A stretch of DNA of 64,000 bases from Massariosphaeria phaeospora (Eukaryota > Ascomycota > Dothideomycetes > Pleosporales). The position numbers and the translations under genes were made by a program. The notes beneath the pieces are model-generated. The model searched no databases and had not been told where the DNA came from. It worked only from the letters and a program-made list of their open reading frames with translations. Shown in pieces: positions 1-64,000 of the stretch; within the stretch, counting starts at the first letter, position 1; each line of letters begins with the position of its first letter. The DNA lies in contig JAADJZ010000001.1 of NCBI GenBank assembly GCA_011032825.1, positions 1,550,001 to 1,614,000 of the forward strand, written 5' to 3'.

Positions 1-494
1 CTAGTCTGACAGCATTTGACAGTACCTGCATCCTACGGCTTATCATGATATTGATTCTAGCATACGCACACACCAAAATGCCGCATTACCGCGCCAACAT
101 CGAAGCTGGCATCGTGCTCCTCCGCGGGATGGACCAAATCGGATTCTGCAGAATGGTGACGGAAGAGACGCCGATGCGCCTCGCAGATCTCGGCATATCA
201 GACGAGAACCAGATAACGAACGTGGGCGTGTTGCTAGATGACGATCTGATTGCGCAGCTCTGGGGCAACTTTGATCCGTAAGTTTAGCTAGCTTACTCGT
301 ACCAAAGAGCTATGAATTGACGTACAATGAATAGCAACTTCATGACGCCTCTCCAAACACAGCAGAGCCTCGATCTCGCCTTCGACGATTCAAGCTCGTT
401 TGACCTCAACTCTGAGATCCTGCAGTTCACTAACCTCGACGACTCGATCGTGATTGACCCGTCGCAGGTGTACACGAATTTCAATCTGCAATGA
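1..494 (+). CDS. C-terminal part of a probable fungal-specific transcription factor (cut by window edge)
   Basis: The reading frame is already open at the left edge, so only the end of the gene is present. Residues read MPHYRANIEAGIVLLRGMDQ and then, after an intron at 278-334 (GTAAGT donor, AG acceptor), continue as an Asp/Ser/Phe-rich acidic tail ending VYTNFNLQ and a TGA at 492-494. The intron joins a split Pro codon and keeps the frame. An acidic, hydrophobic-spotted C-terminus of this kind is usual for Zn2Cys6 activators, but no DNA-binding domain is inside the window, so the assignment is an inference. The ATG at position 45 is internal to the frame and is probably not the true start. 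Confidence 0.55.
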
Positions 495-1017
495 TTGCAT
501 ACACTCCGCGGCTCTATACCGTCGTAGTATACGGGTTTCGAATGGCTCCACGACATTGTATATCTTAGGCAATACCTCTAACACATGTATATCAGTACTA
601 CAAATACGTCTTACAAAATCTATACCAAGTATTTTATTCGATTTACCCCTCATTTGCCCCCTTCAGTCTATTTGCTCATTTCCCTAGGCGTTCCTGAACG
701 CATGCAGATACAGGCGTACCGACAGCATGGCTATCGGCAGATTGTCGTGCTGCCCTGCCCGCCCCGCCGCCTAATTCGAGTACCCTTGGCGTACAGTCTG
801 TGTAACACTTTTATTCGCCGAAGAGTCTCGACCAGCATCCGTACTATGTGACTTGCTCCCCTGTGCGGGGCAGCATGCAGGGCGTGCAACGGTCTCCAGC
901 GTTATCGCTTCGGTTGTACTTAAACCAGGGGAACCTGATGCCACTTACAAGCCTTCTTCTATTTACCTCGTTTTCCTTTTTTTTGCTGTATCTGATCTGA
1001 TCTGATCTGTCGCTATC
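495..1017. other. Intergenic region upstream of the MFS gene
   Basis: No coding signal is seen on either strand. Just upstream of the MFS start lies a pyrimidine tract and a short tandem repeat of TCTGA at about 991-1009, ending in the CGCTATCATGG start context. Confidence 0.6.
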
Positions 1018-3091
1018 ATGGCTCTCGGCATCATCGAGCCAAAAGGCGAGGCGAGACCTCCCGGAACAGAGTACTTGGTTGATACTGCGCAGACGAGCAC
1101 GGAGCATCAGTATGAGCACTCGCACTTCAAACACGGCAAGGGCAAGGTTTGAACTACGACTCGCAAGAACGATAGTAAACTGAATTGCTAACGCTAACAG
1201 AGAGCACACATCATTCTCGTGCCCCAGCCGTCCGATGACCCGAATGACCCTCTTGTAGGACCCCTGCTTTCGGAAACTATACAAACTGAACTGAACTGCC
1301 TGTTCTGATACCCACAGCTCTGGCCGACGTGGAAACGCGAAGCCGCATTCGCGTTCCTCTTCTTCAACTGCATCCTCTTCGCCGCGTGTCCGGGCCCCAT
1401 GATCGCGCCTGCGACCGTCGCCCTCGCAAAGCAACTCCACGTGCCCGTCAAACACGTCGCCGAGCTCTCGGGCTACCAGCTGCTCATCGTCGGCGCCCTC
1501 GGGTCCGTTCCCTCTCCCCCCATCCCCTTCACCCCGTCCCATCCCATCCCGTGCACTCACTAACATCCATCCTCGCTCCTCACACAGCCCCTTCGTCTCC
1601 GTCCTCGCCCAAAAATACGGCAAGCGTCCACAATTTCTCGTCGCCAGCTTCTTCGGCGTAATCGGCACGGGCATCTGCATCGCGGGCTTCGACCAGCCCA
1701 CACTGCACAAGTCCTACGACGTACTGCTGGCAGGCCGCATGGTGCAGGGGATCGGGACCACGGCGTTCGAGTCGCTTTCTGTGGCGGCAATTGGCGACAT
1801 GTTCTTCCTGCATGAACGCGGGCTGCGAACAGCGCTTCTCGTACTTACGCTCGCGTGCTTGTCGTCTTTCGTGGCGATCATCGCCGGCACGACGTTCCAG
1901 CACCTCGGCGCGCGGAACCTGTTCGTCATACTGCTGCCGATACAGATGTTTGGCATGGCGGGCGTGTTTTTCTTTCTGCCGGAGAGTCAGTTTCGCAGGA
2001 GCGATGTGGCCACGTCGTCCTCGCCAACGGCAAGCTCAGCCGTAGTCGTCCCCGAGAACGAAAAGGCCAGCGGCAACACCATCACAGAAGACGCGACCAC
2101 ACCCCCAACCCCCATCCCCAAACGCACCTTCCTCCAAGACCTCCGCCTCACCTCCGGCACCTACACCGCCATCCCCCTCCCCAAACTCCTCCTCTCCATC
2201 TTCCTGCACCTTTTCAACCCCGCCGTCCTCTGGATCCAGCTCGTCAGCGCCATCCTCGTCTCCTTCTTCGTCGGCACCGCCTACACGCTCGCGCAAATCT
2301 TCACGCCACCCCCGTACTCGCTCTCCGTAGCGCAGAACGGGTTTTTCTTCACAGGCGCGCTGGTCGGCGGCATACTCGGCGTGTCTGCGGGCCCGCTGTG
2401 CGACTTCACGGCGCGGCGGCTGGCGCGCAGGAATGGCGGCGTGTATGAGGCCGAGTTTCGCATCCCGGTGTGTGGGGCTGCGGTGGTTATGTTTGCGGTG
2501 GGGTGGTTTGTTTGGGGCTGGGCGCTCGATGAGGGCAAGGTGGGGCTGGGGCCCATGGGCGTGGTGTATTTGTGTAGTTTTTGCTATGGGTGTGTGTGTT
2601 TTGGGACGAGTGTGGCGAGTACGAGTGGGGGGTTGTATATTTTGTGCGTTGCGAGCCTCTCTTTTCTACTATCCCCGTCCCGTCCTTTCCCTCCCATCAA
2701 TCACTCATCCCCTTCTCACTGACTCTTCCCCCTTTTCCCACCTCCAGAGACGCGTTCAAGCCCCACGCCACCGAAATCTTCATCTTGCAGATGATGATCA
2801 AGAACTTTCTGTTCTACGCCTTCAGCACGTTCGTCAATGAGTTTGCGGCGCGGGGGCCGGGGCATATGGGCCGTGTGTTTGGTACGGTTACGTTGTGTGG
2901 GTTTGTGGCTTGTGTGCCGATGTGTGAGTGGATTTTAGTTTGTTTGTTAGATGGATGTTGGGGTGGGAGGATGAATGGGGGAGGGGTGCAGTTTTTAGGG
3001 ACGCGGGCTGACTGTGCGTGTAGACGTGTTTGGCAAGGTGAACCGCGTGTGGGTGTATCGTATGTGGGGGCGGTATTTGGGGGAGAAGTGA
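1018..3091 (+). CDS. MFS transporter, DHA1-like (HOL1/polyamine or drug type)
   Basis: Twelve-helix major facilitator predicted to export or import a small molecule at the plasma membrane; the substrate is unknown. Six exons are supported: introns 1147-1200, 1255-1317, 1503-1587, 2644-2747 and 2924-3023, all with phase-compatible GT/AG ends, giving 555 residues. The N-terminus MALGIIEP leads to a hydrophilic stretch with VPQPSDDPNDPLLWPTWKRE, typical of fungal members just before TM1. TM1 has CPGPMIAPATVALAKQ. The A-motif-like loop reads QKYGKR and TM4 carries GRMVQGIGTTAFESLSVAA. A long Ser/Thr/Pro cytosolic loop separates the two halves. The second half contains ATEIFILQMMIKNFLFYAFS, a strong family signature. 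The gene is convergent with the Hsp70-like gene, about 245 bp away. Confidence 0.9.
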
Positions 3092-3335
3092 AGACATGGC
3101 GGGGGTTGTGGAGATTTGGAGGGCTCTGGTGAGTGTGGAAGTGGGATAAAAAGTTATTGCAAACGTCCGTTTGATTTGTCTTATTTCCACCTGACTACCA
3201 TCTCAGGGTCACCTGAGCTAACCGAGGTATCTAAGTTTATGGCAGGTGTCTGTCCATCAAACAGAACAATGACAGTAGTCTACACACCAGATCTGAACCC
3301 TGATGGTAAACCGATATCTGAGACGATCAAATCCT

Positions 3336-5645
3336 CTACGTTCCAAAATCCGCCTCTATCCGACCATACTCCTTCCCCCCGCAATCGAACGAGAAGACCA
3401 TCTGAGCGCCCTCGACCCTTATCAGGAGTCTGTAGTCCAGCTTCAAGTATGTCCTACCAGACTTTGTAACCTTCTCGAACTTGTTCTTCGGAACTTTGCT
3501 GAGGTCGATCTTGAGGGCACAGTTGCGAATTACAGCTGTATGTATGATCAGTTCTCCGAGTCAAAATGGCTGGCTTAGTGGAACATACACTTCTTAGGAT
3601 AGACGGGTGCATTGTCCTTGGAGCACATTTCCAGCTCGTCCTGGATGTGATAGTCCTGGGCGCTCATTGGGTAGTCCCATGTTCGAAAGAACTAGGACGC
3701 AATGGCGCTGTCGCGCTCCAGATCATCGGACTGCGGTTAAGTTAGCACTCATTGGCACAGTTTGTGAATTCCACACACTCGCCTTCTTGATGAACCAAGT
3801 CATCACTGTGACATGGTGCATTTCCAAGTGCGAGTCCCAGATCTTCGGCTGGCCCTGGTGGGTCATCTTGTCCCAGGGCGACCGGGATTTTACGCCGTAG
3901 TGACGTTGTGCCGCGCTGGACAGCACAGCGACCTGGCGTGGGAGTTTGCTCATGGCAGCCCCTCTGTTGCAAGAATTAGCTGGCTATTCAGAACACCAGA
4001 CTGCAGTGCTGCTCCGACTTACCGCACAATAGCAGACCATCTGGAGTTCTGTTAGTTGGTTTATAGTGCGACATGTTCACGGGTTTACTTACGCGCCGTT
4101 CGGTTGGATGACTTGTATGTCCTCATGATTTGCCATGATACTTTCCCTGATGAACTGGCTCTCCCCGAATCCGCCGACTAGGAATATGGCCTGTATGCTT
4201 ACGTTAGAGCTTACTAAATGGGTTCGGTTTGATCGTCTTACCTTGATGGATGCGCCTTGAGGGTGACCTGAGGACACGCGTTTGTACTGAACCTTTTCAA
4301 CCTGCCGTGATACCAGCTCACCTGTCTCTTCGACGACAGGCTGAAACATGGCTAGGAGATCATTTCTGTTCCTGTGAGATGTTTGGTCTTTTTCCAATTG
4401 GGACGTGCAACTTACACAGTTAGAGTCATGCAGTTGTTCGCGATTCCCCTAGACGGATTGTCTTCGAGGTCCGCCATGGGAAAGTTGATTGGTTCATCCT
4501 CATCCCCCTCACCTCTGAAAGATGGTTTTATGGAGTTATCAAAGTCTTTCATCACGCGGCGGTAGGCATCCGTGTCCTTCAAGTCGAAGTACGCTCGCTC
4601 CCCGACCATATCCCTGATCCAGGTCTCGAACCCCTTGTTGGTCATCAGAGATCCTGCAATTCCACCTGGAGGACATGTAAGTGGAAGGCAAAAAGGTCCA
4701 TGCGCGAATGGTTACCGGTGGAAGGGCAAAGCTCTTTAAGCTCAAGCGGGTGGAGGTTGAGGATCTCATATGATACAAGATCGACCGTACCTCCTCCTGC
4801 GTCACAAATGGTGATTGCATCTCCGACCTATAGCATGAATGAGCATGTTACTATGCAGAATACATATGATGGTTCTCTCACATTTGTAACGGTGCAACTA
4901 GAGGATGAGAGAGGGGAGGAACTGCGCTGAGTTTACTACCTGAGGTGGGCTGAGCTACATATATAGATAGCCGTACATGAGCTATCCCAACTCGTACTAG
5001 AGTAGGTCTGGGCAAGGCCCAAACCGTTACAACATTAACTCCTTGATTTTTGAGCTGGTGTAATGTAAACATGGCTGCAGCCTCAGGCTCTTTGATGAGT
5101 TGCACTGGCGATAGTCAAGCGTTCTGTGCAGCCTAAAGCTTTTAGCTTAGCATTTGATCAATCTAGTTTCACAGGACGCTTACTTTGAGAGTGGTATCTT
5201 TCGCTTTATCAGACCAAACAGCTGGGACCGTCATGACAAAGCTTTTGCGAGTGTCGTTGAGATACCCCTTCGGGAACTTTCCAGCTATGGTATCGAGGGC
5301 GTGCTTGTAGATGGCACCAATATAATCGCTTGCGACATCAACAGGTGGCCTCCCCAGCTTTGCAATCGCTGCTTTGGTAGGCGTTGCTCCAGCGGTGTGG
5401 AAAAGCGGCCTCTTCTGATCAGGATCAAGGAGGAGTTTGATCCCCACAATCTTCTCCTCAGATGTCCGATCCAGTTCGTAACCCCACTTGAACGTGCCTG
5501 GCCAGTCTTGGATGCAGTGAATTTCTTCAGGCTTTGACGAGAAGGCGTATGCAACACTAGTTCTTGTTTAGTGTGTATATCAAATATTTAGGAGCTCACG
5601 ATCATACCCGCTGTAGGTGGTGCCAAAGTCAAGCGCCAGGACCAT
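3336..5645 (-). CDS. Hsp70-like ATPase (actin-like ATPase domain, atypical C-terminus)
   Basis: An Hsp70-superfamily protein of the divergent fungal/HSPA12-like group rather than a canonical SSA-type chaperone. Signature elements appear in order: phosphate-1 loop MVLALDFGTTYSG followed by VAYAF after an intron (5557-5607), KEPEAAAMF, the phosphate-2 loop ICDAGGGTVDLVSYE near 4770-4820, and the adenosine motif IFLVGGFGESQFI near 4160-4200. The C-terminal part (GAAMSKLPRQVAVLSSAAQR onward) is short and ends EADFGT at the TAG of 3336-3338. I see no canonical substrate-binding domain and no EEVD tail. At least six further short introns interrupt it. The start is uncertain: the ATG at 5645 gives the conserved motif immediately, but the frame stays open upstream to an ATG at 5846 with a low-complexity leader. 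Confidence 0.85.
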
Positions 5646-6480
5646 TCGATCAGAGTCATCATCTGTAACTGGGTAAGCAGTGTCAATTGGGTGCTGCGGA
5701 TCAACGCTTGTATTGCTATCTGTTGTCGTGTTGTGTTCGTGCTGCCCTCTCAAAGGGCCAGCAGCGGGGTCTATGACATGACGTATCTGTAATGCAGCTA
5801 AGGTAAGAGGTACTCGATAAGTGAGGAAGTAGCACCAGAACACCATTACGTGATCTGCTTCTCCTCATAACCGCAACACATTGCCTGCTACAATAGGAAA
5901 TCATGTGATCCTAGCCACGTAGTTACATCATCGGTCAGCTGGTTGGGCGATTCGACGAAACGCTCGTTCGTGTTCCGGTCCATTATCGTACGTGACTTCA
6001 GATGCGATTCGAAGTGCATTTAACTGAAGAGAGATAAGGTAGGCCGGTGGTCTGGAATGTTGGAATTAGTCTTACTTGGGCCTACTTAAATCCTTACGAC
6101 CTTCCGGTGTGCTTCTTTCAAATAATGATTGAGTCAAAAAGAGCAAACATGCCTGCAAAAGCAAACAGACTGTTTGCTACGTTTTCACAAAGATGTGATC
6201 ATATGAAAAACATGTTCAGAAATCACTAGCGCGTCAATTGTAGTGGTGAAAGATTGAGACATGCCAAGCATGTAGTCTGTTTCTTACCATAGTATAGTGT
6301 TGATCTTGAGTCTTGGCAGACCCTACCGTCTTTCCAATCAGACACTTGCTAATTTTCGACATTAGTGCATGCCTTCAGGTCGGCCGAGTAACAGGGAAGG
6401 TTAAATCTCACACAATGTACTTTTGTTTCCCAATCCCGGTCTCAGCTCTCATCAGAAAACTCTTTTGGACACCGACCCAA
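5646..6480. other. Divergent intergenic region between the Hsp70-like and coiled-coil genes
   Basis: Apart from a possible N-terminal extension of the Hsp70-like frame up to 5846, no coding is supported. Two in-frame upstream codons for the plus-strand gene (ATG at 6415) exist, but the encoded stretch looks like leader rather than protein. Confidence 0.5.
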
Positions 6481-7881
6481 ATGCCGACACCACCGATCCA
6501 GGAGTACGTAGGAAAATGGGGAAGCGCACAATATTCTGGTCCTTCCTCTGGGTTTCCGCAGGATATGGACTTAAGCTACGAGGAAGAATATCGTCTTGAG
6601 AAGCATACAGGCCGTAATCCCCGGAAATCTCGCGCTGACCCTCGCTTTTCCCCTTATCCGCCATCCAGTTCATCGGGTCGCAACCGTGTTGGTAGCCTTA
6701 GCCGCGACGAAGTACGAAATCGAACTGACAGCCATATGGAAGAGGTCAACTTTAGAAGTGAGGTTCCTTCAGCAACTCCATCGCCCTCTGAACATATCGT
6801 AAGCATAACAGGACCACTCGTAGACAAACGGATGAAGACTAATGATCATCATACTAGACCCAAGCGAATGAGACGGATTCCAGGAACAAATCCAAGATTG
6901 CGCAACAAAAAGAGGAGATCAACAAGCTCGAAGACAAACTCCAAGCATCTGAGACTGAAAAGCAACGTCATGTTGAGGAGCTTCATAGAGCGACAGAGGA
7001 GAAACGACTTATATCGGAACAGCTTCTCGAAAGCCGCAACGCGGTCAACAAGCTCCACGGGATAACAGTAAACATGGGTCTTGGTTCGCAAGGCCTCAGC
7101 GATCAAGAGGTCTCTTTGGCTTTCACCAAGCTCCGTCGTGACATCTGGAAGCTTGTCAGGAAGCACTGCACGAACGAGAACGTGTCAGTACCAGACGCCA
7201 GATACGCGCTTCTGACTGCCGAAGCTAAGGAGTTCTGGGTGATGAGAGTGGTAGCGTCGACATTATACGAATGCTGTTTTTCGCCAGAGCATGCGTATTT
7301 CGGGTTCGATCTTGAGAATGAGGATGCACTCATGGTGCTGCACAACAAGATTCGCGCCTCGAACTTGGGTGAGCACTGCCTCCACATTTCGACGTGCCTT
7401 AGCTGTCGGACTGACATAGTGTCTAGTATCTCAAGACGACCTTCTCGAATGGCGCGTGCGAGCCTGCGCCATAGGCAAAGCATTGGACCCCCAGCTCATT
7501 CACCGTAAGAAACACGCCGAAGAGCTGACCCAAGAAGTCTGGAGTGAGCTCGAACCCTTCATCCCCAATGCTGTGTACCAGCACAGGCAGATCCCAGCGA
7601 ATGTTGAGCGCTCGCTGCTGTCGATTTGCGAGACCGCGCTGACCCTGGCACTAATGCTCAACGGCGCTAGGTCCGAGTATTTGTGGGCGCAAGAATCCAG
7701 GTTCGTGCTAGATCCGCCGAACGATATAGCGGTTGCGGGAAATGTTATCGATGGCTATCGTTCGTTTGCGGAATGTGCGGGGAGCTTTGTGGTAGTCTTT
7801 GGTGGGGTTTTCCGGAAGCTGACCGATGATCTGGTCCAAGTGGCTGAACCGCATGTTCTGTTGGGGCCTTTTCTTGAGTAG
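6481..7881 (+). CDS. Hypothetical protein with central coiled coil
   Basis: I do not recognise a named family. Three exons (introns 6799-6857 and 7369-7426; both have good GT/AG ends and the phases join) give 427 residues. The first about 106 residues are Ser/Arg/Pro-rich and probably disordered. A heptad-like Glu/Lys/Gln coiled coil follows (KEEINKLEDKLQASETEK, then EELHRATEEKRLISEQLLES). The C-terminal half is a folded helical domain beginning GLSDQEVSLAFTKLRRDIWK and containing several Trp and Cys, an arrangement often seen in uncharacterised fungal proteins of accessory regions. The start was chosen at MPTPPIQEY because upstream sequence looks non-coding; an ATG at 6415 is the alternative. 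The stop is TAG at 7879-7881. Confidence 0.75.
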
Positions 7882-8959
7882 TTTTAGAATAGGCCCCTAG
7901 ACTAGTTCTGGGTTGATATATAAGGTCACGTGACGCTGGCTCCACCTAGGTAGACGTACCTCAGTGGTTATGTATTCCCCACCGATGAGCATCGTACAAC
8001 ATAGTGCAATGCATGATTTCCGTTCCTTGGAGACGAGCTGCCAGAAGCTCAGCTCTACCTTTGTTCGGGGTGTTATCCAACAGAGAAGTTTTCGCAAGCT
8101 CAAGGCGAGCAACTTCATCTGATCCAGCACAATCACCACGTGTTGTAATTCGGAGCAGTTAGATGTCGTAAATAGAAATTTCGTACAACTGAGTGGCAGT
8201 AGGTGATAGTTTTGTCGCGGAAGACCGCGATGTAGTTGGACTGTGAAGAGCAGCTGCCAGATTGTTCTTTTAGTGCTTATGTCATGCCCCGGGCAAGTCT
8301 AGCCGAACACCGAGAACACCGACACTATCTCAATCACCTCACCGCACAACACCCACATCCTCTTCTACAGAGAACACCCAATCAAAGGCAAACGCGAAAA
8401 CCCCGCAATAGCCAGCGCCTATAAGCCCTCCCTCTAAACAATGCTCCATGCATGCCTCCGAACACAAAGCTCGTCTTGCAGCACGCCAAATCCGTTAGAC
8501 CGCGGCATCGCTCCCATGTACGCCCGCCCGTAGGACGCGGACGCCTCGAGAACGCCCGTAGGACGCCTCGAGATCTATCCAACCCAACTCACCCAATAAC
8601 CCGAGTGAGACATCGGAACCTGACCCCACAAGACCCAACAAAATCCCCACAAGCGCACTCGGTCCCGCCGTGTATCCGTGCCTCTTACCTATAAATACCA
8701 CCGATATGCACAAGGGTTCAAAGAGGCACAGCGTGCTGTGCTCGCGAGGCTAGGTACAATTCCCGTTGGGGGGATACCATAGCAAGGTTTGTACGCCTAC
8801 AAACGTGGCACTGCAGAAAGCGGCGGGGTAAGTATCTATAAAAGCTCAGGGTTCGTATCTCGCGCATGTATCTATCAGAAGTCAAATCTCCTCAACCATC
8901 CAAGCCAGACCAAAGGAAACCAAACCATACTGCGTATAGACAAGCTAGAAAAATCAAGC
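7882..8959. other. Intergenic region before the nitrilase
   Basis: About 1.1 kb with no supported gene. Small open frames on both strands are short and low in coding character. TATAAATA at about 8690-8697 and CTATAAAA at about 8834-8841 are possible promoter elements for the nitrilase. Confidence 0.5.
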
Positions 8960-9996
8960 ATGGTCAAAGTCGCCGTCACGCAGCACGAGCCAGTGTGGTT
9001 CGACCTCGCCGCCACCGTCGACAAAACATGCCGGCTGATCGAAGAAGCGGCCAGCGAGGGCGCGAAACTGATTGCGTTTCCTGAGGTGTGGATTCCGGGG
9101 TATCCGCTGTGGATATGGTCAGTTTGCCTAACTCTCTCTCTCTCATCATCATATTTTCTACTTAGCACCGACCACTAACACCATGCAGGTCCCGGCCCCT
9201 CGACCCCCCCATGGCAACGCAATACATTAACTCTTCGCTCTCCTACGACTCTCCGCACCTAGCCACCATCTGCGCCGCGGCGCGCACCCACGCCATCGCC
9301 GTCCTCCTCGGGCTCTCGGAAAACGAAGGCAACTCGCTCTACATCTCGCAATGCCTGATTTCGCCCACGGGCACACTCCTCATGCAGCGCCGCAAGCTCA
9401 AGCCCACGCACATGGAGCGCACCGTCTTCGGCGACGGCGACGGCCCCAGCCTTCACAACGTCGTGGCCGTCGACGGCGTGGGCCGCGTCGGCGCGCTGAG
9501 CTGCTGGGAGCACATGCAGCCGCTGCTCAAGTACCACACCATCAGCCAGGCCGAGCAAATCCACGTTGCAGCGTGGCCGCCCGTGCACGCGCACGACGGC
9601 AGCGCAGCCGCGCTGTTCAGCATGAGCGCCGACGGCGTGCAGATCCTGGCGCAGACGTACGCCATCGAGGCGGCGACGTTCGTGCTGCACTGCACGAGCG
9701 TGCTGTCGGCGGCGGGCATCGACGCTATGAAAGTGCACGACTCGCCGCTGTTTAGCAAGCCCGGGGGCGGGCACTCGGCTGTGTATGGCCCGGATGGGAG
9801 GAGGTTGACGGAGCCGATTCCGCCGGAGCAGGAGGGCATGGTGTATGCGGAGCTGCCGCTAGACTTGATCACCACGGTGCGCCATTTCGTCGATGCCGTG
9901 GGGCACTACTCGAGGCCGGATTTGCTGTGGCTGGGCGTCGATGCGCGCGAGAAGAAGTGCGTGAGGGCGACGACGGTCGAGCAAGACGGTGAGTAG
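8960..9996 (+). CDS. Carbon-nitrogen hydrolase, nitrilase/cyanide hydratase-like
   Basis: Nitrilase-superfamily enzyme that hydrolyses C-N triple bonds (nitriles or cyanide); the exact substrate cannot be told from sequence. Two exons with an intron at 9118-9188 give 321 residues. The catalytic triad is visible: Glu42 in [10 protein letters not shown], the Lys of [11 protein letters not shown] (residues 120-130) and Cys158 in [12 protein letters not shown]. The block [19 protein letters not shown] is typical of aliphatic nitrilases. The N-terminus [16 protein letters not shown] has no targeting signal, so it is probably cytosolic. It is slightly short compared with typical fungal cyanide hydratases because the C-terminal tail is reduced. 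Upstream in-frame sequence before 8960 is not conserved-looking, so this ATG was chosen. Confidence 0.9.
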
Positions 9997-10647
9997 GACG
10001 AGAATATGGGCAACTAAGTAGTGAGTGTGGTGGAGAGGAAGCAGTGGGGATGGTGTGTGGGTAGGGTGGGGGGGCGGTAGAGACTTTACTACGAGTTCAG
10101 TCCGCTGTAGATTTATTATTCTAGTCCCGACGCAGCGCACCCTCGTCGTCGACACGCCATTCATATTGGACCTTTTCATGAGTATTGTTCCGTTCGAAGT
10201 GAATAGTTGGGAGTCGGATTGAGAGGGCTGCAACGAACGACAACTCATGGTTGAGATGGAAAGTCATGTGACGTAGCTCTAGGCCTGCCCACGCAAACCA
10301 TACATCGAGAAAGAAAAGCAACTAAAAAGCCGTACCCCGTCAGAAACGCCAGCGGCACATTCGCTAATGCTAATACCTATCATGCGATTAAAAAAGCACA
10401 CATACGTTATATAAAAAAACAATACACAAAACGACATTAGTCCCAATCCAATTCATTCATTTCCATCGTCCAAAAACAACCAAACATTTGCCCGTTATGA
10501 ATCATGATGTATTTCAACGCAAACAATGCGGAGACAAAACCACAGAATCTGAGATAATAATAATGACAACAATAACAGTCAACGCGTTCCCTTCTTTCGC
10601 CTACAACATCAACAACAACCATAGCTGCCATACATGTTCACATTCAA
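9997..10647. other. Convergent intergenic region (nitrilase / Zn2Cys6 gene 3' ends)
   Basis: No gene is seen. The stretch around 10340-10440 is AT-rich and probably carries 3' processing signals for both convergent genes. Confidence 0.5.
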
Positions 10648-13600
10648 TCACGACCTCCCCCCCTCACCCATCCCCTCCAAGCCCTCCATCCCCGAGCCCC
10701 CATGTCCCGCACCACCCTGCCCCCTCCCCCCCACACTCGCGCGATGCCCACCACCCGGCAACCCATTCATCCCTCCCAAATCAACATTCCCACCCCCCAA
10801 CCCAAAATCAAACGGCGCCTGCCCCGCGCCGCCAAACACGCCATCGTCGCCCAGCGTCGGCGGCTCCATATTGAACGGCAGGAACCAGGCATTGCTGGGG
10901 TCGAAGAAGCCGCTGCCGCCCATGCCCATGGGGTCGAGGTTCCAGAAGGCGGCGTTGTTGGGCGCGTGGTGTGGGTGGTGCGCGGAGAGGTCGGGGAAGG
11001 GCGAGAGTTCGACGTGCGAGGGGTGGACGAGGGAGGTGGGGGAGGTGGAGAGGAGGGGGAGGGGTGGGGGCGCGTGCGGGTGTGGGTAGTCGGCGAGGTA
11101 GGGTTGGGGTTGGGGGGTGGGTTGCGTGAAGTAGGAGGGGTCGAAGGCGGAGGCATCAAGGGCGTCTTGGGGGGCGATGTGGATGTGGTTTATTTGGTGC
11201 AGTTGTTGGGTAGGATGCATTTGTTGGGATGTGTGTTGTTGTTGTTGCCTTTGGGTGGTTTCGGCGTGGGTAAGTGGTGAGGCCTCGACCTTGGACACGG
11301 ATTTGGACTTGTTCTTTCGCGCTTGTTTGCGTTGTTGTTCAGCCCTTTGAGGAGGCGAGAGTGACGCGAAGAACTCCTCGACGCTCTGTAAATCGCTCTT
11401 CTGGCCAAGTACCGCATCGGTCCCAGGCTCGTTGGCATTGGATTCTGCCGCGTCTTCGTAATCGGTCTTCGACACTCCGTGCGGGTATCTGTCGAACCAG
11501 TCGCCGTACTGAAAGATGACAGCCTTGCCCTTCTTGTCAACACCCCCAGTCGACCCTCTCAGTTGCGCATCAGCGTGCTGCCGATACAGCTCCTTCAAGT
11601 TCTCTGCAATGTAGTGGAACATGCCCCAGTACTTCTTCATCTTGCTAAGATACTTGACGTTGTACGCGAGATACTTCTTCGACTGTGCTTCTAATTTCGG
11701 ATTTTTCGAAAACACGCCGTGGACGTGAACCGTAGACGAGAAGAAGGCAGAGTATCCGGCAAAGGGAGCGACGACGTTGAATTCCATGGCTTCATTAATG
11801 AGGATTGAGATCTGGTTCGCGGCATCCAACGCCGTGCGCGCAGATTCGGTAAGAAAGTCGTGCGGCATGTCTTTGGGTGGCCGGCTGCCTGCCTTTGAAG
11901 GTAGAGAGAAACGATGCATGAACAAGATTATCTGCTGGAAAAAAATGTGAATATACAGAAATTGGTTGGCCGTCTTGCCAATAGCGTGGCTCTTGAGATT
12001 CTCTGGGCTGTAGAGCAGCATCTCTGGCAACGAATCTTTGAACTCGCGTGCCTCTTTCCTGATGTTGAAGAAGGTTGATTTTGAAGACCACATGGGCTCC
12101 AGTTCTCGTTCCTTGCCGCCAAGATTCATATACTTTATTAGCTTTCCCCATATACAGACTAACCGGATGGTGTATGCCGAAACACCCATGTTGTCGCGAG
12201 CGTTCGCAAGCTGACCGCTATCAGGGGGCACTGGATTTGGGACCTTGCCTTCTAGATCTTCCGTTGGCGCTTGGATCTCGTGCAGAAAAAGATGCTCTTT
12301 CACAGGCAGTTGCACCTCAATGTACTGCTCATTTACGAAAAGCGGCCGATCGGTGCCCGAAGAGTTGAACCGATCCATTAGGAAACACGACCACATCGTC
12401 CTGCGTCGAATCTCACGGTCTATAAGACCAAGCGGTTTTCTCTCGCCTTCGACGACGCTCGGGTCGTACTCCAGCTCTTTGTGTAGTTGAAGAGCGTATG
12501 CCATTCTCTGGGCCATTCCACCAAACATCCAACTACGCCCACCCTGACAGGTGCCAAACTCATGCAGGCCAAGGATCAGATAGACGATAAGGATTGTAAT
12601 GTTGGGCGCATCATAGCGCTTCAACGCGATCTGGCGTGCGCGCTCAGCCCAATTGTCTCCGCGAAGGAAGCACGGCTCTGTTCGTAGTTGTGGGTGTGTT
12701 GAGAAACGTGCTGATATTGCACATATGGCCAGAATGAGAACCGGGGGCACGTTTCCGGACGCCAGCCTCCTCATGAAGCTCGGCTTGTGCAGGAGAGGGT
12801 AGCTCTGGCCGTAAACGTAGTCAAAATAGACCTCAGCAAGATGCTCCTGTATGTCTTTTGGCGGTAGACTCTCGAGGCCTTCCGTCAGCAATGTACTGTC
12901 GTCTGCGTCTTTTGTTCGTGATCCAGAACCCGCTACATCTGGGTTAGCAGACTTTGACTTTGACCAGTCGTCCAACTCGTTTCCAAACGCTTCATCAGCG
13001 GCACGCTTTTTGGCTGCAGGCGTCTTTGGCGGGGCGCCAGGCAGCGCAGGCTTCACCACCGACCTACCGACGCCGGAAACTGACGGCAGACTTTCTTTCG
13101 GGATAAGCTTGATGACGCGGTCCTCCATGCGGCGCAACCGCTTGTCCAACATGGCCATGTAGTCTGTCCGCGGTGCCGCCTTGCGCGTGGTCACCTTATA
13201 AACACACGGTATCCTGCTCCTGAGGCAATGCTTGCAGGCCGGCTTCTCGCCCGAGCATCTGATTTTCTTCCGCCGGCAGGCGATGCACGCAAGCGGCAAT
13301 CGCTTCCGGTCCTTGCCAGCTTTTGTTTTCATCTCGGCCCACGACGGAGTGTCCTGGTTGCCGTCCTTGTCCTTTCTTGACGTGGTAGAACCATCAACTC
13401 CGTCCCCGCTCACGCTCTCGTCCAACTTCATGCTCAGAGCCGATCCGTCATGGGTCGTATCCCCGATCGCTAGTATACCCAGGGCAGCGGCGCTCTCTGG
13501 GCTGGTGTCGTGGTCATCCGGGCCGTAATTGCCAGGACTGCCGATGCTCAGCCGATGCGGATGCGCACCACTGCCGGCGCTCACCATCTCGTCGCTCATG

Positions 13601-13878
13601 TTGCTGATGCTGCCCCGATGGGTTCGGAAGTCTGTCTTGATGGTAGGATGTGCTTTCTCATAGGCGGGATTGAAGGTCTGGTTCTGGCCGAACGTCATCG
13701 AGTAGTCGGAGAAGGAGGCCATCATGGCGGTCGGGCTCGTTCCGATGGCGGGCGGGGTGTGGAGCGAGGATCGTAGCTCGGGCAGGCCGTACTCGTTCAG
13801 CGTGAGAGGGTCGTCGTGATCTGGTCGCGTTTGATGCGGTGTAGCCATAGTGGTCGCGCTCACGCCCGAATCGCCCAT
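10648..13878 (-). CDS. Large Zn2Cys6 transcription factor with fungal-specific middle homology domain
   Basis: Single-exon frame of 1076 residues, predicted nuclear DNA-binding regulator. The binuclear zinc cluster is complete: C198-x2-C201-x6-C208-x6-C215-x2-C218-x6-C225 in LACIACRRKKIRCSGEKPAC, followed by a basic linker and RTDYMAMLDKRLRRMEDRV, which looks like a short dimerisation coil. A fungal_trans domain follows from roughly residue 350 (HLAEVYFDYVYGQSYPLLHK, then YALQLHKELEYDPS and RRRTMWSCFLMDRFNSSG). The C-terminal 250 residues are low-complexity Gln/His/Pro/Gly and probably act in activation. An N-terminal Ser/His-rich region precedes the zinc cluster. The target genes are unknown. 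More than 3 kb of gene-free DNA lies upstream, as is common for developmental or metabolic master regulators. The start is the ATG at 13876-13878. Confidence 0.9.
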   Translation of the reverse strand: MGDSGVSATTMATPHQTRPDHDDPLTLNEYGLPELRSSLHTPPAIGTSPTAMMASFSDYSMTFGQNQTFNPAYEKAHPTIKTDFRTHRGSISNMSDEMVSAGSGAHPHRLSIGSPGNYGPDDHDTSPESAAALGILAIGDTTHDGSALSMKLDESVSGDGVDGSTTSRKDKDGNQDTPSWAEMKTKAGKDRKRLPLACIACRRKKIRCSGEKPACKHCLRSRIPCVYKVTTRKAAPRTDYMAMLDKRLRRMEDRVIKLIPKESLPSVSGVGRSVVKPALPGAPPKTPAAKKRAADEAFGNELDDWSKSKSANPDVAGSGSRTKDADDSTLLTEGLESLPPKDIQEHLAEVYFDYVYGQSYPLLHKPSFMRRLASGNVPPVLILAICAISARFSTHPQLRTEPCFLRGDNWAERARQIALKRYDAPNITILIVYLILGLHEFGTCQGGRSWMFGGMAQRMAYALQLHKELEYDPSVVEGERKPLGLIDREIRRRTMWSCFLMDRFNSSGTDRPLFVNEQYIEVQLPVKEHLFLHEIQAPTEDLEGKVPNPVPPDSGQLANARDNMGVSAYTIRLVCIWGKLIKYMNLGGKERELEPMWSSKSTFFNIRKEAREFKDSLPEMLLYSPENLKSHAIGKTANQFLYIHIFFQQIILFMHRFSLPSKAGSRPPKDMPHDFLTESARTALDAANQISILINEAMEFNVVAPFAGYSAFFSSTVHVHGVFSKNPKLEAQSKKYLAYNVKYLSKMKKYWGMFHYIAENLKELYRQHADAQLRGSTGGVDKKGKAVIFQYGDWFDRYPHGVSKTDYEDAAESNANEPGTDAVLGQKSDLQSVEEFFASLSPPQRAEQQRKQARKNKSKSVSKVEASPLTHAETTQRQQQQHTSQQMHPTQQLHQINHIHIAPQDALDASAFDPSYFTQPTPQPQPYLADYPHPHAPPPLPLLSTSPTSLVHPSHVELSPFPDLSAHHPHHAPNNAAFWNLDPMGMGGSGFFDPSNAWFLPFNMEPPTLGDDGVFGGAGQAPFDFGLGGGNVDLGGMNGLPGGGHRASVGGRGQGGAGHGGSGMEGLEGMGEGGRS

Positions 13879-16800
13879 GTCCTCGACGCCGGGCGTCTCT
13901 GATCAAGCGCGGAGCTCAGCAGCAGGCGTCACATCGGATTGCACGGATGGAGCAGGAAGGGCAGTCAGGCGCTGGGCCAGGGCAGCGCAGCATTCATAGT
14001 CATCTAATATTGCAGACAGTCAGTGTCGTGGTCGTGTGGGATGTGTGTCGGGCATGTATCGGAGAGAAAGTGACGAACAGGCTAATAATGACCAGCGCTG
14101 TGCCAGGGGTGTTAGCACAAACGGGCGGGAGCATCAGCTAGCAGCTGGCAAGATTGGCCGGATTGACAGAACTATAGAGAGCAGCAGAAGACGGGTGGAG
14201 CGGAAGAGTGAGATGACGACAAGCGGATCGCTGGCGCGCAAGACGAACTGCACAGGGTGATGTAGGGCGCAAAGTCAACCGCGGGCGTGCTCGAGGGCTG
14301 CGAGACTGCAGCTGCGGCGTGTGATAGGTACAGAGCGCAGGCTGGCATCCCGGCTGCGTAATGGCTGGACGGCGCAGGCAGGAAATCGAGGACTCGAGGT
14401 CGCCGCCGCTGCAGGCAACCGATTGCACCTCGGATGGCACCCCCAGGCCAACGCGAGACGGCTAGCCCGCTCCCCACATGCGAAAGCTTGTTGCGTGGTC
14501 GAGACGCATCGCGATTAATCAGACACGACAATAATGAACCCGGCGACGCTGCGTGCAATGCGGCGACGAGAGAAGAGACAAGAGGCGGCCACCAACGCGC
14601 AATACGCCAGCGCTCGCCGTCGCACAGGAGCCAGAAGTCGCCGGTCACGCGTCGCTGCCATGGGCGGGTGCGCGCCTGCCACCGCTGCCACCGCTGCCAC
14701 CCGACGCCGGCGGGACGCTGTTGCGGGGCAGCCGCGTCTGGGTCTGGGGCTCCTTGCTCCTTCCTTGGCCGCCGCGCAGATGAAAACACTACGCAGCTCC
14801 ATCAACCCCAATATCACCCTCCACCGCGTCCAATCTCTGCCTGGCCCTCTGGCCCTCTGAACCTCTGCGCCCACTCACCGCCTGGCGATCATCTCCTCCC
14901 AGCTTTGCACGCTTCCCTTTCAAGGCCAGCTATCACTGCGACTGCAGCCTGCCAGCTGACCCACCGCCATGAGAGGTCGGCTTCCAGCGCGTGGGCCTTC
15001 GAGTACCACAACCATTGTCGCGCCAGCCCACCGTTCCCTCGGGCCTTGTGTCGCTGCCGATTCGACCAACCCCAGGGCCGGCTGTCCAGTGCTGGGCGTC
15101 AATGGAGAGGTGGCTGCCTTCTAGAAACGCGGGCACCCTTCGACTCGACCACCATCCGGACCTTGCCTTCATCAGTCCTTCTGGAACACGTCGAGAAAGC
15201 ATTATCCACCGCCCGCACCACACCCCGCACAAATCTCCACATTCCAGCAAATGAGCGGCCGATTTAGCCACCAGACTTTCCCAAATCTCATATTTCCCCA
15301 GATTCGTGCAGCACCAAGACCGTTCCTGCTGCCAAGCTAGGTAGGTCCGGTGCCCACCACTTTCTATACATATTGCTCTGGGGCCCCGCCTGTCCACTCC
15401 TTGATCAACGCGACCCTCTGCCCCAGCTTGTACTCCTCATGCACTCTACCCGCCCAACGACTCTTCGACCACGCGCAGAAAGACATTTGCCCCCTTCGTC
15501 CGTCGCCCTCAAGATGAGCATGCACGTCTAACTATGCACATACGCCCAAATTAATGTGCATCGTGGGGCCGCCCTGCACGTGCGGGCAGAGCGAGGAGCC
15601 TGGGGTCGATCTTGGTAGCTCCTGGCACAGAACGTGGGCATGAACCGTACTGGACATGTGTAGCATTCCGTATACGCCATGTTATCCGCATGAGGACCTT
15701 CTGATGTGAGCATTTCATACGGATACGAAAGCCTTACGAGACGACCCGATCCGCTCAAGATTGCATTGGACAACTCCCAGCAGGTCCTTGTTTCAACTCC
15801 ACCGATCATGGGCCTCGATCGCCATCTCTGAACGTCTTGTTTACGTCCCATACCCGCTTGTGCAACGCATCGACCACGCAGCCCTTGTCAGCACCCGCCA
15901 CGAACAAGCTCACTACCAGCATAACGCGTGAGCAGACGAGCTAGGAAAATCCTCGCAACGCATCCGTACACCTGCATGGTTTTCAGAACACGCAAGATTC
16001 GATGGATGCCTCACTTCCCATCATCTACAAAGACTCTTCCAATATCACTGCTAATTAGTCAATCCCAGGGCTACCTCCTCGCATGCACGTGGAAGCACAT
16101 ACCACTCGTCGCTAACGTCTCCACGTTGCCCTCCGGCTAATGTGTATACAAAGCTATTTAGAACTGAGCGGCGTAAAGGATCATGCGCCTACATCTGGAA
16201 ACCACCTTACCTAATTCCGTCTGCTCGCACTAACAGCCACGCTCACACCCCCCGGCTGTTTCCCTATAAGGAAATGGAGTGGTTTTGCGATTTCTAGATT
16301 AGACGCTGTTTAGCCACTCCCATCGCATCGAGCTGTCACCGAAATCGGCGGTATTTTGGCCTTGTATCTAGCGCTTGTCATGTGCGCTCTCCACTACCTG
16401 TTGTAGAGCCATTTGCGCATTGCCAATTAGGTGAGTAGGTATAGCAGTAGGCGCTAGTTTTGCACTTGGCAGCGCAGTGCCAATGCAGCAACAGCAATAA
16501 GAGCGGGCGCGCCACGAGCGACGAGGAAGCTGTTTAGATACCACCCACCAAAGACGTAGAACACCTATCTAGTGATCGCCATTACTGTCGCGAGCCGTGT
16601 CTCTATACAGTATGCATATATGCTTAGAACTTGGTTATCCGACCTACCTTTCAGGTTCGAAAGGCCCCCTGAAGGTCGGGTGAGACTCTTCCTGCCTGCT
16701 TAACGCGCAGCGTCTATCCACTTAAACGATGATTGCTAGATGGCAAGACGTGTAGCTTGCATAGCTGCGCTGGATTCACGAGACGACGAGCGGAAAAGAG

Positions 16801-17350
16801 GGTGGCGGGAGAGGGAAGGAGTTGCTGGAGTGAGGTAGTTGAGAGGCGAGGCTGGAATAAGGCGAAGTAAAGCAAGGCGAGATGAGATGAGATGAGATGA
16901 AGATGAATATATATATATGAGATTGGAATCTTGCAGAATTGGTGAAGGGAGTGAGTGGTTAAGAGGCACGGCAACACAACGCATGGCATGGCGAGACGAA
17001 GATGAAGATGCAGACGAGATGAGATGAAATGAGCATCTTGCACACGTGCGCCATCCATCACCCCCTAACTGTCTCTGTGCATTTTTCTCGTTGCTACGAT
17101 ATCGACTCGACTGCCCAAAAAAACGACTCGATTTCTCAAACAACGGTCTTGAAACCCGCCTGAAGCGCGCAAAAGTGGTAGTTTTACTACTCAACCCACT
17201 ACCCCGAGCATTATTCTTCCTCGCACGCACCCACCACACACCGTCTTTGCCGTTCGTACATGCAACCCACTCACTCAGCGGAGCAGATACCGGAGGAGCA
17301 GCGTCAAAAAGCCTCGCCTCGCCTCTCTGTAGCGATACCCCAGCTAAGCT
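13879..17350. other. Long upstream region of the Zn2Cys6 gene, no supported gene
   Basis: Part of this stretch (14100-15270) is GC-rich, so long accidental frames occur on both strands (up to 277 codons), but their translations are Arg/Pro/Ser/His-rich and change character between frames, as expected for non-coding DNA. From 15600 to 16700 nothing is seen. Around 16864-16918 there is a (GATGA)n followed by an (AT)n microsatellite, probably in the 3' flank of the next gene. Confidence 0.5.
16655..16683. repeat. Short imperfect inverted repeat
   Basis: CCTTTCAGG and CCCTGAAGG face each other across a short loop containing TTCGAAAGG. It could form a hairpin in RNA. No function is assigned. Confidence 0.3.
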
Positions 17351-18230
17351 CTACACCGCACAGCCGTGCCCATCATCATCATCATCGTCGTCCTCCACGC
17401 CCTCGTTGTCGTCGTCGTCAAACACCTGCCCGATTTTATGGCTAGGCCGGCGTTTTCGCCTCGGAACCGTGTCGTTGTCCATAGTATTAGCAGCGCAGTC
17501 ATCGTCGTGGCCGGGCGGGCCGTCATCCATGTGAGCAATTTTGTGGCTGGGCTGGCGTTTCGGAAGGGGAGTGTGCGTGGCGGGCTTCGGATGTGTGGCG
17601 GACGGGTCGTTGTCGTTGTCTTTGGCTATGGTGTGTATGGTGGGCCTAGCTATGTCGTTTGTAGAGTCCGGATTCTTCGCGTCGGGATCGCCATCGCCGT
17701 CTACACACCACGCATCAGTATCATCTTCGTCCACGTACCCAAAATCCCGCCCGTACTGGCCCAACACTCACTTACTCTTATTCATATTCCCCACCATGCT
17801 CTCCTTCTCAATCTGCGTCTCCACCGCAGCGCTGTACGGCAGATACGTGGAGTAGTGCTTATACGTGAAGCCGCTCAAGTCTCTCTTCGTGTCCTCGGTG
17901 TCTAGCTTGACGGTTAGCAATGTTCAAATAATGGTCGTTTGGGCAGCGATGAAAGCGAATCGTATCGGGATGTGTAGTAAGGTGAGGGGGATATCGATGC
18001 CTCGTAGGAAAAAAGGGGGCAGACGAACGCTTCTTCGCAGCAGCCACGGCCGCCGCCTTAGCTTCAACAGCCGCTCCGTACTTCTCGTAGGGGTTGTAGC
18101 GCCCGTACCAATTATATCCCAAGCCGGGCTTCTTGTCCGCGACCTCAGGAGTGACAGGCGCCGGCGCCGGCGCCTCGACAGACAGCGCCGCGAGGCTGGC
18201 GAGAAGGAGGGAAGTGTGCATGAAATGCAT
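17351..18230 (-). CDS. Secreted Tyr-rich protein with dibasic processing sites (candidate RiPP precursor)
   Basis: Three exons (introns 17902-18028 and 17701-17775) give 225 residues. The first intron's donor is a weak GTTCGT, chosen because it alone keeps the downstream frame. Residues 1-20 form a signal peptide (MHFMHTSLLLASLAALSVEA) followed by a Pro/Ala linker. A Tyr-rich block GLGYNWYGRYNPYEKYG (36-52) lies between a KK pair (33-34) and another KK (66-67). A KR at 73-74 precedes a second Tyr-rich block, GFTYKHYSTYLPYS. The C-terminal exon carries two related modules after dibasic sites: KRQPSHKIAHMDDG (157-170) and KRRPSHKIGQVFDDD (192-206), and ends in a poly-Asp tail with two Cys. Signal peptide, Kex2-type sites and Tyr-rich cores match the plan of dikaritin-type precursors, and a UstYa-family gene is divergently placed 1.3 kb away. 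It might instead be an ordinary small secreted protein. Confidence 0.65.
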
Positions 18231-19524
18231 GATGATGGATCTATTGATAACGCCTCCGTGATAATGTAACCGACTAAGAAGATGCTTGAGAAGCAAACAG
18301 ATGCTTGTCTTGTCGTGGCGGTGCAGCAGTCTGTCTGTCTCCGGGAAAAAAGATATATATCTTGCCTGGAAACAGCGACGTCTTATGTAGTCTTTCACTC
18401 CACACCGCACGGGGACTCTGCATCAGGGGCATCGATAACGTCGAATCCGGCGATCCCGCCCCCGGCCCTTGCTAGGGCTGCGGTCCGTCGTCCAAAGGCA
18501 GGGGGGAAGTCTGTTGCCGAAGAGTTTGGTAGCGTGGTACCCGTGGGCAGCTGCTTGACAATCACGGAGCGGTACGGGAAGCTTGGTGACAGGTGTCTGG
18601 TTGCGGTTAGAGGTCAGATAGATCATGCGCCATAGCGGTCCCGTCGTGTGTAGATATACAGAGTGCTGAGCACGTTCGGGTTGACAGGTTGGTTGCAAGC
18701 GCTCTGGGTACAAGGAGTCACGGTGGCTTGATACGCTTGGTACAGGTGGTTGGGCTGGTGATAATGCAAGGAAGCAGAGACCTTGAGCCTGCTATCACTT
18801 CGTTCCCGGTACTGTGCGTTTTTGAAATTGCGGAACTATACATTTGGATGGATGGACCAGGCGCAGACTTCGTAGGACGTGACGAATGGCAGAGGACTGT
18901 CCATTGAAGGAGCCTGGACTTCATGTATGAGTTCTGGGCCTAGTATAACCATTGACATATCGCAGCGATGGTTTCTGTCCGCGAACCATCCCGACTCCTG
19001 TGGTAATTGCACTAGTATACCCAAGAAGGGACTAGTCGTACACATCACCAGAAGCGAAATGAGAATTCTGAGACATTTAGGTGGATCTGAGTCGATGGAA
19101 ACGTTGAATTCGTGTGCCATCACCAGTGTATTCTCCGGGTCATATGGCCTCCAATTGAGATGTCTATCCGACGGGTGCCAGAAACAAGGAACACTATCGT
19201 CGAGTTGTGCCTGACGAAGCAGGTCATGCAATGGGCTCGTGAAACCAGCATGCCGAGCGCTGCACATAGCGGTAGCACCTAAGAGAGTGATTGGAGGTTT
19301 GCGGCGCACGACAATCTGAAGCCCGCTGGTGGTCAGCGAGAATGACACGATACAGCGGAATTTGACAGGCTCGTGATGCAGAGCGAATGCTGCCGTTACT
19401 AGGAAGGATAGATAGCGCGGGATTGGAGACTGGGACGTAGAGCTCGAGCACGGGGGCTTGTCACCATGTGACTGGAGCCGTCCAGGTCTTTTCAACGTGG
19501 CATCCCCCCGTTCAATGTTCGGTC
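18231..19524. promoter_or_regulatory. Shared divergent intergenic region of the precursor-like and UstYa-like genes
   Basis: Both flanking genes point away from this 1.3 kb stretch. AAGATATATATCTT at 18350-18363 is a perfect 14-bp palindrome about 120 bp upstream of the secreted-protein start and could be its TATA region. A minus-strand frame at 18836-19495 is listed separately. Confidence 0.4.
18836..19495 (-). CDS. Possible hypothetical protein, 219 codons
   Basis: An uninterrupted frame of 219 residues with a fairly protein-like composition (for example DDSVPCFWHPSDRHLNWRPY and TLVMAHEFNVSIDSD). I recognise no family. It starts only about 30 bp from the UstYa-like start on the other strand, which would place its 5' end inside that gene's promoter. 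It may be a real orphan gene or a chance frame. Codon choice is mixed and does not settle it. Confidence 0.3.
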   Translation of the reverse strand: MKRPGRLQSHGDKPPCSSSTSQSPIPRYLSFLVTAAFALHHEPVKFRCIVSFSLTTSGLQIVVRRKPPITLLGATAMCSARHAGFTSPLHDLLRQAQLDDSVPCFWHPSDRHLNWRPYDPENTLVMAHEFNVSIDSDPPKCLRILISLLVMCTTSPFLGILVQLPQESGWFADRNHRCDMSMVILGPELIHEVQAPSMDSPLPFVTSYEVCAWSIHPNV

Positions 19525-20576
19525 ATGGCTAGCATGTTCTCCCGCCTCTTTACGAAAACGCCATTCAAAAAAGCCCCCCAAGATGAGGACGAAGACAGCG
19601 AGGCCCTTCTTTCTTGCTCGCTCTCGAGCGCTCCACAGCAACTCGACAAAGACCGAGCGCACGATGAACTCCGAATTGCAGTGAGGGCTGTATTCGTCTG
19701 TACAGTGATCTATATCGCGATCGGAATAGCAATCGGGCTGAGCTTCAAGAGTGGTGAATTCGTTACCAACCCTGACGAATTCTGCATCAACCACATCTCC
19801 CGTTATTGTTTGTGGGTACCAGTACCTGCGATGCGCTGGGGCTAACGAATACAAAGCACCCTTGGTCGGTGAAGTAAAACCGAGTTGGAAGATTGTTCAA
19901 TTCAATGGTTCTTTCCTACATGAAAATATATACCGACAAACGGCTGGACCAGAGGTAGACGCAGCGTGGGAAGCTCTCGGAGTTGAGTGTATGAAAAAGT
20001 CTGCTGGTAGAAGTAGGGTGCTGACCCAGGTCACAGATCGAAGCGTCATCGTCCCAGAGAGCGAAGCAGAACGGAGTGGACTACGACCCGACCAAGTCAA
20101 GAGAAGTGAATACTACGGCGGAGGATATCCGGCAAATGTCGAAGGGCTGCATCACCTGCATTGCTTGGTAAGTGTTGAAGGTCGTTCTGAGACAGGACAG
20201 AGTTGACGCTTTACAGAATCTCCTCCGAAAAGCACTGAAGTGGAATTACGACTACTACCTCGAAAAGCAGGAAGGGGCCTTCAAGAACGCTGAGTATGTG
20301 GTCCGGTACCATGTGACACACTGCCTCGACATCTTGAGACAGCAGCTTATGTGTGTGCCTGACGTGGGGGTACTTGGCCAGGTGTGGTGGCAGCCGGAGA
20401 GTGGAGAGCACCCTACGCCGTTTGTCGACTTCAACACCAAGCACCAGTGTAGGGATTACGAGGCCATCAGGGTCTGGGCTGAGGCTCACCAACTGCCTCC
20501 GGAGTCGGAGGTGGATATGAATCGCTTCTATGAGGTGCCGAACCCGAGTGATGTGGTCTATTCTGAGATTCCCTAG
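19525..20576 (+). CDS. UstYa/DUF3328 family oxidase-like protein
   Basis: Type II membrane-anchored protein of the family whose characterised members (UstYa/UstYb) oxidise and cyclise ribosomal peptides in ustiloxin-type pathways. Four exons (introns 19808-19856, 19982-20029, 20168-20216) give 301 residues. A cytosolic N-terminus is followed by one transmembrane helix at about 53-73. The family block IVQFNGSFLHENIYRQ sits at 107-122, followed by GPEVDAAWEALGV. Both HxxHC motifs are intact: HHLHC at 177-181 and HVTHC at 214-218. The second intron is 48 nt, in frame and free of stops, so its retention would add 16 residues; the family spacing and a CTGAC branch site favour splicing. The gene is divergent from the Tyr-rich secreted protein and convergent with SEN15. 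It is intact by sequence; the substrate is unknown. Confidence 0.9.
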
Positions 20577-20772
20577 GGGTCGCAAAGACGCAGGTGGGGC
20601 TACGGTGTATCAGACGCTGAATGAAATATTGGGATATCGCTCTGGGATAATACCCACCACGAACAGACTCGCTTCCTCGATTCAAATCTCTTGGTGCCAT
20701 TTTGACTGACAAAGTCATCTTTCACATCTCTGAGTCATAGACTGCCGCATCTCCATTTTGTATCTCGTCCCT

Positions 20773-21390
20773 CTAGTTTTGTCGCGGCTTCACCACGCCG
20801 TCGTGCACAATATAATAGACGACGGTGCTGTCTGAGCCGGCGGTCGCAAGGACGAGTCTCTTTGTTGTTCGCCACGGATTGGCAGGGCGATCGTCTGTGG
20901 CTGCGGAATCGGCGGCTGGTGGCACCATGCTGAGGGCGTCGAAGACGTCGGCGAGGCGGTGGAGCGTCCATTTCTCACTCAGGCGGGTCGGCAGAATCCA
21001 TTCGTGTTCCGCCTCAGTCTTGACGTCCAGCGTGTCGCCTTGCTTGTTCCTCGCCTTGCGCTCGCGGTCGGCCGTCTTCAGCAGCTCGATCTGCTCGTCC
21101 GGGTGAACGTAGAGCCGGTGCGGCGGCAGGCCGGACAGCAGCGGGCGGGGCAGCGGCTCATTGGTGAGGGGCGACGTCGTGTGAAGGCGCAGGTCGGACC
21201 AGGCGTGCTGGTACTGGAGGTTGTGCTGGACCTGGAGGGCGAGCGATTGCAGACTCGGCAGGTGGGCGGCGCTCGACTGCAGATTGCCAGCGGCGACGAG
21301 CGATTGGAGCGGCGACGGCAGCACGGCGGGTTTCATGTCTGGCGGGCGCGTCATGGCAGGCTGTGGATGTGAAGCGGAGGCGCTGGTCAT
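20773..21390 (-). CDS. SEN15: tRNA-splicing endonuclease subunit Sen15
   Basis: Structural subunit of the heterotetrameric tRNA-splicing endonuclease (SEN2/34/54/15), which removes introns from pre-tRNA. Single exon of 205 residues. The N-terminal half is a variable helical region (LQSLALQVQHNLQYQHAWSD, a common Sen15-type start). The C-terminal endonuclease-like fold contains EHEWILPTRLSEKWTLHRLA and the final strands RLVLATAGSDSTVVYYIVHD, close to the end of the protein as in other fungal Sen15 proteins. There are no catalytic residues, as expected for this subunit. The 5' end is divergent from the GPI-type gene about 300 bp away. Assignment rests on recognised sequence features without a search. 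Confidence 0.8.
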   Translation of the reverse strand: MTSASASHPQPAMTRPPDMKPAVLPSPLQSLVAAGNLQSSAAHLPSLQSLALQVQHNLQYQHAWSDLRLHTTSPLTNEPLPRPLLSGLPPHRLYVHPDEQIELLKTADRERKARNKQGDTLDVKTEAEHEWILPTRLSEKWTLHRLADVFDALSMVPPAADSAATDDRPANPWRTTKRLVLATAGSDSTVVYYIVHDGVVKPRQN

Positions 21391-21694
21391 TGGCGGTGTT
21401 GTGCTTGCTGCCGGCTTGGGGGCAGTGACGCGGCGACGAGCTGTGCTGAAGCGGGAAGGCGCGAAGAGGAAGATCCCCCGCTAGCTTGTGGGCGCCCCGA
21501 AGTCACGAGCGGAGCGGCACCCCGGGCGCGCTTCAATGGGGAGGAGGTACGTAAGCTGCGGCAACAAACAGGCAGCGCAAGATAACTTGATAACCCGGCT
21601 GCAACTGTTCAAGTTCTGCTCTTTCCAGTTCTTTTCCTGAAGCCTCATCCAACACACATTGCAGTAACCTATCTTCCATAACCAACCCTCAGCT

Positions 21695-22302
21695 ATGTTC
21701 CCCTCTGTCTGGACCCTAGTGTTGCTCGCTAGTGCCACGCCGGGCCTAGCTCAACAAACTACCGAAGGCATCATGAGCATCCTCCCCATCTCAGTGCCCA
21801 CAGGATCTGGTATGCCCAACTGCCATGGACCTTGCGTTGCTCCAAGCGTTCCGCATGTGTACCTTCGACTATCTGTCTAACAAGCACAGGTCTTAATACT
21901 GTCATGCCAGTTATTCCCACCGTCCCCGAAGTCAGTCTGCCCGTCGTCACAACTGGCTCATTGGCGCCGACCAGCGAGGGCCAGATGTCCATTCCGGCGG
22001 GCGAGACACCTATTACCACTGCTCTCAATACTGTCATACCAGTTATTCCCACCACCATCCCCGAAGTTAGTCTGCCCGTCGTCACAACGGGCTCGTTGGC
22101 GCCGACCAGCGTCGTCACAAGCACTGTATCAAGCGTTGGAAGCGGAACTCCAGGCGCAAGCACTTCTGCGTCCACGAGCGGGCCCCCGGAGTCTACGGGC
22201 GCCGCTGCACCAGCCCATGCGGGAGCCGGCTACTCGTCCCTGGTGGTTGTCGCTCTCTCTGGCTTGTGTTTCACTATCGGGTTTGCTTGGACTCTGCTTT
22301 GA
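21695..22302 (+). CDS. GPI-anchored cell-surface protein with internal duplication
   Basis: Two exons (intron 21810-21889, CTAAC branch site) give 175 residues. The N-terminal signal peptide MFPSVWTLVLLASATPGLAQ is followed by a near-exact duplication of about 28 residues: each copy contains PEVSLPVVTTGSLAPTS, preceded by LNTV(M/I)PVIPT. A Ser/Thr/Ala/Pro-rich stalk follows, then a hydrophobic C-terminal tail (YSSLVVVALSGLCFTIGFAW), the usual signal for GPI attachment. It is probably a wall or plasma-membrane surface protein of unknown role. The Thr/Ser-rich segments suggest O-glycosylation. Confidence 0.8.
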
Positions 22303-22912
22303 GCCAAATGATGAACGAATACCTATGGTTAGCGAATTGCTTCTTGTATACCTGAGTTGATACCCTGGTTCCTTGGGGGACGGGTGTCCCGACGGCCATG
22401 TTACGGTCGGTGTGCCGTCTTCAGAGTCGGATTGTGAGAGGGATTAGTACAACAGCTGAAATACATTATGATCATGATGCTGCTCCGTGACCCCAGATGC
22501 GGTTGTTGTGCCGCTTATTCTCAGTGTGGGGAGGATTTCGTGGCGCTCAGCGTATACGGATACGGATCCTATTGGCCAATCAGAAGCCTGCAGGGCCCCA
22601 GCCATCCACGACACTTGCTCTTCGAAGCCTAGGTCGGCCCTACGCATCTGCAGTGTGAATTCCATCTTAAGATGACCCACTCCCGCTGTCTGCGCTGCCC
22701 CAAGCCAGTCTGTTCTTTGCAATCTGCTGTTGCACGCAGTATTCTTCTCTTTGCATGCTATACCGTCCAGACGCGCTTCATGCGATTGAGTGACGCATTT
22801 GGCCTCGCTTGACGTTTCGCAACAGCAGTTTCCAAGAAAGCTGGACAGCGCACCACCCCTAATCCTAGAGAGCAGTCACAATCAAGGCCCTTCTGCTTCG
22901 GCATTCACAACC
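22303..22912. other. Intergenic region upstream of the DUF2985 gene
   Basis: No gene is seen. The DUF2985 frame stays open upstream to about 22790, but the first well-placed ATG (ACCATGGC context) is at 22913. Confidence 0.5.
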
Positions 22913-24438
22913 ATGGCATCCGCGAACGACAATGCCTCGACTCCAGTCCCCTTTCCGCAGCCCGACTTCGCCCAGCCACCTCAGCAACCGCAGTCGCAAC
23001 CCACGCCCACTTCACCTTCCGCCGCACGTCGCTCGCGGACGTCCACCAACGCGTCGAACACGTCTGTTACAAATCGTGTGCGAACGGCGAGCATAAAGCT
23101 CATGGAGGCCTCGCCACCAACTGGCATGTGGGCGGCGACAGGGACCGTTGCGTCCAAGGCCCCCACGCTAGCAGAGATCCGAAGGGGCTCGTTCGGTTCT
23201 TCGGGCTGGAACGAGGAGCCGCAAAGACACAAGGCAGAGAGACGCGCAAGCCAGACAAGCATTGAGAGTCCTGTGCGGCCGCCAATGGGGAAAGGCACAC
23301 GGTCAGGGTCGACTGCAGGCGCGTTGGGGACGGAGCCCTTTCCTGCGGTGACAGAAGAGGAGATGAGCGCATATCCACCGCGTGAGCCTGTCAATAGCGA
23401 CCTTCCCCCACAAGCTCCTCGATACAATTACGCTGGGGAGAAGTACGCCGGGCAGGAACCGAAACCGAGCTCAGAGTTGACCGCGAAAGGCATGGAGACT
23501 GCGCTGCAAGAGACTTCGCGAGAGTCTGGTCAGGTAGGCAATACCAGGTACACCCACCCACAAGGAGAAAGTTGCTTACAAGTCCACAGTACGCCAATGG
23601 CTATGTCCCGCCCCCCAAACTCCCCTGGACTACGTCGACAGTCATAGGCCTCAAAGCGTTCTCGAAATGGTTTATCACGCCTTCTGGCTTCCTTATTACA
23701 CTCTACGGCCTTAACGTCGTCGCGTGGGGAGGCATGCTTTTCCTCCTCCTCTGCAACGCCGCGCCCGCAATGTGCAAACCCACCTGCAACCACATTCAAT
23801 CACCGCGACGCATATGGATAGAGATCGACTCGCAGATTCTGAACGCGCTCTTCTGCGTGACTGGATTTGGTCTTGCGCCGTGGCGGTTCCGCGATCTATA
23901 CTGGTGGGGATGGTGGAGGCTCGGCGGCTCGACGCGCAAAGAGACAGGCATAAGAAGACTCGCAGGGGTACATCGTGGCTGGTTCCGTCTGCCTGGCTCG
24001 GATCTGATGTCTGAACACGCGGGTGCTGCGACAGTGAGCGCCGAGGATGCCGCTGTACCGATTCCTCACGAGAAGATACCCGACCCACCGCCTACCGGCG
24101 TGCGCGCGCCCCCAACCAAGAGGTGGAAGATGGACTTTGTGGTATGGATGAATGTGTGGAACACGTTCTTTCAGATCGTGCTGTGCGTTTACATGTATCG
24201 CTGGAACAGGCACAACCGCCCGTCCTGGGCGACAGGTACCTTCGTGGCGCTAGGCTGCATAGTCGCAGGGGCCGGCGGCATCATGATGTACCATGAGGGC
24301 AAGTCCGTCAAGAAAGTCGAAGGTGTGCCGATGCCTGAGGGTGGCTACAAAACCGGGCCGACAGACGCTGAGACGCAATATCAGCCCCTCAACCTGGGCC
24401 CGGAAGGCGCGGCGAGAACCATCATGGTCGGTGTCTAG
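22913..24438 (+). CDS. DUF2985 multi-pass membrane protein
   Basis: Two exons (intron 23534-23589) give 489 residues. The first about 207 residues are Pro/Ser/Gln-rich, cytosolic and probably disordered. The membrane domain starts at PPKLPWTTSTVIGLKAFSKW and has four hydrophobic segments. A Cys-containing loop (CNAAPAMCKPTCNHIQSPRR) precedes the family block IWIEIDSQILNALFCVTGFG, then LAPWRFRDLYWW. A later segment has VVWMNVWNTFFQIVLCVYMY. This arrangement, related to PLAC8-type Cys-rich regions, defines the DUF2985 family of fungal membrane proteins; the function is not established. Stop is TAG at 24436-24438. Confidence 0.85.
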
Positions 24439-25065
24439 CATGCGCTTGTTAGGTATCGCCCTTTGGTAGGCTTGCTTTTTATTGGAAGGGCTCGCTATTG
24501 TTATTCTTGGCGCTGGCGCAAGTTCCTCCAGGTGTTGGGTCCGGGGTCCTGATGTCAACCCGCCCACGCCCGACCATGCTAGAATTTTTAATTGATTAAT
24601 CCTTTGGAAGATTCTTGGTGTTGCTTCATGTTGAGATCGTGATATCTGGAAGAGTCCGGGGCAAGAGTGATCACATTTGCAGGTGTCGAAGGTGGCGTCT
24701 GGAACGAACGGTTCGTCACCGTCGATTACCGAACATGCATGCAGGCATCCCCACATAAACCGTCGTGTACATCATCCTCGAAATAGTCGGCCAAGACATC
24801 CGATCTATCCGGAGTGCTGATGCAAGCAGCAAGTCCCAAGCCTCGAAAAACCTTACAAACGGAGATATGACGTACGCCGGCAAGGCTGTTCCGAGAAGAC
24901 GTGCGAATGACACTGACAGTGGCACGCGACCGTCAAAATCGCCTCCAAATGACTCTAATTTGCTGATTACCTCACAATACTTTAACTCCACGCTCCCACG
25001 TACAGGCGTTTTCTCTTTATGCACTCCACCGAACACACGATACTTTCAAACGATACAACAGCGCG
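24439..25065. other. Intergenic region
   Basis: No supported gene. Short frames on both strands lack coding character. Confidence 0.5.
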
Positions 25066-25905
25066 ATGGCAGCCTCCGAATATTTCTATGGCACAGCAGC
25101 TGCCCAAACAATGCATACACCAAATGCTTACCAGCAACAACAACAACAACCTCAATATCCATACCAACAAGCGCCGCCGCAGTCAAGTCAACAACTGGCC
25201 CATGAAGCTCCGCTATCCCAAGCTCCGCTATCCCACGCTCCACCGCCATACTCAGCATATGCGCTACAACAGCAACCCCAACCCTACCCTCAACAACACC
25301 CATATCCGCAGAATGGGCGACCAGCAGCACCAACACCTTACGCAGCAACGCCACCGCCCCCAGGGCCACAACACCACTCTCCGCAAGCTCAACCGCGACC
25401 GCCGCAGCAGAACACGCAATTAGGCCCTCCCCTCCAACACCAAAGAAGCCACTCGCAGCCCCCCCGCGTCCGCTTCGCCGACTCCTACGACAGCGACTCC
25501 TCCACCGACCGCTCCTCCCCCTCTGACAGCGACTCCTCGCGCCGCCGCCACCACCACCACCAACGCAAGCACCGCCATTCACACTCACACTCGCATTCGC
25601 AGTCAACATCCCTCGACCCCTCCCCACCCCACCGCTCCACAAAGTCCAAGCGCCACGAGCACAAAGACCGCGACACGTTCCTCGGCGCCGGCGCCGGCGG
25701 CCTCGTCGGCGACCTGATTTTCCCGGGGCTCGGCACGGCGGCTGGGCTGCTGCTCGGCGGGTATGGCGGAAGGAAGCATGCGCAGCGGCGCAGTTATAGC
25801 GATGCGAGTGTCGAGAAGGGGGGGAGGATGGGGAGGAGGAGGGCGGGGGGTGTGGGGTGGGATGAGGGGAGTGCGACGTTTAAGAAGGGGACGGCTGTGC
25901 GGTGA
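25066..25905 (+). CDS. Gln/Pro-rich protein with C-terminal glycine zipper
   Basis: Single exon of 279 residues. The N-terminal 140 residues are Gln/Pro/Tyr-rich (YQQQQQQPQYPYQQ and similar). A Ser/Asp segment follows (FADSYDSDSSTDRSSPSDSD), then a His/Arg tract (RRRHHHHQRKHRHSHSHSHS). The only likely folded part is a glycine-zipper hairpin, FLGAGAGGLVGDLIFPGLGT followed by AAGLLLGGYGG, which could insert in or associate with membrane. The tail is basic. Proteins of this plan are common in fungi and uncharacterised. The start context GCGATGGC is good. No introns are needed. Confidence 0.75.
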   Translation: MAASEYFYGTAAAQTMHTPNAYQQQQQQPQYPYQQAPPQSSQQLAHEAPLSQAPLSHAPPPYSAYALQQQPQPYPQQHPYPQNGRPAAPTPYAATPPPPGPQHHSPQAQPRPPQQNTQLGPPLQHQRSHSQPPRVRFADSYDSDSSTDRSSPSDSDSSRRRHHHHQRKHRHSHSHSHSQSTSLDPSPPHRSTKSKRHEHKDRDTFLGAGAGGLVGDLIFPGLGTAAGLLLGGYGGRKHAQRRSYSDASVEKGGRMGRRRAGGVGWDEGSATFKKGTAVR

Positions 25906-26627
25906 GGAGGGAAGTTGGAGAGATGTGGGGGGATGGACGTAGATTATGTGGTTGTATATTAATTGGATTGGATTGGATTGGATTTGCATAGGGGAATAGA
26001 ATACTCTGCATTGTATTGAATTTTCTGTGCCGTTTATTAGTCGCGCTGATACTTAGACCCTTTTGACTACTTCAAGGTCGACTAGAGCCGTGTGTGAGAC
26101 GTGCAACGCGGAGGTACAGGTTCGTACGTTACGTAGGCCAAGTATACCTGCCTACCCTGCTGCGGGAAAAACAGACAGACTGACAAGACCGCCCCCACCC
26201 ATGTTCCCAGCTCCTCAGTACCGTAGGCGCGCGGCGCAGGCCGTAGATAATACGCGCCATCGCATACTCCACTCCCTCCCTATAATCGCACAAATTCACA
26301 AACCCATAAACAACCATTTGTTCGTTGTCGTGGTACAGCGTAAACATACATTCTCTCTCTTCGCATTCCTAGTTCCATTTCGTCTCTTATCTTCTCCCTC
26401 CCCTTCAAGCACGCTCGCCTCTTTCTGCAGATTGACCGAAGCTTCCCTATCTGTCTGTCTGTTTTGTCTAGTACCTACCTGGTGTTTCTTCTCTGGCGTA
26501 TGAATGGAGGGGGGATGGCGTGGCGGGTAAATGTGTGTGGAGTTGAAAGGCGGGCAGATGGCGTGGCGGGTGAGGTCGAGGTAAGTGGTGGGTGGTAGAT
26601 GTTGGGTGTTGGGCGTGGAAATGGGGG

Positions 26628-26660
26628 GTAGGTAGGTAGGTAGGTAGGTAGGTAGGTAGA
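26628..26660. repeat. Microsatellite (GTAG)n
   Basis: About eight consecutive GTAG units in intergenic DNA. Confidence 0.9.
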
Positions 26661-26840
26661 TAGTTGGACTGGACTTTGCTGTGGGGCGGAAAGAAAACTT
26701 AGGCGTGGGTGAAGGTAGGGTGAAAGGGTTTATTTATACGTAGATAGGTATTCACTTGACTTCTTGCCTCGCGTCAACCTACTTTGATCTCTAAGATTGT
26801 CTGGGCTGCCATCACTAGACTGCGCAATACAAATGAGGCT

Positions 26841-26870
26841 CCCCTTGAGCATTCGCGCAAACTTTTATCC
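26841..26870. repeat. Copy 1 of a dispersed 30-nt repeat
   Basis: Thirty bases, including the core TTGAGCATTCGCGCAAAC, recur exactly at 30697-30726 in the same orientation. Six of the nine bases just upstream also match (AATGAGGCT against AATAAGGAC). Confidence 0.85.
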
Positions 26871-28285
26871 CACTAGACTGCGCTGTATAAGAATCCCGCT
26901 CGTAGCATGATAGGGATGAAGTGCAGGTAGGGTTATGCAGATGATGTGCGTTTGCGGTTGTGGTAGTCCTTTACCTGAAGCCGCGGCTGCACGTTGCGTC
27001 GCGTTTCCCGGACATACTTCCACCTCTATAGGAGTCTACCATGCGGAGAAGGGCCGCATGACCTGCGCATGACCTGAGCCTCCTGTTCTGTTCCACCCCG
27101 GGATATAATGCGCAAGTGACAAGCCCAGTGCGCGTGAAGATGGGTTGTTTGCGGTGTGGCCGATGCCGATGGACTCAAGAGCCTAGGTATCTCAATCCGA
27201 GTATTTGTTTGCTGCCAGCTGGCGGCGGGTATCATCGTACGCGTGATAGTGGTGATGGTTTCTATTCTATCGTTGCGAGTGCCCAGGTGTGGATGGACAG
27301 TTCAGTGAGCAGTGATGCGTTAGGCCGCGCACACTGCACGCTCAGCAGTACCAAGGTTCCACGCCGTCGAAGCTCTTGTTGCGAGTGGAGAACAGAGGAG
27401 CAGACTTGAGCCGAGCACTGGACAAGCAGAGCATCTTACTCCTAAGGCACAATGCAGAAAGGTAAAAGCAGACACAATCAGAAGAACCAAACCAAAACAC
27501 CAGACAAAGCATTCTTCTTCAATCACCAGCCATCCAGGCCAGCAACCAACGAAAAAAATATGTATGTCTTTGTCCAGGCCGATCACTGGACCCGTGGCAA
27601 CCCGGTTGGGTTCGATTCGTACCTACCTAGATGGTTTTGCAAAAGTTAGCCCGCACACCGGCCTGTTGTTGAGAGAACAGCCTGTCCATAAACCCCCGCC
27701 TCCTTTATGGCTCCACTACCTTCTGGTTGGCCAAGGGAGGCGGGGGTGGTTAAAGAAAAAAGATGGTAGAGGGCAGGGAGCGAGGAGCTTATGAAGGTCG
27801 CGGCGACGGCTGGCGCTAGTACAGTCAGCATTTTTTAAGCGACCCCCGAGGAGGCCCCGTTAGGACTAGCGCAGGTTGAGCGGACAGGTGATTGGAGGAA
27901 AACCCAGGAGGAAGCTGAAGTGGGGTTAGCGTGGTGGTGGGGCACGGACTATGACGACCTGACGTTGAAGTCACTCCGTCTCGAGCTGCTGTGCGTGGAT
28001 ATCATCTTTCTCTGGTGTGGGCGAGTCGATCTAAAGACAGCTGGCATACTACCCGGCGGAAAAGCGATGATGTGTTGCTCGCATCCTTAGGAAGTACGAG
28101 GCATACGATGTCAAGGGGTCCGAAGGGCGGGAAGTGATGAGCCGTTTGGCTTGCAACTTTCTCATATAGACGTTGTCACTCACGTATTGTTTTCTTGGTG
28201 TGTGCTTTTTACTCTGTGGTATGTACATTTTGTTAATGATTGACTTCCTTCATGTTCTACTCCCACGCTTCCGACTTTCTGTTTC

Positions 28286-28391
28286 CCATAGTTACTTGTA
28301 TTTTCCCACGCTTGTATTTTCCCATACTCGTATTTTCCCACACTTGTATTTTCTTTTTCCCCATACTCGTCTTTTCCCATACTCGTATTAA
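28286..28391. repeat. Degenerate tandem repeat of about 16 bp
   Basis: Roughly six units of the form TTGTATTTTCCCATAC, with T/C and A/G changes and one expanded unit, lie head to tail in intergenic DNA. Confidence 0.8.
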
Positions 28392-28670
28392 CACCCCCCT
28401 CTCAGTATCACCCGCCGCAATTACGACACCACGCCGGCACTACTTTTCCGAAAGATTATGTCGAAAGGAAAAAAGAAAAAGTAAAAGATCGGCACAGTAG
28501 CCGCCACACAATCCTCCATTGTCCCCCCACCCACAAACAGGAGCATCATTGCCAGTCGTAAACCTCATCTCCGCTCAAAAGCGCGCCGAAGAAATTCGCC
28601 CAGTATAACAAACCGAAAGCTCTCCAAACGATCACTAGATCGCGTTCTTCCCGCTCTCCCGACGATCATT

Positions 28671-29927
28671 TCAAGCCGGCGTCTTCTCTTCCCTAACAGC
28701 CTCAAGCTCCGCCGGCGGTCCAGGAACCACGTTCACGGTTCTATCATGCAGTTCACTGGGCGCCATTCTAGAATCCAGTTCCCGAGGCACCTTCCTAGCA
28801 TCCAGTTCGCCAGGCCTCTCCTCGGCCTTGATTTCGGTCCTCCACCTCCCGCGAAGAAACCAACTGCGCGTTGCGTTGCCATCGTCCATTTCCGGCACGG
28901 TATTGCCATCTGCGTCGACGCGTTGCGCGTGCGGTCAAGGCTTCTTCCGCCTGAAAAGTATCCACAATCCTAGACCTGCGATGGCCAAGGCTCCTAGGCT
29001 TACGCCAACACCGATGCCGGCTTTTGCTCCCGTTGTTAGGCTCGGCGTGGCGTTCGAAGGTGTTTGCTGAGGAAAGCCTGGGTTACTTCCTGGTGTAGGC
29101 GTTGGTGTTGAGGACGCTGTTGTCTAGGGGACGCCGATTTTCTGCGCCAGCGAGGCGGCGTAGGCGGTTGGGAAGGAGTCGAGGTCCTCGAGTTGCCAGG
29201 CCACACTGATAGCGTCGTAAAACGCCGTTCCTTTGGTGAGAGTCGTGATGTTGTTTGTGGGTACTGCTGAAGTGATGGTGCCCGACGTCAAAGTGTAAGA
29301 GGCATCCCATTCGTAGCTTGTTGTATATCTTGAGGAGGAGCCCACCATGCCTTCTAGGTGTATATATGTGACTGGGTAAGATACAGTAAGCGGTGTCAAA
29401 ACGCTGCTCCTGCACGATGTCCCGCCAACACCGGTGAGAAAACCGCTTGTACAAGATTAGCGAAGGTGTCCAACCGCATGCAGCGCAGGGTTTTCTACAC
29501 ACCTTGGGCAGCACAACCCGTTGAAAAGTGTTGTTATAGGTAGCTTTTTTGCTGCGGAGTACTGATATCTGGTTATCCCTAGAAGTGTTTCGCCTTCTGG
29601 ACATACTCCTGGACTATATACGCTGACTGGTGCGCCAAAAGGACGACATGAACTGCGAACGGGATCACTAGGCGTGCCGTCGCCGGTCATCGTAATCGCA
29701 TTGTAAACCTGATATAGAAAACTGCCATCTGGATACGCCAGCCATCGCGAATGACAGAAGGCTGGCGCCGTGAAGAGGGTAGTTAGTGGTGGTGCACTGG
29801 GGTACAAATATTTATCCCGAGTACCAGACGTGATAAATAGAGTGTCTTCTTGTACTCCCCAAAACCATGGTTGGAGTGGGTCGGACAATGTCGCGCTCGG
29901 TGTCTGTGTGACCCCTGGAGATGACAT
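28671..29927 (-). pseudogene. Broken single-pass cell-surface glycoprotein gene (two in-frame stops)
   Basis: The frame reads MSSPGVTQTPSATLSDPLQP, a Cys-containing ectodomain, and after an intron (29446-29502) CCPSGFLTGVGGTSCRSS and more ectodomain. An in-frame TAG at 29124-29126 then interrupts it, and the same frame resumes as a Thr/Ser/Pro stalk, a clear transmembrane helix (AGIGVGVSLGALAIAGLGLW) and a cytosolic RRKK stop-transfer. A second in-frame TGA at 28935-28937 follows, and the frame resumes again to a tail with VVPGPPAELEA, a typical ending for this fungal sensor-like family. Exon lengths sum to a multiple of three, so there is no frameshift. No GT donor is positioned to splice out either stop. 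CAG to TAG and CGA to TGA would explain both. A truncated secreted ectodomain could still be made. Confidence 0.7.
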
Positions 29928-31166
29928 CTGGAAAAGTAGGAGACGCGTAGACGGATTTCAGCCCGTTCTGCGACGGCGCACTGCACCTTTATTCACGAAA
30001 AGGAAGGAAACTGCGTTTCTCTCACCCGCCTGGGCTTGACAGTAAATGATCCAATCAACGTTGCGTCTGGTCCGAAGACATTGCCAAAACGAAGCCGTTA
30101 CGCGCGAGAGTATTACCTGCAGGGGTTGTGCTCCAGTAAAGAGTTATTCAGCTGTGTTGCACGATCGACAGCGATGATTGTAGGTACTGTATCAGTATGG
30201 TAATGTAGAACAGGGCTGTTCAAGACGGGATTGGACCACGACGAAGTCCGGAGAGCTCGAACGCAAGGAATGGACAATGGTATGAATTTCTAGACGCTGT
30301 GCTGCAAAATAGCCAACTAATATACGCGTGATGCTTCAAAACTCAATTCGACGTGTCGATAGCATCCTGCTTGGTTCAGCCACTAGACGTCGGGTGAGAG
30401 AACCGGAGCCATATGCGCTTGACGTCATCGTACAGGAGTGACACAAGGTCCAGGGAGAACGACTGTTCTCCAGGCAGAATTATGGATGCCGAACTAGTTG
30501 GGAGAACTTGTCGATTTGAGCTATATTAAAATTTGTGGAATGACGTACTACTAGTGAGATCTGGAGCCATGATGGACATTTTGCGTGTGTGTGGTTGAAG
30601 AGATGATAAGGACTGGAGTCATCTTAAAGATGGTTCTGAGAGTGTAGCTCCACAAAATAGCTACCTATTCAAATTCCGCTGAATACGAATAAGGACCCCC
30701 TTGAGCATTCGCGCAAACTTTTATCCTCGCAGTGAAGTTGAAACTCTTGCCTTGACGCTACACAGGGAAGTCAAGGTCACGTGCCACAGATCGCACATAG
30801 AACATGATGACGTCAGGTGCTTGCGAGAGTTATTTCCGAATATATTGCTCTCGAGGTGAGGAACTCTGTTGATTGTTTGACTATTAACAGTTGAACGGTC
30901 GTTCGTCTTCTGGGTGAAGGAGGTACAGTAGACCGTAAGCCTGCGCACACGTTGTAAGTCCGAAGAGCTCTAGTCACCCAGATCTTTCTCTTTCCATATG
31001 TCTTCCGTCTCAGCGTTGCACGATCTTGATCTCGTCTGTATGTTCTGAATTTTGGGGAGCGCTCTAGACGAGAATATCTACTTGTCTAACCTCCCACCAG
31101 ATAAGGTATATTTTATCGTAAGAGCACACGAAAACCTCTCATCGACTTCCCCACCTTCGCCATGCC
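29928..31166. other. Intergenic region between two pseudogenes
   Basis: No supported gene in 1.2 kb. It contains the second copy of the 30-nt repeat at 30697-30726. Confidence 0.5.
30697..30726. repeat. Copy 2 of a dispersed 30-nt repeat
   Basis: Identical over 30 bases to 26841-26870, same orientation, again in intergenic DNA. Confidence 0.85.
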
Positions 31167-31502
31167 CTAATCCTGATCCACCAGGAAAGGCCTTTTCTCC
31201 ACCACATCCCCATACTTGGCAATCCTCCCCCCCACAAGCGAAGCCACCAACTTATCCTTCACAAACTTGTGATCTTCCGCATTCGTCCAATCAAAACCGG
31301 CCGGCATGTCCATTTCGAATGCAAGTGTACCCAGGCTTGCCAGGACTACTAGTCTGTCCTTTGCTTGCTCGCTAGTAGGGTCTTTCGGCTTGAACTATAT
31401 AAGCGTGTTATTCTCGGGATCCATATTTGTGATGTTGAAATCCCGCTGGGCGTCATTCTGGAGAGAGATCAAGGCGGCTTTCATAGCGGCGTGTGTGGCC
31501 AT
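31167..31502 (-). pseudogene. Small hypothetical ORF with one nonsense codon
   Basis: The frame begins MATHAAMKAALISLQNDAQR and continues to NNTLI, where TAG at 31395-31397 interrupts it. It then continues in the same frame with good coding character (FKPKDPTSEQAKDRLVVLAS, later FDWTNAEDHKFVKDKLV) to a stop at 31167-31169, 110 residues in all. There is no GT dinucleotide between the start and the TAG, so an intron cannot remove it. CAG to TAG is the simplest origin. I do not recognise the family. A downstream ATG (MDMPAGFDW) could give a short product. Confidence 0.6.
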
Positions 31503-31819
31503 GGTAGGTGGGAGGGGAGGGATGTGAATTGGATCGAGTTGCAAGTTTCGTGGGAGAGCTGGGATAGCGGAAGAGCTTTGTGGGAGAAGAGAATTAGGAT
31601 GAAAAGGGGAGTGATTTATACTGCGAGGAGGAGCAAGCAAAAGGCCATGAGTGCACGCGCGTAGGGGCTCTGAAGTCATGAGGACTGTCAAGTGGACGTG
31701 AGACAATCACCTGAAGATATACAGCAATACAGTGTGCTTGCATGCACAGACTCACGGGCTTGCAACGACAAGCGTGTAATGGCGGAAATTAGACGGTGCT
31801 TTTCCTATGCTGCCTGCCG
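31503..31819. other. Short intergenic region
   Basis: Nothing recognisable is seen in these roughly 320 bp between the pseudogene start and the lectin 3' end. Confidence 0.5.
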
Positions 31820-33245
31820 TTAGGAGAGCCAGACAACCATCAAAACTGCTGGAAGAAGGGCCACCAAGCTCGTCGTAACCAAACAAGAAGAACTATTTGG
31901 CGACCCAGGCACTGCGACCGTCGCCGTACCCTGGACTGTCACCACCGTAGCGCCGTTGCTCCCACCAGACGGCCCTGGCATCGGACCCCCAAGGCGAGAA
32001 GTTTGCGGTCCTGGCATTGCACTCCCAAGGCGAGAAGTCGGCGATCCTGGTACCGGACTCCCAACGCGAGAAGTCTGCATACCGATAGTCGGAGTAGCGC
32101 TTTGCGGAGCATTCACAGTAACAGTAACCGGAACTTCGACAGTCGGATTAGCGTCGGGCGAAGCAGTAACAGTAACTGGATCTGGGACCACAGGTTCAGA
32201 GCTTGTTGTATCGCCCGGCTTCCCCCGTGAGTCCCAATCGCCCCAGGAGGATCCATCCCAACCTTTGTGCCACACCGCCCCGTCTTCCGCGAAAGCAAAC
32301 ACATCGAGGCGATCCGAGCCCCAGGACACCGCTACGGGAGGCGTCGTGAACGGGCCCCCTCCTAACGAGTCCCACTGCTGCTGCCAGCTGTTTTCGTACG
32401 CAAGATGCCAAACCGCGCCGTCGGTGCCCAGGCCAAAAACGTCGAGCCGCCCAGAACCCCACGACACCACGGCTGGCGGGCTCGTGAACTCGCCGCCTAG
32501 GCTCTCCCAGTCCGAAGACCAGCTGCTGCCATCCCAGCCCTTGTGGTAGACTGCGAAATCTGTGCCCGTGCCGAAGACGTCGAGACGGTCGGTCGACCAC
32601 GACACGACGGTTGGGTCGCTTGTGAAGACGCCGCCCAGGGAATCGAACTGTTCTTGCCAGTTCTGGTCCCAGGACAGATGGTACATGGCCGCGTCCTCGC
32701 CGAGGCCAAAGATATCCAGGCGCTCGGGAGACCAGGACGTTACAGCAAGGTTGCTCGAAAACACGCCGCCGTGGTTCTCCCATGAGGGCTGCCAGTCCCC
32801 AGACCACTTTTCAAACGTCAACAGGGTATACTTCGTCTGGACGCGAGCCAAAACTTACTGATTGATGATACATAGCCCTGTCATCCTCCCCCACGCCAAA
32901 GATATCGAGCCTGCTCGCGCTCCAGGCATCAACCGCAAAAGGACCGCGGAACGTCTGATCATTCAGCGCGCCCCATTGCTCGTCCCAGTTTCCTTGCCAT
33001 GCTCGGTGCATCATCCTGTTGGAATCTTTGTCGAGCCCGAAGGCATCGAGGCGCTCCGAAGACCAGGAGACGAGCGTTGGAGCAACGCCTGCAAACGAAC
33101 CCCCGAGAGAGTCCCAGCTGCTTTGCCAATTCGAATCCCACGAAGTGTGCCACATTTGCGAGTCATCTCCAATGGCGACGATGTCGATGCGATTGCTGGC
33201 CCAACACGTGGCTGCCAGCAACTGGGTTGTGACAGATATAGTCAT
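31820..33245 (-). CDS. Seven-bladed PLL-like beta-propeller lectin with C-terminal anchor
   Basis: Two exons (intron 32807-32858, phase 0) give 457 residues. Seven repeats of the form [SA]W(S/G)xxRLDxFxxGxDxAxxHxxW are seen: CWASNRIDIV, SWSSERLDAF, AWSASRLDIF, SWSPERLDIF, SWSTDRLDVF, SWGSGRLDVF and SWGSDRLDVF, each followed by a WxxxWxSLGG-type strand. This is the sugar-binding propeller plan of Photorhabdus PLL-type (often fucose-binding) lectins, so glycan recognition is inferred. A Thr/Pro-rich stalk contains three SRxGxxxPGP modules. The C-terminus is hydrophobic (LVTTSLVALLPAVLMVVWLS), consistent with a GPI signal or tail anchor. The N-terminus MTISVTTQLLAATCWASNRI does not look like a clear signal peptide, so an upstream exon is possible. 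Confidence 0.8.
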
Positions 33246-33909
33246 GGTGTGTGCCGTATGCGCGAGAAGAAACGAGCGAGAGGGAGTATTGTGGTATGAG
33301 CAAGACGACGCAGATGTGGTGGTGTACAGGCGAGTTCTGCGCAAAGCTGTCGAAATAAAACAACCAGCATCGCAGCTTTAACTATCCACAAGAAAAGCTT
33401 GCGGCTGGAACCACGCAAGGCTGTAGGATTCGTAGACTGCGAGATCCAGCTAATAAGCGTACAGCGACTTGTGACAGCGTGCATGAGGCTGTACTCGCAG
33501 TGCTTGCGAATGCAAGCCATTGGGGCCAAACCACAAGCCGTCCTATCAGACAGAAGTCTCCATGACAACATAGGAATCCCGGCTGGATACGAACTAAAAG
33601 TCGCTGGATTCGACTAAGCGCTCGTATACCTGCATGCACCCTCGCGTAATCGGCCTTAGCTCTGGGGAAGGATGGACGGAGTAAGTCACAGGACGTGGGG
33701 AGCTGGTGCTCCAGTACCAGACCCTGCTGTGTTCGGTTAACGGCGGTGACAAGTATTAGATGTAGTAATAAGCTCAACGTGCCTAATCCCAATCGCAAAC
33801 CAAAAGTAATTACTTCGACCCCAAGTCTTTGTTACGCACCCATTTTCCCAGACAAGGACGTTCCCCAGTCGCGCTCCAACCCACCAGTCCCGTTCATCAA
33901 CAGCCAGTC
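33246..33909. other. Intergenic region
   Basis: No supported gene between the lectin start and the 3' end of the eqolisin-like gene. Confidence 0.5.
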
Positions 33910-34587
33910 CTACATCAGTCGTCTGACCTCAAACCCCGTCTCCGAAACCGTCGTCTTGCTATACATCTGCCCGGACGTGCCCTGGATCTCGTACGCGCCC
34001 GCCTTGGCCAGATTGACAGCCCCCCCACTCCTCGTCGTCGCATTCACCGCCGTGAAAGCTACGGTCCCGAAACTCGGCGGCGCGACGAGCTCGCCGTCGC
34101 GCACCTGGTACGCCTGCACCCACCAGTCGGCCATAGCGGCCGTCAGGCTAGCCGGGTCGACGCCGGCGGGCGCCGCGATGATTTGACGCGTTGTCTTGTT
34201 CTGCGACGTGTTCTCGATGGTGACGGAGCCACCTCCGGCTCCAGCCTCGATCGCGACGGTGACGGTGATCGAGTTACCACCGGCGACGGGCACCTGCGCG
34301 GTAGTGTCGGTTGCCGCGCCGGGGAAAAACGCGGAGAAGCTGGACAGCGTGCTGTTGAAGAGGATGCCGCCACCAAGGACGTATTTTTGATCTGCGCTGT
34401 CGCCGATGCCGATCCAGATTGAGAGTCGGCTGGTTCCGGACAAGGCGGGCACGGTGAAGGTGCCGGTGGCCGAGGTGAAGGAATCGCCAGCTGGGGCTTT
34501 GGAGACCGCGCCGGCGCGGTTGAGGTCGAAGGCGGCGGATACGCTGGAAGCCCAGCAGGCGGAGCTGGAGAGGGTGGAGAACTTCAT
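33910..34587 (-). CDS. Eqolisin-fold (peptidase G1-like) secreted protein lacking catalytic residues
   Basis: Single exon of 225 residues starting MKFSTLSSSACWASSVSAAF, a plausible secretion signal. The beta-sandwich blocks of family G1 are visible in order: GTFTVPALSG, WIGIGD (family WVGIDG), a block SFSAFFPG where active enzymes have a Trp/Tyr-rich strand, VTVAIEAGAGGGSVTIENTS, ADWWVQAYQ and FGTVAFTAVNA. In active G1 peptidases the catalytic Gln lies just after WVGIDGD in an ILQTG-type strand and the catalytic Glu in an AEWIVED-type strand. Here these read VLGGG and ADWWVQAY, so neither residue is kept. It is therefore probably a pseudoenzyme. The frame is intact with no stops. An alternative is a distantly related concanavalin-like secreted protein. 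Confidence 0.7.
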   Translation of the reverse strand: MKFSTLSSSACWASSVSAAFDLNRAGAVSKAPAGDSFTSATGTFTVPALSGTSRLSIWIGIGDSADQKYVLGGGILFNSTLSSFSAFFPGAATDTTAQVPVAGGNSITVTVAIEAGAGGGSVTIENTSQNKTTRQIIAAPAGVDPASLTAAMADWWVQAYQVRDGELVAPPSFGTVAFTAVNATTRSGGAVNLAKAGAYEIQGTSGQMYSKTTVSETGFEVRRLM

Positions 34588-35671
34588 GACGTGGAAAGGT
34601 GGGAAGCTCAAAGGAGAAGATTATGACCTTCTGAGGACTTCGAAGAGCTTCAAGTACGAGAAAAGGGCAGGAAATCAGAGCTAAGACTCACACAAGCCAG
34701 ATATTAATTGAATGACCTCTACCTGGTTTGTGGACGTTGAACTCTAGAGATACTTGTTAATCTGGGCGACGCAAGATGCTGTCTTTTCCGGGTTTTCTTC
34801 CACTATGGTAAGCTCAGACTGAGGCGCCCTGGTATCCGTTTTCCAAGCAAATTAAAGAATATCCCCAGTTGTTTCATATTGGAGTCGACATGAAGAGGTG
34901 ACCGTAAGAGCGGGAGATTCATTAGATAGAGCCATTAATATCATGGGTAGAATGACCCCCCGTGGCTTGGCGGCGTGGCAATGAAGGATATATAGACCTC
35001 GTGTAACGACGGGTAGACAAGAACCAACCTCTAACCATGGATTGGGCTGCATCTATCTGCGATAACCTCAGCTCAGCTGTCAATATGATTGATACAGGTC
35101 GCACAGATGGCGGATGTAGTGGATGTGGAGCATTTTCTCGATGAGTTTGCGTCGAGTGCAACTGCCGAATTCCAAGCCCAGTGGAGATTATTGAGTCGTA
35201 TATTGGCCCATGCGGTTACTGGGCGTATTCGGGTTTATGGAACAGTATTTCTTGAACAGTAGGGATAATGTTGTATGAAGTCACATGGATGTGTGGACGA
35301 GTTGGGAGCATGACGTCGGGTGGGATATGGTAGCGACGTGATAGGACTATTATAGCCCGGATCAGCGATTAAAGCCTCAGACCCGCCATTTCGAAGAGTT
35401 CGGGACCTTGCCAAGTATGCGACGATCAATCTTCTACCTGGGGATTAGGATGGACGCTCCAGATCATGAAGCAAAACTGCGATTGTTGAGGACCTCCTCT
35501 TTCTAGCCTAGGCTCATGGCGCCAATAGCCATGCGGTAGTTGTAGTTTCGATTTCAGCCCAACCTGTTTTCTATAAGGTACCGTGCAGTGTGCACTCTGC
35601 GACGGCTGCTCTTGCTTTCGTTCTGCTTCTACGCCAGAACCGTCGACTCCAACCAACATCCAACATCCAAA
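34588..35671. other. Divergent intergenic region
   Basis: About 1.1 kb between two divergent secreted-protein genes. No gene is supported. Confidence 0.5.
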
Positions 35672-37041
35672 ATGAAGTGGGCTGCCACTGCCGCCTCTGC
35701 ACTCCTTGTGCCTGCTAATGCGCTCCTACGATTCCCATGCGCGCAGCTCGTCATCGACCGCGTGGACCCGCTTGTGAACCCCGGGCTGTCTCCGTCGCCG
35801 CATATTCATCAGATTCTTGGTGGAAATTCTTTTAACATCACCATGGATCCCGCCAAGGACATGCCCAACGAGTCCACCTGCACATCGTGCCAGTTCAGTG
35901 AAGACTTTTCCAGTACGTCACCCAGAAATATGTAGACGAAAGATCGTCTCTAGAGATCCATATTCCAGAGCTCTTCTTCTTGTACCACATCCCATTCATG
36001 CAATATCTGCTAACACTTCATCTGCTTAGACTACTGGACTGCTATTTTGTAAGTTTCATAACACCGACAGGTGGCCTGGGCATGATACCGATATGGGCTA
36101 GATACTTCAAAGCCAGGAACGGCACCTACAAGCGGGTTCCCCAATTCCCTAACGCGGGCTTTGATGGAGTGAATGGCGGCATGACCGTGTACTATATGCA
36201 AGATGGCTTGTACAACTTCGCTCAAACGTCCAAGGTTCAAGCCTTCAAGCCTGTAGGTCTCGGCTCGGAGAACGCTTTCGAGGACACTGGTACTGATAAC
36301 GTGTCAGGGCTTTCGCATGTACATTGGTGACGTTAATGCGAAGACAAGGGAGCAGGCCGAGCGCTTCAGACAACTTACTTTCACCTGCCTGGACACGATC
36401 GGCACCCGTGATCCCCAGACGTTGGACTTTCCCGAGGCACCCTGCAAGACTGGCATTATGACTGCAGTACGATTCCCGACGTGCGTACTCAGAGCCAATT
36501 GTGACCGGTTTCTTTTCAATGGGATTATGCTGATATAAGGTGTAGTTGCTGGGATGGTCAGAATCTGGACAGCCCGGATCACATGGCCCACATGTCCTAT
36601 CCCGAGTCAGGCACCTTTGAGTCTGGCGGTCCTTGCCCGGCGTCGCACCCGGTGCGCATGCCCCAGCTATTCTACGAGGTTATGTGGGACACCAGCAAGT
36701 TCAACGACAAGGCCGACTGGCCCGAGGATGGCTCACAGCCATTCGTCTGGAGCTTCGGTGACGGAACTGGTTATGCCAACCACGGTGACTATCTCTTTGG
36801 CTGGAAAGACGACGCACTTCAGCGTGCCATGGACAGCCCCTGCTACGTCAACTGCCCAACGCCCAAGACGCAGAATACCCAGGCCATGAACGCCTGCACG
36901 ATTAAGCCCCGCGTCAACGAGGATATTGATGGCTGTAAGTGACGTCGGTTGATGGCCCGTGTGCTGCATACTGACGAGCCCTCTACAGGGGTCAAGGAAT
37001 TGCCAGGCGGCCACCAAGCCCAGTATGTCAAGCGTAGGTGA
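35672..37041 (+). CDS. Secreted DUF1996 protein
   Basis: Six exons (introns 35913-36029, 36049-36101, 36253-36307, 36481-36545, 36935-36988) give 341 residues; all phases join, including a 19-nt exon. The N-terminal signal peptide is MKWAATAASALLVPANALLR. DUF1996 blocks follow in order: DPLVNPGLSPSPHIHQILGG, ESTCTSCQFSEDFSNYWTA, LYFKARNGTYKRVPQFPN, NGGMTVYYMQDG, GFRMYIGDV, CWDGQNLDSPDHMAHMSYP, FESGGPCPASHPVRMPQLFY and GDGTGYANHGDYLFGWKDD. The conserved His and Cys residues are intact. This is a common secreted fungal family of unestablished function, sometimes fused to WSC domains; no WSC domain is present here. The last exon encodes WVKELPGGHQAQYVKRR. HUS1 lies in tandem 360 bp downstream. 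Confidence 0.9.
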
Positions 37042-37403
37042 GAGTAGATCGGGGAATAGAAGCCGAAGTATCCTGGTCGGTGTGAGATGAGATGATAGTC
37101 TTTTAGAGACGACCGTGGTGGGGAATTTTGTCGAAAGTGTTTGGACGCCAGTCTGGGCAAGTTGTGTTCGAGATCGTAGTCCTGTCGTGCGCTCTGGCTA
37201 ACAGCGAGGAGCGAGTGAATGGAAGTGAGCAAATGAAAGTGACAGTGGTCAGAGTGAATGGAAGTGACCGTGCGGAAGGAAGGAAGACAGGACGGCGCAC
37301 AGACCATGCTGCCCCACCGTCGTCATCAGCATTCGCCGCACTTTCCCGGCGGCCGCGCAACGAAAGCACCCTGATACCGAAACACGGCCCCCCAGCAGCC
37401 ACG
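37042..37403. other. Intergenic region upstream of HUS1
   Basis: A 362-bp gap between tandem genes. It has repeated GTGAATGGAAGTGA blocks at about 37214-37227 and 37253-37266, and nothing else recognised. Confidence 0.5.
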
Positions 37404-38705
37404 ATGCGCTTCAAGGCGTCGATCCACAACATCACCACCTTTACGAGTAGGCCGTTGCCCCCTTTCCGGCGACATGTGTCGACTGACGCGTCCCAGAGCT
37501 CACGGCATCGCTCAACTCGCTCGGCCCGCTCGCGTGGGTGAAGCTCAGCGACGAGCACGTCTGCTTCACCATCATCCCGGAGCAGGGCACTCAGGTGTGG
37601 GCGTGAGTTTGGGCGCGTCTCGTCGCACCATGCGGCCGCTGATTGCCCCTCCACAGCGTCCTGTCCATTGTAAGCAAGCGCGCTGCCCCTCGCGCTGCCC
37701 CCTCCCGCCCCTCTAACGCGCCGGCCAGGACTCCATCTTCGAGACGTACACGGTGCAGTCGGCCGCCGGCAATGTCATCAACCTCGAGGTGCCGCTCACC
37801 TCGCTCACCCGCGCCCTCAAGTCGGCCCTCAACGCCACGTCGGCCCAGCTCCGCCTGACCAAGAAGGACAGCGCGCCGCTGCTGGCCCTGACCATCGCCG
37901 TCGCCAACGCGCCCAACGCGCACGCCGCCTTCCCCGCGACGGCCGCCAACAACGACGACGGCTTCGACGCGCCCTTCGACAGCGCGTTCGGCAGCGGCAA
38001 CCGCGAGACGATTGTGACACAGGAGATCCCCGTGCGCGTACTGGCGCCGGACACGGTGGCGGGCCTGCACGAGCCGCAGTGCCGTGAGCCCGATGTGCAC
38101 ATCATACTGCCGCCGCTGCTGCAGTTGAAGAGCATTAGCGACCGATTCACCAAGCTCGCCATGGCAGGAGTCAAGTCGGGCGCCGCAACCGCGCCGTCAC
38201 GAACGCGGCTGGAAGTGGCGGCGAATATGCACGGCTGCCTCAGACTGAGCATCAAGACGGACGCCATGAGCATATCCTCCGTCTGGACCGACCTCAACAA
38301 CCCCGAGCTGGACCCTAGTCAAGTCACTGGCATTGCCGAGCATCCCAGCACACGCATGAAGCAACTGGGGACCGCCGACGGGCGCAGTGACGAAGGGTGG
38401 GCATCCGTCCGCATTGACGGCAGAGACTGGGGAAAGGTGATGAGTGTGGGGAGACTTGGCGGAAGGGTCATTGCGTGTGAGTGTGAATGTGCCTTATGTT
38501 GGCGCCGGCCACCTTCGCTCTGTTCACGGCCAATGAAGCTGACCGCGTCCAGGTTTCTGCCACGATCATGCATTGATCCTCTACGTCTATCTCCCTAGTG
38601 ATAATGGCGAAGATGAATCCGTACTCACGGTAAGTGGCTCTGCAACCACCCTGTTTCTCTCCACTAACATGGCTATAGTACTATGTCAGTTCTTACAGCG
38701 CTTAG
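37404..38705 (+). CDS. HUS1: Checkpoint clamp subunit Hus1
   Basis: Subunit of the Rad9-Hus1-Rad1 (9-1-1) DNA-damage clamp that is loaded at damaged DNA to activate the checkpoint kinase. Six exons (introns 37447-37496, 37603-37656, 37670-37728, 38477-38552, 38630-38678), including a 13-nt exon, give 337 residues in frame. The start MRFKASIHNITTFTKLTASL is the family N-terminus, followed by WVKLSDEHVCFTIIPEQGTQ and DSIFETYTVQSAAGNVINLE. The middle contains EIPVRVL, the conserved LPPLLQLKSISDRF, and HGCLRLSIKTD. The C-terminus FCHDHALILYVYLP ending YYVSSYSA matches the final strands of the clamp. Residues 145-175 hold a Phe/Asp/Ala-rich insert. The first ATG is well placed. Confidence 0.93.
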
Positions 38706-39582
38706 ATACTGGCGACTTCTCGTTCTGTGCTGTTTTACGAAGCAGGCGTTATGTTCCCAGGAGATACCATTATGTCGATGCCCGCATTCTGCTAAAACTT
38801 GTGTCTACGCCTGCTACTCTCCATTAGAGCTCACAGATCGAACACTGGCTATACAACCGGCTCTATCTTACTTACCATTACCCGAAGCGTCTCTTTACCT
38901 CTTCTATCGACGCAAAGACCTCCGGCCAAGAAGATACACGACCACAACAATTCATCCTCGCTTCAGGATCCTCCCTAACTTGGGGTCTGCCGAACACGGA
39001 GAGGAAAGCATGGAGAGAAAAGACGCGCAGTTGCTGCGGTGCGCTCAAGGGCCGAAGACACTGAGAAATATGATTACGCTACTTATTAGCGGCCCGCGGG
39101 TGATACCGCAGAAGAAGAAGTTCGCCAAACGCGTTGTGCTAGTCTGCCCGTCCATATATCGTCCTTCCTGTGTCCTCGCTTCAACATGTTCAAACCATCG
39201 TCGATTGACGCTCAACATAACCACTATCCACTCTGGCCCCATTCACGGATCTCACTTAACCATGTGACCTTTTTCTGTCCCTCCGACCCCATCATCTCCC
39301 TGTCCACCAATAAGCATCAATCGCGCGTACATGATTCACAGTACTCACAGCACTGCTACGCAGGCAAGCTTAAAGCACACTTGGCGCACCCCGAAAAAGG
39401 TCATCGCACGGGCTACAGTCGCTGCCCCATTCTAAATTCCCGCTCGCGAGCAATGGCAGGCCCTATTCTGCAGATCAATCCCTCTGGATGGATGGATACA
39501 TAGATACAGACACCGCCCCCACGTGCGCGTCAGCTAGCAACGTTCGCAATCACACTCACAAACCCAGTAGTAATTCCATGCG

Positions 39583-39608
39583 TCCCCATCCCCATCCCCA
39601 TCCCCATG
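39583..39608. repeat. Microsatellite (CCCCAT)n
   Basis: About four tandem CCCCAT units in intergenic DNA. Confidence 0.85.
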
Positions 39609-40030
39609 CCAATCCACGTTCCACGCCCCCAACCAACCACACCCTCCACCCACCACGCAGCTCAGCTCAGCTCAGCTCCCAGATTGGAAACCTTCTAGAA
39701 GGGTGATTTAATCTGCTCTTCTGCTCTCCCCTTCCCAAGCTGTCAATCACCGTCTGACATGCATGATGGCGCAATCTCACTAGGCTGGCCAATAACAGAC
39801 GAGTCCATCGACCAGGCAGAGGGGCCAAGCCACAACGAACGCTTGTGGGGCAGGCAGGCAGGCGTGCGGCCACGTGTGTTTTGGGAACCGTCGTCTTGTT
39901 CTCGGTGTTCGGGGTACGTACCGGGGGTGGGTGTAGTGTGGGTGCAAGGGTGCCGGGCTCGGGTAGTACCAACGACACGAAACGAAACGACACGGTAGGG
40001 CACTGGCCTGAACTGGGGGCAGCTAGGCGG

Positions 40031-40081
40031 ACTCGGATGGTTTGGGGACTCGGACCGTTTGGGGACTCGGATGGTTTGTGG
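40031..40081. repeat. Three tandem 17-bp units
   Basis: ACTCGGATGGTTTGGGG is followed immediately by two copies that differ at two and one positions (ACTCGGACCGTTTGGGG and ACTCGGATGGTTTGTGG). Confidence 0.9.
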
Positions 40082-40650
40082 GTGTTTGAGCATGGGGTGG
40101 TGGAGGAGATGCGGACGGACGGACGCGGGTGATTTCCCCGTTAGGGACGAGGCTCAAGTGTGACGTTTGGGTTTACGGTTTTGGGGTACAGGCACAGAGA
40201 AAGAAAGCATTCGCGAGTTCAGGACGGAGCTGAGCTTGGTTTTGAGTGGTGGGTGGACGACTTGGCTTGCGTGCTCGGTGGGTGCACTATCACTTTCTTT
40301 CGCGTCTGCGTGTGATGAGATGATACCGGCAAAAAGAGAAGAGAGAGAGCTTCTGTTGCATTTGCGGACGGATACGGATGCGGATACGGATATTCGTTGC
40401 GCCAAGTCGAACTTGTATGGAATGGAATGGACATGTGGTGGTTGCTTCGACACGCAACTCACTTACGCACTGTCATCTCCAGCTTTCGGTGTCTCGTCGC
40501 GTGGCTGTTTCTTTCCGCAGTCGACATTTCGAGGCACTTTGGTGCTGCTGCTGTTGCTGCTGACCGATCAAGCACCAACCAAGTAGGGAAATTCGCGTTC
40601 CTTTCCTTAATGATGCGTTTTCCGTTGGACGGAGGACACAAACCTTTTTC

Positions 40651-40744
40651 GGCCTCCCGTTTGCTCGAGGACCCAAAAGAACAGATCGGGCCGAGTCCCA
40701 GTATCCGAGTGGACGGACCCGATACTGGGCCGCTCGAGGAGGCC
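40651..40744. repeat. Nested inverted repeat
   Basis: Inner arms CCCAGTATC (40697-40705) and GATACTGGG (40721-40729) are exact complements around a 15-nt loop. Outer arms GGCCTCC plus CTCGAG (40651-40669) pair with CTCGAGGAGGCC (40733-40744). It resembles a small foldback element or a hairpin-forming site. Confidence 0.55.
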
Positions 40745-43700
40745 AAAAGGTGGAGCCGTGAAGAGGGGAGCTGCTGCCTCAGCATGTCTTAGCCGTCGGG
40801 TTGGGCGGCTTACGCCTGTGGTACGTGGCCGTGGCTGACCCCCGCCGATGCCCCGAGCGGGACACCTGCGTCTGTTGACGGTCACGTGTGGGTTGAGGAC
40901 TCGTGGACCCGATCCGTAAGGGGCCAAAAAACGCCAAAAGTCATTGGCTGAAAGAGCATCGTGGGGGCGGAATAGGGGGAGGCCGTATCGTATAGGTTAG
41001 GTGTATGAACGCATTCACCGATGAGGCCTGACATTGCACTGCCATCCGTGCTGCGTTGTTTGAAACGCGTCGTCATTGAGCTGTAGATGTAGTGGATGTA
41101 GTAGCGACCGGCTGATTGGCCGTCAGGGCCACGCGTATCCACTCACTGACTTACTTACTCATCCTATTGCTGTTAGCTCAGCTACGCTAGGTAAGAAGTC
41201 ATTCGGGAGCTTAAGTCCGCCACCTCGTCTTCCAGTACCGTGTCACCCGTTGGAAGGATCCTTGCATGGAGACCGGTCGGATACGCACGCGGGCTGCTGA
41301 CGGAGTAAAGCTTGAGTGAGGCTTGGAAGCTAATGTGCGCACGGTAAAACGGTAAGGGTGGCTGTTGAGGTGGCTTAGACAACGGAGTGGGAGGATTATG
41401 CTTGCTGACCCTTGAACTAGTGACTTAATGTAGCTAGGTTTGGGATAAGAATTTGCGCTTCGAGCGGTTTTGCGCTTGAAAGAGTCAGACGGAACGGATA
41501 CTCGAACCAACGATGCTGCCCTCGTGGTTTAGAGTTAAATCGATGCTTCTGTGATTGAGTTCCCTTCAGGGCTTGACCGTGACGAATGTGACGTAGATGG
41601 TAGAGGCTCAGCGGCCGAGTTTATGGTTGAGACAAGTGGTCATCCGGAAACGGCCCGTTGCGATGAACCGTGGCTCAGACGCGAAGTATGATTGTGAGAG
41701 AGCAAGGAACTCCGCGATTTCAGAGTACAGTTGCTGAGGTGCCTCGTGGTAAGTAGTAGATAGATACAGGCAAAGCCGAGGTGTTTGATCGACCTGCTTA
41801 GTCACGTGAAGAGTCGCGGCCCCGCTTGTCATGAGTGAAGTTGAGGAAAGAGTGGACGATTGCGATATCTGCTGGTTCTTTGATTTTGGTGCTGGGTGAA
41901 TAGCATGAGTTCGTCTGGATTTGAGTCAGCCTACGCAGATTTAAAGGTCGTTTTGCTATAGATATTTCCGATCTGGGTATATCAGAATTCCCCTCTACAC
42001 AATGAGCGTAGCTCACAAATCCTAACAAATTATCAATCTATCATTTTCAGCAAGACATTCACGAAAGGAAATCACTGTTTGTCAGGTGAAATAGAGCAAC
42101 GATGTGGGATGTCAAGAAATTCAGATATGACGACCCACCTTCGCGATTATTGTGGGCTCACTGGGAGACTTGAGATACTCGAGATACGTCGGAAACCCCT
42201 GATGGAACCTGGTTTCGTCATGGAGAGTGTGCTCGTGCGGAAGTGACGATAGGTTGTACGCAATCAATAGCACAACTTGTGCTAGGGTTACATAGGCCAT
42301 ATCATCGACATCTTCGGGGAGAACCTGCCAATGTTGTACAGACCTCGGCTCGTGAACTTTCCGTAAACTTTACCGAGGTGGACTCAATTAGATTCGTATA
42401 TGGACTCATTGGCAATAGTCGGAGGTACCATTTGGTGCTTGTGTCTTCCATAGGCCAATGCAGCAGCTATACCAATCGTCTTCGTTTCTCGGCCAGCATC
42501 CCGTGCTGGTGACGACCACAGTGCGGCGAAGTCGGAACTGGTGCGAAGCGTCGGCGAAGCCGTGTCCTCGATGGAATCGATGACCTCATGCATCGCCAAC
42601 TATGCACTAAGAACACGCGTTCTAGAGAATGACTCCTAATGCTCACCTCTTACAAATCGGAAAAAGGGCGCAACCATGCACCTCAATTCCACGCCTCCAC
42701 GCCTCCACACCACTATAGCAGAAACTCGCCCCTGTAAATCGCGCACCTTTAAAGATAATTTCCTATTCGAAATGAAATACTAGCTGTCGTCAGATGGCGT
42801 AGCAGGATCGGACGCGGCTGGACGCCAGGCAAAGATGAGACGTGTCGATCGGAGTTAGCGCCCGCAGCCTTATCGCCAGCCTTGCCCAGCGTCCGGCTCT
42901 CGTAAGGCTGAGCGATTGGCGCTGCGGCACGGCCGGGTTCTGATAATTTGATAATCGACTCGCGGGATCCGTGCGTGCATCTTCGCTTGTTCAGGAAATC
43001 GGTCTCTTGCTGTTCTGGATGGGCGTGTGATTTGATGATGCTGCGGACCGGTCAGCGACATGGCGTGGGGACTTTTATCCTGTTACGTCTCTGGTGCGTT
43101 GATGTGGAGGACGATGAGTCGAAGGTGCATCGCGAATGACTCCGCCGGCGGTGCTAGGTGCTGTCAAGGCGATGGGACAGGGTGGGTGACCGGGACAAGA
43201 AGCAGGTAACGCTACACAACGCGTTCTCGCGGCGGAGACTCCATGATAATGGCACCATCTGCATGCACGCATCCATAGGACTTGGCATCCAAAAGGTTTC
43301 GTGTGCGACGGCAACTGCAAGCGAGTGGAGCGAACTGGTCCACGAACACATGTTCGTCACTGGTAGTTCCCGAAGGCTACGGAGTTCCAAGCCCGTCCAT
43401 AGCAGGGGTCACCTTCTCTGACACGGGCGCAGCATGTGCTTTCGCATTCCGCGAGACGAATGAGCTCTGTCGTATCAGCAGACGGTTCGTCATTGGTGTA
43501 TGCCGAGATGATAATATTAGCAGGGCTCTACCCAAGCCCGAACGTGTACGAGTGAACAGGGTGGGTGGAATCTGCAGATGGAAAACGTGGAAGATGACAA
43601 AACTCCGATGGCCAACGCCATGAGGAGACATTTCAAAACCGTTGATCTAGCAATGTGATTGCTTCGCGCGTACCTTTCCCTTCAGCAGGCCCCCCTAGAG

Positions 43701-46552
43701 AAAAAGACCCCAAAATAGGCCTCCTTGAGCGCTGTCGCCCTGTCCAAAGCACCCAAATAGTGCCAGCTTCGGGCACGCCTGCTGCTGACTTGCATCGTGA
43801 TGGCCAATTGGCGCAATATAACGAGCCAATGAAGCGTTTCAGCTGCATTCCATTACGCTAGTAAAAAGAGCTTACTGGATAGGGGATATGTGCGAGAAGA
43901 ATGCTTGGGCACAGCCCTGGATCAGCCCTACCGCAGGGATGACCGTGGGAGAGCGCGCCTGTCGCGGTTCACAGATCGGAGGACGGCCTATTTTTGGGGT
44001 ACATGTGCGCCATCGCGATATGCAGCGCTGATGGGTTCCTGCAGCTGGAGAAGATTTGTCGGGCTTCTGGAAGGGTTCCGGGGAGACGGGTACGTCGTTG
44101 TGGAGTGAGACCGACGAGGGTGCTGTGGACCAGAGAACGGGAGTCTGGTAGGCAAGGCTGTAGAGTGTGCTTTGCAATGTGCAACTGCGAGCGCGTGGAC
44201 GTTGGGTTCCTAGCTTGTATTGATAGAAGCCGGTTGGCTTCAGGTTCCGTATCGAGGCAATACACACTGGCTCGGGGCGGCCCCTCCACTGCGGAACCTC
44301 GAGGACTCGGGCAGATGGTTCGCCGAGAGCTTCTCTTGTGTTGGTAGTAGCATCGTCCAGCCCCCAAAGATAGAACTCGGGGACTCGTGATATAGTGCGC
44401 GCTGGCTACCTAATCGATACCCTCCCACATAGCCGGGACGTATGTGGTACACCTCGTGGCTTGCGTCACGCAAGCAGGGCTCAATCCCGAGGCCGGGGAG
44501 ATGCAGCGACAACGCCTGCAGGCAGCCTACGTAAAGACTCGAGGTAAGTAGAATGATGTGAGAGAAGCAGACAGTAATCCATCTGGGAGTGATAATGCAG
44601 GCCCCCAGCCTCATCCGCAAGGGAGAAGATTTCTGCAGCCCAATTACTCTAGGAAGGGGCCGTTCTGGACGACGATTGGAGCAGGGAGGCTTCTTGATCT
44701 CCGAAGGGTTGATAGTGTTGGATGCGGTCCGTGCGCGACGAGTAAATGTCCAAAGCGATTCGGCGACCCAGGGGCGATTCCCATGCCCGAAGCAGTTTGC
44801 CTGCTTCCGAGCACATTGTGCGAAGGCTGCCTGCCCGCCGGTGAAGAAATGCGCACTGGCGCTGGCTGCGATGGCGCAAACAGCAGAGGGTACAGACGAC
44901 GGTCATGGCGTCGAAGGTGAGGTCGTGTCTGGCCGTGTTGCGGCAGCCATTCCGCTCCGGGAGCGCGCCGAACAACCTTGGGGGGGGGGAGCGCCCGCAA
45001 CCCGCTGCGCATCTTCGTATTGACTCCACTCTGGCTCCCGTGGCCAGCTGAAGAAACGTCGAGTCTGCTGAAGACGGCCGGTGCCAGGTGCATTTGTGCG
45101 CTCCGCTGCGGGCACAAGTCGCCGAGCTTGCAGACGCGATGCTACGAGGCCATGCCACCTGTCGGCGGCCCGCCCAGCTCTCAGGCACAACCGTCCACCG
45201 TCTACCGGCGCCCGCACAGCGCCAGGTCCCCGTCCCTGTCAGAGCTGGTAGAGAGTGGAGTCGGGTCGAGTCTGTGCCCAACGCTCCGGCCTGCGCCTGC
45301 GCCGTCGACGTCTGGCGCAGAACGGTGGGCGCCGTGTCGTGATTCGCAGCGGCAGAGGTGCGAAGCAGCCCTGCAAGAGAGCGTCAGGTACGCGGTGCTG
45401 TGACGCTGCGACGCGGCGACGCGGGCAAATGAGTCCATGTGCAACGCGCGATAATTGACTCGAAGCGGAAAGCAGACAGCGGCGACGAGCAACCACAGCT
45501 GCATTGTGCTGCAAGATGTGACGATGCACGGCGCTCCCGCCCATTCCACATGGCCCTGTGCCTGTCTGCCGTGCCCGTCGCGGCGCCGTCGGAATGGCGA
45601 GAGAAGCCTCGCAGGCTGGAGCAGCGAGACTATAGCGAAACCGGTGCAACGGCGCCATCTCTGGCGTCCCTATTCGCGGGTCCGGAGTGCTGCAGCTCGT
45701 GATGGCATGGGAGGCAGCATGTTGCATGTTGCCAGGAGGAGATGCTGCTGGGCTGCTGGGCTGCTGGGCTGCGGGCGATGACTGTGTCCAGCGTTAGGTA
45801 ATCCACCGGCAGGCCAATCAGCGCCGCCGCCGCGCTTGTCCCTCGTGGTCTCCTTCCCTGCCCTTCCGTTCCACCCCCTCCCCTCCCATCTCACGTCGGT
45901 CCTACGCCGAACCACCCCACGCTTTTCGACCCCTCTGCGCCAGAACCAGAGCCAGCACTAGAGGACCATGACTGCCGTCGGAGCTCGACCGGATCATGCC
46001 CACCGAGCCCTGCTGAGCGAGGATGAGTCGTCCAGCGGGAGCGGAGGCAGGCAGCCCCTCCTCCTGGTCGTCGTCCAGACCAGTGCTTCCGGTGCTTGCT
46101 GTGCTCAACTTCGCAGTCCAGCGCCGCACGCTGCAGCTCCTAATCGATAGCACCACACCGTGTCGTCAGCAGCCGGCAGCCCAGGGTCCATCAGCTTGCA
46201 CGGGGACGGGGCCTGCCCATAGCACGCCAGCTATCCGGCTGGCACTGGGAACATGGCATTACGCGCTGCACCGACCGCACACATGCACGTCCGTGCCACG
46301 CCGCCCGTGCACCGCATTGCGGCTCTCGCTCACCTCACACTGCCACACCCCAGCTCTCCACTACCACCAGTCGACTATTCCTGTCGCAAGCCCTGACTAA
46401 CCTCCCGTAGCTGCCGTTGCAAGACTACCCATAAGCCGCGCCTCTTGACAGGGACAGGGGCCCGGGTGCCCGTGACGCTGGACTAGGTGCCTGATGGTGG
46501 CTTGCCAGGACCGCATTCCGGTAGGACGGGTCTAGGGACCGTGGACATTTCT

Positions 46553-46558
46553 TATAAA
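46553..46558 (+). promoter_or_regulatory. Probable TATA box of the micro-ORF transcript
   Basis: TATAAA at 46553-46558 precedes a pyrimidine- and CA-rich leader with no AUG for about 340 nt. A start of transcription about 30 nt downstream, near 46585, would put all four small ORFs on one transcript. Other TATAA-like strings lie at about 46665, 46740 and 46801. Confidence 0.5.
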
Positions 46559-46901
46559 GATGCCTGGGGGGCGGGCTTAATCCAGGCAGTCAGTTCAGTA
46601 AACCAGTCACTTGTCTACGCCTTTCTACCTATCACCCCCCTCCTTTCTCTTTCGTCGTCTGCTTTATAAGAGTGTGGATTTTCCTAAGACTCAGTCGTTC
46701 CCAGCACAGTCATCCGTCTCGACCTTCTTCGACTCTCTTCTATAAACGTCTCGTCTCTTCGCCTCACACCAACGCATCCTACTGCTCCTACTTTCCACAC
46801 TATAAGACCGCACTACCGTCACCACTATCTCCTAGTCCCATCTGTCTCAGTTCCTTCCGGCTACCTCAATCACCACATACAACTCCAAAACTACCGTCGT
46901 A

Positions 46902-46925
46902 ATGGGCCGAGGTGGATACAACTAA
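46902..46925 (+). CDS. Micro-ORF 1, heptapeptide MGRGGYN
   Basis: The first AUG after the TATA box opens a seven-codon frame MGRGGYN followed by TAA. The Gly/Arg/Gly/Gly codons are GGC CGA GGT GGA. Start context is GTAATGG with a purine at -3 and G at +4. No longer frame overlaps it, and the flanks are CA-rich and free of other AUGs. Two more copies of the same frame follow at 47035 and 47132. I know of no characterised product; the conservation of the peptide with changed codons is the evidence that it is translated. Confidence 0.65.
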   Translation: MGRGGYN

Positions 46926-47034
46926 GCGTCCAATACAACACCCATCTACTCTACACGAGAAGACCTCCCACTATCATACCGATCTACTACACCCAAGAAC
47001 CACCCACCCTACCAACATACACACCACCGTCTCC

Positions 47035-47058
47035 ATGGGTCGCGGAGGATACAACTAA
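47035..47058 (+). CDS. Micro-ORF 2, heptapeptide MGRGGYN
   Basis: Same peptide and same TAA stop as micro-ORF 1, with codons GGT CGC GGA GGA in place of GGC CGA GGT GGA. All differences are synonymous. It lies 133 nt downstream (start to start). It is preceded by CAAGAACCACC about 30 nt upstream and followed by a GACGCCA string; both flanking strings recur around micro-ORF 3. Confidence 0.65.
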   Translation: MGRGGYN

Positions 47059-47131
47059 GACGCCACACGTTCTCCAATTAGGCCAAAAGGCACTTCGCCA
47101 CCAACATCTCACCAAGAACCACCTCGTCGCC

Positions 47132-47155
47132 ATGGGTCGCGGAGGCTACAACTAA
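47132..47155 (+). CDS. Micro-ORF 3, heptapeptide MGRGGYN
   Basis: Third copy, codons GGT CGC GGA GGC, again TAC AAC TAA. It starts 97 nt after copy 2. Start context GCCATGG is near the Kozak optimum. Flanking CAAGAACCACC and ACGCCA are shared with copy 2, suggesting tandem duplication of a unit followed by synonymous drift. Confidence 0.65.
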   Translation: MGRGGYN

Positions 47156-47237
47156 ACGCCAGCGGGCGATTCCGCTAACCGCCACGTCTCGATATCCATT
47201 GCAACACACAACCGACAACCCATCCCACACCATAACC

Positions 47238-47345
47238 ATGTCGCCACCATCACCACAACCGCATAACCACCACCGCCCCCGATTACCCTCCAAGACGCTC
47301 CGCAAGAAACGAACCAAACGGTGGCGAACACCCACATCGACATAA
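47238..47345 (+). CDS. Small basic 35-residue ORF downstream of the heptapeptide ORFs
   Basis: The fourth AUG of the putative transcript opens a 35-codon frame beginning MSPPSPQPHNHHRPR and continuing with the strongly basic LRKKRTKRWR before TPTST and TAA at 47343-47345. Pro/His-rich start plus an Arg/Lys cluster suggests nucleic-acid or acidic-partner binding, but this is only inference. Reinitiation after the tiny upstream ORFs could allow its translation. It may be chance, since one 35-codon frame is not unusual by itself. Confidence 0.4.
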   Translation: MSPPSPQPHNHHRPRLPSKTLRKKRTKRWRTPTST

Positions 47346-48605
47346 ACCCCACTTCTTCTCATGTATCAACTCTCTCCTCATCGACACATCTGTATATATC
47401 TACTCTCTCCTACCACAGAATCGTCACTTCTACTTCTTCTTCTTCTCTTTTTTCTTTTCTTTTTTCTTTTCTTCGCTGTTAGTCCGTTCTTTCTACTTGG
47501 CATTTCAAGCGAGCGAGCGATTCATGTACGGCATCACGGGTATAGGGTTAGCATCGGGCACGGGCATGAAATCACGGATTAAACGGCATGGGAATACCTG
47601 GACACTCGGCATTCGGCGCATCATTATAGAACGGTAGAGCGGGAACTGGGCTACGCTCTTCACTGAGCTCGGGATCTGACATTTGGGACTTTGGCGTTAC
47701 TTGCTCCTTTATAGACGGTGGAAATCACGCTCTTCATTGAGCTCGGGCAAGCAAGGGTTGGGGTGTTTCCCGGGTTGGCTTCTTTCACTCCATCCTTTCC
47801 GATCTGTCAAATTTTTTTTGTTACTTTTGGAGGGCATTTTATTTTTTCGTTTGGGGTAGCACGGCGAGCTGGTTCTCGCGTCGATTACGAACACGTTTTA
47901 GATAGGCTATCTACACCCTCTTCTTTCAACCAGAATACCAAACCCCCAATTATCTATGCAGCAATCAATCCGTCTTCGCATCTCCGCTCGTTTGATCTCG
48001 GGGCCTTTTTGTCGCTTTCGGTTTCCCGCCCACAATTTCACTTTCCGACGCAAAACCTGGAGCGCACCGACCAGTCAGCCGAAAGCCCGCCATGCATGTC
48101 TCGGTTACTTTTCATAATAATCGTCGCAAGCGATATCGATATCGATATCGACATCGACATCGACGTCAACACACGTGGAGTAAGTAAGGTGAGACGGCAA
48201 ACGTGCGGGAAGTGGAGCCGTGCCGTTTTGTTTCACGCAACGGCCATCTGATCTGAGCGCCGTCCGGACGGACTGACTGTGCCACACAGACACATGACCA
48301 CGCCTCGCCCGTTGAAGCGTCATAAGCTATAACGGTCGTGGCTTGTTCGCCTACCTAGGGGGTGCGCGGGGCGGCACGCGGCACAGTCAGGTGGCAACGG
48401 AAGCGAAGCGGGCGGAAACTCCGCACCGAGGGCGAAGGCAGGAAGGAAGGATGGAAGGAAGGAAGGAAGGTGGCAGATACAGAAACGGTGAGACAGCATG
48501 CGATGCTCGTCACGGGAGCTGTACGTTTGGGAACCGTCTAGGCCATTCGCGCACGAAAGGAGAAGAAGACGAAGAAGCCGAAGAAGAAGCGAAACGGGTT
48601 ACGAC
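47346..48605. other. Intergenic region downstream of the micro-ORF locus
   Basis: Holds a polypyrimidine (CTT/TTTTC) tract at about 47410-47475. A 21-bp imperfect direct repeat at 47653-47673 and 47727-47747 shares TGAGCTCGGG. A GATATC/GACATC hexanucleotide run lies at 48131-48167 and a (GGAA)n run at about 48440-48470. No gene is supported, apart from a possible last exon of MSS1 near 48510-48540. Confidence 0.5.
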
Positions 48606-50503
48606 TTACTTCTCAAAGACCACGCCCAATACCTCCTCGACGTCGCCGCTCTCTCCACGCCCCGTGATCCTGGCTAGCGCGTCTGCAGCCAGGCGGAGCG
48701 ACTCAGCGGCTACAACGATATCAACCTCATCCGTCGCAGCGGGCTCGGGAAGCGCGTGGGTAAATTGCGCTTGCGGCGATGCTCTGTCGCCTTCCAGAGA
48801 CGCGTCTCGTCCGGAGTTGGCCTGGACAGCTGTCAGGAACGCCTCGAGATGGGAGAGACACTCGGTCAGTAGCACGCGCTGGCGCTCCGTTGCGCCTAGA
48901 GACTCTTGCCAGACTGACGGGTCGGCGTCGCTGTCGGGGACGATGGCTGCGGTCATGTCTTCGAAGGTTTTCGTGAGGCCATGCAGGAAGGACTGGATGT
49001 GCCCTGAATCCTTTTGGTATTGGTCTGCGGCGTGGGACGGCGTGGCTGGCTTGCAGGAGATGGAAGATATACGGTCTCGATGGATTCCGAGGACAGATGC
49101 TAGTCTTGTCTTCGATTCGTCGAGCGCTGTTACGGGGGAGGGTGGAAGTTGATCGATTTTGTTGAGTGCAACTACAACATTGATGCCGAGCTGGACGCAC
49201 TGCTGTGCTGTCTCAGTGACTTCGGGGTTCATGTCGGCTGTGGCGTCCTGGACGACGATAAGGACGTCAGACTCGAGCGCCCGTAGCTTAGCGCGCCTGA
49301 TGCCCTCTTGCTCAACGGCGCCGACGACATCCGGGCCGACGAGTCCCGCTCTCCTCAAGCCGGCCATGTCGCCGATCTTGACTAGCCAGCCGCCCAGGTC
49401 AATGCCTACTTCAACAACATCTCTCGTCGTCCCAGCCTCGCTAGAAACAATGGCTGCTTCTCGCCCTACAATGCGGTTCAGTAAGCTGCTTTTTCCCGCA
49501 TTAGGAGCCCCTAGAAGAGCAACACTTATGCCACTTCGCAGAAGCTCGCCTCGGACGGCGTTTGCAACATGGGCTTCCATTTGAGTTCGCAGAGCGTACA
49601 CCTGGTGCGCCACGGATGCGCACAGAGCAGCTGGCGATTCGTCGAAGTGCTGGTCTTCGGAGAAGTCAATGAAGGCTTCCAACTCGCCTCTGGCCTGCAA
49701 CAGCAGCGTGCGCCAGTGCTCATACCGCGCCGCTAGGGAGGATGTAGTTCCACGGACCGACAACTTGCGCTGCTGCTCGGTCGCTGCTGAGAGAGTCTCG
49801 CCCAGCGACTCGATCTGGGGCAGGTCCATTCGGTTGTTGGCAAAGGCGCGGCGGGTGAACTCTCCAGGCTCCGCATAACGGATGCGATGAACGACGTCTG
49901 ATGCGTGGGCACCAGGGCTAGCGCACTCAGGGATGGCAGCAAGTACAGCTCGGACTATGGCGGGGCCACCGTGGACATGTAACTCGAGGACGTCTTCGCC
50001 AGTGACTGTGTTGGGCGCGGGGAAGTATAGCACAAGCGCGCCAGAATCCAGCAAGGTCGCGGGCGACGGGGGCAGACGGGGCGCATAGAGCTTGCGGAGG
50101 CTCGCATAGCGCGGCTTGGGAAATGGCGACGCGGGACAGAGGCCGTGGTATACCTGGGCACGGGTCAGTGTTGCGCTGACGAGCACGAAAGGATGCGCGG
50201 GGCAGAGCGCACCTGGCTACATGCTGGGCCCGAGATGCGGATTACAGCAATGGCCGCCTTTCCAGGCGCAGTCGAGAGGGCGTATATCGTCGGCTCGGCG
50301 CAGTTGGCTACGAGAGCAGAGCTGTAGCTGGAGTGGTGGAGACGAGGCTGGCCGGGCTTCAGACGCCGCCGCGCCGGGGGTATGAGACCATGCCCACGGC
50401 GGTGGTGGTGACGGAGGGACTGCGCCCAGCAGGCGGAGGACAATCGCAGCAGCGGTCGTGGGAGAGCGATGGCGGTGATCAGGGGCCGGACGGAAGCTCT
50501 CAT
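48606..50503 (-). CDS. MSS1: Mitochondrial tRNA modification GTPase Mss1 (MnmE/GTPBP3 family)
   Basis: Partner of Mto1 in making the 5-carboxymethylaminomethyl-type modification of wobble U34 in mitochondrial tRNAs. Two exons (intron 50154-50212, phase 0) give 612 residues. The N-terminus MRASVRPLITAIALPRPLLR looks like a mitochondrial presequence. The TrmE N-domain starts at PTIYALSTAPGKAAIAVIRI and contains ELHVHGGPAIVRAVL and YAEPGEFTRRAFANNRMDL. The G domain has G1 GAPNAGKSS, the SEAGTTRD switch, DMAG where DTAG is usual, and NKID. The C-terminal helical domain is present, but translation ends GVVFEK at a TAA that overlaps a perfect GTAAGT donor. The expected C-terminal Cys-x-Gly-Lys motif is not found in the next 250 bp. 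Divergent from MAK16. Confidence 0.9.
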
Positions 50504-50743
50504 GCCGCGAGTAGAACGACGATTGAAAGCAGGTGCATTTGCAATTGCATGGCGCTGGTGAAGGCCCCCGCGTGTCTCCGCAACTCGCACTAGCCGCCCC
50601 GCTGAAATTTCACAGTGCCAAGACTTCGCTACTGCCAAGATTCTCTGAAATTTGCATCCATCCAGCGTTGCCTCACCACGACAGCTACAGCGACGGCAAC
50701 CGCAACGTCACTCCGCCAGCACACTGCCACCAGCACTACTACG
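50504..50743. promoter_or_regulatory. 240-bp bidirectional promoter (MSS1 / MAK16)
   Basis: The two start codons point away from each other across 240 bp with no other gene. Both products serve RNA maturation and translation (mitochondrial tRNA and 60S biogenesis), so co-expression is plausible. Confidence 0.6.
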
Positions 50744-51995
50744 ATGGCCTCCGGTATGTCCCTATCTATCATGTCTGTTCAGATTTGCTGCTCCCCTGAA
50801 CCTCGTTCGAGGAGAGCGACGTCCGATGTGGCTCTTCTTCCCCCCCGCCATTCGACTCTCTGGCTAACCGCCTTGCTTTCGTAGACGACCTTGTGTGGAA
50901 CATCATCGGCACCGACTTCTGCAGCTTCAAGCTGAAGACCACCAAAGACCAGCAGTTTTGCCGCAATGAGAAGTAGGTCGCGCGCTACCAGCGCGAAGAA
51001 CATCTGCTAAGCTGTCCCAGCAACGTCAGTGGTTTCTGCAGCCGGCAGTCATGTCCGCTAGCCAACTCGCGATATGCGACCATACGCTCAGATCCTGCCA
51101 CTGGCACGCTGTACCTCTACATCAAGGCCATCGAGCGGAGCCACCTGCCTACCAAGTGGTGGGAGCGCATAAAACTCCCCAAGGATTACACCAAAGCTCT
51201 CGAGCTTGTCGACTCTAACCTCCAATACTTTCCCAAGTTCCTGGTCCACAAAAACAAGCAGCGTCTGACTCGCCTCACCCAAGTAAACATACGCATCCGG
51301 CGGCTGGCCAAGGAGGAGGAGCGCATTGGAGAGAAGCTCGTACCCCGACTTGCACCTAAGGTCCGACGGAGGGAATCTGGTCGCGAACGGAAAGCCGAGG
51401 CGGCGGCCAAGGTTGAGAGGGCCATTGAACGGTCAGTTGTTCTTCGTTGTCATGATGCGCGCCAAAGCTAACACGAGACAGTGTGCTCATCGAACGACTC
51501 CGAAGCGGCGCGTACGGAGACAGACCTCTGAATGTAGAATCCAATGTCTGGAATAAGGTCATGCGTGGCCTGGAGAAGGAGGGACAGGCCGTTGCCGACG
51601 ACGACCTGGACGACGGGATCGAGGAAGAGGATGAGGAAGTTGAGTACGAGCGCGAGCTGGAGAATGGGGTTGGAGACGTCGAGTATGTGAGCGACATCGA
51701 GGGCGAATCAGATGATGATCTGGAGGACTTCGAAGATTGGGTGGGAGGCCAGAGTGCGGATGAGGATGAGGGGGATGAAGAGGACGAAGACAGCGAAAGC
51801 GGCAGCGGCAGTGGGTCTGAAGAAGATGACGCCGATGCACTGAAGAAAACTCTTGCAAACCTTAAACGGAAACGACCAGCAGGTCCTCCGTCAAAGCCCA
51901 AAAAGAAGTCCGCCAAAGACTCCAAGGGTCCACGCCAGGAGATAGAGTACGAGATCGAAAGGGAGCCACCAGCCAGGGAGCTATTGCATGCATGA
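50744..51995 (+). CDS. MAK16: 60S ribosome biogenesis protein Mak16
   Basis: Nucleolar factor of early pre-60S particles. Four exons (introns 50754-50884, 50973-51020, 51432-51481), the first of only 10 nt encoding MAS plus one base, give 340 residues. The N-terminus [20 protein letters not shown] is the family signature and continues [26 protein letters not shown], with four conserved Cys that could bind zinc. [20 protein letters not shown] and [20 protein letters not shown] follow, then a basic [10 protein letters not shown] segment. The C-terminus is very acidic (Glu/Asp runs from about residue 215) followed by a Lys-rich tail with LKRKRPAGP and KPKKKSAK. Exact phase agreement across the tiny first exon supports the start. 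Confidence 0.95.
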
Positions 51996-52455
51996 TAGTG
52001 TGGGTCTCTTGTACGGCGTATGGGAAAGAGATGGCGTTGGACCTGTCTAGAAAAGGTTCGGAAGACACATCGGATACCTCGACAGGCAGGTTATCAAGCA
52101 CGCTTGCTGTCGTACGTGAGTGCCATTACAGTATTATTTTCCTTTGACTAGCGCTTGCTTTCACCAAATATCAAACTTGCCGGTTCGGTTTTCCTGCAAG
52201 CTCCCTTATTCCATCTCTTATTCATTCGTATCTACCTGCCCCTAGCGTCTTCATGTCCCTTCGCTCAAATCCCTACGCTTCACCTCGCATTGTTCACCTG
52301 CACTTTCACTGTAAACCCCACGAAAGCCATGTGAGACAGTCTTAGAGCGTCCATTCATTGTGCACCACAATGCATATAACTGTGTAGGTAGAGTCCTCTC
52401 CCAATCTCCTCTCGCTCAAACAAGAATCGCGCCTCTCTTCTACATCATTGTTAAC
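51996..52455. other. Intergenic region
   Basis: No gene is seen between MAK16 and the EFGDF-motif gene. Confidence 0.5.
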
Positions 52456-53211
52456 ATGCCTGCCCCACTGCACCACCACACCTCCAGCAAGCACGACCAT
52501 TCTTGGAAGGCCATGTACACAAGCGCGGAACTAGCGCGCATGGGCCCGCGTCTGGAAGCAGCTGCGGCGAGCGGCGCATGGAGTAGGAATTCATCATCTT
52601 CTTCTGCTGGAGAGGGAGCGGTGAATTCGAATTGGAATAGCGCTTGTCCGCCCGCTGAGCTGCTGGAGAACCCGTTTGGGGATTCTGAAGGACGGCAGGC
52701 TGGCTTGGGTAGTCCTCCGCCGCAGTCTCCGAACGACGTACATGATGACGAAGAAGAAGAAGAAGAGTTCGGAGACTTCGTGTGCGCCGCGCCCCCGCTG
52801 GCCCCTGACAACCCTTCCACGCAACCCATCTTCCCTGAAGACAACGACGACGACGACGACGACGACGACGTCGCAGACACGGCTCCGTTGCTCCCGCCAT
52901 CCGCTCCAACGCCATCATCTGCGAGCAAATGGTCTTTCACAAACGGTTTGCGAGCTGCAGGATATCGTGCTGTTGAGTTTGCGCGTGTGCAATCAGGCTG
53001 GTCTTCGGTCTAGAGAGCATGGACGGCGAGGCAGGCTGGTGTGCAAGACGCCAGGGAGGAACGGCAGCGTGGGATTGAGGTTGATGGTGGAAGGGGACCT
53101 GTGGCGCCGGCGCCGATCGAGCGTGTCGTGCCGTCTCGTGGACTCGATTTGGATGAGTTGGAGAGGGTGGTGGCGGGGGAGAGGGAGGGGTGGGGGGATG
53201 CGGCGGAGTGA
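52456..53211 (+). CDS. Acidic, largely disordered protein with EFGDF motif
   Basis: Two exons give 235 residues. The first exon would stop at 53013, but a splice at 52987-53034 (GTGCAA donor, GGCAG acceptor, phase 0) joins it to a clearly coding exon: GVQDAREERQRGIEVDG, then IERVVPSRGLDLDELERVV, ending GWGDAAE. The first part has a His-rich start, WSRNSSSSSAGEG, an acidic run EEEEEEFGDFV and a poly-Asp tract encoded by a GAC microsatellite at about 52844-52871. (D/E)FGDF motifs are known as ear-domain or adaptor-binding peptides in trafficking proteins, so a clathrin-adaptor accessory role is a guess. No folded domain is recognised. The donor is weak; the exon 2 coding character is the main support. 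Confidence 0.65.
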
Positions 53212-53660
53212 TGTTATCCTGTACACACTGGAGGTCGCGTAGACTATAGGTGCAGCCGTTTGTTATGCTCTTTTGGGGGTGCGAAATTGCGTATGAATTC
53301 GAAATGTTCATTGTCGGACTGTCTAATTGAAGAATTATGTTGTATGGCATGATGATGAATGGACTTGCACAATGTGAGTGATTGAATATGTCATCTCTTG
53401 GTGCCGAAGACTGGATATGACTGTACATACACGTCGCATGAACATGACAATGGTGTCCAGTCAACGACTCTTCTGTCCCCTTCCCCGCACCCGTTACTTT
53501 CATAAGTACCTCTGCCATTCATGCTGCACGCATGATTTGTTTCCCAGAACCATAGCTCCTATAACATATTTTCCGGGCTATCGAGTTAGCAAGACGTAAC
53601 GCATAACCAGTAGACATGCGTAGTCAAGACCAAATGAATAGCAAACAACTCACATTCTTT
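53212..53660. other. Convergent intergenic region
   Basis: No gene is seen; 3' ends of two convergent genes face each other. Confidence 0.5.
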
Positions 53661-54058
53661 CTAGAGAAGCCACCCTTCGGTCTGCTGCTCCGAGCACCGG
53701 ATGTAACCGCAGTTACCGCACGCTGGATTGATTTCGATGACTTGCGGCCCGTGTTTACATTCTGGGCAGAACCAGCAGTCTGTTTTTGGGACTTGGGGGG
53801 CCGTGAGGGGGCTTGAGGAACTTGGTCCCGCGAGATTAGACTACCAAGAGTTAGCGACAGTGTTCGATGTGATCGTGACATTCTGGGTTGTATTACTGGA
53901 AGGCGCAAGACTGTAATAGGGTCTTGTGATACGAGAGGCTGGACGGGAGAGTGAAGGTAGTTGTGCTTGCGTGTCGTCGTGAGGATCCGTTCTTTATCAC
54001 CGTTGTATGAGCGATTGGTCTTCTGCGCAAGCTGGGTCAGATACGCAGAGTTGCGCAT
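53661..54058 (-). CDS. Small zinc-ribbon protein (113 residues)
   Basis: Two exons: ATG at 54056-54058 to 53897, intron 53841-53896 (GTAATA donor, CTAAC branch site, TAG acceptor), then 53840-53661. Exon 1 begins MRNSAYLTQLAQKTNRSYNG and is basic. Exon 2 begins SNLAGPSSSSPLTAPQV and contains the metal-binding segment CWFCPECKHGPQVIEINPAC followed by GNCGYIRC, giving paired CxxC motifs and an extra Cys. The pattern W-x-C-x2-C-x2-GP-x(n)-C-x2-C-x3-RC recurs in the next gene upstream, so the two are related. Such ribbons are frequent in uncharacterised fungal proteins. Zinc binding is inferred. Confidence 0.7.
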
Positions 54059-54284
54059 TACTCATAGAGATCTTGGAGCACGTCGAGAAAAGCGTGCTAA
54101 TCCCGTATGTAGGGACTTGGGGTGTCGTCGTTATATGTTGCCTCGTCCGGTCTTACTCTCTTTACATGTATCCGAAGTAGGACGATACAGTCATGGATCA
54201 TTGAAACTGCATTGATCAATCAGACTTTTGGAGCTCGAGAATTGCGACGTAAAGTAAATCCGCTGTATATGCATAGACTAGCCG

Positions 54285-56399
54285 CTATGGAATCGAATCG
54301 AAATCTGGTTCGCCGCTGCCATCCACGTCGTCTAGACCGCCCTCGAAAGAGTCAAATGCCAGTGTCGACGAAGAAGCGAGTGTAGCCGAAAGGTCATATC
54401 CAAAGAGATCCCCAACATCAAGGAAAGACGTATCGTTATTTTCCTCAATCGAATCCACGTATTTCGCAGCGTTCAGGATGCGAGCAGAGCTACTGCTTGG
54501 CAATTCGCCAGCGTAGTGAAGCTGCTCGTCGGTCTCAGTAGCCATGATTTGCGTATCTTCAGAAGGAAATGAGTAATGCTGGCCCATAAGAGGAAAATCG
54601 TAAGTTGGCGGCAGAAGCGCGGCGTTTTCAAATCCAGGTGCCAGGAAGTCGGCGGAGATGATCATGTTGTTTTCAATCGGATAATTCATGTCTGGTGGAA
54701 ATGCGACAGAATCGATTGGAGCCTCGAAATCTTCACCAAAAGCCTGCAAAAACCCTGCCTGGTCAATGTGGAGACTCGGATGCCATTTAACGGTCTCATT
54801 GAGTGGATTGAAGCTCGGTGAAGTTGCCGGGCTCGAGGAAGGATCGATGCCTTCAATGAGATCTAGCTCATTAGATGGTATCGCTACCTGGATCAGAGAC
54901 TGCTGCTCGTTGCAACCGGACGCGACTTGTTCAAAGGCCGTTTTAATGCAATTCTGGATAGGAGCCTCGAGATCTTTGAAGGCCATTGACAGGCGCTCGG
55001 CTTCTCGTTCCATAACTGATAGGAGGTGCTGGTGGATTGTATTAGTCAAAAGAGTGCCCAGTCGAACGGGAAGTTCCTCTCTGCATCGTTTGATGAACTG
55101 GGAGGAGCGGTTCTCTGGTGTTTCCTGCAAATGGTCTTCTTGCAGCTCCGTGGTATCAAATACTTCACAAGTCAGTAGAGTGCCACGTTGAGTTTTATTA
55201 CACTTACGAGGCGAAGGGATCGGGGTACTGTCGGGAAACAAAATGCGGTACATGTCTTCCCATCTTTCGAATTCGCTTTTGTTCTTCAAGTTGGCCCTAC
55301 TTCTCAACAAGCCATACTTCTTATCATTGACACCTTCGACGGAATGCTCGGATCGGCTTGGTCGAACCTCACAGGCAGGATCTGCCTCGCTATGTTCTTT
55401 GGTCGCGTCCTCTGTATCAAATGTAATCTTGCATCTTCTACATTGGTGCAGACGATGCACACGGTATAAATGCTCCCTTTAAGGATTAACTAGTTTTATA
55501 TCAGATAGATTTCGGTACGCTACTCACTTGATACGATGGAGTCTTTTCGGTTCTCTGCAAGATTTGAGTACTTTGTATTTTGGGGTATTGTACTTGAGGA
55601 ATGGACAGGCATATCTCTGCAGAGAAGTATCGCATTGATCTGGAGGCGACCCCGATCGCCTAGCTCGCTTCTTTCGGTCTTCGTCGTCCTCATCTTTGCC
55701 AGATTCCTCGTAGTTTTTCCGAGATCGTTTCGTAGTTTGTTTCTTTGAATTGTCCCTCATAGACATGATACCGAGGTTGCAGACTACATGAGAAGAGGAG
55801 GTAGAGGTGCCTCTGTTTGGCGTGCATAGGAAGTTTCCAGACGCGGTGTCGCAGACAAGAAACAGGCGAGTAAGCAGACTTGTTGTGAGTTCTCGAGCGA
55901 ATACGAGTGCAGTGAAATCCAGGTTTTGGTCGTCATTTCGGAATGTTGGCGTGCTCACGTCTGTTGAACTGCTATATGTTGTATCGTAGCTTGTGATCGA
56001 AGCCGATGGGGACGGTTGTGTTATTCCATGTTCGAAATCAAGACGTGGTGTTGGTGGTTCATTTTCAGCTGGATATTCTGCCGCGATTCTGGGTGTATTG
56101 GAGCAAGCCTGGGGGCCATCTCCAAGGACAATCGCATCCAATTTATTATTTCCATAGTGTCCGATCTCTCTATGTGGCAGTCCAAAAGTCTTATGGTATT
56201 GGGTAGTACGTTCGCGGGGCTTGTTTGGGGGGTTTGGTTTTGGGAAGAGTACGGAGACCATTCGTCTACATCGTTGATGATTGCAGGTAAAGCAGGTTGG
56301 AGTTATTTCGACGGTGAGTGGGCCATCCCCACACCAGCAACAATACCATTTGTACCTTTTATTCTCCTTTTCGTATTCCAGTTTCTCAACGTGGCACAT
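54285..56399 (-). CDS. Zinc-ribbon plus C2H2-like zinc-finger protein
   Basis: Three exons (introns 55477-55527 and 55163-55207) give 672 residues. The start is taken at MCHVEKLEYEKENKRYKWYC; the frame also has an ATG at 56531. Near the N-terminus WYCCWCGDGPLTVEITPTCF then TCNHQRC forms a zinc ribbon. A long Ser/Thr/Asp linker with a basic RKKRARRSGS patch follows. A second module starts YACPFLKYNTPKYKVLKSCR and crosses the splice as HRIKEHLYRVH, a C2H2-like finger, then HQCRRCKITFDTEDATKEH with another C/H set. After KSEFERWEDMYRILFPDSTP and IPSP comes a 45-nt intron that is open in frame, so retention adds 15 residues. The C-terminal region is acidic. This plan is widespread in Dothideomycete hypothetical proteins; a regulatory nuclear role is only inferred. 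Confidence 0.75.
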
Positions 56400-56531
56400 C
56401 GAGCTCCGGTACGTTCGTGTTCCAAACAGCCAATGGCGTGGGTTAAAGATCGAGCGAGGTCCAAATAGACGAGGGCTGATCGGGAGGCTTCGAGTATGCG
56501 TACGCGCGGGCGGGTCTAACAATATAGACAT

Positions 56532-57379
56532 ATGAAACAAAGATGGTGGTTGTCTGTGGCCCTAGAATGCGACATGTTGTCGATGTTGTATATAGAGGCA
56601 TGGTGAGTGCTGTCGACGTTTCACGCAAACTGCGCATAACTTTCAAAAGGTACACGAGAGGGGTTCTCGAAGTGGAATAATGATGCTCTTCATGATTGGC
56701 GCAAGGAAACCGGTGAGGGGCTGCAGGAGGGTGCCAAAACGGGCAGCGGCAAGCGAACAGACAGAGGGAGCAATGAGGGCGACTTGGATAACTGGTTCAT
56801 GCCTGCCGCTGGACGCTCAGCGAGAGATGTCTGTTAGGATAGGCAGCGGTACACTGTCTACCGTTATCAGAGTGGCGTAGAGTGCGTCTGGCACACTGCT
56901 GGTGAGAAGACGTGAAGTGCGCGGGACGTAGGTGGTAGCTAGGTAGTTGGCGGGGTAGAGATGACGTCTCATCCGCAAGAGTAAGCAAGCCATGTAAAGG
57001 CGAATCCCCCTGGCAGGAGATCTGGGCTTCTGAAAGCGATGCGCAGTACGGGGTCCTCAAGGCTCAGAGATGCGAGACGTGGTAGGCTTTCGTAGCCTAG
57101 ACCTCATCTAGCCTAGCGTGGAACCCACAGTGGGGCCGCAGTGGGAGAAAGTCTTCTATAAAAGTTTGCGCGCAGTGCTTCGTATTTATCCCAATTCACT
57201 TATCACAAATGCGCTTGTGCGAGACTGCCTACCGGGCGCCGACTAGCTTTTCACACAGCCTGCGCGTACTCTCCCATTGCTGAGCGTATACCGATCGCCG
57301 GCGCCCACCCCCCATGTTTCTCGATAACTCGAGGTACCACTGGCTGGCGCGATACACATCCCACCTCCAACCACCCACC
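56532..57379. other. Intergenic region
   Basis: No supported gene. Short frames only. Confidence 0.5.
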
Positions 57380-57532
57380 ATGGCTAACGACTTCTTCAAC
57401 AATCTCCCGGACGAGCTACTGGCTGACGTAGTTACTGAATTAGCCGGTGATATTGGTGCAGTCCGTAATACCGCATACACCCTAAAAAAGTTTAGTGCGG
57501 GGTATCTCTATGTACACAAAGTCACATTGTAG
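57380..57532 (+). pseudogene. Truncated F-box-like ORF
   Basis: A 50-codon frame starting in good context (ACCATGG) reads MANDFFNNLPDELLADVVTE and then LAGDIGAVRNTAYTLKKFSA, resembling the N-terminal LPDELL helix of an F-box protein, and stops at TAG 57530-57532. DNA immediately after is strongly AT-rich (57540-57720), unlike its neighbours. The stop overlaps a possible GTAGGT donor, so a further exon cannot be excluded, but no convincing continuation was found. Confidence 0.45.
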
Positions 57533-59281
57533 GTATATTCTATACTATACTAGTTTAGTACAGAAATCCTCCCTCATCAACACGAAAAAGATGAAATATT
57601 AAGATATTAAAGGTACATTACTATAATAAGATAATTTTTCTTGATAGTTTAGTTTTATATAGTAGTATACAGAGTATATCAAATTTGCATCAAGGTTAAT
57701 CTTGTTTTCATAATGTTGTCCTATATTTAGAGGTAACTAAACTGTTTCTGGGGTGTATGCGGTTATTCGGACTGCACAATACAACCGAACGTTTGCTCTA
57801 TTCTCAGTACCGCATCGACGTCACGTGCGGCACCTACCCCCAATCAGGCGACTCGCATTACCTAATCTTAGCGCGGATTCCAACTGACTAATCAACCTCC
57901 TTTTAGCCGAAACAATGGTTAGAATATTTTCAATCCATCGCGCGTCCACCAAATCCATCGCAACGCTCGCAATCTCGTATATTACTCTAACACCACGCGG
58001 CCTTACCATTCACTTGTACAATTGTAATGTTTCGAACTTCGTCGAGGGCCTGATGCATGGGGGCGGGCACGACATGCATCTGACGTCTGAAGCTGGCGAC
58101 CCGCGGCTGTTGAACAGTATCCTTCGGAAGTCTCGCAGAATCGACTTCGCTATCCACCAAAGTCTTGGGTTTCGACTGGCCGGATCGGTCTTCTAACTGC
58201 TGTCCGCAGCTTTTCTGATACTCGCACGTCTCTCTGATACCGGATGTCGGGCAGCGTTCTGGAACGATTTGCCGGCCTATCGACACCATCTCCATCTCGC
58301 TGTTGCTTCTGGACTTCTCCAGGCTTGAGGTTGTGCTTCATCTCGAACTACCTATCCGGGGCTTTCCCTTCCGCACGCCGCCTCATTCGGATTCCGAGCT
58401 TTAACTTCCTGTTGAGCTATCTTCTTCTCTACATCGTACCATCGCCATCGCGTTGCGCAGGACTTGGTTTCGGCATAGGTAGCGAGGATCTGAGCCAGCA
58501 TCCTGAAACTTGCACAGTTCAGGCTCGCATACCCATGTCTATTCTCGCTACTTCACACTCAATTAGCGCTTAAGGCGGTCACACTGCCAAGAGCTTTTTG
58601 CCCCTTTCTCAATGGCGATCTTCCAAGAGTACTGGCGCCTTATTGGTGGTAGCCTTTATTCTACGCACAGTCCGCATTTTCAAACTGTGGCACACCTCCT
58701 GTAACGGTAAGGCTCCTCTGTGAGCTTCGGCAGCCTTATGTATCTCTGGTACAATCTTGGTTATCGAGCGTGCTCGTTATCTTTCTCTTTAGTAGTACTA
58801 CAGCACTATTCACATCTCGATGTTAGGGCCTAGGCTGAGCGATATCTCAGCCTTGTGCGCTTTCCGTCCATAAGAAGACCATCCCTCGGCGCTTACAGCC
58901 TCTCGTGCTGTGCCTTTGGCCCCCAAGCTTCACCGGAAAACTGTTGGCGCCGCGTTAGGGGCTCAGCTGAGCTTGGCATCTGCCCACTTGTTTCGTACAG
59001 CTTCCCCAACTCGAACTATGGCGCATTTAGCTTGCCGGGTGCATCTCGGGAACCAATTGTGCCATGACTGGCCGGTGGCAGTGCTCCAGCCGCAAATCAA
59101 TGTCCGGGCGCTTCGGTAAGTATAAGGTTGCTGCCTCCCACATGGGTCGAAGTACAGGGCTATCTGTACATCTTTTTTCGACCTCGCGATTTGTTATCGC
59201 TACGCCTCACCATAGCGAGCCTCTTGTTCTAGAGGTAGATATTTGCGCATCGTTGCTCTGTCTTCACCTAGTCTACTTCCA
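57533..59281. other. AT-rich patch and gene-free region
   Basis: 57540-57720 is conspicuously AT-rich. From 57800 to 59280 there are only short frames; the longest (57915-58196 and 58244-58573) may be decayed exons but match nothing I recognise. Confidence 0.4.
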
Positions 59282-61651
59282 ATGCTTTTCGACTTACTCG
59301 TACTGAGCGTCGCTGTCCTGCTGAATGGCAGGACAGCAAAGGCCCAAAGCGATGGTACCCCCTGCCAATCTGTTAGCTCCATGTCTGCCGCCTACGTCTC
59401 GCTTTTCCCAAGTGCAACCCAAGCCTTGGTTCCCGCCCAAGCCGCCGAGGACTGCTTGAAATCTGTACCCATCGATAAAGAGGAGGATTTGGCTTTACTC
59501 GAAGAAATGAGATTCTACATAAACTGGCAATCGAATCTCGCATATCTAGTAGATCCTCCGGAGGGTTATACAGAGGAGCGTGTGGATACTTTGGAAGAGA
59601 TACAGAAAATTACAGACAAGCTAAAGAATGATGAATATGAGGATGAGTACACGTTGATGTCTGACATCTCCGCGGTATTGACGAAATCCTACGACTTCCA
59701 TTTTTCGTTCAGTGCCGACATTGCGGATGTATTCGCCTTTAGGCGAGGGAATGTTGGCCGAGGACTGCTCGACGAGTTTGCGCTCATATCCGTCTCCAGT
59801 GATGGGAAAGAGCTGCCGAAGTTATACAACTACTGTAAGCTCTTGTGTTCTGGCAACATCTTGGCAAGAAGCTAACACTATGCTTAGACGATATCATGGT
59901 AGAGAAAGATGCAGAAAAGGAAGGTTGGAAGCCTTCGCCCGTCACACAGATCAACAACCAGAGCGCCGAAGACTATATCCAGGAGTGGTCAAAAAGATTT
60001 GTATTCCACGAAGATCATGCTCGTTACAATGCTCTATTTCCCAACCAAGCGTCCATTTCCATGGGACGACGAGGCAATCTATTCGGTCGGAGCGACTTCC
60101 CGGACGGAGAACATACCACAGTCGAGCACGAAAATAAGACTGTCAACACATTCATCAACAACGCTATCGTACCACTTGACAGCTTCGATGATATTGAGGA
60201 CGGCGAGAGCTTTTTCGCACGCTTCTGTAATCAAGGACCGCCAAAAACCGAGGGGAATAGTAAGCTCAAACGCGCCACTCCAACCAAACCCAAGCGCCAA
60301 GAAGCCGAACCCACCGCGACCAACTATCCTGCTCCCGCTGTCCTCCACTCTGAAGCGATCATCGGAGGCTACTATCTTAGTGGTCAGGGTTACGAAGATG
60401 TTGCGGTTCTGAGCGTGCCATCATTTAGTTCTGGAACTGAGGAGGGGCCAGCAGAGTTCCAAGACCTGATTGGGGGGTTTTTGAAAGATGCGAAGGACAA
60501 GGGCAGGAAGAGGCTCGTTATTGATCTCCGAGGCAACACCGGTGGCTTTGTGTTTCTAGGATATGACCTTTTCAAGCAGGTAAGCACACAAGTCCGATTC
60601 CTGCACAAGTACACGCTGACCTTCTCAGCTCTTCCCCTCAGAAGATCCTTATGGAGCTTCTCAATATCGCGCCAATGAAGCATTCGACATCACCGGCCAA
60701 TTTTTGACGACCGTACTCGAGAACGCAACCTACGAGGACGCTTTGAACGAGTTCAAGAGTGCCGGCTTGGAAAGCAATCTCGTGTCGCTGTACAAGAGCA
60801 TGTTTAACTACAAGCTTTACCTCACTACCGATAACAAGAACTTCACATCCTGGGAGGAATACTTCGGCCCACACGTCCATAACAACGACAACTTCACCAC
60901 CGTATCGCGCGTAGACCTGAACAACTTCTTCTCCGACGACCTGAGCTTGGACGTGACGGGCTACCGCACTCGCGCCGACAAGCTCAACAAGGAGCAGCCT
61001 TTCGAAGCCGACAAGATTGTGCTGCTCCAGGACGGTGCCTGCGGTTCTACTTGCGCTGTCTTCGCCGAGTTTATGAAGAGCCAAGGAAGCGTGCACCAGG
61101 TCGTCGTCGGCGGCACCCCCAAGACGGGTCCCATGCAAGGCGTGGCCGGCTCGAAGGGTTCGCAGACCTACACCTGGACGCAGGTGCAGGAAGAAGCCGT
61201 CCTGGCATACACCAACATGCCCGATCACCAAGAGGAGCTCAACGGAACCGAGCTCGGCTCTCTTGTTTTCGCCGACCGCCCACTCATGCGCTCTGCCTAC
61301 CAATCCAGCGGACGCACAAGGTCCAGCGTCAATCTCCGCGACAACATCCGCATCGGCGACGATACGAGCACGCCGCTGGAATTCGTCTACGAGGCGGCCG
61401 ACTGCAGGGTCTTCTACACGGCGGAGATGGTCCGCGATGTCGAGGCTACGTGGAAGAAGACGGTCGATGCGAAGTGGGGCGATGCCAACAAGTTCTGTGT
61501 GGAGGGCAGCGTTGCGCACAAGTCGTCGCTGAGCGGCGGCGCGGAGATCAAGAACGACAAAGACAAAAAGGGGGCTGCCGCGTCTAAGGGTGTTGATGGC
61601 GGCTTGGTGGCTGCTGTTGTGGGTATTGTCGGTATGCTGTTGATGTTGTGA
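59282..61651 (+). CDS. Secreted peptidase S41 family protein (CPAF-like)
   Basis: Three exons (introns 59835-59887 and 60580-60628) give 755 residues. A signal peptide MLFDLLVLSVAVLLNGRTAK is followed by CQSVSSMSAAYVSLFPSATQ and a helical N-domain. An inserted region contains KLKRATPTKPKRQ, a likely cleavage or linker site. The S41 core has VIDLRGNTGG (about 395-404), and the nucleophile Ser555 sits in LLQDGACGSTCAVFAEF. A hydrophobic C-terminus (GGLVAAVVGIVGMLLML) after a Lys/Asp-rich stretch suggests a GPI anchor. The family includes the peptidase encoded in ustiloxin-type clusters, but also many unrelated secreted proteases; this gene lies about 39 kb from the UstYa-like gene. The frame also opens 13 codons earlier (59243); the ATG giving the cleaner signal peptide was chosen. 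Confidence 0.9.
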
Positions 61652-61960
61652 GCGATGTGAGATGAGAGCGTTATATATGTACTATAGTTGTTAATCACCC
61701 TGCGTTTGGTATAGCATAGCGACGGCGCTTATGTATCTAGACTCGACCTGAATTGGAAAGTACTTTGACCTTGCGCTTCTACTCTAGGCTTTGCTAACTA
61801 TGTTAGATATCAATATAGGCTAGCTTCTGCGTGTTAACTTTACTAGTGTAGCTATCTTGTATTAATAACTAGGTTAGTAAAGGGTTGTAGAGATCGCACA
61901 AGCAACTTGCCGAGCTACCTGAGCTAATGCGGACGAGTAGATCAGCGGGACTGCCATAGC
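61652..61960. other. Short intergenic region
   Basis: Nothing recognised between the S41 gene and the SDR remnant. Confidence 0.5.
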
Positions 61961-61982
61961 CTTCACAGCAGCAATAGACCCT

Positions 61983-62299
61983 TCTTCGTATAGCCGGTCG
62001 TCGACACCAACCTCAAAAGCACAATCCACACCGTCCGCGCCGTCGCAGCTGCTTTCTGCTCGCAATCTCCCATATCTTTCCAACCTACAAACCCGCGCTT
62101 TCCGCAGTCAACCCGTAGTCTCGGCCGCGGTGCTATCGTCAATTTCGGCTCCGTGTATTTGCACATAGCTAATATGGGGCTTGTTGCGTATGTTTCAGCG
62201 AAGCATGACGTACTTGGATTGTCTAAGGCTGCGGCACTAGACTACGCACACGACAGCATCTGGGTGAACTTGGCGTGCGCTATTCCTACTCTATACTAA
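61983..62299 (+). pseudogene. Remnant of a short-chain dehydrogenase/reductase
   Basis: An open stretch without a start codon encodes the second half of an SDR: VVDTNLKSTIHTVRAVAAAF, then GRGAIVNFGSVYLHIANMGL and the catalytic motif in VAYVSAKHDVLGLSKAAALD, ending VNLACAIPTLY and TAA. The N-terminal Rossmann part (TGxxxGIG and NAG) is absent from the preceding DNA, and the C-terminus stops where active enzymes continue with a PG segment. It is therefore a truncated copy. It is on the opposite strand from the intact SDR that follows and is only distantly similar to it. Confidence 0.6.
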
Positions 62300-62304
62300 T
62301 CGCC

Positions 62305-63335
62305 TTAGAACTGATGACCCTCTGGCCCTAGATCCGCCCCTAACTTGAACTTCAACAACCCCTTCTCGCGAATCTCCTTTCCATGCGGTTCCATCTCGCC
62401 CAAATCCCAATTCACCTGCACATGGCCGCCGCGCAAAAAGTCCGCCCTCTCCGTCGCGAGATACAGCGTTGTGCCGGCCGCAAGCTCGGGCGTGTCGAGC
62501 GCAATTGTTTTAAACCATGCCGGCAGCTTTTCGCTCGTGTAAACCATTCCGGGGTGCAGGGCGAATGTGCGCAGGGAGGGATATTCTCCGTCGAGGAAGG
62601 CGGGCATGCTGCTCACGGAGCGCTTGGCGAGTGAGTAGGAGGATTCACCGGGCATGGTGACGAGGGCAGCGCCGGAACTGATCAGGATGATGGTGTTGGT
62701 AGACTGAGAGGTGTCGGATGGGGGCGGGAAGGTGGCGATGTAGTGGTGGATCGTGAGGTATGTGCCCTTGACGTTGACGGTCTAAAAAAGAATGATTAGT
62801 GTAAGTTTCGTACGAGTGGGCATCTGAGCTACCATGTCGTCCCACCAGTCCTCTGGATCCCCCTGGCCGAATTTGACAGGGTCAAAAGAAACCTTGCCGC
62901 CGGCGTTGCAGATCAACACGTCCAGATTGTCTACCTCGCTCTTGACCTTGGCAAACAATTCGGCAACCGCTTTGCCATCCGTGAGCTCAGTCCGAACAGC
63001 CAGAACTTTGGCGTTCGGCCCCGCTTTCTTGACCTCTTCGACGCTTGCTTGCATGGCTTTTTCGTCTCTACCAGTGATGATTATGGTGGATGCTCCTGCA
63101 GTAGCCCACGCAAGCGCAATGCCCTTTTTCAGGTCAGTGATATTCGACTGCAACAGGGGGAAGGGCATACCTTTCCAATACCACGACTTGCTCCTGTAAC
63201 TAATACACTCTTCCCAGCAGCGCTGTTCCTGGGGTTTTTCGGATCGACTGTGGGATACACATCGCGGTGCAAAGACTTCGTGAAGGAGAACAGTCTGAGC
63301 ATCGGATTCGCGGTGCTCTGATCCTGGTCAGACAT
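62305..63335 (-). CDS. Short-chain dehydrogenase/reductase (SDR)
   Basis: NAD(P)-dependent oxidoreductase of unknown substrate. Three exons (introns 63124-63170 and 62782-62832) give 310 residues. Cofactor binding: VLVTGASRGIGK at about 44-55, with the intron right after it. ITGRDEK follows, then LDVLICNAGGKVSFD (NAG motif). The catalytic region is NTIILISSGAALVTMPGESS then YSLAKRSVS, giving Ser and Y-x3-K. After HPGMVYTSEKLP the C-terminal region forms a variable substrate loop. The start at MSDQDQSTANPMLRLFSF was chosen over an upstream in-frame ATG because it gives a normal-length N-terminus. The gene overlaps nothing and is convergent with the SDR remnant. Confidence 0.9.
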
Positions 63336-64000
63336 GATGAAGGGATGCAAACTGTTGCGGGAATTTAGATAGAATATTGTGCGAGGTAGAGTGTGTGATA
63401 TGAAATGCTCTCTCCGTCTTTACGCGGTTTATATAGTCCTTTGAGCGAGCATAGTATGCTCCACAATACCGCAAATCCCGTGACTTGAGCTCGCGGAGCG
63501 GAGGAAATCAAGCTCCTGTTGATGATCAGGGCGGACCGGGGTGCTGCAAACATACACGGCAGGTACCCGCAAACATCCTATTCGGCGATCGGCCAGACCT
63601 AATGTTGGCGCGATTGGCTAGATTTAGTGTTGGCGGACGTTTCGTACGGAAGCGCGCGAGCGGAGTTAAGGATTTAGTGTAATGTAAGACGACCATATTC
63701 TCCATCAAGTAAGACACAACGTCACAGAAGTCTGTAAAACAGACAGCCTACGCTTGCTTACAAGTGCTGCACTACATGCACGAGCAAAAAAGACTCCGAG
63801 AACTTAAGAAATCTTGTTTTTGGCGTTTTATTAAATTTAGATATAGCAGTAGTGCCTAATGAATGACCATAATGGAGACTTAGATCGGATGCTTCTCATA
63901 ATGCTCTATAATTTCTAAAACTAGAGTTGAGAGCCACTCTTGCGTGTGCTCAGTCGAGTAGAGTGGCTAATTGGAAAGTCTTTGTCCTAAACCTGGAGGA
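63336..64000. other. Intergenic region to the right edge
   Basis: No gene is seen. AT content rises after about 63790. Confidence 0.5.

Follow-up and report, generated by a model that had tools for sequence, protein, structure and literature searches.

We found three very short open reading frames (ORFs) in tandem in the genome of the fungus Massariosphaeria phaeospora (Pleosporales), all of which encode the same heptapeptide, MGRGGYN. No further exact copy was found in the genome, the three differ by silent changes alone, and they do not belong to any larger ORF that we could recognize. Judging from the sequence, we put the chances at about even that the locus is a stand-alone polycistronic gene of micro-ORFs for a single heptapeptide, which would be read by scanning and reinitiation. 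The window (the whole stretch of DNA that was analyzed) is 64,000 nucleotides long and corresponds to bases 1550001-1614000 of contig C1 (2,976,207 bases). All coordinates below are positions in the window. The main features are:

37717..38598, + strand: Hus1-like checkpoint protein, the left-hand neighbor (stop-to-stop frame)
46553..46559, + strand: TATA box (TATAAAG), a candidate promoter element, recognized as a sequence word
46600..46901, + strand: G-poor, ATG-free leader (putative start point)
46902..46925, + strand: micro-ORF 1, MGRGGYN and TAA; G at -3 and G at +4
47035..47058, + strand: micro-ORF 2, MGRGGYN and TAA; T at -3 (a weaker context) and G at +4
47132..47155, + strand: micro-ORF 3, MGRGGYN and TAA; G at -3 and G at +4
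47238..47345, + strand: ORF of 35 amino acids with its stop, from a fourth ATG 82 nt after micro-ORF 3; pI 12
47420..47480, + strand: CT-rich tract close to where the unit presumably ends (putative role)
48606..50216, - strand: MSS1/TrmE tRNA-modification GTPase, the right-hand neighbor, converging (stop-to-stop frame)

Three micro-ORFs for one heptapeptide

Each copy has the form ATG-GGN-CGN-GGN-GGN-TAC-AAC-TAA, or seven codons and a stop. The gap from ORF 1 to ORF 2 is 109 nt and the gap from ORF 2 to ORF 3 is 73 nt. Because the three copies occupy three different reading frames, they cannot be parts of a single reading frame. Between 46563 and 47237 there are exactly three ATGs, and every one of them opens MGRGGYN followed by TAA. 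This interval ends just inside two further ATGs: the one at 47238 and another at 46560, which touches the TATA box and opens MPGGRA and a stop. The original prediction, which was made from the sequence, had described three tandem MGRGGYN ORFs behind a TATA box, with no other ATG in this interval; the copies are exact and lie where it had placed them, the count of ATGs agrees, and the TATAAAG word is present.

Differences between the copies

Four sites vary among the three copies. Each falls on the last base of a codon (for Gly, Arg, Gly, and Gly in order), and together they make up all four fourfold-degenerate sites of the 24-mer; the remaining 20 positions are invariant (the third bases of the Tyr and Asn codons do not vary in any copy). 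The probability that four variable sites would be the fourfold-degenerate sites is 1 in 10626 given 24 sites; it is 0.0014 if the last positions of the Tyr and Asn codons are also permitted, and 1 in 3060 if the start and stop codons are left out. Copies 1 and 2 differ at three sites, copies 1 and 3 at four sites, and copies 2 and 3 at just one (23 of 24 bases are alike), so the silent-site signal comes mainly from copy 1 versus copies 2 and 3. Also, the copies were spotted through the identity of their peptides, which in itself favors silent differences. This bias is partly relieved by a DNA repeat finder that is blind to the peptide and that groups the same three places into one family (D1; 81% and 68% to the first place, 37 nt).

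Outside of the micro-ORFs, the downstream flanks are alike at 14, 7, and 12 of 40 positions, versus 11.2 expected (standard deviation 3.0). These values are near chance, so on this side even copies 2 and 3 are not embedded in a longer duplication of recent origin. The upstream flanks are alike at 19 of 40 positions for copies 1 and 2, 20 of 40 for copies 2 and 3, and 11 of 40 for copies 1 and 3 (with the same expectation of 11.2 and standard deviation of 3.0). The likeness of two of these pairs implies that a larger common ancestral unit or a common context element is possible.

That the same peptide is encoded by slightly different DNA suggests that the peptide itself matters. On the basis of three copies in one genome, it seems difficult to account for the pattern unless the peptide is under selection. 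Both parts of what had been predicted here, that the copies differ just at synonymous third positions and that the peptide is under selection, find support in the confinement of the differences to the four fourfold-degenerate sites.

Another explanation for the 24-mer is that it is an RNA or DNA element, such as a site for a protein, and that it only has the appearance of an ORF. Some upstream sequence is indeed held in common, as CGTC occurs at -7 to -4 before each of the three ATGs. We nevertheless consider such an element improbable because the differences fall exactly at the third bases of four successive codons, and because the ATG and the stop are retained in three different frames. Furthermore, there were no Rfam matches in the window at the gathering score, and a structured RNA was rejected, as 46600-47480 folds like shuffled sequences (z = 0.67; in 17 of 20 shuffles the fold is as good or better).

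Rarity of the pattern

The three copies are the only exact matches that were found in the M. phaeospora assembly (42,079,485 bases in 51 contigs). If up to three mismatches are allowed, 0.02 matches are expected per shuffled window, and none of 100 shuffles had three or more. At this level there are five further places in the genome, all with three mismatches, and a reversed control pattern also gives five, so these are at the level expected by chance. The 24 bases of one near-match recur unchanged on contigs C1, C23, and C24, so this near-match may sit within a repeated element. A search of the genome for paralogues with 1 kb of DNA from the locus returned only the locus itself (simple repeats and very common words were skipped). 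The heptapeptide pattern was also absent from collections of viral and prokaryotic contigs, which says little about fungi.

We surveyed 264 kb (the window and 200 kb to its left; both strands, with every ATG counted) for other ORFs that encode the same peptide. Among 4693 ATG-ORFs of 5-40 codons, no others lying within 1 kb of each other encoded the same peptide, and lowering the limit to 3 codons did not add any such pair; this survey covers less than 1% of the genome, and rarer loci of a similar kind are possible elsewhere. Similarly, the 264 kb contained no other pair of ORFs within 1 kb that were of equal length (6-40 amino acids) and at least 60% identical. In 60 second-order Markov sequences of the same length and trinucleotide composition, no same-peptide pair of at least 5 codons arose.

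These results bear on whether the copies could have arisen by chance or be the remnant of an old local duplication without function. That we have a single genome, that some of the upstream flanks are alike, and that copies 2 and 3 hardly differ are all consistent with this. Against it are the lack of any comparable pair in the 264 kb or in the 60 simulated sequences, and the comparison of copy 1 to the others, in which changes are seen at fourfold-degenerate sites and at none of the other 20 positions. Overall, we give little credence to a nonfunctional origin.

No larger gene recognized at the locus

The frames around and after the repeats have hexamer scores of -0.54 to 0.01 per codon, which classifies them as non-coding (in the training set of 36 long ORFs, the lowest score is 0.19 and the median 0.39). 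None of 10 frames from the locus and its surroundings matched Pfam at E = 0.1. The only hexamer segment on the 3' side of the repeats is at 48045-48170 (score 17.1), and it overlaps a CGATAT repeat at 48131-48163. Two frames were compared to 5.8 billion proteins: 46691-47155 had 18 candidates and 47082-47342 had three, none of them at E of 10 or below, in a search that required shared five-residue words and similar length and so misses distant or very short relatives. None of the consensus forms of splice donor that we tested was found in 46580-48179, and so we rejected a splice-site role for the repeat. tRNAs were another candidate that we rejected, as none was found in the window.

The micro-ORFs might instead be pieces of a longer, unrecognized protein gene with introns or with non-AUG starts; in favor of this, the copy-3 frame is open for 148 codons upstream. 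But that frame is non-coding by its score and has no Pfam match and no relatives; also, the copies use three frames and TAA closes each one. A longer gene is thus very improbable.

The main rival to a micro-ORF gene is a translational-control leader. The three identical upstream ORFs (uORFs) would stall or reset ribosomes, either by arrest of the nascent peptide at the stop or by GCN4-like reinitiation, and would gate an ORF further downstream, most likely the 35-amino-acid ORF at 47238. Several short ORFs, a long leader, and gaps that resemble those used in reinitiation are features that the locus shares with the uORFs of GCN4 and cpc-1. Passages from the literature describe uORFs of such kinds in fungi, including those of cpc-1 (PMC5487733) and the Cpa1 arrest peptide (PMC11550727), and a regulatory uORF peptide of six residues (MAGDIS) is on record in an excerpt of PMC7394265. 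The Cpa1 arginine attenuator peptide and MAGDIS are similar to MGRGGYN in being short, sequence-constrained peptides that end at the stop, but the present peptide is encoded three times, and we recognized no gene of such kinds downstream. Unlike in GCN4 or cpc-1, neither a bZIP ORF nor any other main ORF was found downstream: of the + strand frames of at least 71 amino acids after the repeats that were compared to Pfam, none had a family at E = 0.1, and the frames that were scored do not look coding. Likewise, no conserved main ORF follows among the frames searched, and before 48180 there is no consensus donor that could join one to the transcript. Furthermore, plain reinitiation is indifferent to the sequence of the peptide, and arrest requires one copy, not three; the uORF peptides of GCN4 and cpc-1 are not known to be copies of one peptide. 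We therefore view a translational-control leader as unlikely, though clearly less so than the other alternatives considered above.

Promoter and leader

Besides the TATA box at 46553, there are TATAA words at 46665, 46741, and 46801, which makes four in 250 bases close to the presumed start, perhaps corresponding to several start points. The region 46641-47240 is poor in G and in TG: across 5268 overlapping 600-nt intervals (with the locus itself counted), just 22 are as poor in G and 19 are as poor in TG. The low content of both fits with a leader that is easily scanned. After cutting out the three micro-ORFs, 3.8 ATGs are expected from the base composition and 1.36 from a first-order simulation, in which 24% of runs had no ATGs (P = 0.24); 180 of the 5268 intervals contain three or fewer ATGs. 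Since the dinucleotide composition (low TG) predicts as much, the depletion of AUG is not significant by itself. The locus had been predicted to lie in an AUG-depleted, leader-like sequence, and of this the leader-like part holds up (it is fronted by a TATA box and is G-poor), while the AUG depletion is weak.

A putative polycistronic gene

We propose that the heptapeptide gene would be transcribed by RNA polymerase II as a single transcript that starts some tens of bases 3' of the TATA box at 46553 and that has some 300 nt of G-poor leader ahead of the three copies of MGRGGYN. Ribosomes would scan to ORF 1, read its seven codons, resume scanning after termination, and reinitiate at ORF 2 and then at ORF 3; some might skip ORF 2 by leaky scanning. 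The gaps of 109 and 73 nt are within the range over which 40S subunits can resume scanning after a short ORF and reinitiate, as is known from GCN4-type leaders. Given gaps in this range and the start contexts listed above, one mRNA with up to three rounds of initiation could yield a heptapeptide that acts in trans. Because each reinitiation would be partial, the copies would increase the dose, not the diversity, of the product. The product would probably be GRGGYN, once the initiator methionine is lost, and it would act inside the cell. The calculated [M+H]+ values are 754.330 for MGRGGYN and 623.290 for GRGGYN. We infer the transcript, the reinitiation, the removal of methionine, and the action in trans. 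N-myristoylation of the glycine end was also considered; by the usual rule, the tyrosine is at a critical position and speaks against it. What is known from budding yeast counts against the reinitiation model: according to a passage of PMC11952965, translation of an ordinary polycistronic RNA does not normally go beyond the first cistron in this yeast.

The 35-amino-acid ORF is either a possible last cistron or a chance ORF. It is very basic, and only 32 of 2340 ORFs of 25-60 amino acids have a net charge per residue that is as high. Its hexamer score is 0.006 per codon; in a set of 1868 short stop-to-stop frames, the 90th percentile is 0.017, just above this value.

Comparison to known systems

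The original prediction had pointed to a likeness in plan to the tarsal-less (tal) gene of insects, also known as polished rice or mille-pattes, and the sequence supports this: in both, a single stretch contains several tiny ORFs whose peptides are nearly the same. According to an excerpt of PMC6124123, tal of the moth midge Clogmia encodes peptides of 11, 10, 11, and 29 amino acids, with gaps of 111, 126, and 334 nt, and in addition a last peptide of 39 amino acids; here, there are peptides of 7, 7, and 7 amino acids with gaps of 109 and 73 nt, followed by the basic 35-amino-acid ORF. This ORF has the position of the last peptide in the tal genes, as described in that excerpt, but the likeness was noticed afterwards and the coding score is under the 90th percentile, so we consider it a lead. 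Although the repeated short ORFs for the same peptide on one stretch are present, neither of the two defining sequences that we tested for was found: the tarsal-less consensus LDPTGXY (as given in the excerpt of PMC6124123) is absent from MGRGGYN, and the last-peptide sequence GREETSSCRRRR is absent from the basic fourth ORF. The locus is thus not a member of the tarsal-less family. It also differs from tarsal-less in its fungal host and in the exact identity of its peptides, and its transcript is a putative one. A related and more tentative reading, which we would still rank as a real possibility, is that a tarsal-less-like gene has evolved independently here, with the three copies of MGRGGYN and the very basic 35-amino-acid peptide together being the product, as regulators that act in trans.

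Fungi can produce polycistronic RNAs, as reported for Agaricomycetes (excerpt of PMC4503453), and short linkers permit reinitiation on such RNAs in several fungi, as in IGG1/IGG6 from Glarea (excerpt of PMC10352335). Unlike our locus, the cistrons of these transcripts encode ordinary proteins, with means of 256 and 277 amino acids in the excerpt of PMC4503453, which gives none for the ascomycete Neurospora crassa. A full-text search of the open-access literature found no mention of MGRGGYN. The string GRGGYN occurs in four papers; by their titles, two concern nuclear import and two the delivery or expression of cargo. For a fungal locus of this plan (polycistronic micropeptides, repeated uORFs, or tal-like), there was no report in the titles and abstract openings of the matches listed from the open-access literature. 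Small-ORF surveys rarely reach the range of seven codons; for example, the shortest ORF in a survey of 31 fungal genomes was 11 amino acids, according to the excerpt of PMC7394265.

The locus is novel, and we infer its function. If the peptide is real, then polycistronic micropeptide genes exist in fungi, the heptapeptide is among the smallest gene products known, and tandem ORFs for the same peptide are a simple signature for genome-wide searches. If the reading as an independently evolved gene of the tarsal-less plan holds, no other eukaryotic gene known to us has a repeated peptide cistron as short as this one.

The surrounding region

The micro-ORFs had been predicted to lie in about 10 kb without ordinary genes, and this stands as far as it was tested. 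The Hus1-like frame ends at 38598 and the MSS1/TrmE frame extends rightward from 48606; the latter is 100% identical to an M. phaeospora protein over 96% of the query, which identifies the fungus and agrees with the Dothideomycete affinity assumed in the original prediction. Between them are just five short hexamer segments (cutoff, score above 14), with scores of 15-17, as compared to 158 for MSS1. About 8 kb of this interval (38600-46550) lies 5' of the micro-ORF unit and has no strong coding signal by hexamer scoring. For a fungal genome of compact organization this gap seems large, and it could be regulatory DNA of the unit.

Further to the left, on the - strand, 31823-33344 contains a DUF346 repeat protein (PF03984; 31823-32851) and a frame at 32814-33344 that resembles it but has no Pfam match, and 33913-34611 encodes a Peptidase A4 family protein (PF01828). 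On the right side of the window, a + strand frame at 59845-60675 has a CPAF-like PDZ domain and the beginning of an S41 peptidase domain (by Pfam). The next frame, at 60704-61651 on the same strand, has no Pfam match and is perhaps a later exon.
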